NCBI RefSeq assembly: GCF_009768975.1
Contig: NZ_CP035733.1
Span: forward strand, 868,001 to 932,000
Length of the DNA: 64,000 nt
From: Sphingorhabdus lacus
GTDB taxonomy: Bacteria; Pseudomonadota; Alphaproteobacteria; Sphingomonadales; Sphingomonadaceae
Reading direction: 5' to 3'
Shown in pieces: positions 1 to 64,000 of this stretch. A program made the position numbers and the translations under genes. Each line of letters opens with the position of its first letter. Positions within the stretch are counted from its first letter, which is position 1. Under the pieces are notes generated by a model. It had not been told where the DNA came from and did no database searches. It was given only the letters and a program-made list of their open reading frames with translations.

Positions 1-208
1 TCCGAAATCTGCACTACAGGAATGGTGTGCGGCCAATGGTCGTAAAGTACCCGATTACCAAATCACAAAAAAGGAAGGCCCACCCCACGCCATGCGCTTT
101 GAAATTACTGTTACCGTGAAAGGCTTCGATCCGGTCAGCGCGTCGGCGAACAGCAAACAGGCCGCCGAAACGGCCGCTGCCCTCGCCTTTCTGGAGGCCT
201 ACGCATGA
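1..208 (+). CDS. rnc: Ribonuclease III, C-terminal fragment (dsRNA-binding domain)
   Basis: Only the last 68 codons are inside the window; the reading frame begins at base 2 and ends with TGA at 206-208. The fragment starts PKSALQEWC and continues through ITKKEGPPHAMRF to NSKQAAETAAALAFL, which is the alpha-beta-beta-beta-alpha double-stranded RNA-binding domain at the end of RNase III. RNase III cuts structured rRNA precursors and other dsRNA in the cytoplasm. The stop overlaps the era ATG (ATGA), the usual rnc-era arrangement, so the two are probably translationally coupled. The catalytic domain lies outside the window and cannot be judged. Confidence 0.9.
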   Translation, partial: PKSALQEWCAANGRKVPDYQITKKEGPPHAMRFEITVTVKGFDPVSASANSKQAAETAAALAFLEAYA

Positions 209-1098
209 CAAAAAGATGCGGGCATGTCGCCATTATCGGCGCACCAAATGCGGGTAAATCGACGCTCGTAAACGCGTTGGTCGGGCAAAAGGTCGCCATT
301 GTCAGTCCGAAGGCGCAGACCACCCGAACCCGTATGTTGGGTGTCGCCCTGCAGGGTGACACGCAGATTATATTGGTGGACACACCAGGCATTTTCGCCG
401 CCCAACGCCGTCTTGACCGCGCGATGGTGGCGGCCGCTTGGGACGGTGCTGGTGATGCCGATCTCATCGCCCTGATCGTTGACGGGCGGGCCGGTGCAGG
501 GCCAAAGGTCGAAAAAATTCTGCAAGGCCTGAAAGACCGTCCCGAACGCAAATGGCTGGTTCTGAACAAGGTCGATATTGCGGCGAAGGAAAAGCTCCTG
601 TCGCTGACCTCCAAGATCACCGATATCTGTGCTTTTGAGCAAATCTATTTCATCAGCGCAGCTACCGGCGATGGGCTTGACGAGTTCAAAACCGCTTTGG
701 CCGATGCCATGCCCGAGGGCGAATGGCATTTTCCGGAGGATCAGGTTTCAGACGCCACCGATCGCTTGATCGCATCGGAAATCACGCGGGAACAACTTTA
801 TCTGCAACTCCATGAAGAGTTGCCCTATGCAAGCGCAGTTGAAACCGAAAAATATGTCGAGCGGGACGACGGCTCGCTGGAAATCCACCAGCAAATATTG
901 GTGGCTCGTCCGACCCAACGCGCCATCGTGCTCGGCAAAGGCGGAACCCGCATTAAAGCGATCGGTGAAGCTGCGCGTACCGAACTCGCCAAATTGATGG
1001 GCGTGCGGGTGCATCTTTACCTGCACGTGAAAGTGCATGCCAAATGGGACGAGGACCGCAGCCTGTACCGCGATATCGGACTGGAATGGGTGGAGTAG
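205..1098 (+). CDS. era: GTPase Era, 30S ribosome assembly factor
   Basis: 297 residues, the normal length. Era binds the 3' end of 16S rRNA and couples GTP hydrolysis to 30S maturation. G1 is GAPNAGKST at residues 12-20, the switch I threonines lie at 39-42 (QTTRTR), G3 is DTPG at 59-62, and G4 is NKVD near 122. The C-terminal KH RNA-binding domain carries GKGGTRIKAIG near residue 248. The ATG overlaps the rnc stop by four bases. The gene ends tail-to-tail with topA, and its stop codon lies inside a perfect inverted repeat. Nothing is unusual about the protein. Confidence 0.96.
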   Translation: MTKRCGHVAIIGAPNAGKSTLVNALVGQKVAIVSPKAQTTRTRMLGVALQGDTQIILVDTPGIFAAQRRLDRAMVAAAWDGAGDADLIALIVDGRAGAGPKVEKILQGLKDRPERKWLVLNKVDIAAKEKLLSLTSKITDICAFEQIYFISAATGDGLDEFKTALADAMPEGEWHFPEDQVSDATDRLIASEITREQLYLQLHEELPYASAVETEKYVERDDGSLEIHQQILVARPTQRAIVLGKGGTRIKAIGEAARTELAKLMGVRVHLYLHVKVHAKWDEDRSLYRDIGLEWVE

Positions 1099-1114
1099 CG
1101 CTTAGGCTACTCCA
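1091..1114. terminator. Perfect hairpin between convergent era and topA
   Basis: A 9-bp perfect inverted repeat (TGGAGTAGC at 1091-1099 and GCTACTCCA at 1106-1114, 6-base loop) covers the era stop codon and the 18-bp gap before the topA stop. It has no long T-run on either side, so it is not a textbook intrinsic terminator. Its place between two converging genes makes a two-way transcription stop or 3'-end stabiliser the likely role. Confidence 0.55.
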
Positions 1115-1116
1115 AT

Positions 1117-3657
1117 TCACTCCGCCTTGGCCGCAGCTTTCTTTGCTTTTTTGGCCGGTGCCTTTTTCTTCGGCGCGGCTTTCTTTTTAGGCTTGCCCTT
1201 CGACGGCATGGCGGCGCGCGTATCAATGAGTTGCGCGGCTTCTTCCAAAGTTAGGGCATCGGGTGCAATTGATTTGGGCAGTGTCGCGTTGGTCGTTCCG
1301 TCGGTGACATAGGGACCGAAGCGACCTTCCATCAGCTTTATTTCAGCTTCCGTACGCGGGTGCTTGCCCAGTTCCTTCAAGGGAGCCCGCGCTGCACCGC
1401 GACCACGCCCGGGGTTCGCAGCCGCCTCTGCCAATTTGACGACTGCGCTGTTCATGCCTGTCTCGAACACTTCGGCGGTCGACGTTAAACGCGCATATTT
1501 ACCGGCGTGCGCAAGATAGGGGCCATAGCGTCCAATGGACGCCGTAACCGGCTCTCCGCTCTCAGGATGAAGCCCGACTGTGCGTGGAAGCGAAAGCAGT
1601 TTAACGGCCCACTCCAAACCAAAATCTTCTGCAGGCACATCCTTGGGGATCGAAGCGCGTTTGGCCTCTTTTCCTTCTCCAATTTCCACATAAGGGCCAA
1701 AACGACCTGACTTGCGGCTAACTTCCAACTGGGTTTCCGGATGAACACCGAGGACTTCGGGACCGGTATCCTCGCCATTTTCGCCGCCAGGTTGCGCGAA
1801 TTTCCGTGTATATTTGCAATCCGGATAGTTGGAGCACGCCACAAAAGCGCCGAACTTACCGCCGCGCAATGCAAGGCGTCCTTCACCGCACTTTGGACAT
1901 AGGCGTGGATCACTGCCGTCTTCGCGTTCCGGGAAGAGATAGGGGGACAGGAATTTGTCGAGTTCAGCGGTAATATCCGACGGCTTCTGGTCCATCACCT
2001 CGACGGTCTTGGGCTTGAAATCACGCCAGAACGTTTCCAGAAATGCCTGCCACTGGGCCCGTCCCCCACTGATGTCGTCCAGCTGGTCTTCCAGCCCCGC
2101 CGTGTAATCATAGGCGACGTAGCGTTCGAAAAACCGTTCCAGAAATGCCGTGAGAAGACGCCCCGATTCCTCTGCAAAGAAACGGTTTTTCTCGACACGG
2201 ACATAGGCCCGGTCTTTCAATACCTGAATGGTCGACGCATAGGTTGAAGGCCGACCAATACCGAGCTCTTCCAACCGCTTGACCAAGGTCGCTTCGGAGA
2301 AACGGGGCGGGGGTTGAGTGAAATGCTGGGTCTTTTCGACGGCATGTTTTGCTGGCGCATCACCTGCAGTCATCGGCGGCAAAATCGCGCTGTCTTCGCC
2401 CTCGCTATCGTCCAGACCTTCTTCATAAACAGCAAGAAATCCGGGGAATTTCATCACCTGGCCCGTCGCGCGCAGTCCGGTTTGTCCAGTGCCGTCCAGC
2501 ATATCCACGGTAGTGCGTTCCAAGCGTGCTGACGCCATCTGGCTCGCCATCGCACGTTTGTAGATCAGGTCATAAAGACGGCCATGATCCCCCGACCCGG
2601 CCTTGTCTTTCGAAAAGTCAGTCGGCCGGATCGCTTCGTGCGCTTCCTGGGCATTTTTGGCCTTGGTTTGGTAGATGCGTGGTTTTTCCGGAAGATAACC
2701 GCTGTCGAAACGATCAGAGATTGTTTTTCGGGCCGCCGAAATGGCGCTGCCGTCCATCTGCACACCGTCGGTCCGCATATAGGTGATGGCGCCATCTTCG
2801 TAGAGACCCTGCGCAATGCGCATGGTGTGACTTGCGGAGAAGCCAAGCTTCCGCGCAGCTTCTTGCTGTAAGGTAGACGTTGTGAACGGAGGTTGTGGGT
2901 TGCGGGTTACCGGCTTCGTTTCGACGGTCTCGATCCGGAAATTACCCGTCTCTACTGCCAGACGCGCTACCTCTGCATCGCTTTCTGTTTTCAAATCCAT
3001 CTTGTCGAGCTTTACGCCCAGATGCCGAGTTAAACGGGCTTCGAATTTCTGGCCCTTATGCTCCATATTGGCCTTAACCGACCAATATTCCTGCGGACGA
3101 AAAGCCTCTATTTCCCGGTCACGTTCAACAATAAGGCGGAGCGCAACGGACTGCACACGACCGGCGGATTTTGCGCCGGGCAGTTTGCGCCATAACACGG
3201 GTGAAAGCGTGAAGCCGACCAGATAATCAAGCGCGCGTCGGGCGCGATAGGCGTCGATCAGGTCGATATCGAGTTCGCGCGGGCGCGCCATGGCTTCGGT
3301 GACTGCCGCCTTGGTAATGGCGTTGAACGTCACGCGCCCTACATTTTTGGGAAGCGCCTTTTTCTTCGCCAACACTTCCTGAACATGCCAACTGATGGCT
3401 TCACCTTCGCGATCGGGGTCAGTTGCGAGTATCAGGCCGTCCGCTTTTTTGGCTTCATCGGTGATCGCCTTTAACTGCTTCGCCTTGTCGGCATAATTGT
3501 CCCACAGCATTTCAAAGCCGTTGTCCGGGTCAACCGATCCATCTTTCGGCGGCAGATCCCGAATATGTCCATAGGAAGCAAGCACCTTGTAGCCAGGGCC
3601 CAGATACTTCTCGATTGTCTTGGCTTTTGCAGGTGATTCAACGATGACTAATTGCAT
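1117..3657 (-). CDS. topA: DNA topoisomerase I (type IA)
   Basis: 846 residues. It relaxes negative supercoils by a single-strand break through a 5'-phosphotyrosine. The Toprim acidic motif DPDREGEAISWH is at 80-91, and the catalytic tyrosine is Tyr293 in GAITYMRTDG. One four-cysteine zinc finger (CPKCGEGRL ... CSNYPDCKY) lies near residues 585-615, followed by three metal-free repeats of the GRFGPY/GRYGPY type. The last 30 residues are a lysine/alanine tail (KPKKKAAPKKKAPAKKAKK), common in alphaproteobacterial TopA and probably DNA-binding. dprA and plsY lie upstream on the same strand, the frequent plsY-dprA-topA order. An 80-bp gap separates it from dprA. Confidence 0.96.
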   Translation of the reverse strand: MQLVIVESPAKAKTIEKYLGPGYKVLASYGHIRDLPPKDGSVDPDNGFEMLWDNYADKAKQLKAITDEAKKADGLILATDPDREGEAISWHVQEVLAKKKALPKNVGRVTFNAITKAAVTEAMARPRELDIDLIDAYRARRALDYLVGFTLSPVLWRKLPGAKSAGRVQSVALRLIVERDREIEAFRPQEYWSVKANMEHKGQKFEARLTRHLGVKLDKMDLKTESDAEVARLAVETGNFRIETVETKPVTRNPQPPFTTSTLQQEAARKLGFSASHTMRIAQGLYEDGAITYMRTDGVQMDGSAISAARKTISDRFDSGYLPEKPRIYQTKAKNAQEAHEAIRPTDFSKDKAGSGDHGRLYDLIYKRAMASQMASARLERTTVDMLDGTGQTGLRATGQVMKFPGFLAVYEEGLDDSEGEDSAILPPMTAGDAPAKHAVEKTQHFTQPPPRFSEATLVKRLEELGIGRPSTYASTIQVLKDRAYVRVEKNRFFAEESGRLLTAFLERFFERYVAYDYTAGLEDQLDDISGGRAQWQAFLETFWRDFKPKTVEVMDQKPSDITAELDKFLSPYLFPEREDGSDPRLCPKCGEGRLALRGGKFGAFVACSNYPDCKYTRKFAQPGGENGEDTGPEVLGVHPETQLEVSRKSGRFGPYVEIGEGKEAKRASIPKDVPAEDFGLEWAVKLLSLPRTVGLHPESGEPVTASIGRYGPYLAHAGKYARLTSTAEVFETGMNSAVVKLAEAAANPGRGRGAARAPLKELGKHPRTEAEIKLMEGRFGPYVTDGTTNATLPKSIAPDALTLEEAAQLIDTRAAMPSKGKPKKKAAPKKKAPAKKAKKAAAKAE

Positions 3658-3737
3658 GATAATATGAACTTTTCCAAAATCTCTCGCGTACGCGTATAGG
3701 CTGATGGGGTTAACACTGTGCCGTCAAGCCAAAAAAT

Positions 3738-4829
3738 TCATGCTGTCAAACGCACTTTTCCACCCGCTCCACGTTCCAATCGTCCAGACAATTCTAGTTC
3801 GAGCAAAACGGTCTGGACCACGGCCTGGCTTCCGCCAGACTGACGGACGAGTTCATCCACAGCAACATAACTCATACCCAATAGGTCCGTGATCGCCCGT
3901 CGTGCCGGTTCGCTTTCACCTTCAAAGGAAAGCTGCATCGGTTGCGGGGGCGAGGCCGGAAATGCCATGCGGGAATCAATCGGACCAAGAAGCTCCGCAA
4001 TCTCGGACGCGTTCTGCACCAAGGTCGCGCCTTCCCGTATCAGCTGGTTACAGCCCTGTGATCGGGGGTCGAGTGGCGAACCTGGAACAGCCATGACCTC
4101 CCGCCCTGCTTCCGCTGCCAACCGCGCCGTGATCAGTGAGCCCGACTTCGGGGCGGCTTCGACCACGACCGTAGCTTTGGCTAAACCGGCGATTATGCGA
4201 TTACGATATGGAAAATGCCGGGCACGTGGTTCGGTGCCCGGCGGCTGTTCTGCAATTAACAGTCCACGGTCTGCGATAGCCCCCTGCAATTCCCGGTTTT
4301 CCGGAGGGTAATAGATATCCATTCCGCCTGCGATCACCGCGACCGTCCCGCTATCCAGCGACCCGATATGCGCCGCGGTGTCTATCCCGCGGGCTAATCC
4401 CGAAACGACCATTATCCCGCCCTGCCCCAGATCATATGCAAGCGTCCGTGAAAATCTGCACGCACCCGCCGAGGCATTACGTGCCCCCACCATCGCCACC
4501 AAAGGATGATCCAGCAGTTCCATTCTGCCCTTGATTGTCAAAACCGGCGGAGCATTATCGATATGCAACAACCACTGAGGATAGTCTGCATCATCCATAA
4601 ACAGATAACGGGCACCCAAGGTCGCAACCGCCTTCATCTCCGTTTCGACCGATTCACGGCTTGCAACTTTCAGTTGTTTGCCTCCGCCACGCATAACCAG
4701 GTCGGGTAACGCGTCCAGCGCCGCCCTGGCACTGCCGACCCGGGCCATAAGCTGCCGGTACGATACAGGTCCTATGTGCGGAGTGCGGATCAGGCGCAGT
4801 TTATCAATGGTTTCTTCGCCAAACGGCAT
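3738..4829 (-). CDS. dprA: DNA-processing protein DprA (Smf)
   Basis: 363 residues. DprA binds incoming single-stranded DNA during transformation and loads RecA. The central Rossmann-like domain shows GARNASAGACRFSRTLA, SGLARGIDTAAH, GGMDIYYPPENRELQ and SGSLITARLAAEAGREVMAVPG, all standard for the family. The N-terminus has a SAM-like region and the C-terminus (from about 300) a winged-helix DprA_WH domain. The start is 9 bp after the plsY stop, so the two are probably cotranscribed; I see no strong Shine-Dalgarno. A ComEC homologue is also in the window (47387-49558), but dprA is widespread and does not by itself prove competence. Confidence 0.95.
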   Translation of the reverse strand: MPFGEETIDKLRLIRTPHIGPVSYRQLMARVGSARAALDALPDLVMRGGGKQLKVASRESVETEMKAVATLGARYLFMDDADYPQWLLHIDNAPPVLTIKGRMELLDHPLVAMVGARNASAGACRFSRTLAYDLGQGGIMVVSGLARGIDTAAHIGSLDSGTVAVIAGGMDIYYPPENRELQGAIADRGLLIAEQPPGTEPRARHFPYRNRIIAGLAKATVVVEAAPKSGSLITARLAAEAGREVMAVPGSPLDPRSQGCNQLIREGATLVQNASEIAELLGPIDSRMAFPASPPQPMQLSFEGESEPARRAITDLLGMSYVAVDELVRQSGGSQAVVQTVLLELELSGRLERGAGGKVRLTA

Positions 4830-4838
4830 AGGACAAGA

Positions 4839-5438
4839 TCAGTCTTTGCTTTTACCGATCTTGGGTTCTGTTCCGTTGATCAAATTACTGATATTTGCCT
4901 GATGTTTCCAGAATATGATCAATGTGCATGCGCACAGAAGCGGAACCAGGTCGTAACGTTCAAAATAAGCGGCCGCGACTGGCGCCATCAAGGCAGCGAG
5001 CAACCCACCTACCGATGATATTCGGAAGATGAGCAATGCTCCAATCCATGTAATCGCGTAAACGACCCCTCCCTGCCAGAACAGGCCGAACATGATACCT
5101 GCGTAGGTGGCGACGCCCTTGCCGCCCTTGAATTTGAGCCAAACAGGGTAGAGGTGACCAAAAAATGCCCCCGCGGCCGCAGCCAGTTCGGCGCCTGGGA
5201 AAAAGTGCCCGGCAATCCACACCGCGGCAAAGCCTTTGAGTAAATCCAGAAGCAAAGTCAGGGCGGCTAGGCCCTTTCGGCCTGTCCGAAGCACATTGGT
5301 CGCGCCGATATTACCCGAACCGATGGACCGGATATCGCCTCCACCGGCTGCTTTGGTCAGCAAAAGCCCGAAAGGAATGGAACCAAGCCCATAGCCCAAA
5401 CCCAACGCAAATATCATATTGAGCCAAAAGGCTGTCAT
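4839..5438 (-). CDS. plsY: Acyl-phosphate:glycerol-3-phosphate acyltransferase PlsY
   Basis: 199 residues, inner-membrane protein. It transfers the acyl group from acyl-phosphate to sn-glycerol-3-phosphate, the first step of phospholipid synthesis. Conserved motifs are SIPFGLLL near 20, GSGNIGATNVLR near 41-52 and KFKGGKGVATYAG near 103-115; five or so hydrophobic segments alternate with these loops. AGAGGA precedes the ATG on the coding strand. It heads the plsY-dprA-topA group and is divergent from murI. Confidence 0.95.
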   Translation of the reverse strand: MTAFWLNMIFALGLGYGLGSIPFGLLLTKAAGGGDIRSIGSGNIGATNVLRTGRKGLAALTLLLDLLKGFAAVWIAGHFFPGAELAAAAGAFFGHLYPVWLKFKGGKGVATYAGIMFGLFWQGGVVYAITWIGALLIFRISSVGGLLAALMAPVAAAYFERYDLVPLLCACTLIIFWKHQANISNLINGTEPKIGKSKD

Positions 5439-5464
5439 GTGCCGAATCCTCTAACTTACTGTAT

Positions 5465-5493
5465 TATGTAGCTGTTTTGTTCTGCCGGCTCAA
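5465..5493 (-). promoter_or_regulatory. Candidate sigma70-type promoter for plsY-dprA-topA
   Basis: On the minus strand TTGAGC (5493-5488) is followed after exactly 17 bases by TACATA (5470-5465), which runs into AAT. It lies 27 bp upstream of the plsY ATG in the 101-bp gap between divergent plsY and murI. Both hexamers deviate from consensus, so this is a pattern-based suggestion. Confidence 0.35.
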
Positions 5494-5539
5494 GGGAGCA
5501 TGGGTTGCCTTAATCTCTTGCCCTCGATAACACACTTTA

Positions 5540-6343
5540 ATGCCTGCAATCGACACAGACGCCCCGTTATTATTTTTTGATTCCGGGATTGGCGGCCTGT
5601 CGGTGCTTCAGGCTGTGCGGAAAAGTCTGCCGACTGCGCCGATTGTATATGCCGCCGATTATGCCGGTTTACCCTATGGAACCAAAAGTGAAGCCGAAAT
5701 TATGGCGCGTGTACCAGCACTGCTGGGACGACTGGTTGAACGATACAGGCCACGACTAGTCACCATCGCCTGCAACACCGCCTGCACGATCGCACTATCC
5801 CATGTCCGCGCCGCGTTGGATGTTCCAGTCGTGGGTACGGTTCCGGCAATCAAACCAGCAGCAGAATCAACGCGTACGGGAGTTATCGGGCTGCTGGGGA
5901 CAGCCGCAACCATAAGGCAGGCCTATGTTGACCGGTTGCAAACGGCACATGCGCCCGGAATGACCCTGCTGCGTCATGCCGCGCCTGAGTTGGTGCATGC
6001 GGCGGAAAGCAAGTTACGGGGCGAAGCTCCGGATCCTTCCATTTTTTCCCGGGCGATGCAGGGTCTGACGCTGCTTCCCGACGGTGACCGTTTGGATGTC
6101 ACTGCTTTGGGCTGCACCCACTTTCCACTGGTCCAGGACGAACTGTCTGCGGCATGCCCACGAATGCGTTTCGTGGATGGCTCCGCCGGAATTGCGCGCC
6201 GGATACGCTATTTGACCGCAGGACAGGAGTGGCCCGCCGAGTCTTCCGAAGGTGTTTTCGTCACCACAGGATCGTTGGCAGATGTGGAGGGTCTGCAAAC
6301 TGCGTTACATTCCTATGGTTTGACGCAGATCAAATCACTGTGA
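5540..6343 (+). CDS. murI: Glutamate racemase
   Basis: 267 residues. It interconverts L- and D-glutamate for peptidoglycan. The N-terminal FDSGIGGLSVLQAV carries the proton-relay aspartate, the first catalytic cysteine is in ACNTACTIA near residue 78, and the second is in TALGCTHFPLV near 190. Both cysteines and the following TH are present, so it should be active. The ATG has no obvious Shine-Dalgarno. Expressed away from plsY; the next gene, hemA, follows after 127 bp on the same strand. Confidence 0.95.
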   Translation: MPAIDTDAPLLFFDSGIGGLSVLQAVRKSLPTAPIVYAADYAGLPYGTKSEAEIMARVPALLGRLVERYRPRLVTIACNTACTIALSHVRAALDVPVVGTVPAIKPAAESTRTGVIGLLGTAATIRQAYVDRLQTAHAPGMTLLRHAAPELVHAAESKLRGEAPDPSIFSRAMQGLTLLPDGDRLDVTALGCTHFPLVQDELSAACPRMRFVDGSAGIARRIRYLTAGQEWPAESSEGVFVTTGSLADVEGLQTALHSYGLTQIKSL

Positions 6344-6470
6344 GCGATAATTTCGCATTGCGACTATCAGAACGACCGTTATTGCAAGTCGTTCGCGCTG
6401 GATTTTTGGATTTTCGGCGATTATGGGCGACTAAATGCTGCCGCGGCAGTGCAAATCGGGGTTATGTTCC

Positions 6471-7691
6471 GTGAATTATGATGCTGTTTTCGAAAAAGCT
6501 ATCGATCGTCTCCATGCCGAGGGCCGCTATCGCGTTTTCATAGACATTCTGCGCAATAAAGGCGCTTATCCGAATGCGCGCTGCTTTGCCGGACATAATG
6601 GCCCCAAGCCAATCACCGTATGGTGCTCCAATGACTATCTCTGCATGGGTCAGCACCCTAAGGTGATTACCGCAATGGAAGAGGCTTTGCACGACGTAGG
6701 TGCCGGATCGGGCGGCACACGGAATATCGGCGGCAACACCCACTACCATATCGAATTGGAACAGGAACTCGCCGACCTGCACGGCAAGGGCAGCGCGTTG
6801 CTGTTCACCTCGGGCTATGTGTCGAACGACGCGACCTTGTCGACCTTGGCGAAGGTTTTGCCGGGCTGCATTATCTATTCCGACGAACTCAATCACGCAT
6901 CGATGATTGCCGGTATCCGCAATGCAGGATGCGAAAAGCGCGTGTGGCGCCATAATGATCTGGCTCATCTTGAAGAGCTGTTGGCCGCCGACGATCCCGA
7001 AGCGCCGAAACTGATCGCTTTTGAAAGCGTCTATTCGATGGATGGCGACGTTGCCCCTATCGAAGCCATCTGCGATTTGGCCGACAAGTATAACGCCCTC
7101 ACCTATTGTGACGAAGTCCATGCCGTTGGCATGTATGGCGCACGCGGCGGCGGCATTACCGAGCGCGACGGGGTAGCGGACCGCGTTACCATCATCGAAG
7201 GCACATTGGGCAAGGCCTTTGGCGTGATGGGTGGTTATATCGCCGCCGACCAGAAAATCGTCGATGTCATCCGCAGCTACGCACCAGGCTTCATCTTCAC
7301 CACGTCGCTTTCACCTGTTTTGGTTGCTGGTGTATTAGCGGCCGTAAAACATCTGAAAGCGTCCAGCGAAGAGCGTGATGCCCAGCAAGCAAATGCGGCC
7401 ATGCTGAAAACTCTATTTGCCGATGCAGGCCTTCCGGTGATGATGAGCAACACGCACATCGTCCCGTTGATGGTCGGTGACCCGGTCAAGGCAAAGAAAA
7501 TCAGCGACACCTTGCTGGCGGAATATGGCGTCTATGTTCAGCCGATCAATTACCCGACGGTGCCGCGCGGTACCGAGCGTCTGCGTTTTACACCGGGTCC
7601 ACAGCATGATGAAACCATGATGCGCGAGTTGACCGATGCCTTGGTGGAAATCTGGGAACGCTTTGAATTGCGTATCGCGCAGGCGGCCTAG
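6471..7691 (+). CDS. hemA: 5-aminolevulinate synthase
   Basis: 406 residues from a GTG start at 6471 ([15 protein letters not shown]), chosen because family members start at this NYD motif; an in-frame ATG at 6447 or an upstream TTG would add residues not expected. The enzyme condenses glycine with succinyl-CoA to 5-aminolevulinate, the alphaproteobacterial (Shemin) route to haem. [13 protein letters not shown], the glycine-rich [22 protein letters not shown] and the PLP lysine in [14 protein letters not shown] (near 245) are all present. Its TAG stop overlaps the stop of the convergent dehydratase by the four bases CTAG. Confidence 0.95.
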
Positions 7692-8665
7692 CCGATCATC
7701 TGAATAAAGGTTTCGCGATCCACATTCCCGCCGGACAGTGTCACGGCGGTGACGGGCTTTAGCGATACCTTTCCAGCCAAAACAGCAGCCAACGCAACGG
7801 CACCCCCGGGTTCGACCACAAGGTGCAGTTTTTCAAATGCCAGACGCATGGCGGCCGCGACCTCTTGTGTGGAAACCGACACACCCTTCGAAACCCGGCG
7901 CTGAAGGACTTCAAAGTTGATCGGATATGTCTGCGGCGTTTGCAGTGCGTCGCATTGCGTTGGATAGGTCAGGTCCTCGACGGGTAGTATCTTGCCGGCT
8001 TCCAAGGAACGGATGATATCATCCCAACCTTCCGGCTCTACAATTACCATCTCCGTATCGGGGCACGCCAAGGAAAGCCCGGCGGCAAGACCGCCGCCAC
8101 CGCAGCAGGCAACAATCTGGTCAGGACCATCTAGGCCTATGGCACGCAATTGGGCGGCGATTTCCAATCCTGCGCTGCCCTGCCCTTCGATAACCCACGG
8201 ATCGCCAAAGGCATGCACCAATGTCCCACCATTGCGGTCGATTAGTTCGGAGGCAACGGCGTCGCGGGACTCGGTTGCGCGGTCATAAAGCACGACCGAT
8301 GCGCCTAATGCGCGCGTGGCGGCCAATTTCATCTTAGGAGCGTTGGACGGCATGACAATGGTCGCCGCGACACCCAAGCGCTTTGCAGCCCAGGCCAAAC
8401 CTTGCGCATGGTTTCCACTGGAAACGCCGACCACGCCTTTGCGACGCTGATCGTCCGTCAAATCCGTCAAACGATGCCATGCACCGCGAATCTTAAAGGC
8501 ACCGATCGGCTGGAGCATCTCGGCTTTACACCATATCGTTACACCATCGACCTCCAGCGGCAAAAGTGGCGTTTGCGGCAGGATTGCAGCCACTTTATCC
8601 ATTGCACGCTGGACACCCGCATGGGTTGGCTTGCGATTTGGCGAGAGCAATTCTTGTTCTGTCAT
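7688..8665 (-). CDS. Threonine/serine dehydratase family PLP enzyme
   Basis: 325 residues, fold-type II PLP enzyme. The Schiff-base lysine is Lys58 in [11 protein letters not shown], followed by [17 protein letters not shown] and the phosphate-binding glycine loop [10 protein letters not shown] near 187. There is no C-terminal ACT regulatory domain, so it resembles the catabolic or serine-racemase-like single-domain enzymes rather than biosynthetic IlvA. The probable reaction is L-threonine or L-serine deamination to the 2-oxo acid, but hydroxyaspartate dehydratase or serine racemase activity cannot be excluded from sequence. It is divergent from the polyamine genes, 53 bp away. Confidence 0.85.
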
Positions 8666-8718
8666 AAAAGGCCCCTATATGCGTGCGCTAACGAATCCCT
8701 GATAAAAGGAACGGGCGA

Positions 8719-9927
8719 ATGAGCAAGGTGTTGGTAATTGGCGCAGGCGGCGTTGGTTCGGTAGCGGTCCACAAGATGGCAATGAACCCCGAAATTTTCA
8801 GCCATATCAGCCTTGCGAGCCGCACCAAATCGAAGTGCGATGCAATTGCGGATTCGGTAAAGACCCGCACCGGTGTTGTCATCGATACCTATGGATTGGA
8901 TGCGGATGACATCGCGGCAACCACCGCGCTGCTGAACAATATCAAGCCTGCCTTGGTAGTGAACCTCGCCCTGCCGTATCAGGATCTCAACATCATGGAG
9001 GCCTGCCTTGCGGCTGGTGTGCATTATATGGACACCGCCAATTACGAACCTTTGGATGTCGCCAAGTTCGAATATCATTGGCAATGGGCCTATCAGGACC
9101 GCTTCAAAGACGCAGGCCTGACCGCGCTGCTCGGGTCCGGTTTCGACCCTGGGGTGACCAGCGTGTTCACCACCTATCTGAAAAAGCATCATTTCGACCG
9201 GATCGACACGCTCGACATTTTGGATTGCAATGGCGGTGATCACGGCCAGGCCTTTGCCACCAATTTCAATCCGGAAATCAACATCCGCGAAGTAACGGCG
9301 GTTGCGCGGCACTGGGAAAATGGTGAGTGGGTCGAAACCCCGCCCATGGCCGTAAAGCAGAGCTTTGATTTCGAGGCGGTCGGCCCCAAAAACATGTACC
9401 TCATGTATCATGAGGAAATCGAAAGCCTCAAAACCCATTTGCCCGAAATCAAGCGCATCCGGTTCTGGATGACCTTCGGCGATGCTTACATCACACATCT
9501 CAATGTGCTTCAGGCCGTGGGTATGACGCGGATTGACCCCGTGATGTATGAAGGCAAGGAAATCATTCCGTTGCAGTTTTTGAAGGCAGTTTTGCCTGAG
9601 CCTGCCAGCCTTGGTCCAACGACCAAAGGCAAGACCAATATCGGTTGCATTGCGACCGGCCTTGGCAAGGATGGCCAGGAAAAGACGCTCTACATCTACA
9701 ATATCTGCGACCATGAAGACGCCTATGCCGAGACCGGCAACCAGGCCGTCAGCTATACGACAGGCGTCCCCGCCATGATTGGCGCAGCGATGCTGGTGAC
9801 TGGTAAATGGTCAGGCGCGGGTGTCTGGAACATGGAACAGTTCGATCCCGATCCCTTCATGGACATGCTGAACGCTCATGGCTTGCCTTGGCAGGTGAAG
9901 GAACTCGACGGACCTTTGCAGTTCTAA
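8719..9927 (+). CDS. Carboxynorspermidine/carboxyspermidine dehydrogenase (saccharopine dehydrogenase family)
   Basis: 402 residues. The N-terminal Rossmann fold begins KVLVIGAGGVGSVAVHKM (residues 3-20), and the middle has the saccharopine-dehydrogenase-like substrate domain with GSGFDPGVTSVF. The family joins putrescine (or diaminopropane) to L-aspartate semialdehyde with NADPH, giving carboxyspermidine (or carboxynorspermidine). The identification rests on the immediate partner: nspC starts inside the stop codon (TAATG). With the ornithine decarboxylase two genes on, this forms the alternative, S-adenosylmethionine-independent spermidine route. Confidence 0.9.
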   Translation: MSKVLVIGAGGVGSVAVHKMAMNPEIFSHISLASRTKSKCDAIADSVKTRTGVVIDTYGLDADDIAATTALLNNIKPALVVNLALPYQDLNIMEACLAAGVHYMDTANYEPLDVAKFEYHWQWAYQDRFKDAGLTALLGSGFDPGVTSVFTTYLKKHHFDRIDTLDILDCNGGDHGQAFATNFNPEINIREVTAVARHWENGEWVETPPMAVKQSFDFEAVGPKNMYLMYHEEIESLKTHLPEIKRIRFWMTFGDAYITHLNVLQAVGMTRIDPVMYEGKEIIPLQFLKAVLPEPASLGPTTKGKTNIGCIATGLGKDGQEKTLYIYNICDHEDAYAETGNQAVSYTTGVPAMIGAAMLVTGKWSGAGVWNMEQFDPDPFMDMLNAHGLPWQVKELDGPLQF

Positions 9928-11081
9928 TGGAGACCAAAGCGGGCGATCCCGGTGCTTTTGCGCATTTCGACCTACATCGGGTGCCATCGCCCGCCTTTGT
10001 CGTGGACGAAATGGCGATCCGGCGGAATCTTGCTATTCTGGCCGATGTGAAGGCGCGATCGGGAGCCAAGATTTTGGCTGCCATGAAGGCGTTCTCCATG
10101 TGGGAACTCGCCCCGGTGATCGCCGAATATCTCGACGGTGTCTGTACGAGCGGCCTATGGGAAGCGCGTTTGGCGAGTGAGAAATATCGCGGCGAAATTG
10201 CGACCTATTGCGCGGGCTATAAAGAAGCCGACATGGCGGAGATTGTCGACATCTCGGACCATGTGATCTTCAACAGTCCGAACCAGCACCGCCGCTTTGC
10301 CTCTTTCCTGAACGACAGCACCGATGTCGGTTTGCGAATCAACCCCGAACATGCCGAGGGCGAGGTCGCCAAATATGACCCTTGCTCTCCTGGCTCACGC
10401 CTCGGTTTTCCTGTCAGTCAGTTGAACGCGGAACATCTCCAAGGCGTGTCCGGCCTGCATTTTCACACGCTGTGCGAACAGGATTTTACTCCACTCAAAC
10501 GGACATGGGATGCCCTGAAGCCGAAGATCGCGCCCTATTTCAGCCAGATCAAATGGCTTAATTTCGGCGGCGGCCACCACATCACCCGTGCGGATTATCA
10601 GCGCGAGGAATTGATCACTTTCCTACAATCGGTTCGGGCCGAAACCGGCCTCGACATTTATTTGGAGCCTGGTGAAGCAATTGCCCTAGATGCAGGGATA
10701 TTGGTCGGCGAACTGCTCGACGTGTTTGAAAATGGTATAGGCGTCGGGATTACGGACATCAGCGCCACATGCCACATGCCCGATGTCATCGAAGCGCCCT
10801 ATCGCCCGGCGATGCTTGGCGAACGGGATGACGGCCCTGCGATCCGCCTTGGCGGCCCGTCCTGTTTGGCAGGCGATATCATCGGCGATTACCGTCTGCC
10901 CGTATCTGCTGAACCCGGAGCACGGTTCGCCTTCCTTGATCAGGCGCATTATTCCATGGTGAAGACAAACACCTTCAATGGCGTACCTTTGCCCTCCATC
11001 TGGCTCTGGAACAGCGCGACAGACGAGCTGAAATGCGTCAAGCAATTCGATTGGACCGAGTTCCGGGACCGGCTCAGCTAA
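9927..11081 (+). CDS. nspC: Carboxynorspermidine/carboxyspermidine decarboxylase
   Basis: 384 residues from the ATG at 9927, which shares one base with the upstream TAA; the open frame extends further upstream inside the previous gene but the first conserved residues (HFDLHRVPSPAFVVDE) fit this start. It is a PLP alanine-racemase-fold decarboxylase: Lys54 in AAMKAFSMWE binds PLP, LNFGGGHHITR binds the phosphate, and LEPGEAIALDAG and DISATCHMPDV form the rest of the active site. It decarboxylates carboxyspermidine to spermidine. It is coupled to the dehydrogenase gene before it and is followed by ornithine decarboxylase after a 128-bp leader. Confidence 0.93.
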   Translation: METKAGDPGAFAHFDLHRVPSPAFVVDEMAIRRNLAILADVKARSGAKILAAMKAFSMWELAPVIAEYLDGVCTSGLWEARLASEKYRGEIATYCAGYKEADMAEIVDISDHVIFNSPNQHRRFASFLNDSTDVGLRINPEHAEGEVAKYDPCSPGSRLGFPVSQLNAEHLQGVSGLHFHTLCEQDFTPLKRTWDALKPKIAPYFSQIKWLNFGGGHHITRADYQREELITFLQSVRAETGLDIYLEPGEAIALDAGILVGELLDVFENGIGVGITDISATCHMPDVIEAPYRPAMLGERDDGPAIRLGGPSCLAGDIIGDYRLPVSAEPGARFAFLDQAHYSMVKTNTFNGVPLPSIWLWNSATDELKCVKQFDWTEFRDRLS

Positions 11082-11098
11082 AAAACTACACGAATCGC

Positions 11099-11126
11099 TT
11101 TACAACCCCCCCTGTTTTTCATAATG
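11099..11126 (+). promoter_or_regulatory. Candidate promoter for ornithine decarboxylase
   Basis: TTTACA at 11099-11104 and ATAATG at 11121-11126 are 16 bases apart. The spacer contains a run of seven C. If used, transcription would begin near 11133 and give a leader of about 77 nt before the TTG start. Confidence 0.35.
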
Positions 11127-11132
11127 CGCTCA

Positions 11133-11209
11133 TCCGCTGCCCCAGGGGGACTTCCAATAACCGCAAGGCAGCCTTGTTGTTTCCGTTTATTTTTTGGGGG
11201 TCCCTTGAG
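11133..11209 (+). promoter_or_regulatory. Structured leader of ornithine decarboxylase, possible polyamine-responsive element
   Basis: GCTGCC (11136-11141) can pair with GGCAGC (11167-11172). CCCC at 11140-11143 can instead pair with GGGG in the purine run 11196-11200, the only Shine-Dalgarno-like sequence before the TTG start. The two pairings exclude each other because they share bases 11140-11141. Such leaders are known upstream of alphaproteobacterial ornithine decarboxylase genes (the speF leader), but I cannot test membership of that family here. Confidence 0.4.
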
Positions 11210-12415
11210 TTGTACGAGAACACTGACGCACTTGCTGTAGTCCGCGCGCTTCGCCCGGACGAACCAATCACGCTCCTTCGCCCGCACGCTGCAACGCGCG
11301 CTGCCCGTTTCTTCGTTGAGAAGTTTCAGGGGAAGTCGCTCTATGCGGTAAAGGCCAATCCCTCACCTGCGCTCCTTGAGTTGCTGTGGAATGCCGGCAT
11401 CACCCATTTTGATGTCGCATCGCTGGGCGAAGTCCGCTTGGTGAACAAATTCCTGCCCGACGCTAAACTCTGCTTCATGCATCCCGTGAAGTCGGAGCGT
11501 GCCATTGCGCAGGCGTACCACAACCATGGCGTGCGGACATTCAGCCTCGACAGCCATGACGAGCTCGAAAAGATCGTTCGGGCCACCAATGGCGCAACAG
11601 ACCTGGAATTGTGCGTTCGTATCCGCGTTTCGTCCGAACATGCCAAGCTGAGTCTTGCTTCCAAATTTGGCGCTGATCCGTCGGAAGTCGCTGACCTGCT
11701 TGTCGCAACCCGTCAGGTTGCGGATGCGCTCGGCATTTGCTTCCACGTTGGTAGCCAAGCCATGACCCCCGCGGCTTTTTCCGAGGCGATGGAGCACGTG
11801 CGCGCGGCAATTGTGCAGGCATCCGTAACGGTCGATATCGTCGACGTAGGGGGCGGGTTCCCCTCCGTGTATCCGGGCATGGAGCCTCCCCCGCTCGAAT
11901 CCTATTTTGACGTCATCCACGACGCATTCGAAGATCTTCCCATCAGCTATTCGGCTGAATTATGGTGTGAACCGGGTCGGGCTTTGTGCGCTGAATATGC
12001 TTCACTGTTGGTGCGCGTGGAAAAGCGTCGCGGAAGTGAGCTTTACATCAATGACGGTGCATATGGCTCGCTGTTTGACGCCGCCCATGTTGGCTGGCGC
12101 TTCCCTGTCCAATTGCAGCGTTCGGATACCTCGATCGGTACGCAGATGGCAGAGTTCAGCTTCTATGGCCCCACATGCGACGACATGGACCATATGGCAG
12201 GACCTTTCGTCCTCCCTGATGACATTCAGGCGGGCGACTATATCGAAGTCGGCATGCTGGGTGCTTATGGTTGTGCCATGCGTACAGAATTCAACGGCTT
12301 TGGAGAAACCGAAACCGTGGTGGTAGAAGATGAGCCTATGGCAACTCTTTATTCCAGGTCGGCTGCCAATGATGTCGGCCTTACAAACCGCCAAGCTCGG
12401 GCCTCCAAAAAATAG
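11210..12415 (+). CDS. Ornithine decarboxylase (type III PLP decarboxylase)
   Basis: 401 residues from a TTG at 11210 (MYENTDALAVVRALRP). Upstream in-frame codons overlap nspC and have no homologous character, and GGGGG lies 9 bases before this TTG. Lys48 in YAVKANPSP binds PLP, SHDELEKI and HVGSQ follow, DVGGGFPSVYPG is the phosphate loop, WCEPGRALCAEYA the EPGR motif, and YGPTCDDMD holds the catalytic cysteine. It makes putrescine from ornithine, perhaps also cadaverine from lysine. It supplies the dehydrogenase/nspC pair upstream. Confidence 0.9.
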   Translation: MYENTDALAVVRALRPDEPITLLRPHAATRAARFFVEKFQGKSLYAVKANPSPALLELLWNAGITHFDVASLGEVRLVNKFLPDAKLCFMHPVKSERAIAQAYHNHGVRTFSLDSHDELEKIVRATNGATDLELCVRIRVSSEHAKLSLASKFGADPSEVADLLVATRQVADALGICFHVGSQAMTPAAFSEAMEHVRAAIVQASVTVDIVDVGGGFPSVYPGMEPPPLESYFDVIHDAFEDLPISYSAELWCEPGRALCAEYASLLVRVEKRRGSELYINDGAYGSLFDAAHVGWRFPVQLQRSDTSIGTQMAEFSFYGPTCDDMDHMAGPFVLPDDIQAGDYIEVGMLGAYGCAMRTEFNGFGETETVVVEDEPMATLYSRSAANDVGLTNRQARASKK

Positions 12416-12447
12416 GTTGCAATTGACAATTGAATGGCTGTGACGCA

Positions 12448-12476
12448 CCCTCCTCAATGTTCGTAATTGAGGAGGG
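12448..12476 (+). promoter_or_regulatory. Perfect hairpin that buries the Shine-Dalgarno of the first MAPEG gene
   Basis: Bases 12448-12458 and 12466-12476 form an 11-bp perfect stem with a 7-base loop. The 3' arm contains GGAGGG (12471-12476), which is the Shine-Dalgarno for the ATG at 12483 (six bases between). No T-run follows, so it is a poor intrinsic terminator for the gene before it. In an mRNA it would hide the ribosome-binding site. Confidence 0.65.
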
Positions 12477-12482
12477 AAATCT

Positions 12483-12908
12483 ATGGACATGTCAATATTA
12501 ACACCGGCTGCGGTGTTGGTTCTATGGTCGTTGATCATGTTGTTCTGGCTGGCCTATGCGCGATTCAGCGCGGCCGCAAAGCTCGGCAATTCAGAGCCTG
12601 TGGCACCAGGGCTCCGCGGTCAGGATATTGACCCCAAGCTTCCCCCGTCGGCCGCATGGAAGTCGCATAACTATGCACATTTGATGGAACAGCCGACAAT
12701 ATTCTATCCGACTGTTTTCATCCTGTTTTTGACGGGCACTGCCACGCCGGTCACCGTCATCATGGCATGGGCTTATGTGATCTTACGCATCATCCATTCC
12801 GTCTATCAATCGACGGTAAACAAGGTGATGGTCCGTTTTGCGATCTTTTTAGCATCAACATTGTGCCTGCTGTTTCTGGCGGTGCACGCTGTACTCGCAA
12901 CCATTTAG
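12483..12908 (+). CDS. MAPEG family membrane protein (first copy)
   Basis: 141 residues with four hydrophobic segments (about 6-27, 72-92, 95-112, 116-138). The loop after segment 1 and the motif WKSHNYAHLMEQPTIFYPTVF match the MAPEG superfamily (membrane-associated proteins in eicosanoid and glutathione metabolism), where N..HL.EQP..FY is conserved. Bacterial members are mostly uncharacterised glutathione-transferase-like membrane proteins. A second, similar gene follows after 12 bp. The Shine-Dalgarno is locked in a perfect hairpin. No function can be given beyond family. Confidence 0.8.
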   Translation: MDMSILTPAAVLVLWSLIMLFWLAYARFSAAAKLGNSEPVAPGLRGQDIDPKLPPSAAWKSHNYAHLMEQPTIFYPTVFILFLTGTATPVTVIMAWAYVILRIIHSVYQSTVNKVMVRFAIFLASTLCLLFLAVHAVLATI

Positions 12909-12920
12909 GGGGGGGAAACA

Positions 12921-13364
12921 ATGACAAGTGCAATTTTAGAACCAGTGGTCGCGCTGGCCGTATGGACAATGATTGTCTGGATATGGATGTACGCAACGCG
13001 AATCCCTGCCATGAACCGCGCAGGTATCGACGGCGTGAACATGGTCGGGTCTACAGGTGGCGGCCTTCGAAGCGATTTGACCGCAAAGGGCGAGGTCAAG
13101 GCATCTTGGGTGGCCGATAACTACAACCATCTTCATGAGGCTCCCACAGTCTTTTACGCGATATCTATTGTCCTTGCGTTCATAGGACAGGGTGACGGCC
13201 TGAACGCAACCATCGCCTGGGCTTATGTCGGCTTACGCGTTGCGCACAGCTTGGTGCAGATATTGGTCAACCGCGTTGTCGTGCGGTTCCTGCTATTTGT
13301 GTTGTCTACTTTGGCGCTGATGATGCTGGTGACACATGCCGCGATGGCAGTCTTGCTGCATTAA
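12921..13364 (+). CDS. MAPEG family membrane protein (second copy)
   Basis: 147 residues, paralogue of the preceding gene: four hydrophobic segments and WVADNYNHLHEAPTVFYAIS in the same place as the EQP motif of copy one, with EAP replacing EQP. The two share the WAYV.LR..HS.vQ..vN.v.vRF segment, so they look like an old tandem duplication. A run of G (GGGGGGG) sits just upstream of the ATG as an unusually G-rich Shine-Dalgarno. It is tail-to-tail with the RNA methyltransferase gene, one base apart. Confidence 0.8.
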   Translation: MTSAILEPVVALAVWTMIVWIWMYATRIPAMNRAGIDGVNMVGSTGGGLRSDLTAKGEVKASWVADNYNHLHEAPTVFYAISIVLAFIGQGDGLNATIAWAYVGLRVAHSLVQILVNRVVVRFLLFVLSTLALMMLVTHAAMAVLLH

Positions 13365-13365
13365 G

Positions 13366-14571
13366 TCAGGCTGACCGGCTGAAATGGCCAACAAGCTCGA
13401 TATGGGTTGACCAGCGGAATTGTCCCACGGGCCAAATCCGCTGCAATCCATATCCGGCAGACACCAAGGTTTTGGCGTCGCGTGCAAAGCTCGCAGGATT
13501 GCAGCTTACATAAGCTATGTCGGGAACCTTTGAGGCCGCTAATTGGGCAACCTGCTCTTTGGCACCCGCACGCGGAGGATCGAGGATTACAGCCTCGAAT
13601 TTGTTCAACTCCTCATTGCTCAACGGTCTCCGGAACAGATCGCGGTGTTCGGCAAACACCGATCTACCCGCCCGACCCGCAGCTGCTTTCAAGCCCGCAA
13701 TTGCTTCACGATCAGCTTCGCCCGCATATATTTTTCGGCGGGCATCGAATGAAAGCGCAAATGTCCCCAAGCCGGCAAACAGATCCGCGATGATGTTCTT
13801 TGCGCCGACAACGTGATGGACGGCCGCAATCAGTGTCGTTTCTCCATCCGGCGTCGCTTGCAGAAACCCATAAGGTGGATAGGCGACAGCGACGCCGCCT
13901 AAAGTAACGGTAACGGGCTCAGGTTCCCAGAAAGGCACCGGGCCATAACCTTCATCGAGCGACACACGGGCGAGACCGTTTGCCTTAGCAAATTCTGAAA
14001 GCGCCTCATGTGTATCAAGGTCATTTGCGATCCAGTTTTCGATGAGCACATCGATACCCTGGTCAACAATGGCCAACTTGATCTGGACTTGCCGCGCACG
14101 GTTCAGCCGGGGGGCAAGCAATTCCCGCAGTGGCTTGAGCAGCGCAAACAACTGCGGCGCCATGACGTCACACTGGCGCAGGTCAATGATACGATGGCTT
14201 TTTTCCGTACTGAATCCGAGCTGCAGTTGTTTTCCGGCCCATGCCGATCGCACAGCAACGCGACGCCGCGTCGAGGGCGGTGACAGATGAACCGGCATTA
14301 TTTCGCCGATATCGACTTGCTGCGTGGCAAGGGCATGCGACACCCTATCCGCAATAAATGTCCGGAGACTTTCTTCGTCGAGATGCTGCAACTGGCATCC
14401 GCCGCATAACGGAAAATGCTGGCACGGCGGCGTGGCATGATGTGGTCCATGGATCAATCCACCCATGGGATCAAGTATATCGCCCGGTGCGGCATGCGCG
14501 ACATAACGGCCATCGGCGGTCACGCCATCGCCACGTGCAGCTACTCTGATAATTTCTTCGCTAACGGTCAT
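13366..14571 (-). CDS. Class I SAM-dependent RNA methyltransferase (TrmA/RlmD-type m5U)
   Basis: 401 residues from the ATG at 14571 (MTVSEEIIRVAARGDG); a TTG 30 bases upstream is in frame but the ATG has GGGGCG in front of it. The N-terminal TRAM-like region is followed by an iron-sulfur motif, CQHFPLCGGCQLQHL, near residues 53-67. The C-terminal methyltransferase fold has DLFAGLGTFAL, and the motif with the catalytic cysteine is YVSCNPASFARD near 362. The family methylates uridine at C5 in 23S rRNA or tRNA. Which target is used is not decidable from sequence. Confidence 0.88.
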   Translation of the reverse strand: MTVSEEIIRVAARGDGVTADGRYVAHAAPGDILDPMGGLIHGPHHATPPCQHFPLCGGCQLQHLDEESLRTFIADRVSHALATQQVDIGEIMPVHLSPPSTRRRVAVRSAWAGKQLQLGFSTEKSHRIIDLRQCDVMAPQLFALLKPLRELLAPRLNRARQVQIKLAIVDQGIDVLIENWIANDLDTHEALSEFAKANGLARVSLDEGYGPVPFWEPEPVTVTLGGVAVAYPPYGFLQATPDGETTLIAAVHHVVGAKNIIADLFAGLGTFALSFDARRKIYAGEADREAIAGLKAAAGRAGRSVFAEHRDLFRRPLSNEELNKFEAVILDPPRAGAKEQVAQLAASKVPDIAYVSCNPASFARDAKTLVSAGYGLQRIWPVGQFRWSTHIELVGHFSRSA

Positions 14572-14601
14572 AGCGCCCCATGCCCGTGAAGGCGTCGGCA
14601 A

Positions 14602-15018
14602 TCAACCTGCGTCTTTATCCTGACTGGCTTCAGTTCCCTTTATCAGTGCAGGAAGCCGGTATTTGTCGTCGCCAGAGCGCACCTCGATCATCCCGCTATC
14701 CAGCAGCGTAATACGTGTCTCATCAAACCCGTCCGCAGGGGCAAGCCCCCGGCCATCGGTCAAAATATCAAAACGGCGGAAGCCACCGTCCGGATGACGG
14801 ATAACGAGTATCTTACCTTCATCGCTCACGATCTGCTCGGTCGTGCAAACACGCTCGAAAGAATCGGAACCTGCAAGGGCGCATTCGACTTTGCCGGCTT
14901 GGGCGGCCTGCTCGGCGGCCTCGCGTTCAGCCTGACTAAGGTCATCGCCGCCGTTACAGGCGGCGAGTGTAAGGGCCACGGCCAGGAATAGTGCCGACTT
15001 AAATGTCTGCATAAACAT
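14602..15018 (-). CDS. Small predicted lipoprotein
   Basis: 138 residues. A short signal peptide ends in the lipobox LTLAAC, so Cys20 should be lipidated and the protein exported, probably to the periplasmic face of a membrane. After the cysteine come a short acidic/alanine helix and a compact domain with [13 protein letters not shown] and [16 protein letters not shown]. The start overlaps the end of ilvD by 20 bases, and the stop is 30 bases before the methyltransferase ATG, so it is part of this minus-strand run. Only orthologues of unknown function come to mind. Confidence 0.75.
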
Positions 15019-16720
15019 GGGTCTCTGCGCTGCCGCCCGGATGTGTCACGGCACCCTGATATGCAGGGCCAACATTCTGGGCATAGCGCCACAAAGCGCC
15101 GGATGCGTAGTCTGTTGACCGTGGCTTCCAGTTTTTGCGGCGCTCTTCGAGGATTTCTGGCGCTACGTTCAGATCAATGACACCCAAATCTGCGTCGATC
15201 ACGATTTCATCGCCATCTTCAATAAGGGCAATGGGACCACAGTCGGCAGCTTCAGGCCCAACATGGCCGATGCAGAAACCACGGGTAGCCCCTGAGAAAC
15301 GTCCATCTGTAATCAGGGCAACTTTTTCACCCATGCCCTGCCCGTAGAGCGCAGCCGTCGTCGACAGCATCTCGCGCATGCCGGGACCGCCCTTTGGTCC
15401 TTCGTAGCGGATCACGATGACGGAGCCTTCACGTATCTGGCGCGCTTCCACGGCTGCGAAGCAATCTTCCTCGCAATCGAAAACCTGCGCAGGCCCGGTG
15501 AATTTAAGGCGCTCCATCCCTGCGACCTTCACAATCGCACCTTCAGGTGCCAGCGATCCACGCAGACCTACAACCCCGCCGGTTGGCGTGATAGGAGCAT
15601 TGGCGGGGTAGATCACCTTCTGGCTCGGGTTCCATGTAATCTCGGCGATATTTTCGCCAAGCGTCTTGCCGGTCACCGTCATGCATTCGCCGTGCAGCAA
15701 CCCTTCATCGAGCAGCGATTTCATCAGCATATACACGCCGCCTGCATCATACATATCACGCGCTACAAACTGGCCGCCCGGTTGCAGGTCGGCCATATAA
15801 GGTGTGGTCTTGAAAATCTCGGCGACGTCAAACAGGTCAAACGAAATACCAGCCTCATGCGCCATAGCGGGCAGATGAAGAGCACCATTTGTCGAACCGC
15901 CCGTCGCCGCAACAATGCGCGCCGCGTTTACGAACGCTTCACGTGTGCAGATATCGCGCGGCCGGATATTTTTGGCGAGCAAGTCCATAACCTGCACGCC
16001 AGCGGCATGGGCAATTTGGTCGCGGGTTGAGTAAGGTGCGGGGGCCATGTTGCTATTGGGCAAAGAAAGGCCAATCGCCTCCCCTACGCATGCCATTGTG
16101 TTGGCCGTATACTGCCCTCCACATGCGCCATGCCCTGGGCAAGCAACACGCTCCAGTTCCTCGACCTCGGATAAGGGACAAGCACCGGCTGCATATTTTC
16201 CGACGACCTCAAAAACGTCTTTTACTGTGACGTCCTTGTCCCGGTAGCGCCCGGGAAGGATGGAGCCGCCATAGACAAAGATGGATGGCACATTCAGCCG
16301 CAACATGGCCATCATCATGCCGGGAAGCGATTTGTCGCAGCCTGCAAAACCCACCAGCGCGTCGTAGCAATGACCGCGAACGGAAAGCTCGACCGAATCC
16401 GCGATGACTTCGCGGCTGATCAAGGACGACTTCATACCCTGATGGCCCATCGCAATGCCGTCGGTGACGGTGATCGTGTTAAACCGGCGGGGCATACCCC
16501 CGCCCTGCTCGACACCCTTGCGGGCGATATCCGCCTGCGCATCAAGTGTTGTGTTGCATGGCGCACTATCATTGCCTGCAGAAACGACGCCAACGAACGG
16601 ACGCGCGATTTCCTCCGCGGTCAGACCCATGGCATAATAATAGCTGCGGTGCGGCGCGCGCTCGGGCCCTACCGAGACATGACGGCTGGGCAATTTCGAT
16701 TTGTCAAATTGATGCGGCAT
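14999..16720 (-). CDS. ilvD: Dihydroxy-acid dehydratase
   Basis: 573 residues from the ATG at 16720 ([15 protein letters not shown]), with AGGAG seven bases ahead; the open frame runs 25 codons further but without family similarity. It dehydrates 2,3-dihydroxy-isovalerate and -methylvalerate in valine and isoleucine synthesis. The Fe-S cluster cysteines are in [20 protein letters not shown] and [30 protein letters not shown] and the C-terminal [10 protein letters not shown] are the usual ILVD_EDD signatures. Complete and ordinary. Confidence 0.96.
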
Positions 16721-16746
16721 TTTGAACTCCTGATACAGGCGCGCCT

Positions 16747-17493
16747 CTATGGCTTTTGCAGCCCCAAGCCAAGCTTTTCTGAAACATAATGGCACATTTC
16801 GATCAGAACGCGTGCGAATCTTTCCTGCCCTGATGGATGGTTCACCTCGTTCTGGCGTAGTTCGATACCGATATAGGGTATGCCATTGGCTTCCGCATGC
16901 CGGTTCATCGTCGCATTCAAAACCTTGCCAGAATAGGGCAATTGATCACCGACGCAGATGCCGGCCGCTTCCAGAAATGCGATCGCATGTTTGGAGGGTA
17001 GTTCAGTTTCATTATACAATACCCCGACCTCCCACGGACGGAGTTCCTCAGGACGACTAGCCAACGACGGCGTAAAGCTGTGTAGCGACAATATCAGCGC
17101 CGGACGCTGTTCCTGTAAAATTGATGATAGTCGGTCATGATAAGGCGTAAAATGCCGCCAAATCCGCTCGTCTCTCTTCTCGGGCGACAAATCATTTCCT
17201 GGAATGACAAGGCCATCGCTTTGCGCAGGTACAACATCGGTATCAGTGGGATACCGGTTAAGGTCCGTGACCAAGCGCGATACATTCCCCAGAAATGCGG
17301 CGCACGGGTAATGGGAAACGATGAGCTCTGCCACTTCGGCAACGCCGATGTCCCAGGCGATATGTCGTCTTAGCTCCGGCGCCGCGATTCCGAGATCGAC
17401 GTCGTGCGGAACATGATTGGACGCGTGGTCCCCGATAATTAGAAGACGGTTTCGTTCGGGTTGACCCAATATCCGAAAAGGCAGTTCGCTCAT
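16747..17493 (-). CDS. N-formylglutamate amidohydrolase family protein
   Basis: 248 residues from the ATG at 17493, which overlaps the ispE stop as ATGA. Motifs are DHASNHVP near 23-30 with the metal histidines, [21 protein letters not shown] and [10 protein letters not shown]. The family hydrolyses N-formyl-L-glutamate to formate and glutamate in histidine degradation; no other hut gene is nearby, so the true substrate is open. It lies between ispE and ilvD in a tight minus-strand run. Confidence 0.85.
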
Positions 17494-18326
17494 CGCAAAC
17501 GTCCTGTCATTGTCCACCAGTCGGGATGCCGACTAGCAACTTCAGCAGCGGAACGCTGAAGGGTTTCGGCATCATCAAATAGCCCGAAGCAGGTCGCGCC
17601 CGATCCGGACATACGCGCGACAAGCGGCTTAGCTTCTCTAAGTTCCTGCAAGATAATTCCGATTTGCGGACAGATTTTCAGCGCCATCGGCTCAAGATCG
17701 TTTCGTCCATCCTGCAATATGGATCGCGCTGAACCCTCCGGCATCGGTCCGCGGTCGACACCATCCCAGGCCTTGAATACTGGTCCGGTAGCCACGGAGA
17801 TATTGGGATTTACGAGCAGACAGTGCAATCCGCTGACATCATTCTCGATTGGTTCAAGCAACGTGCCTGTTCCGCGGCCAACGACGGGCAGACTGTCGAT
17901 ACAGGCCGGCACATCTGCCCCCAATTGGGCAGCGATCGCATGCAGCTCATCTGTACTTAGCGGTACTTCACACTTGTCGTTCAAAAGCCGAAGTGCCGCG
18001 GCGGCATCTGCTGACCCTCCGCCCAATCCGGCAGCAATGGGTAGCCTTTTGTTCAACCGGAAGGCCACAGGCGGCACTACTCCATTGCGATGCAGTTTCG
18101 CTGCACGATAGATCAGATTAGTCTCATAATCTTCGTCGGCCAGATTGCGTCCAAATGGCCCTTCAAGATCGAGTGAGAACTGCTCTGACGGCTCCATCCA
18201 AAGGGAGTCGCCCTGATCCAGAAACGCAAAAACCGTTTCCAGTTCATGATAGCCATCCGCACGCCGTTTACGGACATGCAGCGCCAAATTTATCTTGGCA
18301 AATGCCGTCGCATGGGAAGTCCCCAT
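17490..18326 (-). CDS. ispE: 4-diphosphocytidyl-2-C-methyl-D-erythritol kinase
   Basis: 278 residues, GHMP kinase. It phosphorylates CDP-methylerythritol in the MEP isoprenoid pathway. The N-terminal AFAKINLALHVRKRRADGYHELETVF is the substrate region, and PIAAGLGGGSADAAAALR near 92-109 is the ATP loop. The C-terminal MSGSGATCFGLF (about 240) closes the active site. The ATG touches the stop of the upstream TPR gene (shared base 18326), so the two are likely cotranscribed. Ordinary. Confidence 0.95.
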   Translation of the reverse strand: MGTSHATAFAKINLALHVRKRRADGYHELETVFAFLDQGDSLWMEPSEQFSLDLEGPFGRNLADEDYETNLIYRAAKLHRNGVVPPVAFRLNKRLPIAAGLGGGSADAAAALRLLNDKCEVPLSTDELHAIAAQLGADVPACIDSLPVVGRGTGTLLEPIENDVSGLHCLLVNPNISVATGPVFKAWDGVDRGPMPEGSARSILQDGRNDLEPMALKICPQIGIILQELREAKPLVARMSGSGATCFGLFDDAETLQRSAAEVASRHPDWWTMTGRLR

Positions 18327-19969
18327 TATGGCTTGCGCCCATTCAATCCAATGTCAATTTTGCGCGACAGCCGTTCCGCGGTTTCACCTTCCGTGCCGTA
18401 GCTTGCAATCCGCCACGCATAGCGGGCGTCGCGGCGACGGCCGACCGCCCAATATACATCCCCGAGATGTTCATTGATCGCAATGTCCGGTCCTGCCGCT
18501 TTTGCCGCCTTTTCGAGCAACGGAAGTGCCAGTGCCGTATTTCCCTGAAGATAATAGGCCCAACCAAGCGAATCGATAATCGCGCTCGAATCCGGATTGA
18601 TTTCATAGGCGCGCTTCACCAGCGTAAAGGCCTTTGCCTTGTCTCCGCCCCGTTCCAGCAAGGCATACCCCAGATAATTCAATCCTTGCGCATTATTGGG
18701 GTCGGCAATCAGAAGCTTTTCCAGTTCAACTTTCGCTGCAGGCCAATCATTTGCCTGATCCAGCGCAGAGGCGAGCAGCAGCCGGTAACTGGCTTGTTGG
18801 CGCGGTGGTAACGCGGCAAAATCATCGGACTGCGTCATCGACCTATAAATCGAAACGACCTCCGCCGTGCTTCCTTGTGCCTGCAACGCGCGCGCGCGCA
18901 GCAATTGTGTGGCAACCGATTTCGGGTTCCGATCCATTTCCGATTTGGTCAGGCTGAGAGCATTTTCGACCTGGCCCGCACCGATCAAGTAATCGACGCG
19001 CTTTTCAAACGCTGAAAAATATAGAGGCGATTCGACCGGAACGGTTGCGAGCAACTGCAATGCCTCAGACAACAATCCATTGGCATGTAAAGCATGCGTA
19101 AGCGCCAATTTCATTTCCGCACGATCCGGGGCCAGCCATGTCGCGATGCGCGCCAACACAAGCCCTTCTTCTGGCTGGTTCTGTTCGGCCAGAGCTGCGG
19201 ATATGCGGGCATAGAAAGCAGCAAGACCGATGTCTGGCGACAGCGCCGTCCCTGTTTTGGGCGCTGATGGCGTCATGGCAGAAGAGCCAGCGGCTGCGCG
19301 CATGAGGGCTTGCGCGAAGACCGGATCACCCTTGGGTCCCGACAAGGTTTCCGCACCTGCCAACAGGACGTTGCGGACATAATCGCCGGACTGAGATGCG
19401 ATTGACCGCAATCCCAGCTTTGCTTTCGCCAATCGACCTGTTGCCAGATCAAAATAGATACGCTGATCGGTTGAATAATAGGCAAGCACGCCATTTACCG
19501 CAGGGTCGACTTCGGCAAATTCCGGCGCATCACCCCGCCGGATCAATACCCACTGCTTCAATACAGGCGACATGAACGCCAGACTTCCGCGCGAAGCCAA
19601 CTCGTCGGCTGCCAAATCCGCCATATCATGATTACGTTGCCGCCACGCATCGGCAAATAACAAGAGCGCGGTTTCTGCAGTCCCTTGTTTGGCCAGCGAC
19701 CGCGCTCGCGCCGCCCGGACGGCCGCCGGCATATCACCTGCACGAATAGAGGCGTCAAACAGACGGTCTGCGAGAATATCGCTTTCGGGAATTCGCGCCT
19801 GAAGCTTAAGATAGCCTTGCACCGCAAGGCGATCCTGCTCCCCGATTTCGGCAACACGCGCCGCGACATATTGGTCGGCGAAACTTTCGGTTTTCGCCTG
19901 GGCGACGATTGGCAAAGCCAATAATGCGACGCCCAGCGAAGTTTTACATATTTGGATAATTTGGCCCAC
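18326..19969 (-). CDS. Periplasmic TPR-repeat protein
   Basis: 547 residues from the GTG at 19969, chosen because GGAGGG lies just ahead and the resulting N-terminus (about 27 residues ending LPIVAQAKTES) is a Sec signal peptide. The open frame continues upstream inside the preceding gene but loses protein character there. The mature part is alanine-rich helical repeats; TPR units are clear near the C-terminus (LNYLGYALLERGGDKAKAFTLVKRAYEINPDS and the next repeat with LGWAYYLQGNTALALPLLEKA). It probably acts as a scaffold in the envelope; the partner is unknown. It overlaps the ETF-QO gene end by 26 bases. Confidence 0.8.
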   Translation of the reverse strand: MGQIIQICKTSLGVALLALPIVAQAKTESFADQYVAARVAEIGEQDRLAVQGYLKLQARIPESDILADRLFDASIRAGDMPAAVRAARARSLAKQGTAETALLLFADAWRQRNHDMADLAADELASRGSLAFMSPVLKQWVLIRRGDAPEFAEVDPAVNGVLAYYSTDQRIYFDLATGRLAKAKLGLRSIASQSGDYVRNVLLAGAETLSGPKGDPVFAQALMRAAAGSSAMTPSAPKTGTALSPDIGLAAFYARISAALAEQNQPEEGLVLARIATWLAPDRAEMKLALTHALHANGLLSEALQLLATVPVESPLYFSAFEKRVDYLIGAGQVENALSLTKSEMDRNPKSVATQLLRARALQAQGSTAEVVSIYRSMTQSDDFAALPPRQQASYRLLLASALDQANDWPAAKVELEKLLIADPNNAQGLNYLGYALLERGGDKAKAFTLVKRAYEINPDSSAIIDSLGWAYYLQGNTALALPLLEKAAKAAGPDIAINEHLGDVYWAVGRRRDARYAWRIASYGTEGETAERLSRKIDIGLNGRKP

Positions 19970-21584
19970 CGCCACCCTCCGGAGATACCCAATTGATATT
20001 CTGGTTCGGGTCTTTGATGTCGCAGGTTTTGCAATGGACGCAATTTTGTGAATTGATCTGGTAGCGCGGTTCTTTTCCGGCTTCTTCGATCCACTCATAA
20101 ACGCCCGCGGGGCAATAACGTGTTGAAGGTCCTGCAAATTCGTCAAATTCGCTGCTCTTTTGCAGTTCAAGGTTCTTGACCTGCAAGTGCACCGGCTGAT
20201 CTTCTGCATGGTTAGTGTTTGACAAAAATACGGATGACAGCCGGTCAAAACTGAACACACCATCGGGCTTGGGATATTCAATAGGTGTAGCCGCAGCCTT
20301 CTTTTTCAACGCTTTGTGATCGGGATGATGCTTCATCGTAAACGGCATTTTGATCCCGAAATTCTCGAGCCACATATTCATGCCCGACAACATCGTTCCC
20401 CAGAAATTGCCATATTTTTCTACCAGCGGGAGAACGTTACGCACAATGCTCAATTCCTTGTAGATCCAGCTATTTTCATAACCGCTCTGATAGGCAACAA
20501 GTTCGTCATGCTCCCGTCCTGCCGATAACGCCTCAATCGCAGCATCGGCCGCCAGCATGCCGGATTTCATCGAGGTATGCGTACCCTTGATGCGGGGCAC
20601 GTTCAGGAAACCCGCGGTGCATCCGATCAATGCGCCGCCCGGGAATGTCAGCTTTGGTACTGACTGGAAGCCGCCGTCGCTGATCGCGCGTGCGCCATAG
20701 GAAACACGCTTTCCACCTGTCAGGATCTTCTTAATCTCCGGGTGGGTTTTCCAGCGCTGTAGTTCTTCAAATGGCGACAGATAGGGATTGGAATAATTCA
20801 GCCAGACAACAAAGCCCAATGCGACCTGATTATTCGCCTGATGATATAGAAACGCTCCGCCATTGGCGTCGCTCAGGGGCCAGCCCTGACTGTGGATGAC
20901 ACGGCCCGCATGATGCTGCTCAGGCGGGATGTCCCACAGTTCCTTGATCCCGATGCCGTAAACCTGCGGGTCCGAATTGGCATCAAGCGCAAATTTCGGC
21001 TTTAGTTGCTTCGTTAGATGCCCCCGCACACCTTCAGCAAAAAACGTATATTTCGCATGCAATTCCATGCCCGGCATATAATCGGCCTTGTGGCTACCAT
21101 CACGGGCGATGCCCATGTCACCGGTGGCCACGCCCTTAACCGATCCATCATCATTGTAGAGGATTTCGGCGGCCGAAAATCCCGGGAAGATTTCCACGCC
21201 CATATTTTCGGCTTGCCCTGCCAGCCAACGGCAAAGATTGCCGAGCGAACCGGTATAGGTCCCCTTGTTATGCATGAACCCCGGAGTCAGGAAGTGCGGC
21301 ACATTGAACTTGCCCGTTTTGGTCATCACCCAATGCTGGTTATCGTTAACCGGCACTTCGGCAAGAGGGCAGCCTTGATCGCGCCAATCCGGAATTAGTT
21401 CGTCCAAAGCCTTGGGGTCAATGACGGCACCAGACAGGATATGAGCGCCGACTTCGGAACCTTTTTCCAGGATGCAAACGCTGGTATCGGGGGATTTCTG
21501 CTTTATCCTGATCGCTGCGGAAAGACCCGCTGGCCCTGCCCCGACTATGACCACGTCATAAGGCATCGATTCCCGTTCACTCAT
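19944..21584 (-). CDS. Electron-transfer flavoprotein:ubiquinone oxidoreductase
   Basis: 546 residues. It passes electrons from ETF (fatty-acid and amino-acid dehydrogenases) to ubiquinone at the inner membrane. The FAD fold begins VVIVGAGPAGLSAAIRI at 11-27, followed by EKGSEVGAHILSGAVIDP. The C-terminal 4Fe-4S domain has CPAGVYEW and NCVHCKTCDIKDP, and the sequence ends GGGGPNYPNM, as usual for the family. An acyl-CoA synthetase at 26.3 kb fits a beta-oxidation role, but etfAB are not in the window. Confidence 0.95.
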   Translation of the reverse strand: MSERESMPYDVVIVGAGPAGLSAAIRIKQKSPDTSVCILEKGSEVGAHILSGAVIDPKALDELIPDWRDQGCPLAEVPVNDNQHWVMTKTGKFNVPHFLTPGFMHNKGTYTGSLGNLCRWLAGQAENMGVEIFPGFSAAEILYNDDGSVKGVATGDMGIARDGSHKADYMPGMELHAKYTFFAEGVRGHLTKQLKPKFALDANSDPQVYGIGIKELWDIPPEQHHAGRVIHSQGWPLSDANGGAFLYHQANNQVALGFVVWLNYSNPYLSPFEELQRWKTHPEIKKILTGGKRVSYGARAISDGGFQSVPKLTFPGGALIGCTAGFLNVPRIKGTHTSMKSGMLAADAAIEALSAGREHDELVAYQSGYENSWIYKELSIVRNVLPLVEKYGNFWGTMLSGMNMWLENFGIKMPFTMKHHPDHKALKKKAAATPIEYPKPDGVFSFDRLSSVFLSNTNHAEDQPVHLQVKNLELQKSSEFDEFAGPSTRYCPAGVYEWIEEAGKEPRYQINSQNCVHCKTCDIKDPNQNINWVSPEGGGGPNYPNM

Positions 21585-21699
21585 CGCCTTTTTCCTTTAC
21601 CCCATCATCTATTCAGGCCATCCTGATTACCGAACAGCTTGTGGAATATTGCCATGCCAAGCAATTGACCCCGCCGTCAACCGGTGACTGAAGGGAAAT

Positions 21700-22464
21700 A
21701 TGGAGCAACAGGGGCAATTTAACGCATCCCGCATGTTTGAATCGCTTAATGGGTGGTGGAAACTAGCGGGTGTAGACAGTGCGGTAGACGAATTGCCGGT
21801 TAACTGGCTGGAGGTCGGGGCACGCAACGAATCTGTTGGGAACCAGCAGCCCCCGACGCAGGCCACTCAAGTCGTCGCTAAAGCTGCGCCAAGCGAACCA
21901 GCTATTGAATGGCCGAATGATATCGAAGGCGTGCGACAGAAGGTTGTCTCCGGCGCTCCATTGCCGGGCAACAGTTTTGGCTCCAGATATATGCCTTCCG
22001 TTGGTCCTTCCCACCCGGATGTGATGATTGTGTCCGATGTACCGGATCCGGATGATTTGGATCTAGGCTCGCTGCTGAACGGCGCCAACGGGCAATTACT
22101 GAGGCGTATGATGCATGCCATCGGCGTAGATATTGATAAATGCCATTGGGCCATTCTCGCGACGACGCGACCATCAACCGGTGAAATTCCGGAAACCGAA
22201 TTTGCGGGCCTGGCCAAGTTCATGCTGCATCAGCTTCAGCTTGTGAGACCGAAGTCGGTCATCCTGCTCGGTTCAACGGCAAGTTATGCTCTGCTCGGCG
22301 AAGAACTGATGAAAGCCCGGCAAAATTTAGGAAATATTAACCATGGCGGCATCACCTTGCCGGTACTGACGACATTTCATCCGCGGACCCTTATCGCAAG
22401 ACCTGCCTTGAAAGCGCAGGCGTGGCGGGATTTGCAGATGTTCGCAAAAAGGTCCCAAGTGTGA
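21700..22464 (+). CDS. Uracil-DNA glycosylase-like protein (family 4/5 fold), divergent
   Basis: 254 residues. The first 70 are low-complexity and unlike anything I know. From about 100 the order of elements is that of family 4 UDGs: the strand VMIVSDVPDPDD sits where motif A (GEAPG..ED) should be, LLRRMMHAIG follows, VRPKSVILLGSTASYALLG is the core strand-helix, and TFHPRTLIARPALKAQAW is motif B with HP conserved. Motif A is altered and only one cysteine exists in the whole protein, so the four-cysteine iron-sulfur cluster of family 4 is absent. Enzyme activity is doubtful. AAGGGA precedes the ATG. The stop overlaps the next gene (GTGTGA). Confidence 0.7.
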   Translation: MEQQGQFNASRMFESLNGWWKLAGVDSAVDELPVNWLEVGARNESVGNQQPPTQATQVVAKAAPSEPAIEWPNDIEGVRQKVVSGAPLPGNSFGSRYMPSVGPSHPDVMIVSDVPDPDDLDLGSLLNGANGQLLRRMMHAIGVDIDKCHWAILATTRPSTGEIPETEFAGLAKFMLHQLQLVRPKSVILLGSTASYALLGEELMKARQNLGNINHGGITLPVLTTFHPRTLIARPALKAQAWRDLQMFAKRSQV

Positions 22465-24203
22465 AAAAAATCCGACTGGCAATTTTTGCAACGACGCTAA
22501 TTCCTTTATCCGCTGCTCACGCGAATACGAGTGAAGGCTTTCGTGCGATCGTTTCCGCTCAGCCAGCCCCGACCGTTTTAAACAGCAGTGAGAGACAAGC
22601 CTTCACTGCTATTTATCAAGCTATCAAAGCCCAGAAATGGGACGAAGCCGAAAAGCTGATCGATAAAGCGCCGCAAGGTCCGATGGCCGCAATGGCACGG
22701 GCTGAATATTATCTGGCTCCCAACAGTCCGAAGGTCGACGCCGAACGCTTACAAGCACTATTGCAAAGCGCACCGTATTTGCCGCAGGCTGAACAACTGG
22801 CTGCGATGGCGAAAAAGCGGGGAGCGGACGCCTTGCCGGATCGCCCCGGGATTCGCCGTTTCTCTTGGCTCGGTGGAGCACCCAAGAGGGACCTTCCCGC
22901 GAATGCAGCCAGCGATTCCTTGCGCAGCGAACTGCAGGTTTTTATCAAGAATGATGATCCTGCGTCCGCCGAACGGATATTGGAAAGCAAGGCAAACGAT
23001 CTCACAACCGATGCGCTGACAGAATTGCGCTACCGCGTGGCGTGGTCCTACTATATCGAAAATGATGACCAGTCGGCCAAACGCCTTGCTGGTGTCGCAC
23101 GCGCTGCCGGAGGTGAGTGGGCGACACAAGCGTCATGGGCTTATGGCTTGGCATCCTGGAGGCTCAAAGATTATGCCGCGGCCTTTGAAGCTTTTGACAG
23201 CGTCGCACGGCTAGCCTCGAACGATGATCTGAAAGCCGCTGGACTTTTTTGGAGTGCGCGGGCGGCCATGGCGGCAAAACAGCCACAACAGGTTCAGCCG
23301 CGCATGCAATATGCCGCTAAATTGCCAGAAACTTTTTACGGCCTGTTGGCGAGCGAATCCCTCGGGATGGAGCCCATCGCCAGGAAAGCAGCTAAGATTT
23401 CCAAACTCGACTGGAATGCCCTCAAAGACCAGCAAAATGCCCTCCTTGCCGTGGCACTTACCGAAGTCGGCCAAACCAAGCTGGCGGATGAAGCCCTTCG
23501 GCATCAGGCGAAAATCGGCGATGCTCGCCAACATGCCAATCTTGCGCAACTCGCCGGTTCGCTCAATCTGGCATCAACCCAATATTGGATGGGACATTAC
23601 GGCCCGTCACGCGACCAAAGCAATGCGATGGCCCGCTATCCTATGCCCAATTGGGAGCCAACAGGTGGCTGGCGCGTGACGCCTTCACTCGTCTATGCCC
23701 ATGCTCTTCAGGAATCCACGTTCCGAACCGATGTCGTAAGCCCGGCAGGTGCACGGGGATTGATGCAAGTTCGTCTCGGAACTGCGCAAGACATCGCGCG
23801 CGCACGCGGCAATAGCTTTGTTGCTTCGGAACTCGACCGTCCTTCGGTCAATCTGGAATATGGGCAATCTTATCTCGAAAAACTGCGCGACATGCCCTCG
23901 ACAGGCGGCTTACTGCCCAAGGTAATCGCAGCCTATAATGCCGGGCCAACGCCGCTCGCCCGTTGGAATATGGAGATACGTGACAATGGCGATCCGCTGC
24001 TTTTCGTTGAATCCATCCCCTATTGGGAGACGCGCGGTTATGTTGCGATTATTTTGCGCAACTACTGGATTTACGAAATGCGCGAAAACAAGGCATCCGG
24101 AAGCCTCAAAGGTCTAGCCCAATATCTCTGGCCGAATTTTCCGGATGGTAATGGCAATGTTCTGGCCCGGCGTATGACGGGAGGCTCCATTGCCTCTCGA
24201 TGA
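22461..24203 (+). CDS. Soluble lytic murein transglycosylase (Slt family)
   Basis: 580 residues from the GTG at 22461, overlapping the preceding stop. The signal peptide is about 24 residues and ends PLSAAHANTS. A long alpha-superhelical domain (about 40-400) leads to the SLT domain. PSLVYAHALQESTFRTDVVSPAGARGLMQV contains the catalytic glutamate in QES, then GLMQ and VIAAYNAGPTPLARW. It cleaves the glycan strand of peptidoglycan in the periplasm with 1,6-anhydro product. The alanine-rich helix part and length fit family Slt70. Coupled to moaB downstream. Confidence 0.9.
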   Translation: MKKIRLAIFATTLIPLSAAHANTSEGFRAIVSAQPAPTVLNSSERQAFTAIYQAIKAQKWDEAEKLIDKAPQGPMAAMARAEYYLAPNSPKVDAERLQALLQSAPYLPQAEQLAAMAKKRGADALPDRPGIRRFSWLGGAPKRDLPANAASDSLRSELQVFIKNDDPASAERILESKANDLTTDALTELRYRVAWSYYIENDDQSAKRLAGVARAAGGEWATQASWAYGLASWRLKDYAAAFEAFDSVARLASNDDLKAAGLFWSARAAMAAKQPQQVQPRMQYAAKLPETFYGLLASESLGMEPIARKAAKISKLDWNALKDQQNALLAVALTEVGQTKLADEALRHQAKIGDARQHANLAQLAGSLNLASTQYWMGHYGPSRDQSNAMARYPMPNWEPTGGWRVTPSLVYAHALQESTFRTDVVSPAGARGLMQVRLGTAQDIARARGNSFVASELDRPSVNLEYGQSYLEKLRDMPSTGGLLPKVIAAYNAGPTPLARWNMEIRDNGDPLLFVESIPYWETRGYVAIILRNYWIYEMRENKASGSLKGLAQYLWPNFPDGNGNVLARRMTGGSIASR

Positions 24204-24717
24204 AAGCCGGCTTTTCAAACCAGTCAACATTGCGTTGTTGACGGTATCGGACACCCGCACAACAGAAGACGATACAAGCGGAAACATTTTGGCCGAGCGC
24301 ATCACAGCCGCTGGACACAAAATTGTTGAACGCGCGATCCTGCGCGATGATGTCGCACTATTGACCGCTCGTTTGCACAACTGGATCGATGATGACCGCA
24401 TCGATGTTGTCATCTCGACCGGGGGAACCGGGCTTACAGGGCGCGACGTTACGCCTGAGGCGCTGGATCGCGTAAAGTCGAAAGATATACCGGGCTTTGG
24501 CGAACTATTTCGCTGGCTCAGTTTCGCCTCGATCGGAACGTCTACAGTTCAATCGCGGGCCTGTGCGGTCTTGGCACGAGGCACCTACATCTTCGCGCTG
24601 CCTGGTTCCAATGGCGCGGTTAAAGATGGCTGGGACCAGATTTTGGTCCATCAACTCGACAGCCGCCACCGGCCATGCAATTTTGTGGAACTAATGCCGA
24701 GGTTGCGCGAAATTTAA
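24190..24717 (+). CDS. moaB: Molybdenum cofactor biosynthesis protein B
   Basis: 175 residues from a TTG start at 24190, with GGGAGG six bases ahead and overlapping the transglycosylase end by 14 bases. The MoCF/MogA-type fold shows VNIALLTVSDTRTTEDDTSG near 12-31, VISTGGTGLTGRDVTPEAL near 75-93 and ALPGSNGAVKDGWD near 138-151. The family adenylylates molybdopterin or shares the fold. moaC and moeA are in the window at 45-46.6 kb; no other mo-genes are near. Complete. Confidence 0.92.
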   Translation: MPLDESRLFKPVNIALLTVSDTRTTEDDTSGNILAERITAAGHKIVERAILRDDVALLTARLHNWIDDDRIDVVISTGGTGLTGRDVTPEALDRVKSKDIPGFGELFRWLSFASIGTSTVQSRACAVLARGTYIFALPGSNGAVKDGWDQILVHQLDSRHRPCNFVELMPRLREI

Positions 24718-24732
24718 AAATTCGCGCTATTT

Positions 24733-24747
24733 GTTCTTTATTTGTTC
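24733..24747 (+). promoter_or_regulatory. LexA (SOS) box of the radical SAM gene
   Basis: GTTC (24733-24736), seven bases, GTTC (24744-24747): an exact match to the alphaproteobacterial LexA operator GTTC-N7-GTTC. It lies in the 54-bp gap before the radical SAM gene and 24 bp upstream of the preferred GTG start, where a repressor would block transcription. lexA itself carries the same motif in this window. Confidence 0.75.
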
Positions 24748-24771
24748 TATGCATTCTGCCATGACAGCGGA

Positions 24772-25860
24772 GTGTCAAAGCCCATATCTTCTAGTCCTGT
24801 CTCCGGCAGAGGCGCAGGTGAAAACCGGGTTCCCGTCAGGTTCAACTTACCGGACCGACAACCGGATGGCGATTGGCTCGACGAACGGGAGTGGCAGGAC
24901 GGTGGCGTTCCACGCTTGCGCACTACCGTTACCGAAGAACATCCCAAATCCATCCTCAGTTTCAACGCATCGCCGGATATACCCTTTGATCGTTCGGTGA
25001 ACGCCTATCGTGGCTGCGAACATGGATGCATCTACTGTTATGCTAGGCCAAGCCATGCGTTTCACGATCTGTCGCCTGGGTTGGATTTTGAAAGCCGGCT
25101 ATTTGCAAAGCCACAAGCAGCCTCATTACTGCGCAAGACGCTCGCCAAACAGGGCTATCGCCCTGCCCCAATAGCTATTGGAACAAATACTGATCCGTAC
25201 CAACCCATCGAGCGGACATACCGGATCACGCGCCAGATATTGGAGGTCATGGTCGAAACACGGCATCCGATTGTGATAACCACAAAATCGGCCAAGGTTG
25301 TGGAAGACATTCCGCTACTCGCCGATTTGGCGAAAGACAATCTGACTGGTGTTGCGTTATCGGTGACAACGTTGGACGGGAAACTTGCCCGAATATTGGA
25401 GCCCAGGGCATCGACTCCGCAAAAGCGGCTCGAAGCAGTACGGCTTCTCGCAGATGCGGGTATATATGTTCATGTGAACATAGCGCCAATTATTCCAGGG
25501 ATTACCGACACCGAAATTGAAGCGCTCGTGGCGGCTGCTGCGGAATATGGCGCACAAAGCGTATCCTGGATACCGATCCGGTTACCGCACGAAGTGGCAC
25601 CCCTGTTCCGCAAGTGGCTCGACACCCATTTCCCGGATCGCGCATCAAAGGTCATGAACATCATCCGTGACTTGCGCGGCGGCAAAGATAATGATCCCGC
25701 TTTTTTTAGCCGTATGCGCGGGTCAGGTTCTTGGGCGGAATTGATCCGGGCGCGGATGCGTATCGCCAAAAGCAGACACGGATTGGGTTCGTCTAAATGG
25801 TCGGTACGAAGCGACCTGTTTACGCCGCCCAATGTGAGCGGACAACTCAACCTCTTTTAA
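24772..25860 (+). CDS. PA0069-family radical SAM protein (SplB-like)
   Basis: 362 residues from the GTG at 24772; an earlier TTG at 24742 falls inside the LexA box and is less likely. The radical SAM cluster motif is CEHGCIYCYARPSHAF near residue 89, followed by GTNTDPYQPIERTYR and NIAPIIPGITD. The family is related to spore photoproduct lyase and often annotated SplB-like or Rv2578c-like; its reaction is not established. The operator in front suggests a DNA-damage role. The stop overlaps the convergent DUF1330 gene by TTAA. Confidence 0.85.
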   Translation: MSKPISSSPVSGRGAGENRVPVRFNLPDRQPDGDWLDEREWQDGGVPRLRTTVTEEHPKSILSFNASPDIPFDRSVNAYRGCEHGCIYCYARPSHAFHDLSPGLDFESRLFAKPQAASLLRKTLAKQGYRPAPIAIGTNTDPYQPIERTYRITRQILEVMVETRHPIVITTKSAKVVEDIPLLADLAKDNLTGVALSVTTLDGKLARILEPRASTPQKRLEAVRLLADAGIYVHVNIAPIIPGITDTEIEALVAAAAEYGAQSVSWIPIRLPHEVAPLFRKWLDTHFPDRASKVMNIIRDLRGGKDNDPAFFSRMRGSGSWAELIRARMRIAKSRHGLGSSKWSVRSDLFTPPNVSGQLNLF

Positions 25861-26294
25861 CCGAAGGTCGTGTCGTCGCCTTCAAGTGGCTTAAAACGAA
25901 TAAGCCGACTGGTCTGCACGGCAGCCTGGCGGTTTATGACGGCTTTGCGATAGTCGGGGTCGGTCACCATTTCCAGAAACGCGGCGCTATTGGGATAGTA
26001 AGCAATGAATACGGAGTCCCACTGATTTTCCTGCGGCCCGGTTACCATGACCTCCATTTTGCCACGCCAAATAATCTTTCCGCCTACACGCTGGAAAATA
26101 GGACCGCTAGTTTTTCCATATTCTTCATAGGCCCGCGCGCCGCTCCAACCCTGACCTGCATTCGGGTGATCTTCGGGATAGACGGCATTTTCATTAAAGC
26201 GCAGTAGATTGAGCATGTTGATGGGTTCATCGCGCGGAAGCTGTTTGAACAGGTCAAATGCTTCGCGTGTCGGATCGATATAGCTGTCGGCCAT
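25857..26294 (-). CDS. DUF1330 domain-containing protein
   Basis: 145 residues from the ATG at 26294; GGAGGA lies six bases ahead, and the ATG is three bases before the stop of the acyl-CoA synthetase gene is passed. PINMLNLLRFNENAVYPEDHPNAGQGWSGARAYEEYG and MEVMVTGPQENQWDSVFIAYYPNSAAFLEMVTDPDYRKAV fit the ferredoxin-like alpha-beta barrel of DUF1330 (dimeric EthD/YciI-like). No function known. It is translationally coupled to the acyl-CoA synthetase, so a link to fatty-acid or xenobiotic acid metabolism is possible but only inferred. Confidence 0.75.
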   Translation of the reverse strand: MADSYIDPTREAFDLFKQLPRDEPINMLNLLRFNENAVYPEDHPNAGQGWSGARAYEEYGKTSGPIFQRVGGKIIWRGKMEVMVTGPQENQWDSVFIAYYPNSAAFLEMVTDPDYRKAVINRQAAVQTSRLIRFKPLEGDDTTFG

Positions 26295-26296
26295 GC

Positions 26297-27895
26297 TCAA
26301 TCCTCCAACACAAAATCTTTGAATTGCTGGCGCAAGGCAACTTTTTGAATTTTGCCTGTTCCTGTGTGCGGCAGTTCATCAACGAACAAAACGCGGTCGG
26401 GCATCCACCATTTCACGATCCGTTCGGCGAGATAGGATTTCACTGTCTCCTCATCCACCTCAGCTCCGAGCTTCTTCACGGCGATCAGAACCGGACGCTC
26501 GTCCCATTTTGGATGCGGTACGCCAATAGCACCCGCCTCAGCGATACCGGGGCACCCAACGGCAATATTCTCAAGTTCGACCGAGCTGATCCATTCACCG
26601 CCCGATTTGATGACATCCTTTACGCGGTCGGTAATTTGCATGGTGCCATCAGGGTGCAGGACTGAAACATCGCCGGTATCGAACCATTGATCCGGATCGA
26701 CAGCATCATCCTCAGCCTTGAAGTAGCGTTTGATGACCCAAGGACCGCGTATTTGCAGCGCGCCCGAGGTGACGCCATCACGCGGGGCGACGTTGCCGTC
26801 CTTGTCGATCACGCGCAATTCTACGCCGAAGGGCACCCTGCCCTGCTTGCACACGACATCAATCTGCTCATCAAGAGTCAACTCATCCCAATTGGGCGTT
26901 GGCGAACCCATTGTCCCGATCGGCGACGTTTCGGTCATGCCCCATGCGTGGCTAACGCGCACGCCGGACTTCATCAGGCGTTCGATCATCGCACGCGGTG
27001 CGGCAGAGCCACCGATTGTGACCAATCTCAGCTTGCCAAGAGAAGCGGAACGTCCAGCGGCCGCCTCAGCATCCAGATGGCCAAACATGGCCAACCAAAC
27101 CGTTGGAACGCCCGCGCTGTGTGTGACACCTTCCTCCAACATCAATTTATGGAGGATCGGGGCTTCATTAGTCGTCGAGAACACAAATTTAACGCCCGCG
27201 GCTGCGCCGGCAAAGGGTAATCCCCAACTCGCTGCATGGAACATCGGTACAATAGGAAGAAGCGTGGCCTGCGGGCTCAAATCGAAAACCGATGGCGCGA
27301 TTTCGGCCATCGCATGCAACATCGTCGATCGGTGTTGGTAAAGAACACCCTTCGGGTTACCTGTCGTGCCGCTTGTATAGCACAGCATGCACGGGTCGCG
27401 TTCGTCACCGGTGGCCCATCCATAATTGCCATCCTGCGCTGCCAGCAATGCGCCATAGCTCGAAGCATCATCAAAAACGATGTAATGCTCCACTGTTTTC
27501 AAGTGCGGCTTCAGCCTGTCGACGATAGGCTGGAACGCAGCGTCGTACATCAGGACTTTGTCTTCGGCATGGTTCATGATGTAGATCAGGTCTTCATCGA
27601 ACAAGCGGATATTTACAGTATGAATAACGCCGCCAAAACCGATTGCCCCGTACCAGGCCGCCAGATGACGGTGGTGGTTCATGGCAAAAGTCGCGATCCG
27701 GTCACCTTTTTGCAGTCCGAAACCGGCAAACGCCTGCGATAGCTTGCGCGCCTCGGTCGCAACACTTGCCCAGTTGGAACGCTCAATGCTCCCGTCGGCC
27801 CAGCGTGTCACGATTTCCCGCGTTCCATGCTCCCGCGCTGCATAATCGATCAGGTGCGTTACCCTTAAATCCCAATCCTGCATGGTGCCGCGCAT
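26297..27895 (-). CDS. Medium/long-chain acyl-CoA synthetase
   Basis: 532 residues, ANL adenylating enzyme. It activates a fatty acid with ATP and CoA. The A3 core is [19 protein letters not shown] near 172-190, A5 [13 protein letters not shown]7 [14 protein letters not shown] and A10 [15 protein letters not shown] near 509-523. The sequence is of the AlkK-like type common in sphingomonads. An AGGAGAGAG stretch precedes the ATG at 27895. dnaE lies 26 bp upstream, transcribed the same way. Confidence 0.9.
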
Positions 27896-27921
27896 GGCTC
27901 TCTCCTCTGATTTTTAAGTTC

Positions 27922-30900
27922 TTAGTGCACCAATGCCAAAACTGGACCCAAGGGCGCAAGCTCTACATTTGCGATACCGTCGATTGCCTTTAATTTGTCC
28001 AGCAATGATGCGTCCAATTGGTAACGTCTGCCCAAGGCTATACGGGTCCAATGCCCATCTGCTGTCCGCGTCTTGATGATCAACTCGCTTTTGCCACCTT
28101 GCAGCGGTGTCACAATCTCCGCCAAATGCGCAAATGCCTGTTCGCTGGTAACATCGAGCTGCATTTTCAACCGTGAAACACCCGTCAGACTGCTCAGCGG
28201 CTTGGCGCTTTTCACAGTAAAACTGGGGACCTCGTCCCCAGCACGCATATCCATCTCGCAATGTAGCAACAGACATGCTGCTTCCTTTGCCCATTCGGAC
28301 AACATCAAGCCGACAGCCTCGTCAAAGCAGCGCACCGAAAATTGGCCGCTTTGATCCGAAAAGTCGGCAACCATGAACCGTTTGCCCTTTCGCGACTCCC
28401 GCCAACGCACGCCTTCGATCAAAGCTGAAATCGTAGCAGAGCGCCTTACGCCTTCCGGTATTGGCCCGCTTTCGAGCCATGTTACATAGCTTTTGGCACC
28501 ATGGCTCGCGGCGATCGCATCATATTGCGAACAGGGATGCGCCGAGAAATAGAATCCGAACGCCTCCTTCTCGCGGTTCATCTGTTCACCCAGAGCCCAC
28601 TCGATATCTTGATCGATGCGTAATTTGGCTATATCGGAACCACCTTCGCCGAATAGCCCGCCCTGACCGCTTTCGCGTGAATCACGGGCCGACTGCGCGG
28701 CCGCGAGCAATGTTTCGGCGGCAGCGTGCACGGCGGCACGATTGGGTTCAAGGCTATCAAACGCTCCAGCAGCGGCCAGATTTTCGAGGCTACGCCTGTT
28801 TAACTGCGCTGGATCGGCGCGGTTGGCAAAGTCATCGAGACTGGCAAATGGTCCGCTTTTTTCGCGTTCGGCAACGATGCCCTCCATTGCCTTTTCGCCG
28901 ACATTCTTGATGCCGCCCAATGCATAGCGGACCGCCAGGCCACCTTCATGGTCACTTTCAACTGTATATTCGGCTTCGCTTTGGTTGATGTCTGGCGGCA
29001 AGCAACTGACCTCCAGGCGCCGCATATCATCGATGAAGATGCCCAACTTGTCGGTCTGGTGCATATCGAAACACATTGATGCAGCAAAAAACTCCTGCGG
29101 ATGATGTGTTTTCAGCCACGCGGTCTGGTAGGCGAGCACCGCATAGGCGGCCGCATGGCTCTTGTTGAAGCCGTAGCCCGCAAATTTGTCGATCAAGTCG
29201 AACAACTCATTCGCGCGGTTGGGCGGGATGTCATGTGTTGCGCACCCAGTTACGAACCTTTGCCGCTGCGCATCCATCTCTGCCTGGATTTTCTTACCCA
29301 TTGCGCGGCGGAGCAAATCTGCTTCACCCAGACTGTAGCCGGCCAAGATCTGTGCCGCCTGCATGACCTGTTCCTGATAAACGAATATCCCGTAAGTTTC
29401 GTTCAACACGGGCTCAAGCAGCGGATGCGGATATTCTATCGTCTCTTCGCCGTTTTTCCGGCGGCCAAACATGGGAATGTTGTCCATCGGGCCAGGTCGG
29501 TACAACGAAACAAGTGCGATGATGTCGCCAAAATTTGTAGGCTTAACCGCGGCAAGAGTGCGGCGCATGCCTTCCGATTCAAGCTGGAACACGCCCACCG
29601 TATCGCCACGTTGTAGCAACTCATATACTTCAGGGTCGTCGTGGGGCAGCAGGTCGAGGTTTATGTGCACACCCCGCTTGGCCAGCATTTTGCTCGCCTT
29701 CTGCAGCACGGAAAGCGTTTTCAGTCCCAAAAAGTCGAACTTCACCAACCCTGCGCTTTCGACATATTTCATGTCGAATTGCGTAACAGGCATGTCGGAA
29801 CGTGGGTCACGATAGAGCGGCGCCAGTTCGGAAAGCTCGCGGTCCCCAATAACAACACCTGCAGCGTGTGTTGAGCTATGGCGCGGCAATCCTTCCAATT
29901 TCATGGCGAGATCAAACAGCCGTTTGACCTGTTCATCGCGCCGATATTCTTCGCGAAGTTCTGCGACACCGCTCAACGCGCGTTTCAAATCCCATGGGTC
30001 GGTCGGATGATTGGGAACCTGCTTGCACAGCCGGTCCACCTGCCCGTAACTCATCTGGAGCACACGTCCGGTATCGCGCAATACGGCTCGCGCCTTTAAC
30101 TTACCGAATGTGATGATCTGCGCCACTTGCCGGTGGCCGTATTTCTTTTGAACATAGCGAATGACTTCGCCACGACGCGTTTCACAAAAGTCGATATCGA
30201 AGTCAGGCATCGATACACGGTCGGGGTTCAAAAAGCGTTCGAACAGAAGGCCAAGCTTGATTGGATCGAGATCGGTAATGGTCAGTGACCAAGCGACAAG
30301 CGAGCCTGCCCCCGAACCACGGCCCGGACCTACCGCAATATCCTGCTCTTTTGCCCATTTAATAAAGTCGGCAACGATCAGGAAGTAGCCCGAAAAGCCC
30401 ATCGAACAAATAACATCGGCTTCAAATTTCAGCCGGTCAAAATATACCTTTCGCGCTGCCTCATCCGTTATGCCCGCCGTCTCTAGGCGCTTTTCCAGAC
30501 CAATCCGCGAATCCTCGCGCAGCTGCAATTCTTCAGCTTCCTTGTTTCCGGCCAAGCTTGGTAGAATTGGGTTGCGGTAGGGCGCCAAGGCTGCGCAACG
30601 GCGCGCAATGACCAGGGTGTTTGCGATGGCTTCGGGGATATCGGCGAATAGCTCGCCCATTTGCCTGCCGGTTTTGATCCATGTGTCGCGGCTACTGCGC
30701 CGACGATCCATGTTTTCGACATATTCGCCATCCGAAATGCAAAGCATCGCATCATGGGCGTCGAAAAATTCGGGTTCGGCAAAAAAGGCAGGATTCGTTG
30801 CGACCAGCGGGATGTCATGCTGATATGCGAGATCGATTAAGGCATCCTCTGCCGCATCCTCAATCGGATTATTTCGTCTGGACAACTCGATATATAGTCG

Positions 30901-31398
30901 ACCGGGAAAGAGGGCCTGCAAATTTTCGGTATATTCAACGGCAGCGCTAACTTGTCCGTCTGCGAGCAGTTGAGCCAAAGCACCTTCGCTGCCGGCAGTT
31001 AGGGCAATCAACCCCTCGGTAAAATCAGCCAATTGTTCTAATGTGACATGGGCATCAAAATCTTCGGGACGATCGAGATGCGCCATCGAGACAAGCCGAC
31101 ACAGATTATGATATCCCCGTTCGTTCTGTGCGTAGAGCGCCAACCAGTCGCGAATGAAGTGACCATCGCTTCCGGGCCGTCCAACGCCCAGCAAAGTCCC
31201 GATTAAGGGCTGAACTCCCTTGGCTTTTGCACCATCCTGAAAGGGCATGACGCCATAAAGCCCGTTTCGGTCGCAAATCGCGATTGCCGGAAAACCGAGC
31301 TTTTTGGCTGCTTCGCCAATCGCCTTAGGTTCAATCGCGCCTTCCAACATGGTGTAAGCGGAAAAAACGCGCAAAGGGACAAAGGGCACATAGCTCAT
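27922..31398 (-). CDS. dnaE: DNA polymerase III alpha subunit
   Basis: 1158 residues, the replicative polymerase DnaE1. The PHP domain starts FVPLRVFSAYTMLEGAI. The polymerase core has GPGRGSGAGSLVAW, PDFDIDFCETRRGEVIRYV (two catalytic aspartates) and HAAGVVIG. The helix-hairpin-helix and OB-fold (SATISALIEGVRWRESRKGKR) follow, with the C-terminal tau-binding part. No imuA/imuB neighbours, so it is not the error-prone DnaE2. The 97-bp gap upstream carries a one-mismatch LexA-like site that I do not trust. Confidence 0.96.
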   Translation of the reverse strand: MSYVPFVPLRVFSAYTMLEGAIEPKAIGEAAKKLGFPAIAICDRNGLYGVMPFQDGAKAKGVQPLIGTLLGVGRPGSDGHFIRDWLALYAQNERGYHNLCRLVSMAHLDRPEDFDAHVTLEQLADFTEGLIALTAGSEGALAQLLADGQVSAAVEYTENLQALFPGRLYIELSRRNNPIEDAAEDALIDLAYQHDIPLVATNPAFFAEPEFFDAHDAMLCISDGEYVENMDRRRSSRDTWIKTGRQMGELFADIPEAIANTLVIARRCAALAPYRNPILPSLAGNKEAEELQLREDSRIGLEKRLETAGITDEAARKVYFDRLKFEADVICSMGFSGYFLIVADFIKWAKEQDIAVGPGRGSGAGSLVAWSLTITDLDPIKLGLLFERFLNPDRVSMPDFDIDFCETRRGEVIRYVQKKYGHRQVAQIITFGKLKARAVLRDTGRVLQMSYGQVDRLCKQVPNHPTDPWDLKRALSGVAELREEYRRDEQVKRLFDLAMKLEGLPRHSSTHAAGVVIGDRELSELAPLYRDPRSDMPVTQFDMKYVESAGLVKFDFLGLKTLSVLQKASKMLAKRGVHINLDLLPHDDPEVYELLQRGDTVGVFQLESEGMRRTLAAVKPTNFGDIIALVSLYRPGPMDNIPMFGRRKNGEETIEYPHPLLEPVLNETYGIFVYQEQVMQAAQILAGYSLGEADLLRRAMGKKIQAEMDAQRQRFVTGCATHDIPPNRANELFDLIDKFAGYGFNKSHAAAYAVLAYQTAWLKTHHPQEFFAASMCFDMHQTDKLGIFIDDMRRLEVSCLPPDINQSEAEYTVESDHEGGLAVRYALGGIKNVGEKAMEGIVAEREKSGPFASLDDFANRADPAQLNRRSLENLAAAGAFDSLEPNRAAVHAAAETLLAAAQSARDSRESGQGGLFGEGGSDIAKLRIDQDIEWALGEQMNREKEAFGFYFSAHPCSQYDAIAASHGAKSYVTWLESGPIPEGVRRSATISALIEGVRWRESRKGKRFMVADFSDQSGQFSVRCFDEAVGLMLSEWAKEAACLLLHCEMDMRAGDEVPSFTVKSAKPLSSLTGVSRLKMQLDVTSEQAFAHLAEIVTPLQGGKSELIIKTRTADGHWTRIALGRRYQLDASLLDKLKAIDGIANVELAPLGPVLALVH

Positions 31399-31495
31399 GC
31401 TACAGAACTTAATATGGACTGGCCCCTTTTGGCAATTTCAGACCAGCGGTTCGTTGTGGACAAATGTGCGATAGTGCAGCGGATCCACTTGGTGA

Positions 31496-31984
31496 TCAGA
31501 CTGGTTCCTGTAATAGCCGCTCAATATCTTTCGCCAAAGCTTCCGGCTTGACCTGCGGCCCATGCCGCGCGACCACATTGCCTTTGCGATCAACCAGAAA
31601 TTTCGTGAAATTCCATTTAATTCCGCGCGACCCCATAAGGCCGGCCTGCTGCTGTTTCAGATAATGCCAAAGCGGGTCTTCGTCTTTGCCGTTCACATCG
31701 ATTTTTGCGGCAAGCGGAAACGACACATCATAGGTCAGCGAGCAGAAATTCTTGATCTCTTCTTCGTCACCGGGTTCCTGCTCCCCAAATTGATTGCACG
31801 GGAATGCCAGGACTTCGAACCCTTGGTCACCATATTTTTTGAAAAGCTTTTCAAGGCCTGCATATTGCGGCGTAAATCCACATTTAGACGCGGTATTTAC
31901 GATGAGCAGAACTTTGCCGGCATGTTCCGACATGGCCTCTTCGCGTCCCCCAGGCATTTTTACACGGTAATCATAAACGCCCAT
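31496..31984 (-). CDS. Glutathione peroxidase (cysteine type)
   Basis: 162 residues from the ATG at 31984; GAGAGGA is six bases ahead and a second ATG six bases upstream would have no spacing. The catalytic tetrad is visible: Cys35 in NTASKCGFTPQY, Gln in FPCNQFGEQEPG, Trp and Asn in KWNFTKFLVDR. It is a cysteine enzyme, not selenocysteine, and reduces peroxides, probably with thioredoxin or glutathione. No signal peptide, so cytoplasmic. Ordinary. Confidence 0.93.
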   Translation of the reverse strand: MGVYDYRVKMPGGREEAMSEHAGKVLLIVNTASKCGFTPQYAGLEKLFKKYGDQGFEVLAFPCNQFGEQEPGDEEEIKNFCSLTYDVSFPLAAKIDVNGKDEDPLWHYLKQQQAGLMGSRGIKWNFTKFLVDRKGNVVARHGPQVKPEALAKDIERLLQEPV

Positions 31985-32024
31985 ATCCATTCCTCTCAAA
32001 CTGATATTATGACCAACATTTGAT

Positions 32025-32696
32025 CTATGTAAGTACGCCTTCGTGCAACCGGAACACGCGATCCATTTTTGCGGCCAATCGTTCATTATGGGTGGCCACA
32101 ATGGCGGCCGATCCCTCACCCCGGACAAGTGCCATGAATTCACCCAGTACAATATCTGCAGTATGCTCGTCGAGATTACCGGTTGGCTCATCGGCAAGAA
32201 CCAATTTCGGTCGGTTTGCCAACGCACGCGCGACAGCTACACGTTGTTGCTCACCACCCGATAGCTTTGATGGCCTGTGGTGCAGACGTTCGGCTAATCC
32301 TAGTTTGCTGAGCAAATGCTTTGCACGGTCTTCTGCCTCATCTGGCGCTGCGTCCGCAATCAACTGCGGTAGAATAACATTCTCCAAGGCGTCGAAGTCT
32401 GGAAGCAGGTGATGGAACTGGTACACAAAGCCCAATTTTTCGCGCCGTATCTCCGTCTGCCGATCCACACTGCTCGAACTGACCTCTTCACCGTCCAACT
32501 TAATAGATCCGGCAAATCCACCTTCGAGAAGGCCAATTGCCTGCAACAGCGTTGATTTTCCGGATCCAGACGGGCCCAATAGCGCAACAAGTTCTCCGTC
32601 ACCCACGGACAAATTGATGCCCCGAAGGACTTCGATGGTGACGTCGCCCTGCACAAATGTGCGGCGGACATCGGATATTTCGACAATCTTACTCAT
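32025..32696 (-). CDS. lolD: Lipoprotein-releasing ABC transporter ATPase LolD
   Basis: 223 residues. Walker A is GPSGSGKST at 41-49, the signature [15 protein letters not shown] is near 142, and Walker B is [12 protein letters not shown] near 164. It powers release of outer-membrane lipoproteins from the inner membrane to LolA. The start overlaps the end of the permease gene by 8 bases, the usual lolC/E-lolD coupling. Confidence 0.94.
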
Positions 32697-33939
32697 AACG
32701 CAACACCTGTACCGGATCGGTGCTTGCGGCCTTCAGAGCTGGGTACAACGTCGCCAAGAAGCTGAACAGCAAAGCCAGACCGCAAATTGCAAGAACCTCC
32801 ATAGGATCCGTGCGCGAAGGCAACTCCGTCAGAAAGCGGATGGACGGATCCCACAGGTTCTGGCCTGTGACGAATTGCACAAAATTAACAACGGATTGAC
32901 GGAAATACAGAAATATAGCGCCCAATATCAGACCCAGGACGATGCCCGCGGACCCGATGAGCAGTCCGACCATCATGAATATGCGCAAGAGAGACTTCCG
33001 GGATGCACCCATGGTTCGTAATATCGCGATGTCCCGTGTTTTCGCCCGGACCAGCATGATGAGCGACGACAGGATATTGAACACAGCAACCAAGACAATG
33101 ATGGACAGGACCACGAACATCGCCACCCGTTCGACCGCCAACGCCTCGAACAATGATGCGTTCATACTTTTCCAATCCACAATCATGGCTTTGTTTTCGA
33201 TTTTCGGCAGCAGTGGCCGCAAAATTTCATTTACCTTGTCGGGGTCGTTGGTTTTGATTTCGATCATGCCAACTTCATCGCCGAGCAGCATCAATATCTG
33301 TGCGCGTTCAATCGGCATAATGACAAAGGCCTTGTCATAATCATAGACGCCAACTTCGAAAATGGCGGCAACCTCATATGAAATCTCGCGCGGCACAGTT
33401 CCAAACGGTGTGGTTCGGCCGGAGGGATTGATAATCGTGATGCTCTGGCCAACCTGCACACCTAAATTTTGGGCAAGGCGCGATCCGATTGCTACCTTGT
33501 CTTCATCGGCACGAAGCGCGCCCAAGTCACCAGCAACCGTTTTGCCGTTGAGCGTCTCGTTATTCCGAATATCCTGCACCGACATCCCGCGCGCAAGTAT
33601 AGCTTCGACCCGGCCTTCGTAGGTTGTCAGCAGAGGCTGTTCGATTAAAGCCGTCGCACCTGTGACGCCGGGCGTTTCACGTACATCTTTCAGAACTTGC
33701 CGCCAATCTTGTAGTCGCCCGCCATATCCTTGGACGACTGCATGCCCGTTCAGGCCAACAATCTTGTCAAACAGCTCGGCGCGAAATCCGTTCATTACGC
33801 TCATGACGATAATCAGCGCGGCAACACCCAACGCGACGGCGACCAGACTGATGCTCGCCACCAGAAAGATGAATCCCTCACCCTTATTCGGCAAAAGATA
33901 TCGGCGGGTGACCATCCGTTCGTATCGCGAGAGGATCAT
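32689..33939 (-). CDS. Lipoprotein-releasing ABC permease (LolC/LolE family)
   Basis: 416 residues. One membrane segment near 25-48 ([22 protein letters not shown]), a large periplasmic MacB-like domain (about 50-270), and three segments in the C-terminal third with [20 protein letters not shown] at the coupling region. N-terminal [15 protein letters not shown] is family-specific. Only one permease gene is present next to lolD, so the working transporter may be a homodimer of this protein (LolF-like), unless a second one is elsewhere. The promoter side is a 420-bp gene-free stretch. Confidence 0.9.
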
Positions 33940-34079
33940 AAAGCGTCTTTATTCAGCATTTCAGGCATGTTGCGCTCTTAGGAGTCGCCAAAGCCGCTGG
34001 CAAGCGTTGTTGCAGCCTTGCAACAGCTTTTGAAAAAGCGCGGCCCGACGTCCGGTTCCGTTTGCAAAGAATCGGTCTA

Positions 34080-34241
34080 GGGCGGAAAAGGCATGTGAAT
34101 TCGTCGACCGCCATGTGGCCGAGGGTTCAGGGGGAAAAAATCAGACCCGCCGATGGGGATCGGTAGAGGACTGAAAATATTGCGCTAGCAAAGCTGCAGA
34201 GCGAGGCCGTCCGATATTTCGGGCGGCCTTGTTTTTTGCCC
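34080..34241 (+). ncRNA. Candidate structured small RNA
   Basis: About 160 bases with no ORF that looks real. The ends can pair (GGGC..AAAAGGC at 34080-34092 with GCC..TTTTTTGCCC at 34226-34241). Inside are GGCGG/CCGCC, the hairpin CCGAT-GGGG-ATCGG flanked by TCAG/CTGA, and a last strong hairpin with T-run. No gene lies on the plus strand before the terminator for over 10 kb of minus-strand genes, so the terminator needs a transcript to end. 6S, SRP and tmRNA signatures were looked for and not found. Start and strand are inferred. Confidence 0.35.
34204..34237 (+). terminator. Intrinsic terminator
   Basis: AGGCCGTCCGA (34204-34214) pairs with TCGGGCGGCCT (34219-34229) with one wobble and a 4-base loop, followed by TGTTTTTT. 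This is a textbook Rho-independent terminator for the plus strand. No protein gene lies in front of it, which points to a small RNA. Confidence 0.75.
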
Positions 34242-34242
34242 T

Positions 34243-34271
34243 CTTGAAATATGCCCCGACTTTACCATCTT
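34243..34271 (+). promoter_or_regulatory. Sigma32 (RpoH)-type promoter of the heat-shock gene
   Basis: CTTGAAA at 34243-34249 is the exact -35 consensus; 13 bases later comes TACCATCTT (34263-34271), matching CCCCATNT at the CCAT and T positions. It lies about 90 bases upstream of the ATG of the small heat-shock gene. Confidence 0.65.
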
Positions 34272-34274
34272 GTC

Positions 34275-34361
34275 ATCCGGACGCCCAAAAGGGTCCAAAC
34301 ATGACCGCAGGTGCCACAACGGGCCTGCAAAAAAACCAAATTGCTTGATGGAGAATTTGAC
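34275..34361 (+). promoter_or_regulatory. ROSE-like RNA thermometer in the heat-shock leader
   Basis: Three hairpins in the about 87-nt leader: GGAC(G)CCC-AAAA-GGGTCC at 34278-34295, GCAGG/CCTGC at about 34304-34328, and a 3'-terminal one in which TTGCT at 34341-34345 faces the Shine-Dalgarno GGAGAA (34350-34355) before the ATG at 34362. The pentamer TTGCT opposite the SD is the known signature of ROSE elements, which control small heat-shock genes in alphaproteobacteria. Confidence 0.6.
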
Positions 34362-34844
34362 ATGAACCGTTTTGATTTTACCCCCTATCGCCGCAACACT
34401 GTTGGCTTTGATCGCCTGTTTGAACTGCTTGAGAACACAGGTCGTATCGCCCAGAACGAAAATTATCCGCCGTTCAATATCGAGCGGACCGGTGAGAATG
34501 ACTACCAGGTCACTGTCGCTGTCGCCGGTTTCAAGCCGGATGAAATTGAAATCACCGCCCAGCAGAATTTGCTAGTCGTGACTGGCAGCAAGAATGCCGA
34601 TAGCAACGACAATCGTGACTTTCTCCACATGGGCATTGCAAGTCGCAATTTCGAACGGCGCTTCCAATTGGCTGATCACATCCATGTGACCAATGCCGAC
34701 ATGGCCGACGGTCTGTTGTTGATTTCCTTGGTGCGCGAGGTTCCGGAAGCGCTGAAGCCGCGCAAGATCGAAATCGGCGGCCAGACGGCCCCTACCGTCA
34801 TTGAGCATGACGATTCGAAGAAAAAGGGCAGCAAAGTCGCCTAA
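34362..34844 (+). CDS. ibpA: Small heat-shock protein (Hsp20, IbpA class)
   Basis: 160 residues from the ATG at 34362 (MNRFDFTPYRRNTVGFDRLF), which matches class A sHsps such as IbpA; the open frame reaches further upstream into the leader without support. The alpha-crystallin domain covers about 34-130 (YPPFNIERTGENDYQVTVAVAGF to DGLLLISLVREVPE), and the C-terminal anchor is PRKIEI. ATP-independent holdase that binds unfolding proteins in the cytoplasm. Both a sigma32-type promoter and a ROSE-like leader sit upstream. A strong hairpin follows the stop. Confidence 0.93.
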   Translation: MNRFDFTPYRRNTVGFDRLFELLENTGRIAQNENYPPFNIERTGENDYQVTVAVAGFKPDEIEITAQQNLLVVTGSKNADSNDNRDFLHMGIASRNFERRFQLADHIHVTNADMADGLLLISLVREVPEALKPRKIEIGGQTAPTVIEHDDSKKKGSKVA

Positions 34845-34860
34845 TTTAGGAAAATGGTTC

Positions 34861-34886
34861 GGGGCGGTCGACTTCTCGACCGCCCC
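34861..34886 (+). terminator. Hairpin after the heat-shock gene
   Basis: Perfect 11-bp stem (GGGGCGGTCGA / TCGACCGCCCC) with CTTC loop, 17 bases after the stop. No T-run follows on the plus strand, so it may be a processed 3' end or Rho-assisted terminator. The convergent pyrG gene ends 124 bases further on. Confidence 0.6.
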
Positions 34887-35009
34887 GGGCACATATGCGC
34901 CCTTCCCATCCAATCAGCCCGGGTCGCAATTGGGCCCACTGGATATGAAACTGAATTGACACCCCGTTACAACAACATGGGTTAACGGCAATATGTCAAT
35001 ATTTTGTTA

Positions 35010-36644
35010 TCAGACCAAACGGCTTTGTTTCACTGCGGCCTCGACAAAGCTCGCGAATAAAGGATGTGGAGCAAAAGGTTTCGACTTAAGCTCCGGATGA
35101 AACTGAACCCCGATAAACCACGGATGTTCCGGTCGTTCAACAATTTCAGGCAGTTCGCCATCCGGTGACATCCCACTGAAGACAAGTCCCCCTGATTCCA
35201 GTGCGTCCTTATAATGGACGTTTACTTCATAACGATGACGATGGCGTTCCGAGATGTCATTTGCGCCGTAAATGTTCGCCACATGGCTGTTACCGCTCAA
35301 CTTGGCGTCATAGGCACCAAGCCGCATCGTACCGCCCAAATCCCCGCCAGCCTCACGCTTTTGCAAGCCTTCTTCGGCCATCCATTCGGTGATTATGCCG
35401 ACCACAGGTTCTTCAGTAGGCCCAAATTCCGTGCTTGAAGCTTCGGCAATTCCCGCGGTGTTACGCGCGCCTTCTATACAGGCCATCTGCATGCCTAGGC
35501 ATATCCCGAAGAACGGCACTTGCCGTTCCCGCGCGAATTTCACGGACGCAATCTTGCCTTCCGAGCCGCGTTCACCAAATCCACCTGGCACCAGAATAGC
35601 GTGCATAGGTTCCAGAGCGGCGGCAATCTCGGCCTCAGACTGTGCGAATAGCTCCGCATCAATCCACTTGATATTGACCTTTACCCGATTGGCCAACCCG
35701 CCATGGACAAGCGCTTCGTTCAAGGATTTATAGGCATCGGCCAAGCCGACATATTTCCCGACGACCCCAATGGTGACTTCACCTTCGGGGTTGGACTGCC
35801 GCTCGATAATATCTTCCCAACGGGACAAGTCCGGCTCTCCGGAATAATCGAGACCGAAGGCACGCAGAACTTCATTATCAAGCCCCTCTGCATGATATTG
35901 TAGCGGGACGGCATAGATGCTCTTCGCATCCAATGCCGGGATAACGGCTTCCTTGCGCACGTTACAAAAGGCCGCGATCTTCGCACGCTCATTTTCGGGC
36001 AAGGGATGCTCACACCGGCACAATAGCACATCGGGCTGGATTCCCAGTGATGTCAATTCGCGCACACTATGTTGCGTTGGCTTTGTCTTCAGTTCGCCTG
36101 CCGCGGCAATATAGGGAACCAGTGTTACATGAACCGATAATGTAAGTTCGCGACCCAATTCGTTACGGAGCTGGCGGATCGCTTCGATGAAAGGCAGCGA
36201 TTCGATATCGCCTACGGTGCCGCCAATTTCGCACAGAACGAAATCCAGATCATCGGTTTCCGCTTTGGCAAATTCTTTGATCGCATCCGTAACGTGCGGA
36301 ATCACCTGCACCGTCGCACCCAGATAATCGCCGCGTCGTTCTTTCTGGATGATGTTCTGGTAAATCCGACCCGAGGTTATGTTGTCCGACTGCCGCGCAG
36401 ATACGCCCGTAAAACGTTCATAATGCCCCAGATCAAGGTCGGTCTCCGCACCGTCATCGGTGACGTAAACTTCCCCATGCTGATAGGGCGACATCGTGCC
36501 CGGATCGACATTGAGATAGGGATCGAATTTGCGGATGCGTACGCGGTACCCACGCGCCTGCAAAAGCGCGGCGAGCGAAGCCGCCATAAGACCTTTGCCA
36601 AGCGAGGAGACCACGCCACCGGTGATAAAAATGAACCGTGCCAT
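35010..36644 (-). CDS. pyrG: CTP synthase
   Basis: 544 residues. It aminates UTP to CTP with glutamine. The synthetase domain starts [19 protein letters not shown] and contains [25 protein letters not shown]. The class I glutamine amidotransferase half has the nucleophile cysteine in [11 protein letters not shown] (about 380) and the His-Glu dyad in FHPELKSKP near the end. Length and motifs are standard. It is downstream of secG on the same strand with a 102-bp gap that holds a 6-bp AAAGGC/GCCTTT hairpin. Confidence 0.96.
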
Positions 36645-36746
36645 GGGGGTAAAGGCCTAAGACGCCTTTAGCGGAAAAGACAAGCGGGCGAATCTATCCT
36701 GCACAAATAAATATGTGCAAAAAACGATTTTACGCACTCAACCCAA

Positions 36747-37106
36747 TTATTTGTCGAGTGGAACCTCGGTTGCGGGAGCGGTCTTCTCGACAGGTGCAGG
36801 CGTTGCCGCCGCAGGAGCCGCAGGCGCTGCCGGAACTTCGGTACGCTCAAGCGAGGTATCGATCTTTGCCGTTCCACCTTCGCGAGCGGCCACGAAAGCG
36901 AGCGAAATTGACAGCAAAATGAAAAGGGTCGCCAATATCGTGGTCAGGCGGGTCATGAAATCTGCCGCACCGCGTGCCGACATAAGGCCCGAGGGGCTTC
37001 CGCCCATGCCAAGACCACCACCTTCGGAACGCTGCATCAGGATAACGCCAACCAGTGAAGCCGCGATGATGGCTTGCACAACAATGAGGAAATGGAAAAT
37101 ACCCAT
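36747..37106 (-). CDS. secG: Preprotein translocase subunit SecG
   Basis: 119 residues from the ATG at 37106 (MGIFHFLIVVQAIIAASLVG). Two membrane helices (about 3-24 and 53-72) flank the conserved loop LMQRSEGGGLGMGGSPSGLMSARG. The C-terminal 40 residues are an alanine/proline-rich tail, as in other sphingomonads. It is part of the SecYEG channel. tpiA lies upstream and pyrG downstream, the common alphaproteobacterial tpiA-secG-pyrG order. Confidence 0.95.
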   Translation of the reverse strand: MGIFHFLIVVQAIIAASLVGVILMQRSEGGGLGMGGSPSGLMSARGAADFMTRLTTILATLFILLSISLAFVAAREGGTAKIDTSLERTEVPAAPAAPAAATPAPVEKTAPATEVPLDK

Positions 37107-37187
37107 GAAAAATTCCGAACGATTAAATGTGGCGGTCCGCCGTTGATGCGGCCCACATAGCGACCGCACCCGCAATCTTCAATGCTC

Positions 37188-37934
37188 TTAAGAGGATTTT
37201 GCTGCTGCGGCCAAAATGGGTTCGAATTTCGTTGCGGTCAGACTAGCCCCTCCAATCAAACCACCGTCGACATTGGGAATGGCTAAAAGCATCGGTGCAT
37301 TATCTCCATTCATGGAGCCGCCGTACAATATTGATATGTTTTTTCCGTCTGGACCAAAGCGTGCGACGAGTTGTTCCCGAATAGCCCAATGCATCTCCGC
37401 GACATCCGAGTCTTCAGGTATGCGCCCCGTCCCAATGGCCCATACAGGTTCATAGGCGATGCTGAGCCAGTCTGAGCCCGCTTCATCCGGTACCGACTTT
37501 TGAACCTGACCGAGAACGATTTCCAACGCCTGGCCGGCATCGCGCTCTTCCAAAGTTTCACCGACGCAAATGATGACCTTCAGTCCCGCATTTTGAGCTG
37601 CCTGTGCCTTACCACGGATATCCGCATCGGTCTCATTCTGCCCTGCACGACGTTCGCTATGCCCCACTAACGTCAAAGCTGCCCCTGCATCGGCCAACAT
37701 CTCGGCAGATACACATCCAGTATGCGCCCCGGACACCTGCATGTGGCAATCCTGACCACCCAGGGTGTACTCGAGAAGCCGCGACGTTGCGCGATCAATC
37801 AGAGTGGCTGGAATACACAATGCGCTATCGACGGACGCGGCATAGGATGTTGCCATTGCCGCAATGGCTTCAATTTCTGCCAGATCTGCCGATGTTCCGT
37901 TCATCTTCCAATTACCGACGATAAATTTGCGCAT
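37188..37934 (-). CDS. tpiA: Triosephosphate isomerase
   Basis: 248 residues from the ATG at 37934 (MRKFIVGNWKMNGT); the frame is open 23 codons further but the family starts here. Catalytic residues are Lys10 in NWKMNG, His in LVGHSERR and Glu in IAYEPVWAIGTG; the phosphate loop is ILYGGSMNGDN. It converts dihydroxyacetone phosphate and glyceraldehyde 3-phosphate. Divergent from the ppiD-like gene. Confidence 0.96.
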   Translation of the reverse strand: MRKFIVGNWKMNGTSADLAEIEAIAAMATSYAASVDSALCIPATLIDRATSRLLEYTLGGQDCHMQVSGAHTGCVSAEMLADAGAALTLVGHSERRAGQNETDADIRGKAQAAQNAGLKVIICVGETLEERDAGQALEIVLGQVQKSVPDEAGSDWLSIAYEPVWAIGTGRIPEDSDVAEMHWAIREQLVARFGPDGKNISILYGGSMNGDNAPMLLAIPNVDGGLIGGASLTATKFEPILAAAAKSS

Positions 37935-38089
37935 AGCCCTGCTCCCATTTGGCATATTCCCGAATCTGAGCGCGCTATGCCCTCGTTTCCGCATTTCCTG
38001 CAAGTCTATCCCTTGATTGCGGATGCCTTGCCGCCTAAAGCGACACCAAATTCAACGCATCCGCGCCATTTGTCTGGAAAACGCAGTTC

Positions 38090-40030
38090 ATGATCAGTTC
38101 CATCCGTTCGCTTATAAATTCAAAATTCGGAGCGGTGATTGCGCTCCTCTTTGTCGGAATGATCGCCATTGCCTTTGCATTGGGTGATGTAACAGGATCA
38201 GGCAGCTTTGGTGGTTTGAGCGGCGGAAACGTCGCTCGTGTTGGCGATCGCAACATCACATTGGGCGAATTGAACGACGCGCTCGACAACAGACTGCGCG
38301 CCGAACGCCAAAACAACCCCACCTTGGATATGGCGAATTTCGTTGAAGGCGGCGGTCTCGATTCTACCCTCGAACAGCTTATCAACCGTTATGCTCTAGC
38401 CGAATTCGGCACACGATATGGCGTGGCGGTGAGCGATCGTCTTATAGGATCGGAAATTCGCAAGCTTCCCGGTGCTATGGGTCTCGACGGGAAATTCAGT
38501 GCCGAAGCTTTCCGCGCATTCGCGCAACAAATCGGCGTGAGCGAGCAAGCAATCCGGGACGACATCACCCAGAATCTTTTTGCACAACAGATCATCCCTG
38601 CGGCCGCCAGCGGACCAGCTGCGCCGGACAGCATGGTATTGCCCTATGCATCGCTGGTTTTGGAGCAGCGTTCCGGTCAGGTAGCGTCCATTCCTTCGAC
38701 CGCATTTTTCCCTCCGAACCCCCCGAGCGAAACGGTTCTGGCCAAATATTACAATGACAATGCGGCCAAGTTCACGATTCCTGAAAAACGGGCAATCAGT
38801 TACGCAATCTTCGATAAATCCATTATCGCTGCCCGGGCGAAGCCTTCTGAGGCAGATATTGCGGCTTACTACAAAGCCAATGCAGCGAAATATGCGGCCT
38901 CACAAACCCGCAACATCAGCCAGGTTATTGTTCCAACCGAAGCCGCCGCCAAATCGGTCGTTGCGCAAGTGACCGCAGGCAAATCGCTTGCCGAAGTAGC
39001 CAATGGCTTGGGCTTGGCCGTGACGACAATGAATAACGTTGCCAAGGCGAACCTTGCCGGAACCGCGTCTCCCGCAATTGCAGATGCAGTCTTTGCAGCC
39101 GCCAAGGGCACCGTAGCAAAACCTGCGCGTGGGAAACTGGGTTGGGCGGTTGTTCGCGTCGATGCGATTAACCAGGTGGCGGCAAAATCGCTCGCAGCCG
39201 CGCGTGCCGAAATTGAAACCGAATTGACCAAGACCCGTGGCGAAGAAATGCTCACCGAAATGACGGCCGAGATTGAAGATTCCTTCGCGGACGGCTCGAC
39301 CATTACCGATATGGCAAAGCAAAATGGATTGAAGGTCGAAACGTCGCCCAAGTTGCTGGCAAACGGCCAAAACACGGCCAATCCTGGCTATAAGCCAATT
39401 CCGGAAATGCAGGTCATTCTGCCTGCAGCTTTCCAGTTGGATACAAATGGTGAAGCCCAATTGGTTGAGCTCGTTCCCGGCGAAAAATTCGCGATGATCG
39501 CGGTAGCCGACTTCGACGAAGCTGCTCCCCCGCCCCTCGCGGATGTACGTCCGATCGTGCAACAGCAATGGGCTCTTGCCGAAGGTGCAAAGGCCGCGCG
39601 TGCTGCAGCCGAACGGATTCGCAAGGCGGTAGATGGCGGACAGCCTCTTCAGACCGCCCTATCCGCGGCCAATATTCAGGGCGCGCAGATTGAATCCATC
39701 AAAGGTACACGGGCCGATTTGTCACGCCAAGGACAACAGATTGCTCCCCCTGTTGCGATGATGTTCGCCATGAAAAAAGGAACGGCGAAAACGTTGCAGG
39801 GTGGAGGAAACCGTGGCTGGTACATTGTATATCTAACCGATGTCGTAAAAGGCGATGCGCGCGGAAACACGGAAATGTTGCTTGCACGTAAGCAAGAAAT
39901 CTCCGGGCTGCTGCAAACCGAATATGGCGCTCAATTGATTGCGGCTGCGGCCAAGGACGTCGGTGTCACGAAAAATGACGATGGCATCGCAGAACTACGA
40001 GCGCGCCTGACCAACCGTGACGGCAACTAA
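38090..40030 (+). CDS. PpiD-like membrane-anchored periplasmic folding factor
   Basis: 646 residues. A single N-terminal membrane anchor lies at about 13-32 (FGAVIALLFVGMIAIAFAL), then a SurA_N-like region (about 48-170) and a central parvulin-like domain (about 270-365). In that domain the usual RHIL strand reads SQVIV, without the histidine, so prolyl isomerase activity is doubtful, as in E. coli PpiD. It should assist folding of proteins leaving SecYEG. Its end overlaps trpE by 14 bases. Confidence 0.88.
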   Translation: MISSIRSLINSKFGAVIALLFVGMIAIAFALGDVTGSGSFGGLSGGNVARVGDRNITLGELNDALDNRLRAERQNNPTLDMANFVEGGGLDSTLEQLINRYALAEFGTRYGVAVSDRLIGSEIRKLPGAMGLDGKFSAEAFRAFAQQIGVSEQAIRDDITQNLFAQQIIPAAASGPAAPDSMVLPYASLVLEQRSGQVASIPSTAFFPPNPPSETVLAKYYNDNAAKFTIPEKRAISYAIFDKSIIAARAKPSEADIAAYYKANAAKYAASQTRNISQVIVPTEAAAKSVVAQVTAGKSLAEVANGLGLAVTTMNNVAKANLAGTASPAIADAVFAAAKGTVAKPARGKLGWAVVRVDAINQVAAKSLAAARAEIETELTKTRGEEMLTEMTAEIEDSFADGSTITDMAKQNGLKVETSPKLLANGQNTANPGYKPIPEMQVILPAAFQLDTNGEAQLVELVPGEKFAMIAVADFDEAAPPPLADVRPIVQQQWALAEGAKAARAAAERIRKAVDGGQPLQTALSAANIQGAQIESIKGTRADLSRQGQQIAPPVAMMFAMKKGTAKTLQGGGNRGWYIVYLTDVVKGDARGNTEMLLARKQEISGLLQTEYGAQLIAAAAKDVGVTKNDDGIAELRARLTNRDGN

Positions 40031-41492
40031 ACCCGCCCTCGTCTGGCGTAAACGCATTGCAGATACCGAAACGCCGGTATCTGCCGCGCTCAAGCTTTTT
40101 GAACCCGAACGTGGTGATTTCATCCTTGAATCGGTCGAAGGGGGAGAGACGCGTGGCCGTCATAGCCTCATCGGTTTAGCGCCCGACTTGGTGTTTCGTG
40201 CGCAGGGACAGAAAGCCGAGATCAATAGGGAATGGTTGACGAAGCGGGATGCGTTTGAGCAGGAAGCCCTGCCTGCGTTGGACGCCTTACGCGCGCTGGC
40301 AACTCGATGCCGTATGGATGTTCCTGCCGAACTACCTCCTGCTCTGGCATGTCTGGTGGGTTATTTCGGCTATGAAACCATCGGTCTTGTCGAAAAACTG
40401 CCGCGCGCAGCGCAGTCCCAATTGGAACTGCCGGATATGCTTTTCGTCCGGCCAACGGTCATCTTGGTATTCGACCGCCTGAAAGATGAGATGTTTCTTG
40501 TATCGCCCGTTTGGACGGGTGCCGACGATGCAAAAGCTGTCGCCCTGGCACATGAGCGTCTTGATGAGACCGAACGGCTGCTTGAAGCGGCTGTATCTAA
40601 AAACGTTGCGGGTGCAGAGCATTTTGACCCACAATCGATTCAACTCAACCCGGTACTGCCTGAAGGTCAATATGGGACGATGGTTGCCAAAGCCAAAGAG
40701 TATATCGAGGCGGGCGATATCTTTCAGGTTGTTCTGGCGCAGCGCTTTACTGCTCCATTTTCGCTGCCGCCAATTGACCTATACCGCGCCTTACGCCGGA
40801 TTAATCCGTCGCCATTTCTCTATTTCATCGACCTTCCGGGCTTTGCCCTAATCGGCTCTAGCCCCGAAATTCTGGTGCGTGCGCGCGATGGCGAAGTGAC
40901 TATTCGCCCGATTGCCGGAACTCGGCCCCGCGGGAAAAACAGCATGGAGGATGCGGAAAACAAGGCGTCCCTGCTGGCGGATCCCAAAGAACGGGCGGAA
41001 CATCTAATGTTGCTAGACCTGGGCCGCAACGACGTCGGCCGTGTCACAAAGGGCGGCAGCGTAACGGTGACAGACAGCTATATGGTCGAATTCTACAGCC
41101 ATGTGATGCACATCGTGTCCAACGTGGTGGGGGAACTCGCGGACGATAAGGATGCGATCGACGCTTTGTTTGCCGGATTCCCCGCAGGTACCGTTAGTGG
41201 CGCGCCCAAGGTGCGCGCATGCGAAATCATCGCAGAACTGGAACCGGAAACGCGTGGCGCTTATGCAGGCGGGGTGGGCTATTTCTCTCCCAATGGCGAT
41301 ATGGATAGCTGCATCGTGTTGCGAACGGCGGTTGTTAAAGACGGCGTCATGCATGTGCAGGCCGGCGCTGGAATCGTCGCCGACAGCAACCCTGAATATG
41401 AGCAGAAAGAATGTGAAGCAAAGGCAGGTGCCCTGATCGCCGCGGCACGCGAAGCATTACGCGTCGCAGGGGAAGCCCAATTCGGGCAATAG
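40017..41492 (+). CDS. trpE: Anthranilate synthase component I
   Basis: 491 residues from the GTG at 40017. It makes anthranilate from chorismate with ammonia from TrpG. The N-terminal tryptophan-binding element is ILESVEGGETRGRHSLIG near 38-55. The chorismate domain has IGSSPEILVR, RPIAGTRPRGK, LLDLGRNDVGRV and FPAGTVSGAPKVRA. It lies inside the end of the ppiD-like gene, an arrangement that ties the trp genes to an upstream promoter. Confidence 0.96.
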   Translation: MTATKPALVWRKRIADTETPVSAALKLFEPERGDFILESVEGGETRGRHSLIGLAPDLVFRAQGQKAEINREWLTKRDAFEQEALPALDALRALATRCRMDVPAELPPALACLVGYFGYETIGLVEKLPRAAQSQLELPDMLFVRPTVILVFDRLKDEMFLVSPVWTGADDAKAVALAHERLDETERLLEAAVSKNVAGAEHFDPQSIQLNPVLPEGQYGTMVAKAKEYIEAGDIFQVVLAQRFTAPFSLPPIDLYRALRRINPSPFLYFIDLPGFALIGSSPEILVRARDGEVTIRPIAGTRPRGKNSMEDAENKASLLADPKERAEHLMLLDLGRNDVGRVTKGGSVTVTDSYMVEFYSHVMHIVSNVVGELADDKDAIDALFAGFPAGTVSGAPKVRACEIIAELEPETRGAYAGGVGYFSPNGDMDSCIVLRTAVVKDGVMHVQAGAGIVADSNPEYEQKECEAKAGALIAAAREALRVAGEAQFGQ

Positions 41493-41527
41493 CTTGACCT
41501 GATGGGATAGCCCGTTAGCATATCCCG

Positions 41528-42592
41528 ATGCGCAAATTATTACTCGCTTCGCTTGGCATTCTCGCAATGCATTCTTCGCCTGTTCAGGCGCAAACACCCG
41601 ATGCGAAGGAAGGCGATGCCGTTTTTTCGGAATTCGCCTTTGGCAGCGGTGCGAAGTTATCCGATCTCAAAATCCATTATACCAGCCTAGGCACCCCGCA
41701 CCGTGATAAAGACGGAAACATCTCCAATGCCGTGATGATATTGCACGGGACGGGCGGAACCGGAAAACAGTTCTTTCAACCCCAGTTCGCCAACGAACTG
41801 TTCGGCCCAGGCCAGGTTCTCGACACCACCCGCTACTTCATCATCTTGCCGGACAATATCGGCCATGGCCAATCATCCAAACCAAGCGACGGGTTGCGGA
41901 TGGCCTTCCCGAAATATGACTATGACGACATGGTCACTGCCCAATACCGGTTGGTGACGGAAAAGCTCGGCATCAAGAAACTGAAACTGATATTGGGCAC
42001 CTCAATGGGTTGCATGCACGGGTTCGTCTGGGCGACGCGATATCCCGAAGCGGTCGAAAAACTTGCGCCCTTTGCCTGCCTGCCTGTCGAGATTGCCGGC
42101 CAGAACCGTATGTGGCGCAAATTGTCGATGGATGCGATCAAGGCGGACCCGGCGTGGCACAACGGTAATTACACCTCGCCCCCATTAGCTGGGCTGCGCA
42201 CTGCAGCATCGCTGTCAATGATAGCCGGTGCAAACCCCTTGGCGCTGCAGGCGCAGTTCCCGTCTCGCGATGCGGCAGAGAAATTTACCGATGAGGCTTT
42301 TCAGCGGATCGCCTTGCGGAACGATGCTAACGATATCATCTACCAGCTCGATTCCTCGCGCACCTATAATCCATGGCCACATCTCGAGAAGATCCGGACA
42401 CCCATGCTTTGGATCAATTCGGCGGACGATTTCATCAACCCGTCCAACTATGGCATCACCGTACTCGCCATGAAGCGTATGCCCACCGCCAAATTCATTC
42501 TCATTCCGGCTAGCCCTGAAACGAAAGGCCACGGCACCCATACTTGGGCCAAATTCTGGAAAGACGATTTGGCCCGATTATTAGCGCAATAG
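41528..42592 (+). CDS. Exported alpha/beta hydrolase (homoserine acetyltransferase-like)
   Basis: 354 residues. A signal peptide ends near residue 22 (HSSPVQAQTPD). MILHGTGGTGKQFF is the oxyanion region, the nucleophile serine is in LGTSMGCMHGFVWA, the acid in WINSADDFINP and the histidine in KGHGTHTW. The fold is that of MetX-like acyltransferases, but with a signal peptide a periplasmic esterase or hydrolase is likelier than homoserine acetylation. It sits between trpE and trpG, 35 bp after trpE and 42 bp before trpG, where most relatives have trpG alone. Confidence 0.82.
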   Translation: MRKLLLASLGILAMHSSPVQAQTPDAKEGDAVFSEFAFGSGAKLSDLKIHYTSLGTPHRDKDGNISNAVMILHGTGGTGKQFFQPQFANELFGPGQVLDTTRYFIILPDNIGHGQSSKPSDGLRMAFPKYDYDDMVTAQYRLVTEKLGIKKLKLILGTSMGCMHGFVWATRYPEAVEKLAPFACLPVEIAGQNRMWRKLSMDAIKADPAWHNGNYTSPPLAGLRTAASLSMIAGANPLALQAQFPSRDAAEKFTDEAFQRIALRNDANDIIYQLDSSRTYNPWPHLEKIRTPMLWINSADDFINPSNYGITVLAMKRMPTAKFILIPASPETKGHGTHTWAKFWKDDLARLLAQ

Positions 42593-42634
42593 TGCCTCTT
42601 CCACCCGCGATATAAAGGCGCTAGGGCCACGCGC

Positions 42635-43219
42635 ATGATCCTCGTCATCGACAATTATGACAGCTTTACCTGGAACCTTGTCCATTATCTGATGGAACTG
42701 GGCGCAGAAGTGGATGTCGTCCGCAACGACGCCATGTCGGCGAGTCAAGCTTTGTCTTCAGGGGCACAGGCATTTCTGATTTCCCCAGGTCCAAAAACAC
42801 CCAATGAAGCCGGGGTCAGCCTGGATCTGGTGGCGGCCTGCGCCGATGCCGGGAAGCCGCTGTTGGGGGTTTGCCTTGGGCATCAGACAATCGGCCAGCA
42901 TTTCGGCGGAACTGTTTCCCGTGGCGGCTTGATGCATGGCAAGACATCTCCGGTTACACATGACGGGTCTGGTTTGTTCGCCGGCCTTCCCTCGCCCTTT
43001 ACGGCAACACGATACCATTCGCTGATTGTTGAAAACATCCCGCCGCAACTGGTCGTCAACGCGACGAGTGATGACGGCCATGTCATGGGGTTCCGGCATG
43101 CGACGCTGCCTATCCATAGTGTGCAGTTCCATCCGGAAAGCATCGCCACTGAGCACGGACATGCCATGCTGGCCAATTTCATGCACATCGCGGGGATTCC
43201 GGTAAAGGAACGGGTGTGA
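42635..43219 (+). CDS. trpG: Anthranilate synthase component II (glutamine amidotransferase)
   Basis: 194 residues. The nucleophile cysteine is in [17 protein letters not shown] near 79, and the His/Glu pair in [13 protein letters not shown] near 168. [15 protein letters not shown] is the family start. It supplies ammonia to TrpE. The stop overlaps the trpD GTG (GTGTGA). Confidence 0.96.
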
Positions 43220-44193
43220 AACTTCTGCCCGATGCGTCTCAGCCGCTTACTGCGGAATTGGCGGCTGAAGCCTTTGCTGCGATCCTCGATGGCGCGGTCG
43301 CGCCGGACGACATCCAGCATTTTCTGACTGTCATGTCGGACCGCGACGAAACCAGTATCGAAATCACCGCCGCCGTGCGCGAGATGCGCAAAAGGATGAA
43401 GACAATTTCGGCTCCTGAGGGCGCCATCGATGTATGCGGCACCGGCGGCGACGGAAGCCATAGTCTGAATATTTCAACCGCAGTCGCGATCGTTGTCGCT
43501 GCCTGTGAGGTGCCCGTTGCGAAACATGGTAACCGTGCCGCCTCATCCAAAGCGGGTGCTGCGGACACGTTGGAGGCGCTGGGTCTCAATCTCGACCGGG
43601 CGAGCGAAACGGCGGAAGCCACGCTAGCCGATCTTGGAATATGCTTTCTGTTTGCGCAGAAGCATCATCCCGCGCTTGCGCCGCTTGCTCCGATCCGCAA
43701 GGCGATTGGCAAACGCACCATATTCAACCTGACCGGACCCGCTGCTAACCCGGCGAGAGTAAAGCGCCAGTTGATCGGCGTAGCGCGGCCCGATTTCCTG
43801 CCGGTATATGCGGGTGCCTTGGAACTCCTCGACTATGAAGATGCGATGTTGGTCGCCGGAGACGAACCCTTGGATGAACTTTCGATCTCGGGTCCCAGTA
43901 GCGTCCATCGGCTTGGCCAGTCATCGACCCGGATTACACCTGAAAGCGCCGGATTGGCGCAACACCCTTCGGAGGAACTTCGGGGTGGCGATGCGGCTTA
44001 TAATGCCGCGGCATTGATGCGACTCCTTGATGGGGAAGCCGGTGCCTATCGCGACGCCGTCCTCCTGAATGCTTCGGCGGCGCTCATGGTGGCAGGGCAT
44101 GTGCATGATTGGCATTCCGGTGTCGAAGAAGCGGCCGAAGCCATTGACAAGGGCTTGGCCAAGGCTCTGTTAAACTGCTGGGTAGCTTATTAA
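43216..44193 (+). CDS. trpD: Anthranilate phosphoribosyltransferase
   Basis: 325 residues from the GTG at 43216. It joins anthranilate and [22 protein letters not shown] near 73-90 is the PRPP loop, [21 protein letters not shown] near 105-125 binds anthranilate, and [10 protein letters not shown] is the C-terminal signature. The stop shares one base with the trpC ATG (TAATG). Standard. Confidence 0.96.
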
Positions 44194-44972
44194 TGTCCGA
44201 CAAACTTGCCGAAATCTGCGCCACGAAAATGGGCGAAGTTGCCACTCGAAAGCCGAAAGGCTTGGCACATTGGCCTTCGCCGTCGCCAGTCCGCGGCTTT
44301 GAAGCGGCTCTACGCGCGCGTGCGCAAACCGGTTTTGCCCTGATCGCAGAGATTAAAAAAGCCAGCCCCTCCAAAGGCCTCATCCGTGCCGATTTCGATC
44401 CTGCGGCCCATGCGAGGTCTTATCAGGCCGGTGGTGCAGCATGCCTGTCGGTTCTTACCGACGCTCCCTATTTCCAGGGACATGAAGATTATCTGGTCGC
44501 CGCACGGGCAGCATGCGACTTGCCTGTTATCCGCAAAGATTTCATCGTCGACCCTTGGCAATGTGACGAAGCGCGGGCCATGGGTGCTGATGCGATCCTG
44601 ATCATTGTCGCCGCATTAGAAGACAGCCAAATGTGCGAGATTGAAGACGCGGCACTCGCCCAAAGCCTCGATATACTTGTCGAAGTGCACGACGAGAGTG
44701 AAATGGAGCGCGCGCTTCAACATTTAAAGTCGAAGCTGATCGGCGTAAACAACCGCAATTTGAAGACATTTGATGTCGACCTGTCGACGACCGAGCGTCT
44801 GGCCAAAATGGCTCCGTCAGACGTATTGTTGGTGTGCGAAAGTGGTATTTCGACCCACGCCGATTGCACACGGATGGCGCAAGCCGGGGTCCGCACATTT
44901 CTGGTCGGCGAAAGCTTGATGCGGCAGAAGGATGTCGAAAAAGCAACGCATATGCTATTGACGGGTGCATGA
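44193..44972 (+). CDS. trpC: Indole-3-glycerol-phosphate synthase
   Basis: 259 residues. TIM barrel: [22 protein letters not shown] near 50-71, [27 protein letters not shown] near 107-118, [24 protein letters not shown]. It is a separate protein, not fused to TrpF. The stop overlaps the moaC ATG (ATGA). Confidence 0.96.
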
Positions 44973-45445
44973 CGAAACTGACCCATCTCGATGAAAGCGG
45001 TGCTGCGCATATGGTGGATGTATCGGCTAAAGCCGACACTGTTCGCGAGGCGGTGGCCGAGGGCCGGATTCAAATGTCGGCGAACGCATTGCAGGCTATC
45101 GTTGAAGGCAGCGCCAAGAAAGGCGATGTCCTCGCCACCGCACGCATCGCCGGGATAATGGCTGCGAAGAAAACGAGCGAACTCATACCACTATGCCATC
45201 CGTTGCTGCTTTCGAAAATAGCAGTAGATTTCACCTTTGAATCCGATGGCATTCGCGCAACGTCGCGTGTGCGTCTTACCGGGCAAACAGGCGTAGAAAT
45301 GGAAGCGATGACGGCGGTGTCTGTCGCGCTCCTGACCATTTACGACATGGCAAAAGCTCTCGACAAAGGCATGACGATTACAGAAATTCGTCTTTTAACC
45401 AAAAGTGGCGGCAAATCAGGTGATTGGGTGCGTCCCGCATGCTGA
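44969..45445 (+). CDS. moaC: Cyclic pyranopterin monophosphate synthase
   Basis: 158 residues from the ATG at 44969, overlapping the trpC stop. It closes the ring in the first step of molybdenum cofactor synthesis. [30 protein letters not shown] and [20 protein letters not shown] are the family motifs, and KSGGKSG near the end is present. moeA overlaps its last codons. Confidence 0.96.
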
Positions 45446-46617
45446 GCTTGGACGAGGCCCAATCGCAGCTACTGGCTTTGGCTACCCGCTTACCTTCCCA
45501 ATCAAAGCCGCTTTCCGCTTGTTCCGGCCACTATCTGGCTGAACCCGTTATCGCGAAACGCACCCAGCCCGCTGCGGATCTTTCGGCGATGGATGGTTAT
45601 GCCCTCAGCAGTTTCACCCAACCTGGCCCTTGGCGCGTCATTGGTGAAAGCGCAGCAGGTCGACCTTTTGGGAACGAAGTCGGCGCAGGCGAAGCGGTCC
45701 GTATTTTTACTGGCGCACATGTGCCGGCAGGCTGCGACACGGTGCTTATTCAAGAAGATGCGATCCGCGATGGCGCGACACTAAAACTGAATGGATCGGA
45801 ACTCCTGAAACCAGCGGCGCATATCAGACGTGCCGGTGGCGACTTCCTCGAAGGCTCCACTTTGCTGGATACGGGGATCAAACTTACCCCCGGCGCCATC
45901 GCGGTCGCGGCGATGGCCGGTTATGGAACGTTAAATGTCGGTGGCCGCCCGCATGTAAGCATTTTGGCATCGGGAGACGAATTACGTGCGCCCGGCGAGC
46001 TTTGCGATGATGCCCATATACCTTCCAGTAACACCCCAATGCTTGTCGCTATGCTATCAGGGTTACCATGTGATGTAACGGATTGCGGAATTGTAGAAGA
46101 CACGATGGAAGCGCTTGAAACTGCAATCCAGAACTGCATGCAATCCGATATCATCGTCACTACAGGTGGCGCCTCTGTCGGCGATCATGATCTGGTGGAA
46201 CCGGTGCTCCGTAAATTGGGTGCCCAAATCGACTTCTGGAAAGTAGCCATCCGACCTGGAAAGCCCCTCATTGTAGGACGAATCGGTAAGACTATCATCC
46301 TTGGATTGCCCGGAAATCCGTCATCGGCATATGTCACAGCAACACTCTTTCTTTTGCCCTTAGTGCGATTTCTGGCGGGTTGCACAGCACCGCTACCTAA
46401 GGTCAATAATGGCACACTAAACCATGCGATCGCCGCGGGTGGCAAAAGAACAGAGTTGTTCCGCGCCCTTGAAGAAAATGGCGTGATCTCAATATTTTCA
46501 AGGCAAGATAGCGGAATGCTGACACCGCTTTCCATGGCAAATGCTCTGCTAATCAACCCCGTTGACGCGCCCGCACGGGTAGCGGGGGAACCTGCCCAGT
46601 TTTTGCGGATCGACTGA
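45439..46617 (+). CDS. moeA: Molybdopterin molybdenumtransferase
   Basis: 392 residues from the ATG at 45439, which overlaps moaC by 7 bases. It inserts molybdate into adenylylated molybdopterin. [12 protein letters not shown] near 46-57, [23 protein letters not shown] and [16 protein letters not shown] with the substrate-binding [27 protein letters not shown] are all present. It is the last gene before lexA; 89 bp separate them and contain the lexA promoter. Confidence 0.95.
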
Positions 46618-46644
46618 CGGAAACTGTGTTCGGATTACCAAGTG

Positions 46645-46673
46645 TTGACTTAACCGCATTTGTTCTCTAATCG
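46645..46673 (+). promoter_or_regulatory. Candidate lexA promoter
   Basis: TTGACT at 46645-46650 and TAATCG at 46668-46673 (17-base spacer). The -10 hexamer overlaps the first GTTC-N7-GTTC operator, so LexA binding would exclude RNA polymerase. Confidence 0.45.
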
Positions 46674-46687
46674 TTCCATTCATGTTC
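46662..46687 (+). promoter_or_regulatory. lexA operator: three GTTC half-sites in a row
   Basis: GTTC occurs at 46662, 46673 and 46684, each 11 bases apart (GTTC-N7-GTTC-N7-GTTC). This makes two overlapping perfect alphaproteobacterial SOS boxes, 20-45 bp upstream of the lexA ATG. Autorepression of lexA is the expected role; the 11-base period puts all three half-sites on one face of the helix. Confidence 0.8.
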
Positions 46688-46706
46688 AACATATCGGGAA
46701 CGTCAC

Positions 46707-47393
46707 ATGCTCACCGCAAAACAACATGAATTGCTTCTTTTTATCCATAAGCATCTGGAAGAAAGCGGTATTTCACCTTCATTTGAAGAAATGAAGGAAG
46801 CTCTCGATTTGAAAAGCAAATCCGGTGTCCACCGGCTGATTGGTGCGTTAGAGGAACGCGGGTTTATCCGCCGCCTCGTCAACCGCGCCCGCGCACTTGA
46901 GGTTGTAAAAATGCCGGAAGGTGGGACGAGCCGACCTTCCAATATCACCAAGCTAACCCCTGCCATCGCGTCGAACAAAGCGCAGGTTAATCTACCCGTC
47001 GCTGCCAACGATGTTCTCGAAATTCCTCTGCACGGCAAGATTGCTGCGGGTGTTCCTATCGAAGCGCTTGAGGGACAAAACTCGCTCTCTGTACCGATGG
47101 CTTTGCTCGGCAGCGGTGAACATTATGCGCTTGAAGTATCTGGAGACTCCATGGTGGAAGCCGGGATATTGGATGGCGATTATGCCTTGATTAAAAAGGC
47201 GAGCACAGCGCGTGACGGCGAAATCGTCGTTGCTCTTGTACGGGGTGAAGAGGCTACACTGAAATATCTGCGCCGCGAAGGTCAGCGAATTCGTCTCGAT
47301 CCGGCAAACTCGCTTTATGAACCGCAATATTTCGAGTCCCATGAAGTCGAGGTGCAAGGAAAGCTGGCTGGGCTATTACGTCGCTATCACTGA
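46707..47393 (+). CDS. lexA: LexA repressor
   Basis: 228 residues. N-terminal winged helix with [34 protein letters not shown] (about 23-56). The self-cleavage bond is Ala114-Gly115 in GKIAAGVP; Ser148 in SGDSMVEAG and Lys186 in EATLKYL form the catalytic pair. A linker of about 35 residues is longer than in E. coli, normal for alphaproteobacteria. It represses DNA-damage genes and its own promoter. Its end overlaps convergent comEC by 7 bases. Confidence 0.97.
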
Positions 47394-49558
47394 TTTATCG
47401 GCGGTTCGGTTCGGGCGGCTTTTACCCAAGGATAGTGCGCATTTTCATCGTTGACACTAACGACGGTGCCGCTCGGAAGGAAGAACGCCAGCCCGCCGCT
47501 TTCGGCAAGCATTCCCCTATCTGCTTTGATCCATTTGGGCTGACAGGATACCGGTAGCCAGCGATCACTCACAACGATATCTGCCCGGCGACAGGCAGCG
47601 GCCATTTCAAGCTCCGGTATGGCATAGGCTGTCCGCGTCGCCATAATGCTCCACTCTCTGCTCCCCCTCCGCATGCTAATTACACACACATCGGGCGAGC
47701 AGTGTGTCCCAGGCCATTGCTCAATATTCACGGGTTCGGACAATGTACCGACGCTTTCGAGCATCATGTCCTGAATATACTCACCCGTTCGCGCACGTAG
47801 CAACGCAACACGTCCGTCGGGCTCCGACACAGCCAAATGCTTGCCGTCCGACGTTACCAACACATCAGGTCTTGGTGCGGACAGCATTGCCCACATGCCA
47901 ATCGCAACGGGGAGCAGCCCCCCAACACGAGCAGGGCTCTTGAGCAGGCCGATCCACAGCCCTCCGAAAACCATCATGACAAATGCCCATAGTGGCATGG
48001 CGGGCATCATCATCACAGCGCCCTGCAACGAACTGACGGAACGGGCCAAGGTGAGAATGGCCTCGATCCCCTGCCCGGCTATCCACCAGGCCGGAGCACC
48101 AATTCCCGCCAAGTCGAGCATCAGCGCTAAGGCTTGTGCCGGCATCACGAGAAAGGTTGTGAGCGGGATCGCCATAACGTTGGCAAAGGCGCTGTACATC
48201 CCGGTGCGATGAAAGTGATACAGCGTGATAGGCGCTAGAATGAATTCGATGGCTATGCCCGTAACAATCAACGCGACAATCGCCCGCAATGCCCGTGCGA
48301 TCAGGGCTTCATCGCGGCGCTCGGTCCAGCGCTTCATCCAGCCTGCTTCGTGCAGAATCACGATCGTTGCCACAGCCGCAAAGCTGAGTTGGAAACTTGG
48401 TCCTGCCATAGCCTCGGGCCAGAAGAGCAATACAATGATCGCTCCTGCCGAAACGAGGCGCAACGTTAACGCTTCGCGCCCGAGCGCCATAGCCAAAAGA
48501 ATGAGCAACGCGGCAATACACGACCTGACGGTGGGGACTTCAGCCCCAGCTAACAATGTGTATGCGACAGCCCCTAACGCTGAGAAACCGGCTGCCAATA
48601 GAGGAACCGGGTAACGGAGCGCGACCATCGGAAATAGTGCAAAAACCCTGCCCGCCAGGAAAAACAGAAAGCCGACGACGGCCGTAACATGCAGTCCGCT
48701 AATGGATAACAAATGCGCCATACCACTATCGCGCATCGCCTGCGCGTCGACGGGGTCAATATTCGCCTGATCACCCGTAATAAGCGCAGCACCGATCTCG
48801 CCCGTGCCCTTAGGCATTTGCGCGATGATATGCTGCGTTAGGAAATTACGAACTTCCGGAATTGAGTTGGAAGCTGCAGTGGATTTAACGATAGCTACAG
48901 GACCTAATGCGCGGCCCGTAGCACCTAATTGCTGAAACCATGCCCTGCGTGCAAAATCATAACTACCCGGTAGAATTGGGCCATTTGGCGGCATCAATCG
49001 TGCCCGCACCTGAATAATGGCACCCACATTGAGTGATGCTGTTCCAATCTGCTCCTGCGTTAGATTCAGCCTGATTTTGGGAGGTAAATTTTGACCCTCG
49101 CCTGTTGCGATTTCCAAGCGGATAACTCCGCGTGCGCCCATATATTCGATCTTATCGACGCGCCCGTAAAGCGAGCCCGTCCAAACTTTTTGCATTACTG
49201 GCCCGGCTACGGATGCAGACTTCAATGAAATCGCTGCAAAACCAACTATCAGAGTAATGGCAGCGATGACGAGCAATCTTGCCAAACGCCTTCGAAGGCC
49301 AATGGCGACGCTGAAAAGGACTAAAGATACGGACATAATCAACAACGGAACCAATCCGCTATCCCCGGTCACCTGCCAAATGCCTATTCCCGAACCGATC
49401 CCGACCGGCAACCAGAGTGGGAGTTGCTCGCGTTCGCGTTCCAACCTGCGGTCTATCGCCATGCTTATGGACGCTATTTGGAAATTTGGACGGGCATATT
49501 GCCGCGGCAAACTTCCAAAAAAACTAATCATGTCAGCGGTGTAGCATCTTTGCCACAA
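47387..49558 (-). CDS. comEC: ComEC/Rec2 family DNA-uptake channel protein
   Basis: Up to 723 residues; the first in-frame start is at 49558, but ATGs at 49531 and 49462 ([10 protein letters not shown]) are equally possible. Three N-terminal helices and a DUF4131-type region with [22 protein letters not shown] precede the competence domain with [42 protein letters not shown] and about nine more helices. The last 180 residues occupy the place of the metallo-beta-lactamase domain but lack HxHxDH. dprA in the window could belong to the same DNA-uptake process. Confidence 0.88.
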
Positions 49559-49612
49559 ATAACAATTATATCGTCGGTCAATCTAAATGCTTTGCCTTGA
49601 CGACCGTGTATT

Positions 49613-49641
49613 TTGGCACCATTGCCGACAAAACGATAATG
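49613..49641 (+). promoter_or_regulatory. Candidate gltA promoter
   Basis: TTGGCA at 49613-49618, 17 bases, ATAATG at 49636-49641. It lies about 140 bases upstream of the gltA ATG in the 222-bp gap shared with comEC. Confidence 0.4.
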
Positions 49642-49703
49642 CCAACTTCTCCCCAAGAAATAATGGCAGTTGAGGGGCCTAAAGCAAACGCATCTGGCGT
49701 TTC

Positions 49704-49747
49704 GGCGCCTTTTGTCGGACATGGAACATAGCCTGAAAAGGGGCGCC
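49704..49747 (+). promoter_or_regulatory. Long hairpin in the gltA leader
   Basis: GGCGCCTTTT (49704-49713) pairs with AAAAGGGGCGCC (49736-49747) with two extra G, loop about 22 bases. It lies between the candidate promoter and the ATG at 49781. It could be a regulatory or stabilising leader structure; no known element was recognised. Confidence 0.45.
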
Positions 49748-49780
49748 CAATTATCGGGTTCGAAGTTATGGAGTGTAAAA

Positions 49781-51067
49781 ATGGCGGAAAATAATGCAAC
49801 GCTGACAATCGGAGATACCAGCTACGATTTGCCAATCATGAAGGGCAATGAAGGCCCCGATGTTTTGGATATCCGTAAATTATATGGCGCATCCGACCAT
49901 TTCACGTTCGACCCGGGTTTCACCTCTACCGCCAGTTGCGAGTCGGCCCTGACATTCATTGACGGCGATGAAGGTATCCTTCTCCATCGTGGCTATTCCA
50001 TCGAAGAACTCTCCGAAAAGTCGAGCTTCATGGAAGTGTCCTATTTGCTGCTCAACGGCGAATTGCCGTCGAAGACGCAGTTGGTCGAGTTCAGCCAGAC
50101 AATTTCGCGGCACACCATGCTACACGAACAGCTGGCGACCTTTTATCGTGGCTTCCGCCGCGATGCGCATCCCATGGCGATCATGTGCGGCGTCGTGGGG
50201 GCTCTTTCCGCATTCTATCACGACTCCACAGACATCAGCGATCCGACCCACCGGATGATTTCCAGCCATCGGTTGATCGCCAAGATGCCGACCATTGCAG
50301 CGATGGCGTATAAATATTCGATCGGGCAGCCCTTCTTGTACCCCGACAACAGCCTGTCCTACACTGGAAACTTCCTGCGCATGACGTTCGGCGTCCCGGC
50401 TGAGCCTTATGTGGTAAATCCCGTCATTGAACGTGCGATGGATCGCATTTTCATCCTGCATGCGGATCACGAACAAAATGCCTCGACATCGACCGTGCGT
50501 CTCGCCGGTTCATCGGGGGCCAACCCCTTTGCATGTATTGCAGCCGGCATTGCCTGCCTGTGGGGTCCGGCGCATGGCGGTGCCAATGAAGCGGCGCTCA
50601 ACATGCTTCGCGAAATCGGCACGCCCGACAAAATCCCGCACTATATTGAGCGCGCAAAGGACAAGAATGATCCGTTCCGCCTGATGGGCTTTGGACATCG
50701 TGTTTACAAAAACTACGACCCTCGCGCTTCTGTGATGCAAAAGACGGTTCGTGAAGTTTTGAGCGAACTGAAGGTCAACGATCCAATATTTGATGTGGCC
50801 CTCCAGTTGGAGGACATGGCGTTGAACGATCCTTATTTCATCGAAAAGAAGCTGTTCCCGAACGTCGACTTCTATTCAGGTATCATTCTTTCAGCCATCG
50901 GCTTCCCGACTGAAATGTTTACCGTGTTGTTCGCCCTGTCCCGGACCGTAGGCTGGGTTGCACAGTGGAACGAAATGATTTCGGACCCTGGCCAGAAGAT
51001 CGGCCGCCCGCGTCAGCTTTACACCGGCCCAAAGCATCGGCCCTACCCCGGATTTGACGAGCGTTAA
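49781..51067 (+). CDS. gltA: Citrate synthase
   Basis: 428 residues from the ATG at 49781 ([11 protein letters not shown]). Hexameric type II enzyme of the TCA cycle, joining oxaloacetate and acetyl-CoA. The catalytic histidines are in [15 protein letters not shown] and [13 protein letters not shown], and the aspartate in FPNVDFYSG. The family open frame extends upstream into the leader but without similarity. Long leader with a strong hairpin. Standard length. Confidence 0.96.
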
Positions 51068-51078
51068 TTGCTGTTGGA

Positions 51079-52410
51079 TTAGCTATTCGGAAGGCGGAGG
51101 GTGAAAATCGCACCTCCGTCTTCTGCATTTTCAACATGCAGTTCGCCGCCCATCGCACGGGCAAGTCGGCGGGAAATATACAGACCCAGGCCGCTACCGC
51201 CATCGCCGGACCGTCCCAGACGTTCGAATTTCTCGAATATCTTTTCCCGGTCGGCAGGGTCAATACCCTTACCTTGGTCACGCACCGAAATAACCGCCTC
51301 TGCGTCCACTGTGGCGATGTCGATAAAAATGTTCGTGCCGTCCGGTGAATAGCGAATGGCGTTATTGACCAAATTCAGAATGATCTGAAGCGTACGCCGG
51401 AACTCTGCCACCGCTGGTACCAGCATGTCTTCTGGCGGGGTGTGGACCGATATGCGGTGGTCGGCCGCCTTGAGTGCAAGCAACCCCGCCACGCGTCGCG
51501 CAACGTCACCCAGTTCGATATTGTCCCGCGCGGCTTTGAAGTCCGGACGTTCTACCGCCTCCAAATCACCCAGATCGTCAACTAGGGCCGACAAGTGGCG
51601 GGCAGCATTCGCAATATCACGCGCATATAGGGCATAATTCTCTCGGATTGGGCCTTGCAATTCACTGCCTATGGTTTCGGCATTGGCAATGATGCGCCCC
51701 AAAGGCTGACGCAGCACAGGAGCCAGATTTTTCCCGAATAGTGCGCCTGCTGCTACGCTTTCCTTCGGCGCAGCAATAGGAGTGCTTGGTTCTTCGACCC
51801 GTTCAAACTGCAGTTCAAATCCGTTCGCAACGGATCCGCCGTTGACATGGAAAACCAAGCCATCGCTCACACGCGTCAAACTACATGACGTAACCGCAAT
51901 GCTGGCGGACATTGACGATAGCAATGAATCCAGAGCGGCCCCGCCCTCAAATACCGACGCTAACAACGCCCTGCCATCACGGCCAAAATCGGACGGCATC
52001 AGGCCGTGGGACGCGTCCCCGGTCGCCCTGACCAGTCGACCGACCGGATCAAACTTCATCACATTTTCGTGGACAATTGGGGCCGGTGCACTGGTTGAGC
52101 CGGTGCGCCGGACCTCGGGCAACACGCGCCAGCTTATAATAGAGAGCCTTGCCTTATCCGGTGTAGGATCGATCTCGATCCAGAGCTCCAGATGTTCGGC
52201 ATCGTCAGCCACGCGAACCGCGCGCGATAATTTCATCTGCAGCTTTATCGCCAATAACGCCAACGTCTTGATTGCCGGAACAGCCAGCAATTCATTCTTG
52301 CGTCCCCCGGCGCGCTCGTTGAGACGCACCAGTGCATCGTCGGCCGAAACTAGACGGCCGTCAGCATCTACTTCACCCGAAATGGGATTAATAAGCTGCG
52401 CACCACTCAT
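51079..52410 (-). CDS. Histidine-kinase-like protein lacking the phospho-acceptor histidine
   Basis: 443 residues from the ATG at 52410, overlapping the previous stop as ATGA. The first 230 residues look like a sensor region without membrane helices. The dimerisation helix reads KNLAPVLRQPLGRIIANAETI, where ordinary kinases have HELRTPLN; no histidine is there. The ATP-binding half is intact: N-box ILNLVNNAIRYS, G1 VRDQGKGIDP, F and G2 GGSGLGLYISRRLARAMGG. It could bind ATP yet not autophosphorylate in the normal way. Genes upstream on this strand belong to the same cluster. Confidence 0.82.
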   Translation of the reverse strand: MSGAQLINPISGEVDADGRLVSADDALVRLNERAGGRKNELLAVPAIKTLALLAIKLQMKLSRAVRVADDAEHLELWIEIDPTPDKARLSIISWRVLPEVRRTGSTSAPAPIVHENVMKFDPVGRLVRATGDASHGLMPSDFGRDGRALLASVFEGGAALDSLLSSMSASIAVTSCSLTRVSDGLVFHVNGGSVANGFELQFERVEEPSTPIAAPKESVAAGALFGKNLAPVLRQPLGRIIANAETIGSELQGPIRENYALYARDIANAARHLSALVDDLGDLEAVERPDFKAARDNIELGDVARRVAGLLALKAADHRISVHTPPEDMLVPAVAEFRRTLQIILNLVNNAIRYSPDGTNIFIDIATVDAEAVISVRDQGKGIDPADREKIFEKFERLGRSGDGGSGLGLYISRRLARAMGGELHVENAEDGGAIFTLRLPNS

Positions 52411-53378
52411 GGCAGTTTTCCGCCCGACAGAAACTGCGCGCGCGCAGATGCCCAATATCCGATCTGGGTTAAGGCTTCATCAGCTTGCAGATTTGCGTAG
52501 CCGTACTCGAATATTCCCGCCTCTCTGGGTGTGATCAGGTCGCCACGGAAAAGAAAGATGTTCTTGAGCGCATGTGTCTTGGACACGCCGCACGCTGCCA
52601 GCATGACGGCATAGGGTGCCGACGATGACGCGTCGATGAGACGCAGAATATGGTCATGGTCGAGTTCCAGATCGGCAGAAAGCGCAGCCACATGCAAATG
52701 CAGACCATAAATCTCAGGATTCCCGACCAGCGTATGGGTCGGATCGTCCGAAAAGTGCACGATTTTTCGCGCTGCATCCTGTGCACGATCAGCTTCGCAA
52801 AAGCTGGAGAGAAGGGATTTTGCTGAAGCAATTATGGCGGGCTGCCGCGCGCCTTCAAATATTTCGATGGCAGCCACAATCTGCCAAGTTAGCTTATAGA
52901 GCAATTCGGACGTGAGACCCAGATAGGTATTCCCTGCCCCGCTCCGATGTAAGCTTTCTGCAGCCAATAAGGTTTGCGCAGCATCCGCCAACATCCCGTT
53001 TTGATGGTCAAGATATGCCGATGCCGACTTGACCTTATCTTGGGCGATACACGCGCCAAGACGGTCTTCAGCGACGCGCGCCAAGATAAAATCGATTAAA
53101 TCCGGTTCACGCAAAAATCCGGATTTGGATAATATGTCCCAAGTTAAGGGGAAATGCGGGTTGCGTTTCGACAAAAGCCGCGCTTCCAAATCGGAGACCA
53201 ACTGGATCAGCTTCGCCGAAACGGCGCTAATCGTTGCCTCAGTCGGCGGATTGACGGCGGTTGGGAAAATAACAGAAGCGATATCTGTACACAGAGCGTC
53301 GATGTCGTGCGCATGCTCGGCGCCGACTTTCATCAAAACATTAATATCATCGACACCGTGATCCAACGGAATTTCCAT
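52407..53378 (-). CDS. DUF2336-like helical protein
   Basis: 323 residues from the ATG at 53378 (MEIPLDHGVDDINVL). Helical, no signal peptide or membrane segment. FPLTWDILSKSGFLREPDLIDFILARVAEDRL resembles the DUF2336 repeat region of alphaproteobacterial proteins often found near histidine kinases. The C-terminus has HALKNIFLFRGDLITPREAG. It overlaps the kinase-like gene downstream and is 44 bp after the membrane protein gene. Family assignment is moderate; function unknown. Confidence 0.6.
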   Translation of the reverse strand: MEIPLDHGVDDINVLMKVGAEHAHDIDALCTDIASVIFPTAVNPPTEATISAVSAKLIQLVSDLEARLLSKRNPHFPLTWDILSKSGFLREPDLIDFILARVAEDRLGACIAQDKVKSASAYLDHQNGMLADAAQTLLAAESLHRSGAGNTYLGLTSELLYKLTWQIVAAIEIFEGARQPAIIASAKSLLSSFCEADRAQDAARKIVHFSDDPTHTLVGNPEIYGLHLHVAALSADLELDHDHILRLIDASSSAPYAVMLAACGVSKTHALKNIFLFRGDLITPREAGIFEYGYANLQADEALTQIGYWASARAQFLSGGKLP

Positions 53379-53422
53379 GCTGAGAACAGCGAATAGCCTA
53401 TCAAATAAAGGTTTACACGGCT

Positions 53423-54649
53423 TTAAGGCTGTTTCTGAGCAGCAACCACGCGCCTGGCTAGATACTGTTCCGTCAAGAGAAGCGCAAGTTGCGCAAAAAC
53501 AATAATTTTTAGCCCAAACGCATATTCCGAGAAATAGGCTGACATCGCCATCCCAAGGACCAAGAGCGCCGGCGAGCATAAAAAGTTCGCAGTCCAACGT
53601 TTTGCGGGAATTGGCAGCGCCAATGCCGCCAATCCCAGCATGATGGTCGTGAATTCCACCGCATTTGACCCGACTGTAGCCTCGCTAAATGCCACATAAA
53701 GCGCGGATATAATTGAAACCACCCAGAAAACCGTGCCATGGATAGGACTCCGTCCTCTATGGGACTTGATGTCAATCAACGTCTGGATCTGGTTCAGCAT
53801 CAGACCCAAGAAAATGAAAAGCAATGCGAATACGGCCTGATTCACGGCCGTAAGAACCAGGCTCAAGCCAACGGCAACTGCGGCCGGAAGATGTGCAAAT
53901 TTGGAAAAACTGGCATTGCCCCAAGCAACGGGCGCAAGCCGCTCCGCAATGGCGCCAAAAATATTCCGCTCGATCCACCCTTTCACGACGTCGACCCGTG
54001 CCTGCATTTTTTTCGCGCCAATAGCTTGAGCGTCTGCGGCGCTGCTTATCTTCGCGATTTCAGCATTTTGAATGGCGCTCTGTGGCAGTGGATGGAATGG
54101 CGTACCGATCTGGATGGCAAAGCGGAGCAAAGTTGATGCTATGCTCCATCCTTCAGGAATGTCGTGAATCGACCCCAGCTTTCCCGTTTCGAGCAGCGTA
54201 AATCCTGCCCAGCATCGCGTGAGATCAATCCGCTCGAAATCGGCACTTTCATTTCCAATATCGCAGGTCGCTACGCAAGGCGTTCCCGACCCGATCAGCC
54301 GATGCAAAATGTCTTCAGAAAAATACAGGCCTTCGGCGAGGATAACGAGGCGGGATTTAAGATCGCTGGACTTCTGCAGATCCTCAAGCGTCCGCACAAA
54401 GTGGATGGTAAGCCCAAAGCGTTCGCCAGCATCTGACATTTTGAGCAGAGCGCCGGACACGTTGTCCACTTCAACGAAGCAGGTTGTAATTCCGGACTTT
54501 TGGAGAGCAGCCAGCTGCCATTCCAGAACCGACTGGCCAGCAATTGTAAGAGATTGCGACTGATGCTCAGCAAAATTGGGAGTTTCTATTGTAGAAACAA
54601 CGGACAAAAGTGCCGCTGGTGGACCTTGGATATTGTCGGCAGATAACAT
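53423..54649 (-). CDS. Membrane protein with a nucleotidyltransferase-like N-terminal domain
   Basis: 408 residues. The first 190 have the pattern of a sugar/alcohol phosphate nucleotidyltransferase: LLSVVST, then LTIAGQSVLEWQLAALQKSGITTCFV and RLVILAEGLYFSEDILHRL, but without the G.GTR loop. Residues about 245-400 hold five or six membrane helices. The layout recalls fused cytidylyltransferase/CDP-alcohol phosphotransferase proteins, but the CDP-alcohol motif (DG..AR..G...D...D) is not present. Function unknown. Same strand and spacing as its neighbours. Confidence 0.55.
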   Translation of the reverse strand: MLSADNIQGPPAALLSVVSTIETPNFAEHQSQSLTIAGQSVLEWQLAALQKSGITTCFVEVDNVSGALLKMSDAGERFGLTIHFVRTLEDLQKSSDLKSRLVILAEGLYFSEDILHRLIGSGTPCVATCDIGNESADFERIDLTRCWAGFTLLETGKLGSIHDIPEGWSIASTLLRFAIQIGTPFHPLPQSAIQNAEIAKISSAADAQAIGAKKMQARVDVVKGWIERNIFGAIAERLAPVAWGNASFSKFAHLPAAVAVGLSLVLTAVNQAVFALLFIFLGLMLNQIQTLIDIKSHRGRSPIHGTVFWVVSIISALYVAFSEATVGSNAVEFTTIMLGLAALALPIPAKRWTANFLCSPALLVLGMAMSAYFSEYAFGLKIIVFAQLALLLTEQYLARRVVAAQKQP

Positions 54650-54708
54650 CCGCCCGATATGGACGATATTACCTCATTTCCAACTATTTTGTTGGCATCG
54701 TCCCTGTT

Positions 54709-55014
54709 CTAGGAAATTTCGTGCGTTTCGATTTCGATAATTGCGGCCTCGATGTCACGAATTACAACCGGGTCACCGGGTGCTCCGACGCTGGCCATAT
54801 CTGCCAGTTCCATGAGGCGTGTTGCCCCAAAACTTGCGGCGAGACCCTTTAATCGCCAGCTTGTGTACTGCCAATTGGCGTCGCAACGCGACCGGGAAAG
54901 CAAGCTTAATTGCCGGCGGGCACTCTCTACGAAAGAATGGCGCAACTCCGCCATCAAGGCATAATCATCGCCTGAAGCGGCTTTTATCGCTGTGTCAAAA
55001 GAGCCATAATCCAT
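54709..55014 (-). CDS. Hpt-like protein with tryptophan in place of the phospho-histidine
   Basis: 101 residues from the ATG at 55014; ATG at 55020 and GTG at 55038 are also in frame, but a GGA six bases before 55014 favours it. A four-helix Hpt protein: helix B reads QYTSWRLKGLAASFGATRLMELAD, matching AH.LKG.A...GA with W where the phosphorylated histidine belongs (codon TGG). First gene of the minus-strand cluster; divergent from the coiled-coil gene across 77 bp. Confidence 0.65.
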   Translation of the reverse strand: MDYGSFDTAIKAASGDDYALMAELRHSFVESARRQLSLLSRSRCDANWQYTSWRLKGLAASFGATRLMELADMASVGAPGDPVVIRDIEAAIIEIETHEIS

Positions 55015-55091
55015 AGACATTCCACAGTCATACGCCACTTAGTGTTAAGTTTGCGTTTCCCCTGTGGATAAAATATGGTTAACAAAGTTCT
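55015..55091. promoter_or_regulatory. Divergent control region of the 51-57 kb cluster
   Basis: 77 bp between the Hpt-like and coiled-coil genes. It is AT-rich (AAAATATGG, GTTAACAAAG) and must hold promoters for both directions. I do not see a clear repeat or operator. No strong Shine-Dalgarno precedes the coiled-coil ATG at 55092. Confidence 0.5.
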
Positions 55092-57404
55092 ATGACTGCA
55101 CGCTCTAAAATTGTTGGCCTAACTCGGCAGATTGAAAATGGTTCCGTTGACGAAATGGAAATCCATATCTCTGAACATGATTTGGTGTCCGGCGCGGAAC
55201 CATCTCCCATGCCGGACGCGAGTCCCGATTATGATCAGCCGGAGGATGTAGCTGAAGAATATTCAGAAAAATCTGTCCGTTGGACGAGCTATCTTTTACC
55301 TTTTGCGATCGTCACGCTGACGATCGGTTGGACCGCCTATTTTGTGTGGACCTATCTACCGCTGATCAAGGACGGGCTCAAGGGTGAGTATCTGATCACC
55401 CTGATCAGCATCTGGGCTACTCCTGCTATGTTTCTGGCAATTTTATGGCTCTTGGTTATGCGATCCAGTCGTGCTGAAGCGTTCAGGTTTCGCGATGTAG
55501 CGCTCTCGCTGCGCAAGGAAAGCGAAGCGCTCGAAATGCGCATGCGCACGGTGAATGAAGAAATATCCATGGCGCGCAGCTTTCTGGCCCAGAATGCTCG
55601 GGAACTGGAAACAGTCGGAAAGCAATCTTCACAAAGTTTGATGGAAGCCGCGCAAATTTTGACCGCTGCATTGTTGGACAGCGATGAAAAAGCAAAAACG
55701 CTCGAAACGGTAAGCAATGCCGCCACCACCAATCTAGAACAACTCCGCAAGCATTTGCCCGTCGTAACTAGCGCTGCCAAAGACGTTACAAACCAAATTG
55801 GTAGCGCAGGGAATAATGCGCAATTGCAGATAAAGTCGTTGATTGCCGGACTTGCCCGTATTGGCGAGGTTGGAACGTCGACCCGTGCCTATATTGATGA
55901 CGTCGGCAATCGCGCCGATGCGGTCTCTGAACAGCTTGGAAATATTTCCCGCGAAACCGCCGATTCATTGAATGAAGCAAGTTTGCTTGCCGAAAAGCGT
56001 GCGTCGGCCGCAGCGAAGCTTCTCGATGTAGCGGCGCAGAATATGTCTTCGCAGGTCGGCAATGTGACGTCCGAGCTTAGCCAACTCCTTTCGGACAACA
56101 GAGCAAAGATTGAAGAAAATGTCGGCTTGCTGAAAAAAGCCATGGGTGAAATTGCGCTGCAATCGCAGGAAGAGAAAAACCGCATTGCGTCGATCATTGG
56201 TGATATCGAGAACCACCTGAGCGCCAGCGCGGCTACGATATCGGAAATCGACAAGGCCGCAACCGATCAGACAGCCAAGCTCGCTTTCGCCGTTTCCGCA
56301 CTTGGCGTGAGTGCGAAAGAGGTGAATTCCGAATTGGACGGCAGCCATAGCCGCACCGAGCAACTGCTGGAGAGAGCTGACGGTCTATTGTCATCGCTCA
56401 ACAGGATCAACGCCGAGATCGCCGAGAACATCCCTGCATCTATCGGGCAAGTTGGATTGCAGATTTCCGGAACAACGGATCAGCTAGCGTCAGCGACGGG
56501 GAGTGCCCGTGATCTGAACGCGCAAAGCAGCGAATTGCTGAAAGTCGCGTCTTCACTGAGTGCTTTGATTGATGAGCAAAGCGCAAAAATTGGCATAATC
56601 ATGCAGGACAGCGATGAGCATTTCGCCGCGCGTCATGAGCAAGCCGACGCCCTTTCGGCAACTTTGAACGAAACCCGCACGCTAATTGAGTCGATCACGC
56701 AAGTGACCGAAGGTGCGCTGGTATCGTCTCTCTTGCGCGTTCGGGAAGTAACCGAAGGCGCGGTGCAGGACAGCCGCAAGATCGTGGAGAATGAACTCAC
56801 GCATGTGGCGGACCGGTTGGCGGATCAGAACCGCATTGCACTTGAAGGCGCCGTCGAGAACCAATTGAAGGCAATGAACGAACAAGTTCAAAATGCCATT
56901 GAACGCAATATCAGCCTGTCTGAAAGCTCAACAGCGCAACTGACAACGCAGTTGAAGGAATTGGATGAACTCGCCGATAATCTTGAAAAGCGGATTGCCG
57001 AAAGCCGGAACAGCTTTGACGGTATCGATGATGACAGCTTCGCACGGCGGATGGTCCTGCTCACCGAATCGTTGAACTCCACGTCAATCGATGTGGCAAA
57101 GATACTCTCGAACGAAGTCACCGACACCGCATGGGCAGCTTATCTGAAGGGCGACCGCGGGGTCTTCACTCGCCGTGCCGTGCGCCTCCTTGATGCAGGC
57201 GAGTCACGCGCGATCGCGACGCATTACGGTCAAGACGCGGAATTCCGTGAACATGTGAACCGCTACATTCATGACTTTGAGGCGATGATGCGGATTTTGC
57301 TGAGCACACGTGATGGCAACGCGATTTGCGTTACACTCCTGTCATCCGACGTCGGCAAATTGTACGTAGCTTTGGCCCAAGCAATTGAGCGGCTTCGGAA
57401 CTAG
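55092..57404 (+). CDS. Large membrane-anchored coiled-coil protein
   Basis: 770 residues. N-terminal 60 acidic residues, two membrane helices (about 66-90 and 98-123; LLPFAIVTLTIGWTAYFVW and LITLISIWATPAMFLAILW), then about 550 residues of near-continuous coiled coil rich in A, S, E, Q with heptads as in chemotaxis receptors, but without the MCP hairpin tip motif and without a HAMP or sensor domain. A conserved-looking globular end has AYLKGDRGVFTRRAVRLLDAGESRAIATHYG. No enzyme motif. It may be a structural or signalling rod on the cytoplasmic side. It is tail-to-tail with DUF1467. Confidence 0.7.
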   Translation: MTARSKIVGLTRQIENGSVDEMEIHISEHDLVSGAEPSPMPDASPDYDQPEDVAEEYSEKSVRWTSYLLPFAIVTLTIGWTAYFVWTYLPLIKDGLKGEYLITLISIWATPAMFLAILWLLVMRSSRAEAFRFRDVALSLRKESEALEMRMRTVNEEISMARSFLAQNARELETVGKQSSQSLMEAAQILTAALLDSDEKAKTLETVSNAATTNLEQLRKHLPVVTSAAKDVTNQIGSAGNNAQLQIKSLIAGLARIGEVGTSTRAYIDDVGNRADAVSEQLGNISRETADSLNEASLLAEKRASAAAKLLDVAAQNMSSQVGNVTSELSQLLSDNRAKIEENVGLLKKAMGEIALQSQEEKNRIASIIGDIENHLSASAATISEIDKAATDQTAKLAFAVSALGVSAKEVNSELDGSHSRTEQLLERADGLLSSLNRINAEIAENIPASIGQVGLQISGTTDQLASATGSARDLNAQSSELLKVASSLSALIDEQSAKIGIIMQDSDEHFAARHEQADALSATLNETRTLIESITQVTEGALVSSLLRVREVTEGAVQDSRKIVENELTHVADRLADQNRIALEGAVENQLKAMNEQVQNAIERNISLSESSTAQLTTQLKELDELADNLEKRIAESRNSFDGIDDDSFARRMVLLTESLNSTSIDVAKILSNEVTDTAWAAYLKGDRGVFTRRAVRLLDAGESRAIATHYGQDAEFREHVNRYIHDFEAMMRILLSTRDGNAICVTLLSSDVGKLYVALAQAIERLRN

Positions 57405-57679
57405 CTTGCCGTTGGTGGCGTAACCAAAAAGTCAAAGCTGTGCCGGTCAACCCAACCTTGGGTGTAATTAGCATAATAGAGCCCGAATAGCGCCGCAGAC
57501 AACAACGTGGTCCGCAATATAATCACCCATGGCCGGAAATTACCTGGCGCGCTGTCGGCTTGACCAGGCGTTTTCTCCAACCCCAGTTCGTCGTGGGTCC
57601 TGACGCCTATTGGCAAGATTACAAAGGCGCTTAAAACCCAGAAAAGCACGTAAATTGCAACAATCGATGTCCAGTTCAT
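57401..57679 (-). CDS. DUF1467 family membrane protein
   Basis: 92 residues. Two helices (about 4-26 and 50-70) separated by the conserved GVRTHDELGLEKTPGQADSAP, the signature of DUF1467, which follows rnj or the nuo genes in many alphaproteobacteria. The ATG overlaps the rnj stop (ATGA), so it is the last gene of the nuo-birA-coaX-rnj run. Function unknown. Confidence 0.85.
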   Translation of the reverse strand: MNWTSIVAIYVLFWVLSAFVILPIGVRTHDELGLEKTPGQADSAPGNFRPWVIILRTTLLSAALFGLYYANYTQGWVDRHSFDFLVTPPTAS

Positions 57680-59319
57680 GCGGTTTCCAATATCATGACG
57701 TCAACGATGGGCTTCTTGCCCGTCCAGCTGGTCGCCACGCGGCGCACAGCAAGGCGAACCGATTCACGAAGTTTCTCGAAATCGCCCTTATTCTCCCTGA
57801 TGGCCTTTACGGCTGCGGCCGAAGCCTCTTCCAGAAAATCCTCCATATCCTCTTCAATAGGCACGCCGTGTAAACGGATTTGTGGCTCACCCAGAAGGCG
57901 GTCGCGCTCATCTAGGGCGAAGGCGACGTTAATCAGCCCATACCATGACAGACGGCGGCGTTCGTTTATGGTGGCCCCATCGGCTGAAATGATCGTATCG
58001 CCGTCCAATATCAACCGGCCTGTACGCTCTTGCCCGATGATCTCTGGCTTTCCGGGGGCCAGACGCACCACATCGCCATTGGACTGAACGAGAGTGTTCT
58101 TGACGCCATGTGCTTTTGCAAAGCGGGCCTGTTCGGCCATATGGCGGCGCTCGCCATGAACCGGTACCAGTACCGACGGCTTGATCCAGTCGTAAAGCAA
58201 CGCCAGTTCCGGTTGGCCGGGGTGTCCCGACACATGGACATGCGCCTGCTTTTCGGTAACGGTCAGAATATTACGCTCGGCAAGCTTATTCATGATTACA
58301 CCGATAGCGATTTCGTTCCCTGGAATCTGTTTGGACGAGAAGATGACTGTATCGCCCTCCTCCAGCTTAACCGGATGATTTCCTTCCGCAATACGGGCTA
58401 AAGCCGCACGTGCTTCGCCCTGACCACCTGTGGCCACAACCATCACCTCATGGCGGGCAAGGCCGTCGACAGCCTCCATATCCACCGTCTTGGGCATATC
58501 TTTCAAATAGCCATTGGCCTGTGCAGCATCGATAATCCGGTGCAAGGAACGACCGGCGAAGCAAAGGGTCCTGCCTGTCTCGCGCGCAACTTCGCCCATG
58601 GTCTGCAGACGCGCTGCGTTGGATGCAAAGGTGGTGAGCAGCACCCTGCCCTTTGCTTCTTTCACGGATTTCAACAGGTCCGCTTTCACGCTGCCTTCGC
58701 TGCCGCTATCATCTGCATTGAACGCGTTGGTGGAATCGCACACCAGCGCTAAAATGCCTTCTTCTCCGATGGCCTTTAACTGATCCGCCGTGGACGGCGT
58801 TCCGATAACGGGCCGCTCATCCAACTTCCAGTCGCCGGTATGGAATATCTTGCCATAGGGTGTTGTAATGAGACAGGCGCTCATTTCGAGGATCGAGTGG
58901 GCGAGCGTCACGAACTGGAACCCGAATGGTCCCAAATCAAAGCTACCTTCCATCGGAATGATGTTCAATTCGACGCTATCGGCGATGCCTTCTTCTTCCA
59001 GCTTTCCGCGTATCAGGGTCGCGGTAAAGGGCGTGGCGTAGAGTGGAACGCCGAGATCGGCGGCGAAATAAGCAACCGCGCCAATATGATCTTCATGACC
59101 ATGCGTCAGCACGATACCCAAAAGGTCATCCTTGCGCTGCTCGATAAATTCCAGATCGGGCAGGATCAGTTCGACCCCAGGATATTCCGCATTGGCGAAT
59201 GTCAGCCCAAGATCAACCATGACCCATTTGCCCTGGCAACCGTAAAGATTGACGTTCATGCCAATCTCGTTCGACCCGCCCAGTGCGAGGAAAAGTAACT
59301 CATTCTTTGGGGTAGTCAT
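57676..59319 (-). CDS. rnj: Ribonuclease J
   Basis: 547 residues. A beta-CASP metallo-beta-lactamase RNase: metal motif LTHGHEDHIGAVAYF near 72-86, SILEMSACLITTPYGKIFHTGDWKLDE, CDSTNAF, SSKQIPGNE and HVSGHPGQPEL. It is a 5'-3' exo- and endonuclease for mRNA and rRNA. Start two bases after the coaX stop. Position between coaX and DUF1467 is the common alphaproteobacterial context. Confidence 0.95.
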   Translation of the reverse strand: MTTPKNELLFLALGGSNEIGMNVNLYGCQGKWVMVDLGLTFANAEYPGVELILPDLEFIEQRKDDLLGIVLTHGHEDHIGAVAYFAADLGVPLYATPFTATLIRGKLEEEGIADSVELNIIPMEGSFDLGPFGFQFVTLAHSILEMSACLITTPYGKIFHTGDWKLDERPVIGTPSTADQLKAIGEEGILALVCDSTNAFNADDSGSEGSVKADLLKSVKEAKGRVLLTTFASNAARLQTMGEVARETGRTLCFAGRSLHRIIDAAQANGYLKDMPKTVDMEAVDGLARHEVMVVATGGQGEARAALARIAEGNHPVKLEEGDTVIFSSKQIPGNEIAIGVIMNKLAERNILTVTEKQAHVHVSGHPGQPELALLYDWIKPSVLVPVHGERRHMAEQARFAKAHGVKNTLVQSNGDVVRLAPGKPEIIGQERTGRLILDGDTIISADGATINERRRLSWYGLINVAFALDERDRLLGEPQIRLHGVPIEEDMEDFLEEASAAAVKAIRENKGDFEKLRESVRLAVRRVATSWTGKKPIVDVMILETA

Positions 59320-59321
59320 GA

Positions 59322-60101
59322 TTATGTTTCTCGATTCCTGTACAAATGCGCCAGCCCCCGCAGCGTCAAATCCGGTTCTACCCGGTCAAATAAATGGCCA
59401 TGTTGCTGAAAAAGGATAGCAAGACCGCCAGTCGCGATGACCGTGACCGGTTTGCCAATTTCAGCCTTCATACGGGCGATCATTCCTTCGATCATCGCCA
59501 CATAGCCCCAATAGATACCAATCTGCATTTGTCCAACTGTTGTCGTACCAATGACACTTTCATTTGGCGGCGGCTCGATTGCAATACGCGGCAACATGGC
59601 CGCTGCGGCGTAAAGTGCATCAAGGCTAAGATTAACGCCCGGCGCAATACTGCCCCCCCGATAGGAACCGTCGGGACCGATATAGTCGAACGTGGTCGCC
59701 GTGCCGAAGCTGATAACCAGCTTGTCGCCGTCGGCCAAGGATTGTGCGGCAATGGCATTTACCGCGCGATCGGCGCCAACCGATTGGGGTTCATCCACCT
59801 TCAACTGGATGCCCCAGCCAACCGACCCCCGACCTGCTATTAACGCCTCACAATCGAAATAATGGGAGGCAAGCAACTGCAAATTATGCAGCGCGCGGGG
59901 CACTACCGTTGCGACAATCACGGCCTTGATGTCGCTTCGGCGGAAACCGGCCATCTGGATCAGTTGATCCAGCCACACCGCATACTCATCCGCCGTGCGC
60001 CGTGCGTCGGTGGCGATGCGCCAACGCTTTACAATTTCTCCACTGTCGTCGACCAGCGCGAATTTCACGTTGGTGTTGCCGGTATCAATGGCGAGAAGCA
60101 T
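59322..60101 (-). CDS. coaX: Type III pantothenate kinase
   Basis: 259 residues. It phosphorylates pantothenate, the first step of CoA synthesis; the type III enzyme is not feedback-inhibited by CoA. ASKHA motifs: [17 protein letters not shown] at 2-18, [15 protein letters not shown] near 108, and [15 protein letters not shown] near 131. It lies between birA and rnj. 14 bp after birA. Confidence 0.95.
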
Positions 60102-60115
60102 AGTCGGTCCTCTGC

Positions 60116-60832
60116 TTAAACTAGAAAAACATCGGCGGCATGAATGGCATGGATCGACCCATCCGCCAAGCGAAGCTGAAGTGCACCTTCTGCGGTCAAC
60201 CCTGCGTAAAGTCCATCTTCACGGGCACCATCGGGTAACTGCACCGATAACGCCGTTCCGATGGGATGGGCCGCCTTTTGCCATTCGGCGGTCAATGCCT
60301 GCAGGCCATATTGTCGCCAGCGCGCCAACCAGATTGCCATGCTAGACGCCAAAATCTCGACGACGGCTTGCGGATGCGGTGGCAGGACGCCAAGTGCTTT
60401 CAGATTGGATGTCGCACGCCCCGGAATCTCGGGTGACGAGGTTAAATTGATACCGATACCAACAACAACCGCGTCACCCGTCCGTTCGAGTAAGATACCG
60501 CATAATTTGGCACCGTCTGCCGACAAAACGTCATTTGGCCATTTGATCTGCACGACGCATTCTGGTGCAATTTGGTGCAACGTGTCGCGCACCGCCAAGG
60601 CAGCAACAAACGCCAAAGACGGCGCCTGCGGATCGGTCGGTTGCAGGCGTACGATGGTGCTGGCGAACAGATTGCCAGCGGGGCTTTCCCAACTGCGTCC
60701 CATACGGCCACGACCGCCGTCCTGTGCATCAGCGCGAAGCCAAAGACCTTCCGGCGCGCCAACAGCTGCACGTTGCAGCAGGTCGGCGTTGGTCGACCCG
60801 GTTAATGCAACTTCTTCGAAAATGGGGTTCAG
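60116..60832 (-). CDS. birA: Biotin--[acetyl-CoA-carboxylase] ligase, CTG start
   Basis: 238 residues when begun at the CTG at 60832 ([20 protein letters not shown]). The first ATG (60703) would cut off the GSTN motif and part of the biotin site, and no ATG, GTG or TTG lies in frame between. The CTG overlaps the nuoN stop as CTGA. Motifs: [37 protein letters not shown] and GIGINL. Single catalytic domain, no helix-turn-helix, so it modifies carboxylase but does not repress transcription. Confidence 0.85.
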
Positions 60833-62271
60833 AAGAGCGCCCTTGCCGCTTGTGCCGACAGAGCCGCCAGAATAGGAATGGCGAGATAGCCTAGCGGCGA
60901 CACCGCCGCAGCCATAATGCCGCCGGTCCAGCTCAAGACCGCATCGTCGGACGGTGCGATCACATCTGCCGGCTCGTCAAAATACATGACCTTGACGACC
61001 TTCAGATAGTAGAACGCTCCGATTACTGACGCCGCAATCCCGACCACGGCAAGCGGAAGCAAGTTTGCAGCCACAGCGGCCTGAAACACCACCAGCTTCC
61101 CCCAAAAACCGAACAACGGAGGAATACCCGCAAGGCTGAACATGAAGATGGCGAAGACGGCAGCTAAAGCGGGACGGGTTTTCGAAAGTCCAGCGATGTC
61201 GTCAAATGTTTCCCGATATGATCCGTCATGCGCTTTCAACTGCATCAGCACTATGAAGCTACCCAATGTCATGGCGACATAGATCGCAAGATAGACGAGC
61301 ATCCCTGCAACACCCTGCTCCGTCCCGGCAGCCAAGCCGATGAGGATGAAGCCGATATTGTTGATAGAACTGTAAGCCAGAAGGCGTTTCAAATTCTGCT
61401 GCCCAATTGCGCCGACGGCACCGATGATGATCGACATCAGAGCCACGACGATGACAATCTGCTGCCAGACCATTGCTTCGTTTCCGAACGCCTCAATGAC
61501 AATCCGGATCAGCAATGCGCTCGCCGCGACCTTCGGGGCGCTCGCGAAGAAGGCGGTTACCGGGGTCGGTGCACCTTCGTACACATCCGGTGTCCACATG
61601 TGGAAAGGCGCGGCGCTAATCTTGAAGGCCAAGCCGGACAGAACAAATACGATGCCGAATATCATTCCAAGGCTGATGTCGCCATTCAGGGCTGAACCGA
61701 TCGCGCTAAAGCTGGTAGAGCCGGCAAAGCCATACAGCAACGACATACCAAAGAGCAAAATCCCGCTCGCCAAGGCGCCGAGTACGAAATATTTCAAACC
61801 TGCTTCGGCCGAACGTCCGTCATAGCGCGCAAAACTCGCCAGGACATAAGCAGCCAAACTGTTGAGTTCGAGCCCGATGTAGAGCGTCACCAGATCCGTC
61901 GCCGACACCATGATGCCCATGCCAGTGGCAGCAAGCAGGATCAGTACGGGATATTCCGCACGCATCGCACCCATTTTTTCTAGGAAACGCGGGGCGATCA
62001 TCAGCGAGATGGCGGCGGCGAAGTAGATCAATATTTTGGCAAAATTGCCAAAGGCATCGTTGCCGATCAGACCGTCAAACGCCAAGGCATCGGTACCTGC
62101 CGCCATAAACTGGACTACATAGGCACCAGCGCCAACCAGCGCAGCAACGGCCAAGATACTCGCCAACCGGCCAGCTTCGCTCCGCCATGCAGAAAGAAGC
62201 AGCAAGACCAGAGCGGAAAAGCTGAGAATAACCTCGGGACGAACGAGGAAAAGTGAAGCATTAAGGTCCAT
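60829..62271 (-). CDS. nuoN: NADH dehydrogenase I subunit N
   Basis: 480 residues, antiporter-like membrane subunit of complex I with about 14 helices. LKYFVLGALASGILLFG and FKISAAPFHMWTPDVYEGAPTPVTAFFASAPK are the diagnostic stretch with conserved lysine and glutamate. ATG directly abuts the nuoM stop (62271). Confidence 0.96.
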   Translation of the reverse strand: MDLNASLFLVRPEVILSFSALVLLLLSAWRSEAGRLASILAVAALVGAGAYVVQFMAAGTDALAFDGLIGNDAFGNFAKILIYFAAAISLMIAPRFLEKMGAMRAEYPVLILLAATGMGIMVSATDLVTLYIGLELNSLAAYVLASFARYDGRSAEAGLKYFVLGALASGILLFGMSLLYGFAGSTSFSAIGSALNGDISLGMIFGIVFVLSGLAFKISAAPFHMWTPDVYEGAPTPVTAFFASAPKVAASALLIRIVIEAFGNEAMVWQQIVIVVALMSIIIGAVGAIGQQNLKRLLAYSSINNIGFILIGLAAGTEQGVAGMLVYLAIYVAMTLGSFIVLMQLKAHDGSYRETFDDIAGLSKTRPALAAVFAIFMFSLAGIPPLFGFWGKLVVFQAAVAANLLPLAVVGIAASVIGAFYYLKVVKVMYFDEPADVIAPSDDAVLSWTGGIMAAAVSPLGYLAIPILAALSAQAARALF

Positions 62272-63836
62272 TAGTGGTGGCTCCCCTCAGCCTTGTTCTT
62301 TTCTTCGCCATGGCCCCCGACCCGATATTTGGCCGTGGTAGGATCATTGGCCTTCAATTTGCTGTCCCCAGCAGGTGCCGCACGTTCAATGCGAGCGACA
62401 ATCGTTGCAACATCGCGGCGGATCGGAGCCAGGAAACTTTCGGGATAGACGCCCATCCAGAGCACAGCCGCAGCGATCGGCGCGAGCAACCACATCTCCC
62501 GACCATCAATGTCAGACATTGCCGCCGCATCGGCGTTTTTCTGTTCGCCAAAGGCAATCCGGCGATAGAGATACAGCATATAGCCCGCACCCAAAATGAT
62601 GCCTGTTGTTGCGATCAAGGTCGCCCAGGTCGAAACCTTATAAGCCCCCGCCAGCGACAGGAACTCGCCCACAAAGCCACTGGTTCCTGGAAGCCCTACG
62701 CTCGCCATTGTGAAGAGCATGAAGAGCAGTGCATATTTGGGCATATTGATGCTCAACCCACCATAACGGTTGATTTCGCGGGTATGCAGCCGGTCATAGA
62801 TCACCCCGACGCACAGGAACAACGCGCCCGAGACCAGACCATGGCTCAACATAACGATAATCGCGCCTTCAATACCTTGCTGGTTGAAAGTGAACAGACC
62901 CACGGTCACAATTGCCATATGGGCGACGGACGAATAGGCGATCAGCTTCTTCATATCGTTTTGAACAAGCGCAACGAGCGACGTGTACACCACGGCGACC
63001 ATCGACAGGCCGAAAACCAACGGAATGAAGTCCGCGCTCGCTTCCGGGAACATCGGAAGCGAGAAACGCAGGAAGCCATATCCGCCCATTTTCAGCAGGA
63101 CGCCCGCCAAGATCACCGAACCGGCGGTCGGCGCCTGAACGTGGGCATCCGGCAACCATGTGTGGACCGGCCACATCGGCATCTTTACGGCAAAGCTCGC
63201 AAAGAACGCCAGCCAGAGCCATTTCTGCGCCTCGACCGGAAAATCGGTATTAAGCAACGTCGGTATGTCCGCGGTTCCGGCGGTCTGGATCATCCACAAC
63301 ATGGCGATCAGCATTACGACCGAGCCGAGAAGCGTGTAGAGGAAGAATTTATAAGAGGCGTAAATCCGCTCTGCCCCGCCCCAGATGCCGATGATCAGAT
63401 ACATCGGGATCAGGCCGGCTTCAAAGAAGATGTAGAATAACAGCAGATCCTGGGCCGCAAATACGCCAATCATGAGCGTTTCCATCAGGAGAAACGCGGC
63501 CATATACTCACCAACACGCTTTTGTATGGCGTGCCAGCTAGCCCCGATGCAGATCGGCATCAGGAATACCGACAGCATGATGAGCGTCAGGGAAATGCCA
63601 TCAATGCCCAGTTTCCAGCCTATGGGGCCAAACAACTGAAGGCTTTCCACAAACTGCCACTGCGCACCTGCGGGATCATAGCTGACCCACAACCAAGCGC
63701 CCAATGCAAGATTGAATAGAGTTGCGCCTAGCGCCAGCAGACGGGCGGTTTCGGCGCGCGCAAACAGACAGGCGATTGCGGCCACCATCGGGATAGCTAG
63801 CATGATCGAAAGAATTGGGAGTGCTGAGGCGTTCAT
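62271..63836 (-). CDS. nuoM: NADH dehydrogenase I subunit M
   Basis: 521 residues, proton-pumping membrane subunit of complex [18 protein letters not shown] carries the key glutamate, [35 protein letters not shown] the conserved lysine region, and about 14 helices. The ATG shares one base with the nuoL stop (TAATG). The C-terminal tail is polar ([15 protein letters not shown]). Confidence 0.96.
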
Positions 63837-64000
63837 TATGCTTTCACCATCATCCAGCTAACCGCCGCGACAAGGCCCAAAAGCATGACCAGTGCATAGG
63901 TGTAAAGATATCCCGACTGCATCCGCACAGCCATGCGGCTGCTGAAGTTCACCAACGCGGCGGAACCATTGGGACCATATTTATCAATGATACCAATGTC
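63836..64000 (-). CDS. nuoL: NADH dehydrogenase I subunit L, C-terminal fragment
   Basis: Only the last 54 codons are in the window. They read [12 protein letters not shown] ... [17 protein letters not shown] ... SWMMVKA then TAA, which is the C-terminal helix of NuoL. The rest, including the lateral helix, is outside. Confidence 0.93.

Follow-up and report, generated by a model that had tools for sequence, protein, structure and literature searches.

A phosphorelay-like gene cluster of Sphingomonadaceae whose kinase and phosphotransfer protein both lack the phosphorylated histidine

An ordinary phosphorelay passes phosphate between histidines. What does a cluster do that retains relay proteins but lacks both of these histidines? 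The question is raised by Sphingorhabdus lacus (assembly GCF_009768975.1), from which we analysed 64,000 nt of contig NZ_CP035733.1 (positions 868,001–932,000, forward strand; hereafter the window). All five genes of the cluster described in a first-pass annotation are present at window positions 51079–57404:

51079–52410, minus strand: pseudo-histidine kinase gene (443 aa; degenerate N-terminal PAS-like region, His-less DHp, complete HATPase domain)
52407–53378, minus strand: DUF2336-like gene (323 aa; sharing 4 bp with the kinase gene)
53423–54649, minus strand: nucleotidyltransferase-like membrane protein gene (408 aa; 44-bp gap to the DUF2336-like gene)
54709–55020, minus strand: pseudo-Hpt gene (103 aa; 59-bp gap to the membrane protein gene)
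55092–57404, plus strand: putative TipN-family membrane coiled-coil gene (770 aa; divergent from hpt, 71 bp apart)

An Rfam search of the window gave no match.

Two proteins without their histidines

That both histidines are missing from one cluster, as the annotation had stated, was confirmed. The H-box position of the kinase is occupied by P231 (codon 51718–51720), and the phosphohistidine position of the Hpt by W55 (codon 54856–54858), with R56 adjacent. The H-box histidine was absent from 43 of the 53 kinases compared and present in the other 10; this set excludes genome G099 and the far paralogue G000b. In the kinase tree, likewise built without G099, the His-less kinases form one side of a single branch (support 100/94). 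All 43 have also lost the glutamate that follows the histidine, and the residue at the site itself is variable (Pro in 20/43, otherwise R, A, K, E, Q and others, never Y). The ATP-binding domain is intact, as first described: the window kinase matched HATPase_c at E 2.5e-28, PF02518 was matched by 37/37 kinases, and all 43 His-less proteins have the residues of the N-box, D-box, G1 and G2 motifs. The match to HisKA (E 1.2e-4) was below the cut-off.

For the Hpt, 37 of the 48 proteins compared lack the phosphohistidine and 11 have it. Its loss falls on one branch of the Hpt tree (support 97/98, with a long-branch warning). The window protein matched the Pfam Hpt family at E 0.022, which is below the cut-off, and 13 of the 34 members of its alignment matched PF01627 at E ≤ 0.01. 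Its predicted structure (pLDDT 91.9) resembled solved Hpts with a Foldseek probability of 1.00 and a best TMq of 0.72, but with E-values of 0.038 or worse; the Hpt profile, run against PDB sequences, returned no Hpt. By this model the protein has the helical-bundle fold of Hpts. The arginine beside the phospho-site is invariant (34/34). Pairwise dN was 0.14–0.30 versus a dS of 1.6–2.3 where finite, dS being saturated in many pairs, and this low dN relative to dS suggests that the pseudo-Hpt is not decaying.

Joint loss across relatives

Among the 41 genomes with both a kinase and an Hpt, both histidines were lost in 35, both kept in 5 and the states mixed in 1. That is, the two states agree in 40/41 genomes. 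The first-pass annotation had spoken of two independent losses; both did occur, but each lies on a single branch and they go together. Both histidines are kept in sister families and in a few divergent Sphingomonadaceae genera. Such orthologues had been named as evidence against the finding; the finding itself stands, since they indicate loss from a histidine-bearing ancestor and not a false observation. A phosphorelay has thus been converted, with both histidines lost and its parts retained.

We also read named loci, namely the 80 strongest among 420 coiled-coil matches, a choice that biases them toward the clade of the window. Here the histidine was found in 0/62 kinases and 0/65 Hpts. Some of these loci come from the same assemblies as the genome sample, and the two sets of counts are not additive. 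All five genes were present in 50/80 named loci, and all four partners stood in order in 26/45 loci; neither set is a random draw (10 loci were selected by DUF matches, others by strength and spread of the coiled-coil match, later ones for divergence). Two duplicates (L024, L092) and one locus of 10 bases (L099) were dropped before locus alignments and four-partner counts. The five genes are a recurrent locus in Sphingomonadaceae, and the conserved neighbourhood expected by the annotation was found. In most loci gltA and rnj flank the cluster, and part of the neighbourhood conservation is general synteny. The modules can also be unlinked and both present: in G091 the membrane protein, DUF2336-like and kinase genes lie apart from the hpt and coiled-coil genes, and in G042, where a search for a DUF match found none, the same holds for the membrane protein and kinase genes.

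Because the histidine is absent across one orthologue clade and the neighbourhood recurs, the observation exceeds chance. A loss confined to this genome, or one arising from mis-called frames, is rejected by its clade-wide extent across orthologues and named loci. We also rejected a histidine-bearing orthologue elsewhere in the genome of the window, which contains a single Hpt match. The nearest other kinase, L299, has the histidine but a very long branch in the kinase tree, and its 7-kb locus gave no DUF2336 match.

Histidine-bearing orthologues have the same neighbours, with DUF2336 beside the kinase and the Hpt beside the TipN-like gene; in both outgroup loci that were read, the DUF2336–kinase pair lies near flagellar genes. 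A receiver gene adjoins 8 of the 11 histidine-bearing Hpts. In a sample across the order (strong matches: kinase E ≤ 1e-128, Hpt E ≤ 1e-27, receiver E ≤ 1e-78), this gene was found in 68/83 genomes of other families versus 1/64 of Sphingomonadaceae (G040). Thus, the receiver-domain gene has been lost too, in addition to the two histidines first noticed. Receiver loss does not force histidine loss, since G085 has no receiver and keeps both histidines. In the 8 aligned relatives the phospho-site of the receiver is already Asn, and the ancestral system may therefore have differed from a standard relay. Parts of the cluster are dispensable: in 11 of the 64 Sphingomonadaceae genomes the kinase was matched strongly but the Hpt was not, and in 1 the reverse holds. 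G099 combines a histidine-bearing Hpt with a 236-aa kinase remnant.

The other partners and the hpt upstream region

With the membrane protein, a third member of the cluster is a pseudo-enzyme. It has the two-domain fold of IPCT-DIPPS proteins, with a nucleotidyltransferase domain and a CDP-alcohol phosphotransferase membrane domain. The protein first described as nucleotidyltransferase-like is itself degenerate: the DxxDGxxAR...G...D signature is absent from the window protein and 48 others of the 53 aligned. Four divergent relatives (G085, G003, G038, G113) keep the signature. Identity to near relatives is 26–36%, indicating fast divergence. The DUF2336-like protein of the window had no Pfam match; PF10098 was matched (E ≤ 0.01) by 14 of the 32 members of its alignment, at best with E 6.3e-39. 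A DUF2336-like gene also adjoins the histidine-bearing kinase in other families.

The divergent gene encodes a membrane coiled-coil protein, as annotated, with two N-terminal hydrophobic segments at hydropathy peaks (68–86 and 100–125) and a coiled coil called by inspection of the sequence. Its conserved C-terminal domain is common to Caulobacter TipN by profile comparison. This profile found C. segnis TipN at E 2.4e-7 at 10^6 sequences, a remote match, and a profile from Sphingomonadaceae rows alone did so at E 0.0022; a Brevundimonas TipN fragment reached only E 0.099. Judged by these profiles, the protein would belong to the TipN family. The 'envelope rod' proposed at first agrees with a membrane coiled coil, but a TipN-family protein fits the C-terminal domain better. 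TipN is a cell-pole marker protein that localises to the new pole. In 20 genomes from a class-wide search, no Hpt match lay beside the TipN-like gene, with profiles built from Sphingomonadaceae that distant forms may escape. Four of these genomes had isolated matches of a single kind (L210, nucleotidyltransferase-like, E 0.011; L213, DUF2336-like, 2.9e-5; L224, kinase, 7.8e-6; L227, kinase, 1.2e-37), and the cluster was not found around this gene in this sample.

Two candidate regulatory elements lie before hpt in the window:

55044–55059, minus strand: CtrA-like element GAAAC-N6-TTAAC, 24–39 bp before the hpt start codon, two mismatches to TTAA-N7-TTAA
55068–55082, minus strand: second CtrA-like element TTAACCATATTTTAT, one mismatch; no other site in the window scored higher

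The former was placed by eye where other loci have their site; the position of the latter is a one-genome observation. Within 110 bp before hpt, a CtrA-like site with at most two mismatches was present in 94/95 His-less loci (excluding loci with <150 upstream bases and those whose final 60 bases repeat another locus), versus 4/46, 5/38 and 2/17 in controls. This putative element therefore appears conserved in His-less loci. It was not clearly present in histidine-bearing ones (6/10 within two mismatches versus 3.6 expected).

Proposed history, alternatives and known systems

We propose that the cluster is a phosphorelay cassette that lost phosphotransfer a single time, close to the root of the main Sphingomonadaceae clade, and now serves as an ATP-gated scaffold, probably polar (probability roughly 0.5). 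As relatives show, the ancestor would have had two pairs: DUF2336–kinase(His), and Hpt(His)–receiver in divergent orientation to the TipN-like gene. These modules may first have joined with an IPCT-DIPPS-like gene near gltA while the receiver was lost, which is the state of G085 with both histidines still there; both histidines would have gone later, as would the CDP-alcohol phosphotransferase signature in this lineage. The most likely mechanism is still the putative one suggested at first, ATP-dependent switching or scaffolding. The kinase-like dimer would still bind ATP, and ATP/ADP exchange would change how its CA domains sit against the DHp bundle, which lacks the histidine. Docked on the kinase, the pseudo-Hpt and the DUF2336 protein would read this shape change and not a phosphoryl group. 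The degenerate membrane protein may anchor the complex, the TipN-family protein may position it, probably at the cell pole, and the hpt promoter may be under cell-cycle (CtrA-type) control. Such a non-phosphotransfer, ATP-gated scaffold at the pole is probably the present role. Only tentatively do we go further: a whole multi-part phosphorelay may have become a catalysis-free polarity complex on one lineage, with sensor kinase, phosphotransfer protein and lipid-type transferase all pseudo-enzymes, the ATP gate and contacts kept, and signalling that relies solely on changes of shape driven by ATP and is controlled by the cell cycle.

Instead, pseudo-kinase and pseudo-Hpt could serve living pathways as decoys or sensors, by binding their receivers or kinases (DivK, CckA/ChpT, others). 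Their docking regions are kept (mean pairwise identity 0.54 for DHp versus 0.58 for CA; the invariant arginine by the Hpt site), the promoter element is of a fitting cell-cycle type, and excerpts on DivL (PMC4211667) and AHP6 (PMC7402358) provide precedents. However, no partner was identified, and the cluster kinase is not the DivL of the family, an identity we rejected because DivL-like proteins with MSYELRTPL are separate in G056 and G011 (L328, L329). We regard this explanation as rather unlikely.

Some GHKL-fold kinases phosphorylate Ser, Thr or other residues, and the invariant ATP site (43/43) would suit a kinase that still uses ATP to modify such a residue of a partner. This is improbable: the glutamate next to the lost histidine is gone as well (43/43), and no new acceptor stands out, since the histidine-bearing relatives also have the invariant H272 (10/10) and, as judged by eye, residues corresponding to Y259 and Y262. 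Relaxed constraint on a relay that has become useless, is being lost and has so far been retained by chance and synteny would account for the number of genomes without one or more genes, the interrupted hpt, duf and kin frames in G137 of the same genus and the fast-diverging membrane protein, but it is hard to square with family-wide retention (strong kinase matches in 57/64 Sphingomonadaceae genomes of the order sample), the invariant ATP site, low hpt dN and the conserved promoter element, and we consider it very improbable.

Living genomes preserve the state before the conversion (sister families, G040, G056, G007), the state after it and, in G085, what is probably an intermediate, which makes phosphorelay function without phosphotransfer directly testable. 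The cluster also suggests that, in sphingomonads, polarity proteins of the TipN type have a set of partners not described before. In one open-access library, searched mostly through listings, we found no published account of the cluster, none on DUF2336 with Alphaproteobacteria and none joining TipN, Sphingomonadales and histidine kinase; the matches listed for pseudo-phosphorelays concerned plants.

Compared with known systems, the coiled-coil protein has two N-terminal hydrophobic segments, a long coiled coil and the C-terminal domain in common with Caulobacter TipN. Agrobacterium GPR, for which excerpts of PMC8262873 describe two N-terminal TM domains, is alike in these segments and the long coiled coil; as to sequence kinship, no named GPR was among the search results. 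The membrane protein shares its two-domain membrane fold with IPCT-DIPPS/AF2299 CDP-alcohol phosphotransferases, but it and 48 other aligned relatives lack the catalytic signature, which four divergent ones keep. Single pseudo-kinases such as DivL are already known; here a kinase and a phosphotransfer protein lost their histidines on one lineage, and most of the family has retained the two together, with the ATP site untouched. Caulobacter DivL, which carries Tyr in place of the H-box histidine and controls CckA, binds ATP weakly (57 uM for TNP-ATP), reads DivK~P and has a non-kinase role in cell-fate signalling, according to excerpts of PMC4211667. It shares with the cluster kinase a histidine kinase architecture with the phosphohistidine replaced, whereas the latter has a variable site without Tyr, invariant ATP motifs and a companion pseudo-Hpt. 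Arabidopsis AHP6, a pseudo-HPt with Asn at the site that competes with live Hpts (excerpts of PMC7402358), likewise lacks the phosphohistidine; but it is a plant protein, and in the cluster both kinase and Hpt have lost theirs.

The locus in the window and its spread in the family

The genome containing the window comprises 3.46 Mb on one contig. In its last 210 residues, the product of the coiled-coil gene is 99% identical to a protein listed for Sphingorhabdus lacus. The four minus-strand genes read Hpt-like, membrane protein (IPCT-DIPPS fold), DUF2336-like and kinase-like; they are headed towards gltA and run away from the divergent gene for a 770 aa coiled-coil protein. The gltA side is arranged as follows:

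49670-51067, plus strand: gltA (citrate synthase), convergent with the kinase-like gene, 11 bp apart
51079-52410, minus strand: pseudo-kinase gene, convergent with gltA

The first-pass annotation had given a 4-bp overlap and gaps of 44 and 59 bp between the genes, and re-reading of the coordinates proved this correct. Its observation that both phospho-accepting histidines are missing held as well: Pro replaces His in the kinase H-box (APVLRQPLGRII) and Trp in the Hpt (SWRLKG). gltA adjoins the cluster or the coiled-coil gene in most Sphingomonadaceae loci read, a synteny that may be incidental here. In a Caulobacter study, the citrate synthase gene citA emerged from a cell-cycle screen with tipN cpdR mutants (PMC7083601).

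The absence of His is family-wide and extends beyond the window's locus. Among the proteins compared, 43/53 kinases and 37/48 Hpts lack it, and in the named loci (best 80 of 420 coiled-coil matches) none of 62 kinases and none of 65 Hpts has it. The replacing residues vary (P, R, A, K, E, Q and others in the kinases; W, L, M, A and others in the Hpts), so that the site itself points to no substitute acceptor. The coiled-coil gene is present in 147 of the 149 genomes of the family sample. The gene neighbourhood, whose conservation the earlier proposal required, is conserved: in 26 of 45 loci having the coiled-coil gene, the opposite strand carries all four partners in unchanged order, and 50 of the best 80 of 420 matches contain all five genes within the stretch read, some stretches ending at contig ends. 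In a locus from the window's own genus (L060, genome G137), the reading frames of hpt, the DUF2336 gene and the kinase gene are broken, and the coiled-coil and membrane-protein genes are intact; the breaks are either recent decay or assembly errors.

Histidine-bearing relatives and the timing of loss

Mean pairwise identity among the kinases without His was 0.58 for the ATP-binding domain, 0.54 for the dimerisation domain and 0.28 for the N-terminal part. All 43 have the ATP-site Asn, Asp and Gly, in agreement with the full ATP-binding domain initially described, and Glu after the lost His is found in none (0/43). Among the five proteins, the Hpt is conserved best, with 64-82% identity to near relatives and dN of 0.14-0.30 versus dS of 1.6-2.3 (finite values).

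The ancestral state, His-bearing parts, survives in relatives. In other families of the Sphingomonadales, the kinase orthologue follows the DUF2336-like gene and has the H-box MSHELRTPLNAIIGF (5/5, loci L292-L296), and the Hpt orthologue, divergent to the coiled-coil gene, keeps its His as in AHKLKGAARSIGA (5/5, L300-L303, L305). Within the Sphingomonadaceae, genomes of divergent genera (G040, G056, G007, G085) have His in both proteins. The G052 kinase also has His, and a search for an Hpt in this genome found none. Two genus mates have a His-bearing Hpt, which lies beside a 236-aa kinase remnant in G099; G005 yielded no kinase match better than 1.5e-44. The expectation that both His would be missing in all orthologues thus stood for 35 of the 41 genomes with both genes and failed for five with both His and one mixed case (G099).

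In the kinase tree, built after removal of the H-box columns, a branch separates the kinases without His on one side (support 100/94). The Hpt tree likewise places the Hpts without His on one side of a branch (97/98, although the program warned that long branches meet and that the bootstrap had not settled). Loss of His in each gene, on its own tree, is therefore best read as one event. Since G085 falls outside a group of nine other near His-bearing kinases (99/96), it is likely the sister of the clade without His, provided that the tree is rooted within that group.

Next to 8 of 11 His-bearing Hpts (not those of G085, G005 and G099) lies a protein of about 182 aa with a receiver domain, which was found also in G052; two of the receivers match PF00072 (E 6e-19 and 4.8e-17). 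Genome-wide searches of the order sample at E <= 1e-78 recovered it in 68/83 genomes of other families versus 1/64 Sphingomonadaceae genomes (G040), the other 63 giving no match at 1e-20. Among 30 chosen family genomes, it occurs in G007, G040, G052 and G056 only. Because G085 has both His and lacks the receiver, receiver loss seems to have preceded His loss. All eight aligned receivers (L300-L305, L362, L363) carry Asn at the CheY phospho-Asp position. Thus, even in genomes that resemble the ancestor the protein is a pseudo-receiver, and the ancestral relay itself may have been unusual.

Neighbouring genes, the TipN-like partner and the hpt control region

Genes named from inspected translations include flgL-like genes near the DUF2336-kinase pair in L295 and L296, the two outgroup loci that were read completely, and flgK-like genes separating the modules in G052 and G007. 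Near the IPCT-DIPPS-like gene, G085 and G052 encode an exported protein of the same kind (L360, 4946-6418; L362, 9875-11350), by eye resembling a capsule-assembly (Wzi-like) protein. In G003, G038 and G113 (L364, L374, L375), the CDP-alcohol phosphotransferase signature of the membrane protein is intact, and the stretches read around the coiled-coil gene gave no match to the kinase or the Hpt.

The C-terminal domain of the coiled-coil protein occurs in 103/289 alphaproteobacterial and 133/147 sphingomonadal genomes. A profile search with relatives matched a Caulobacter segnis protein named TipN (E 7.2e-21), a score that coiled coils can inflate. Without the coiled coil, the C-terminal-domain profile matches the extreme C-terminus of C. 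segnis TipN (E 2.4e-7, 10^6 sequences; 0.0022 from Sphingomonadaceae rows alone) and a Brevundimonas TipN fragment at 0.099 only. TipN is a polar scaffold that takes part in placing polar organelles (PMC7083601). Agrobacterium GPR resembles the coiled-coil protein in architecture only.

In 94 of 95 loci without His, a site with at most two mismatches from TTAA-N7-TTAA, which we take to be the CtrA consensus, lies in the 110 bp before the hpt start and is thus a putative CtrA site. It begins 38-41 bp before the start codon in 39/45 among loci listed, hpt starts being placed by rule of thumb. Upstream of other genes, the controls gave 4/46 (gltA), 5/38 (comEC) and 2/17 (rnj), measured from longest-ORF starts with less exact distances. 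Composition shuffles predicted a site with at most two mismatches within 220 bp in 32.9/99 loci versus 98/99 seen, and 3.6 versus 6 seen in ten His-bearing loci; as the loci are related by descent, these counts are not independent.

Interpretation and known systems

Our analysis shows His-bearing relay parts in relatives, one loss per gene tree and retention of the ATP site and neighbours. We infer that signalling by the cluster would be ATP-gated, without phosphotransfer, and that the TipN-like protein would serve as spatial anchor. Alternatively, the proteins could be decoys binding to other relays, or the kinase could have switched to another acceptor residue. Slow decay of the cluster is the least supported alternative.

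For a kinase without His, the nearest precedent is DivL, which has no autokinase activity, binds ATP weakly and acts by binding a phosphorylated receiver (PMC4211667). In contrast to the weak ATP binding of DivL, the ATP site of the kinases studied here looks intact, judging from their residues; this speaks for ATP gating rather than for a scaffold role of a dead enzyme alone.
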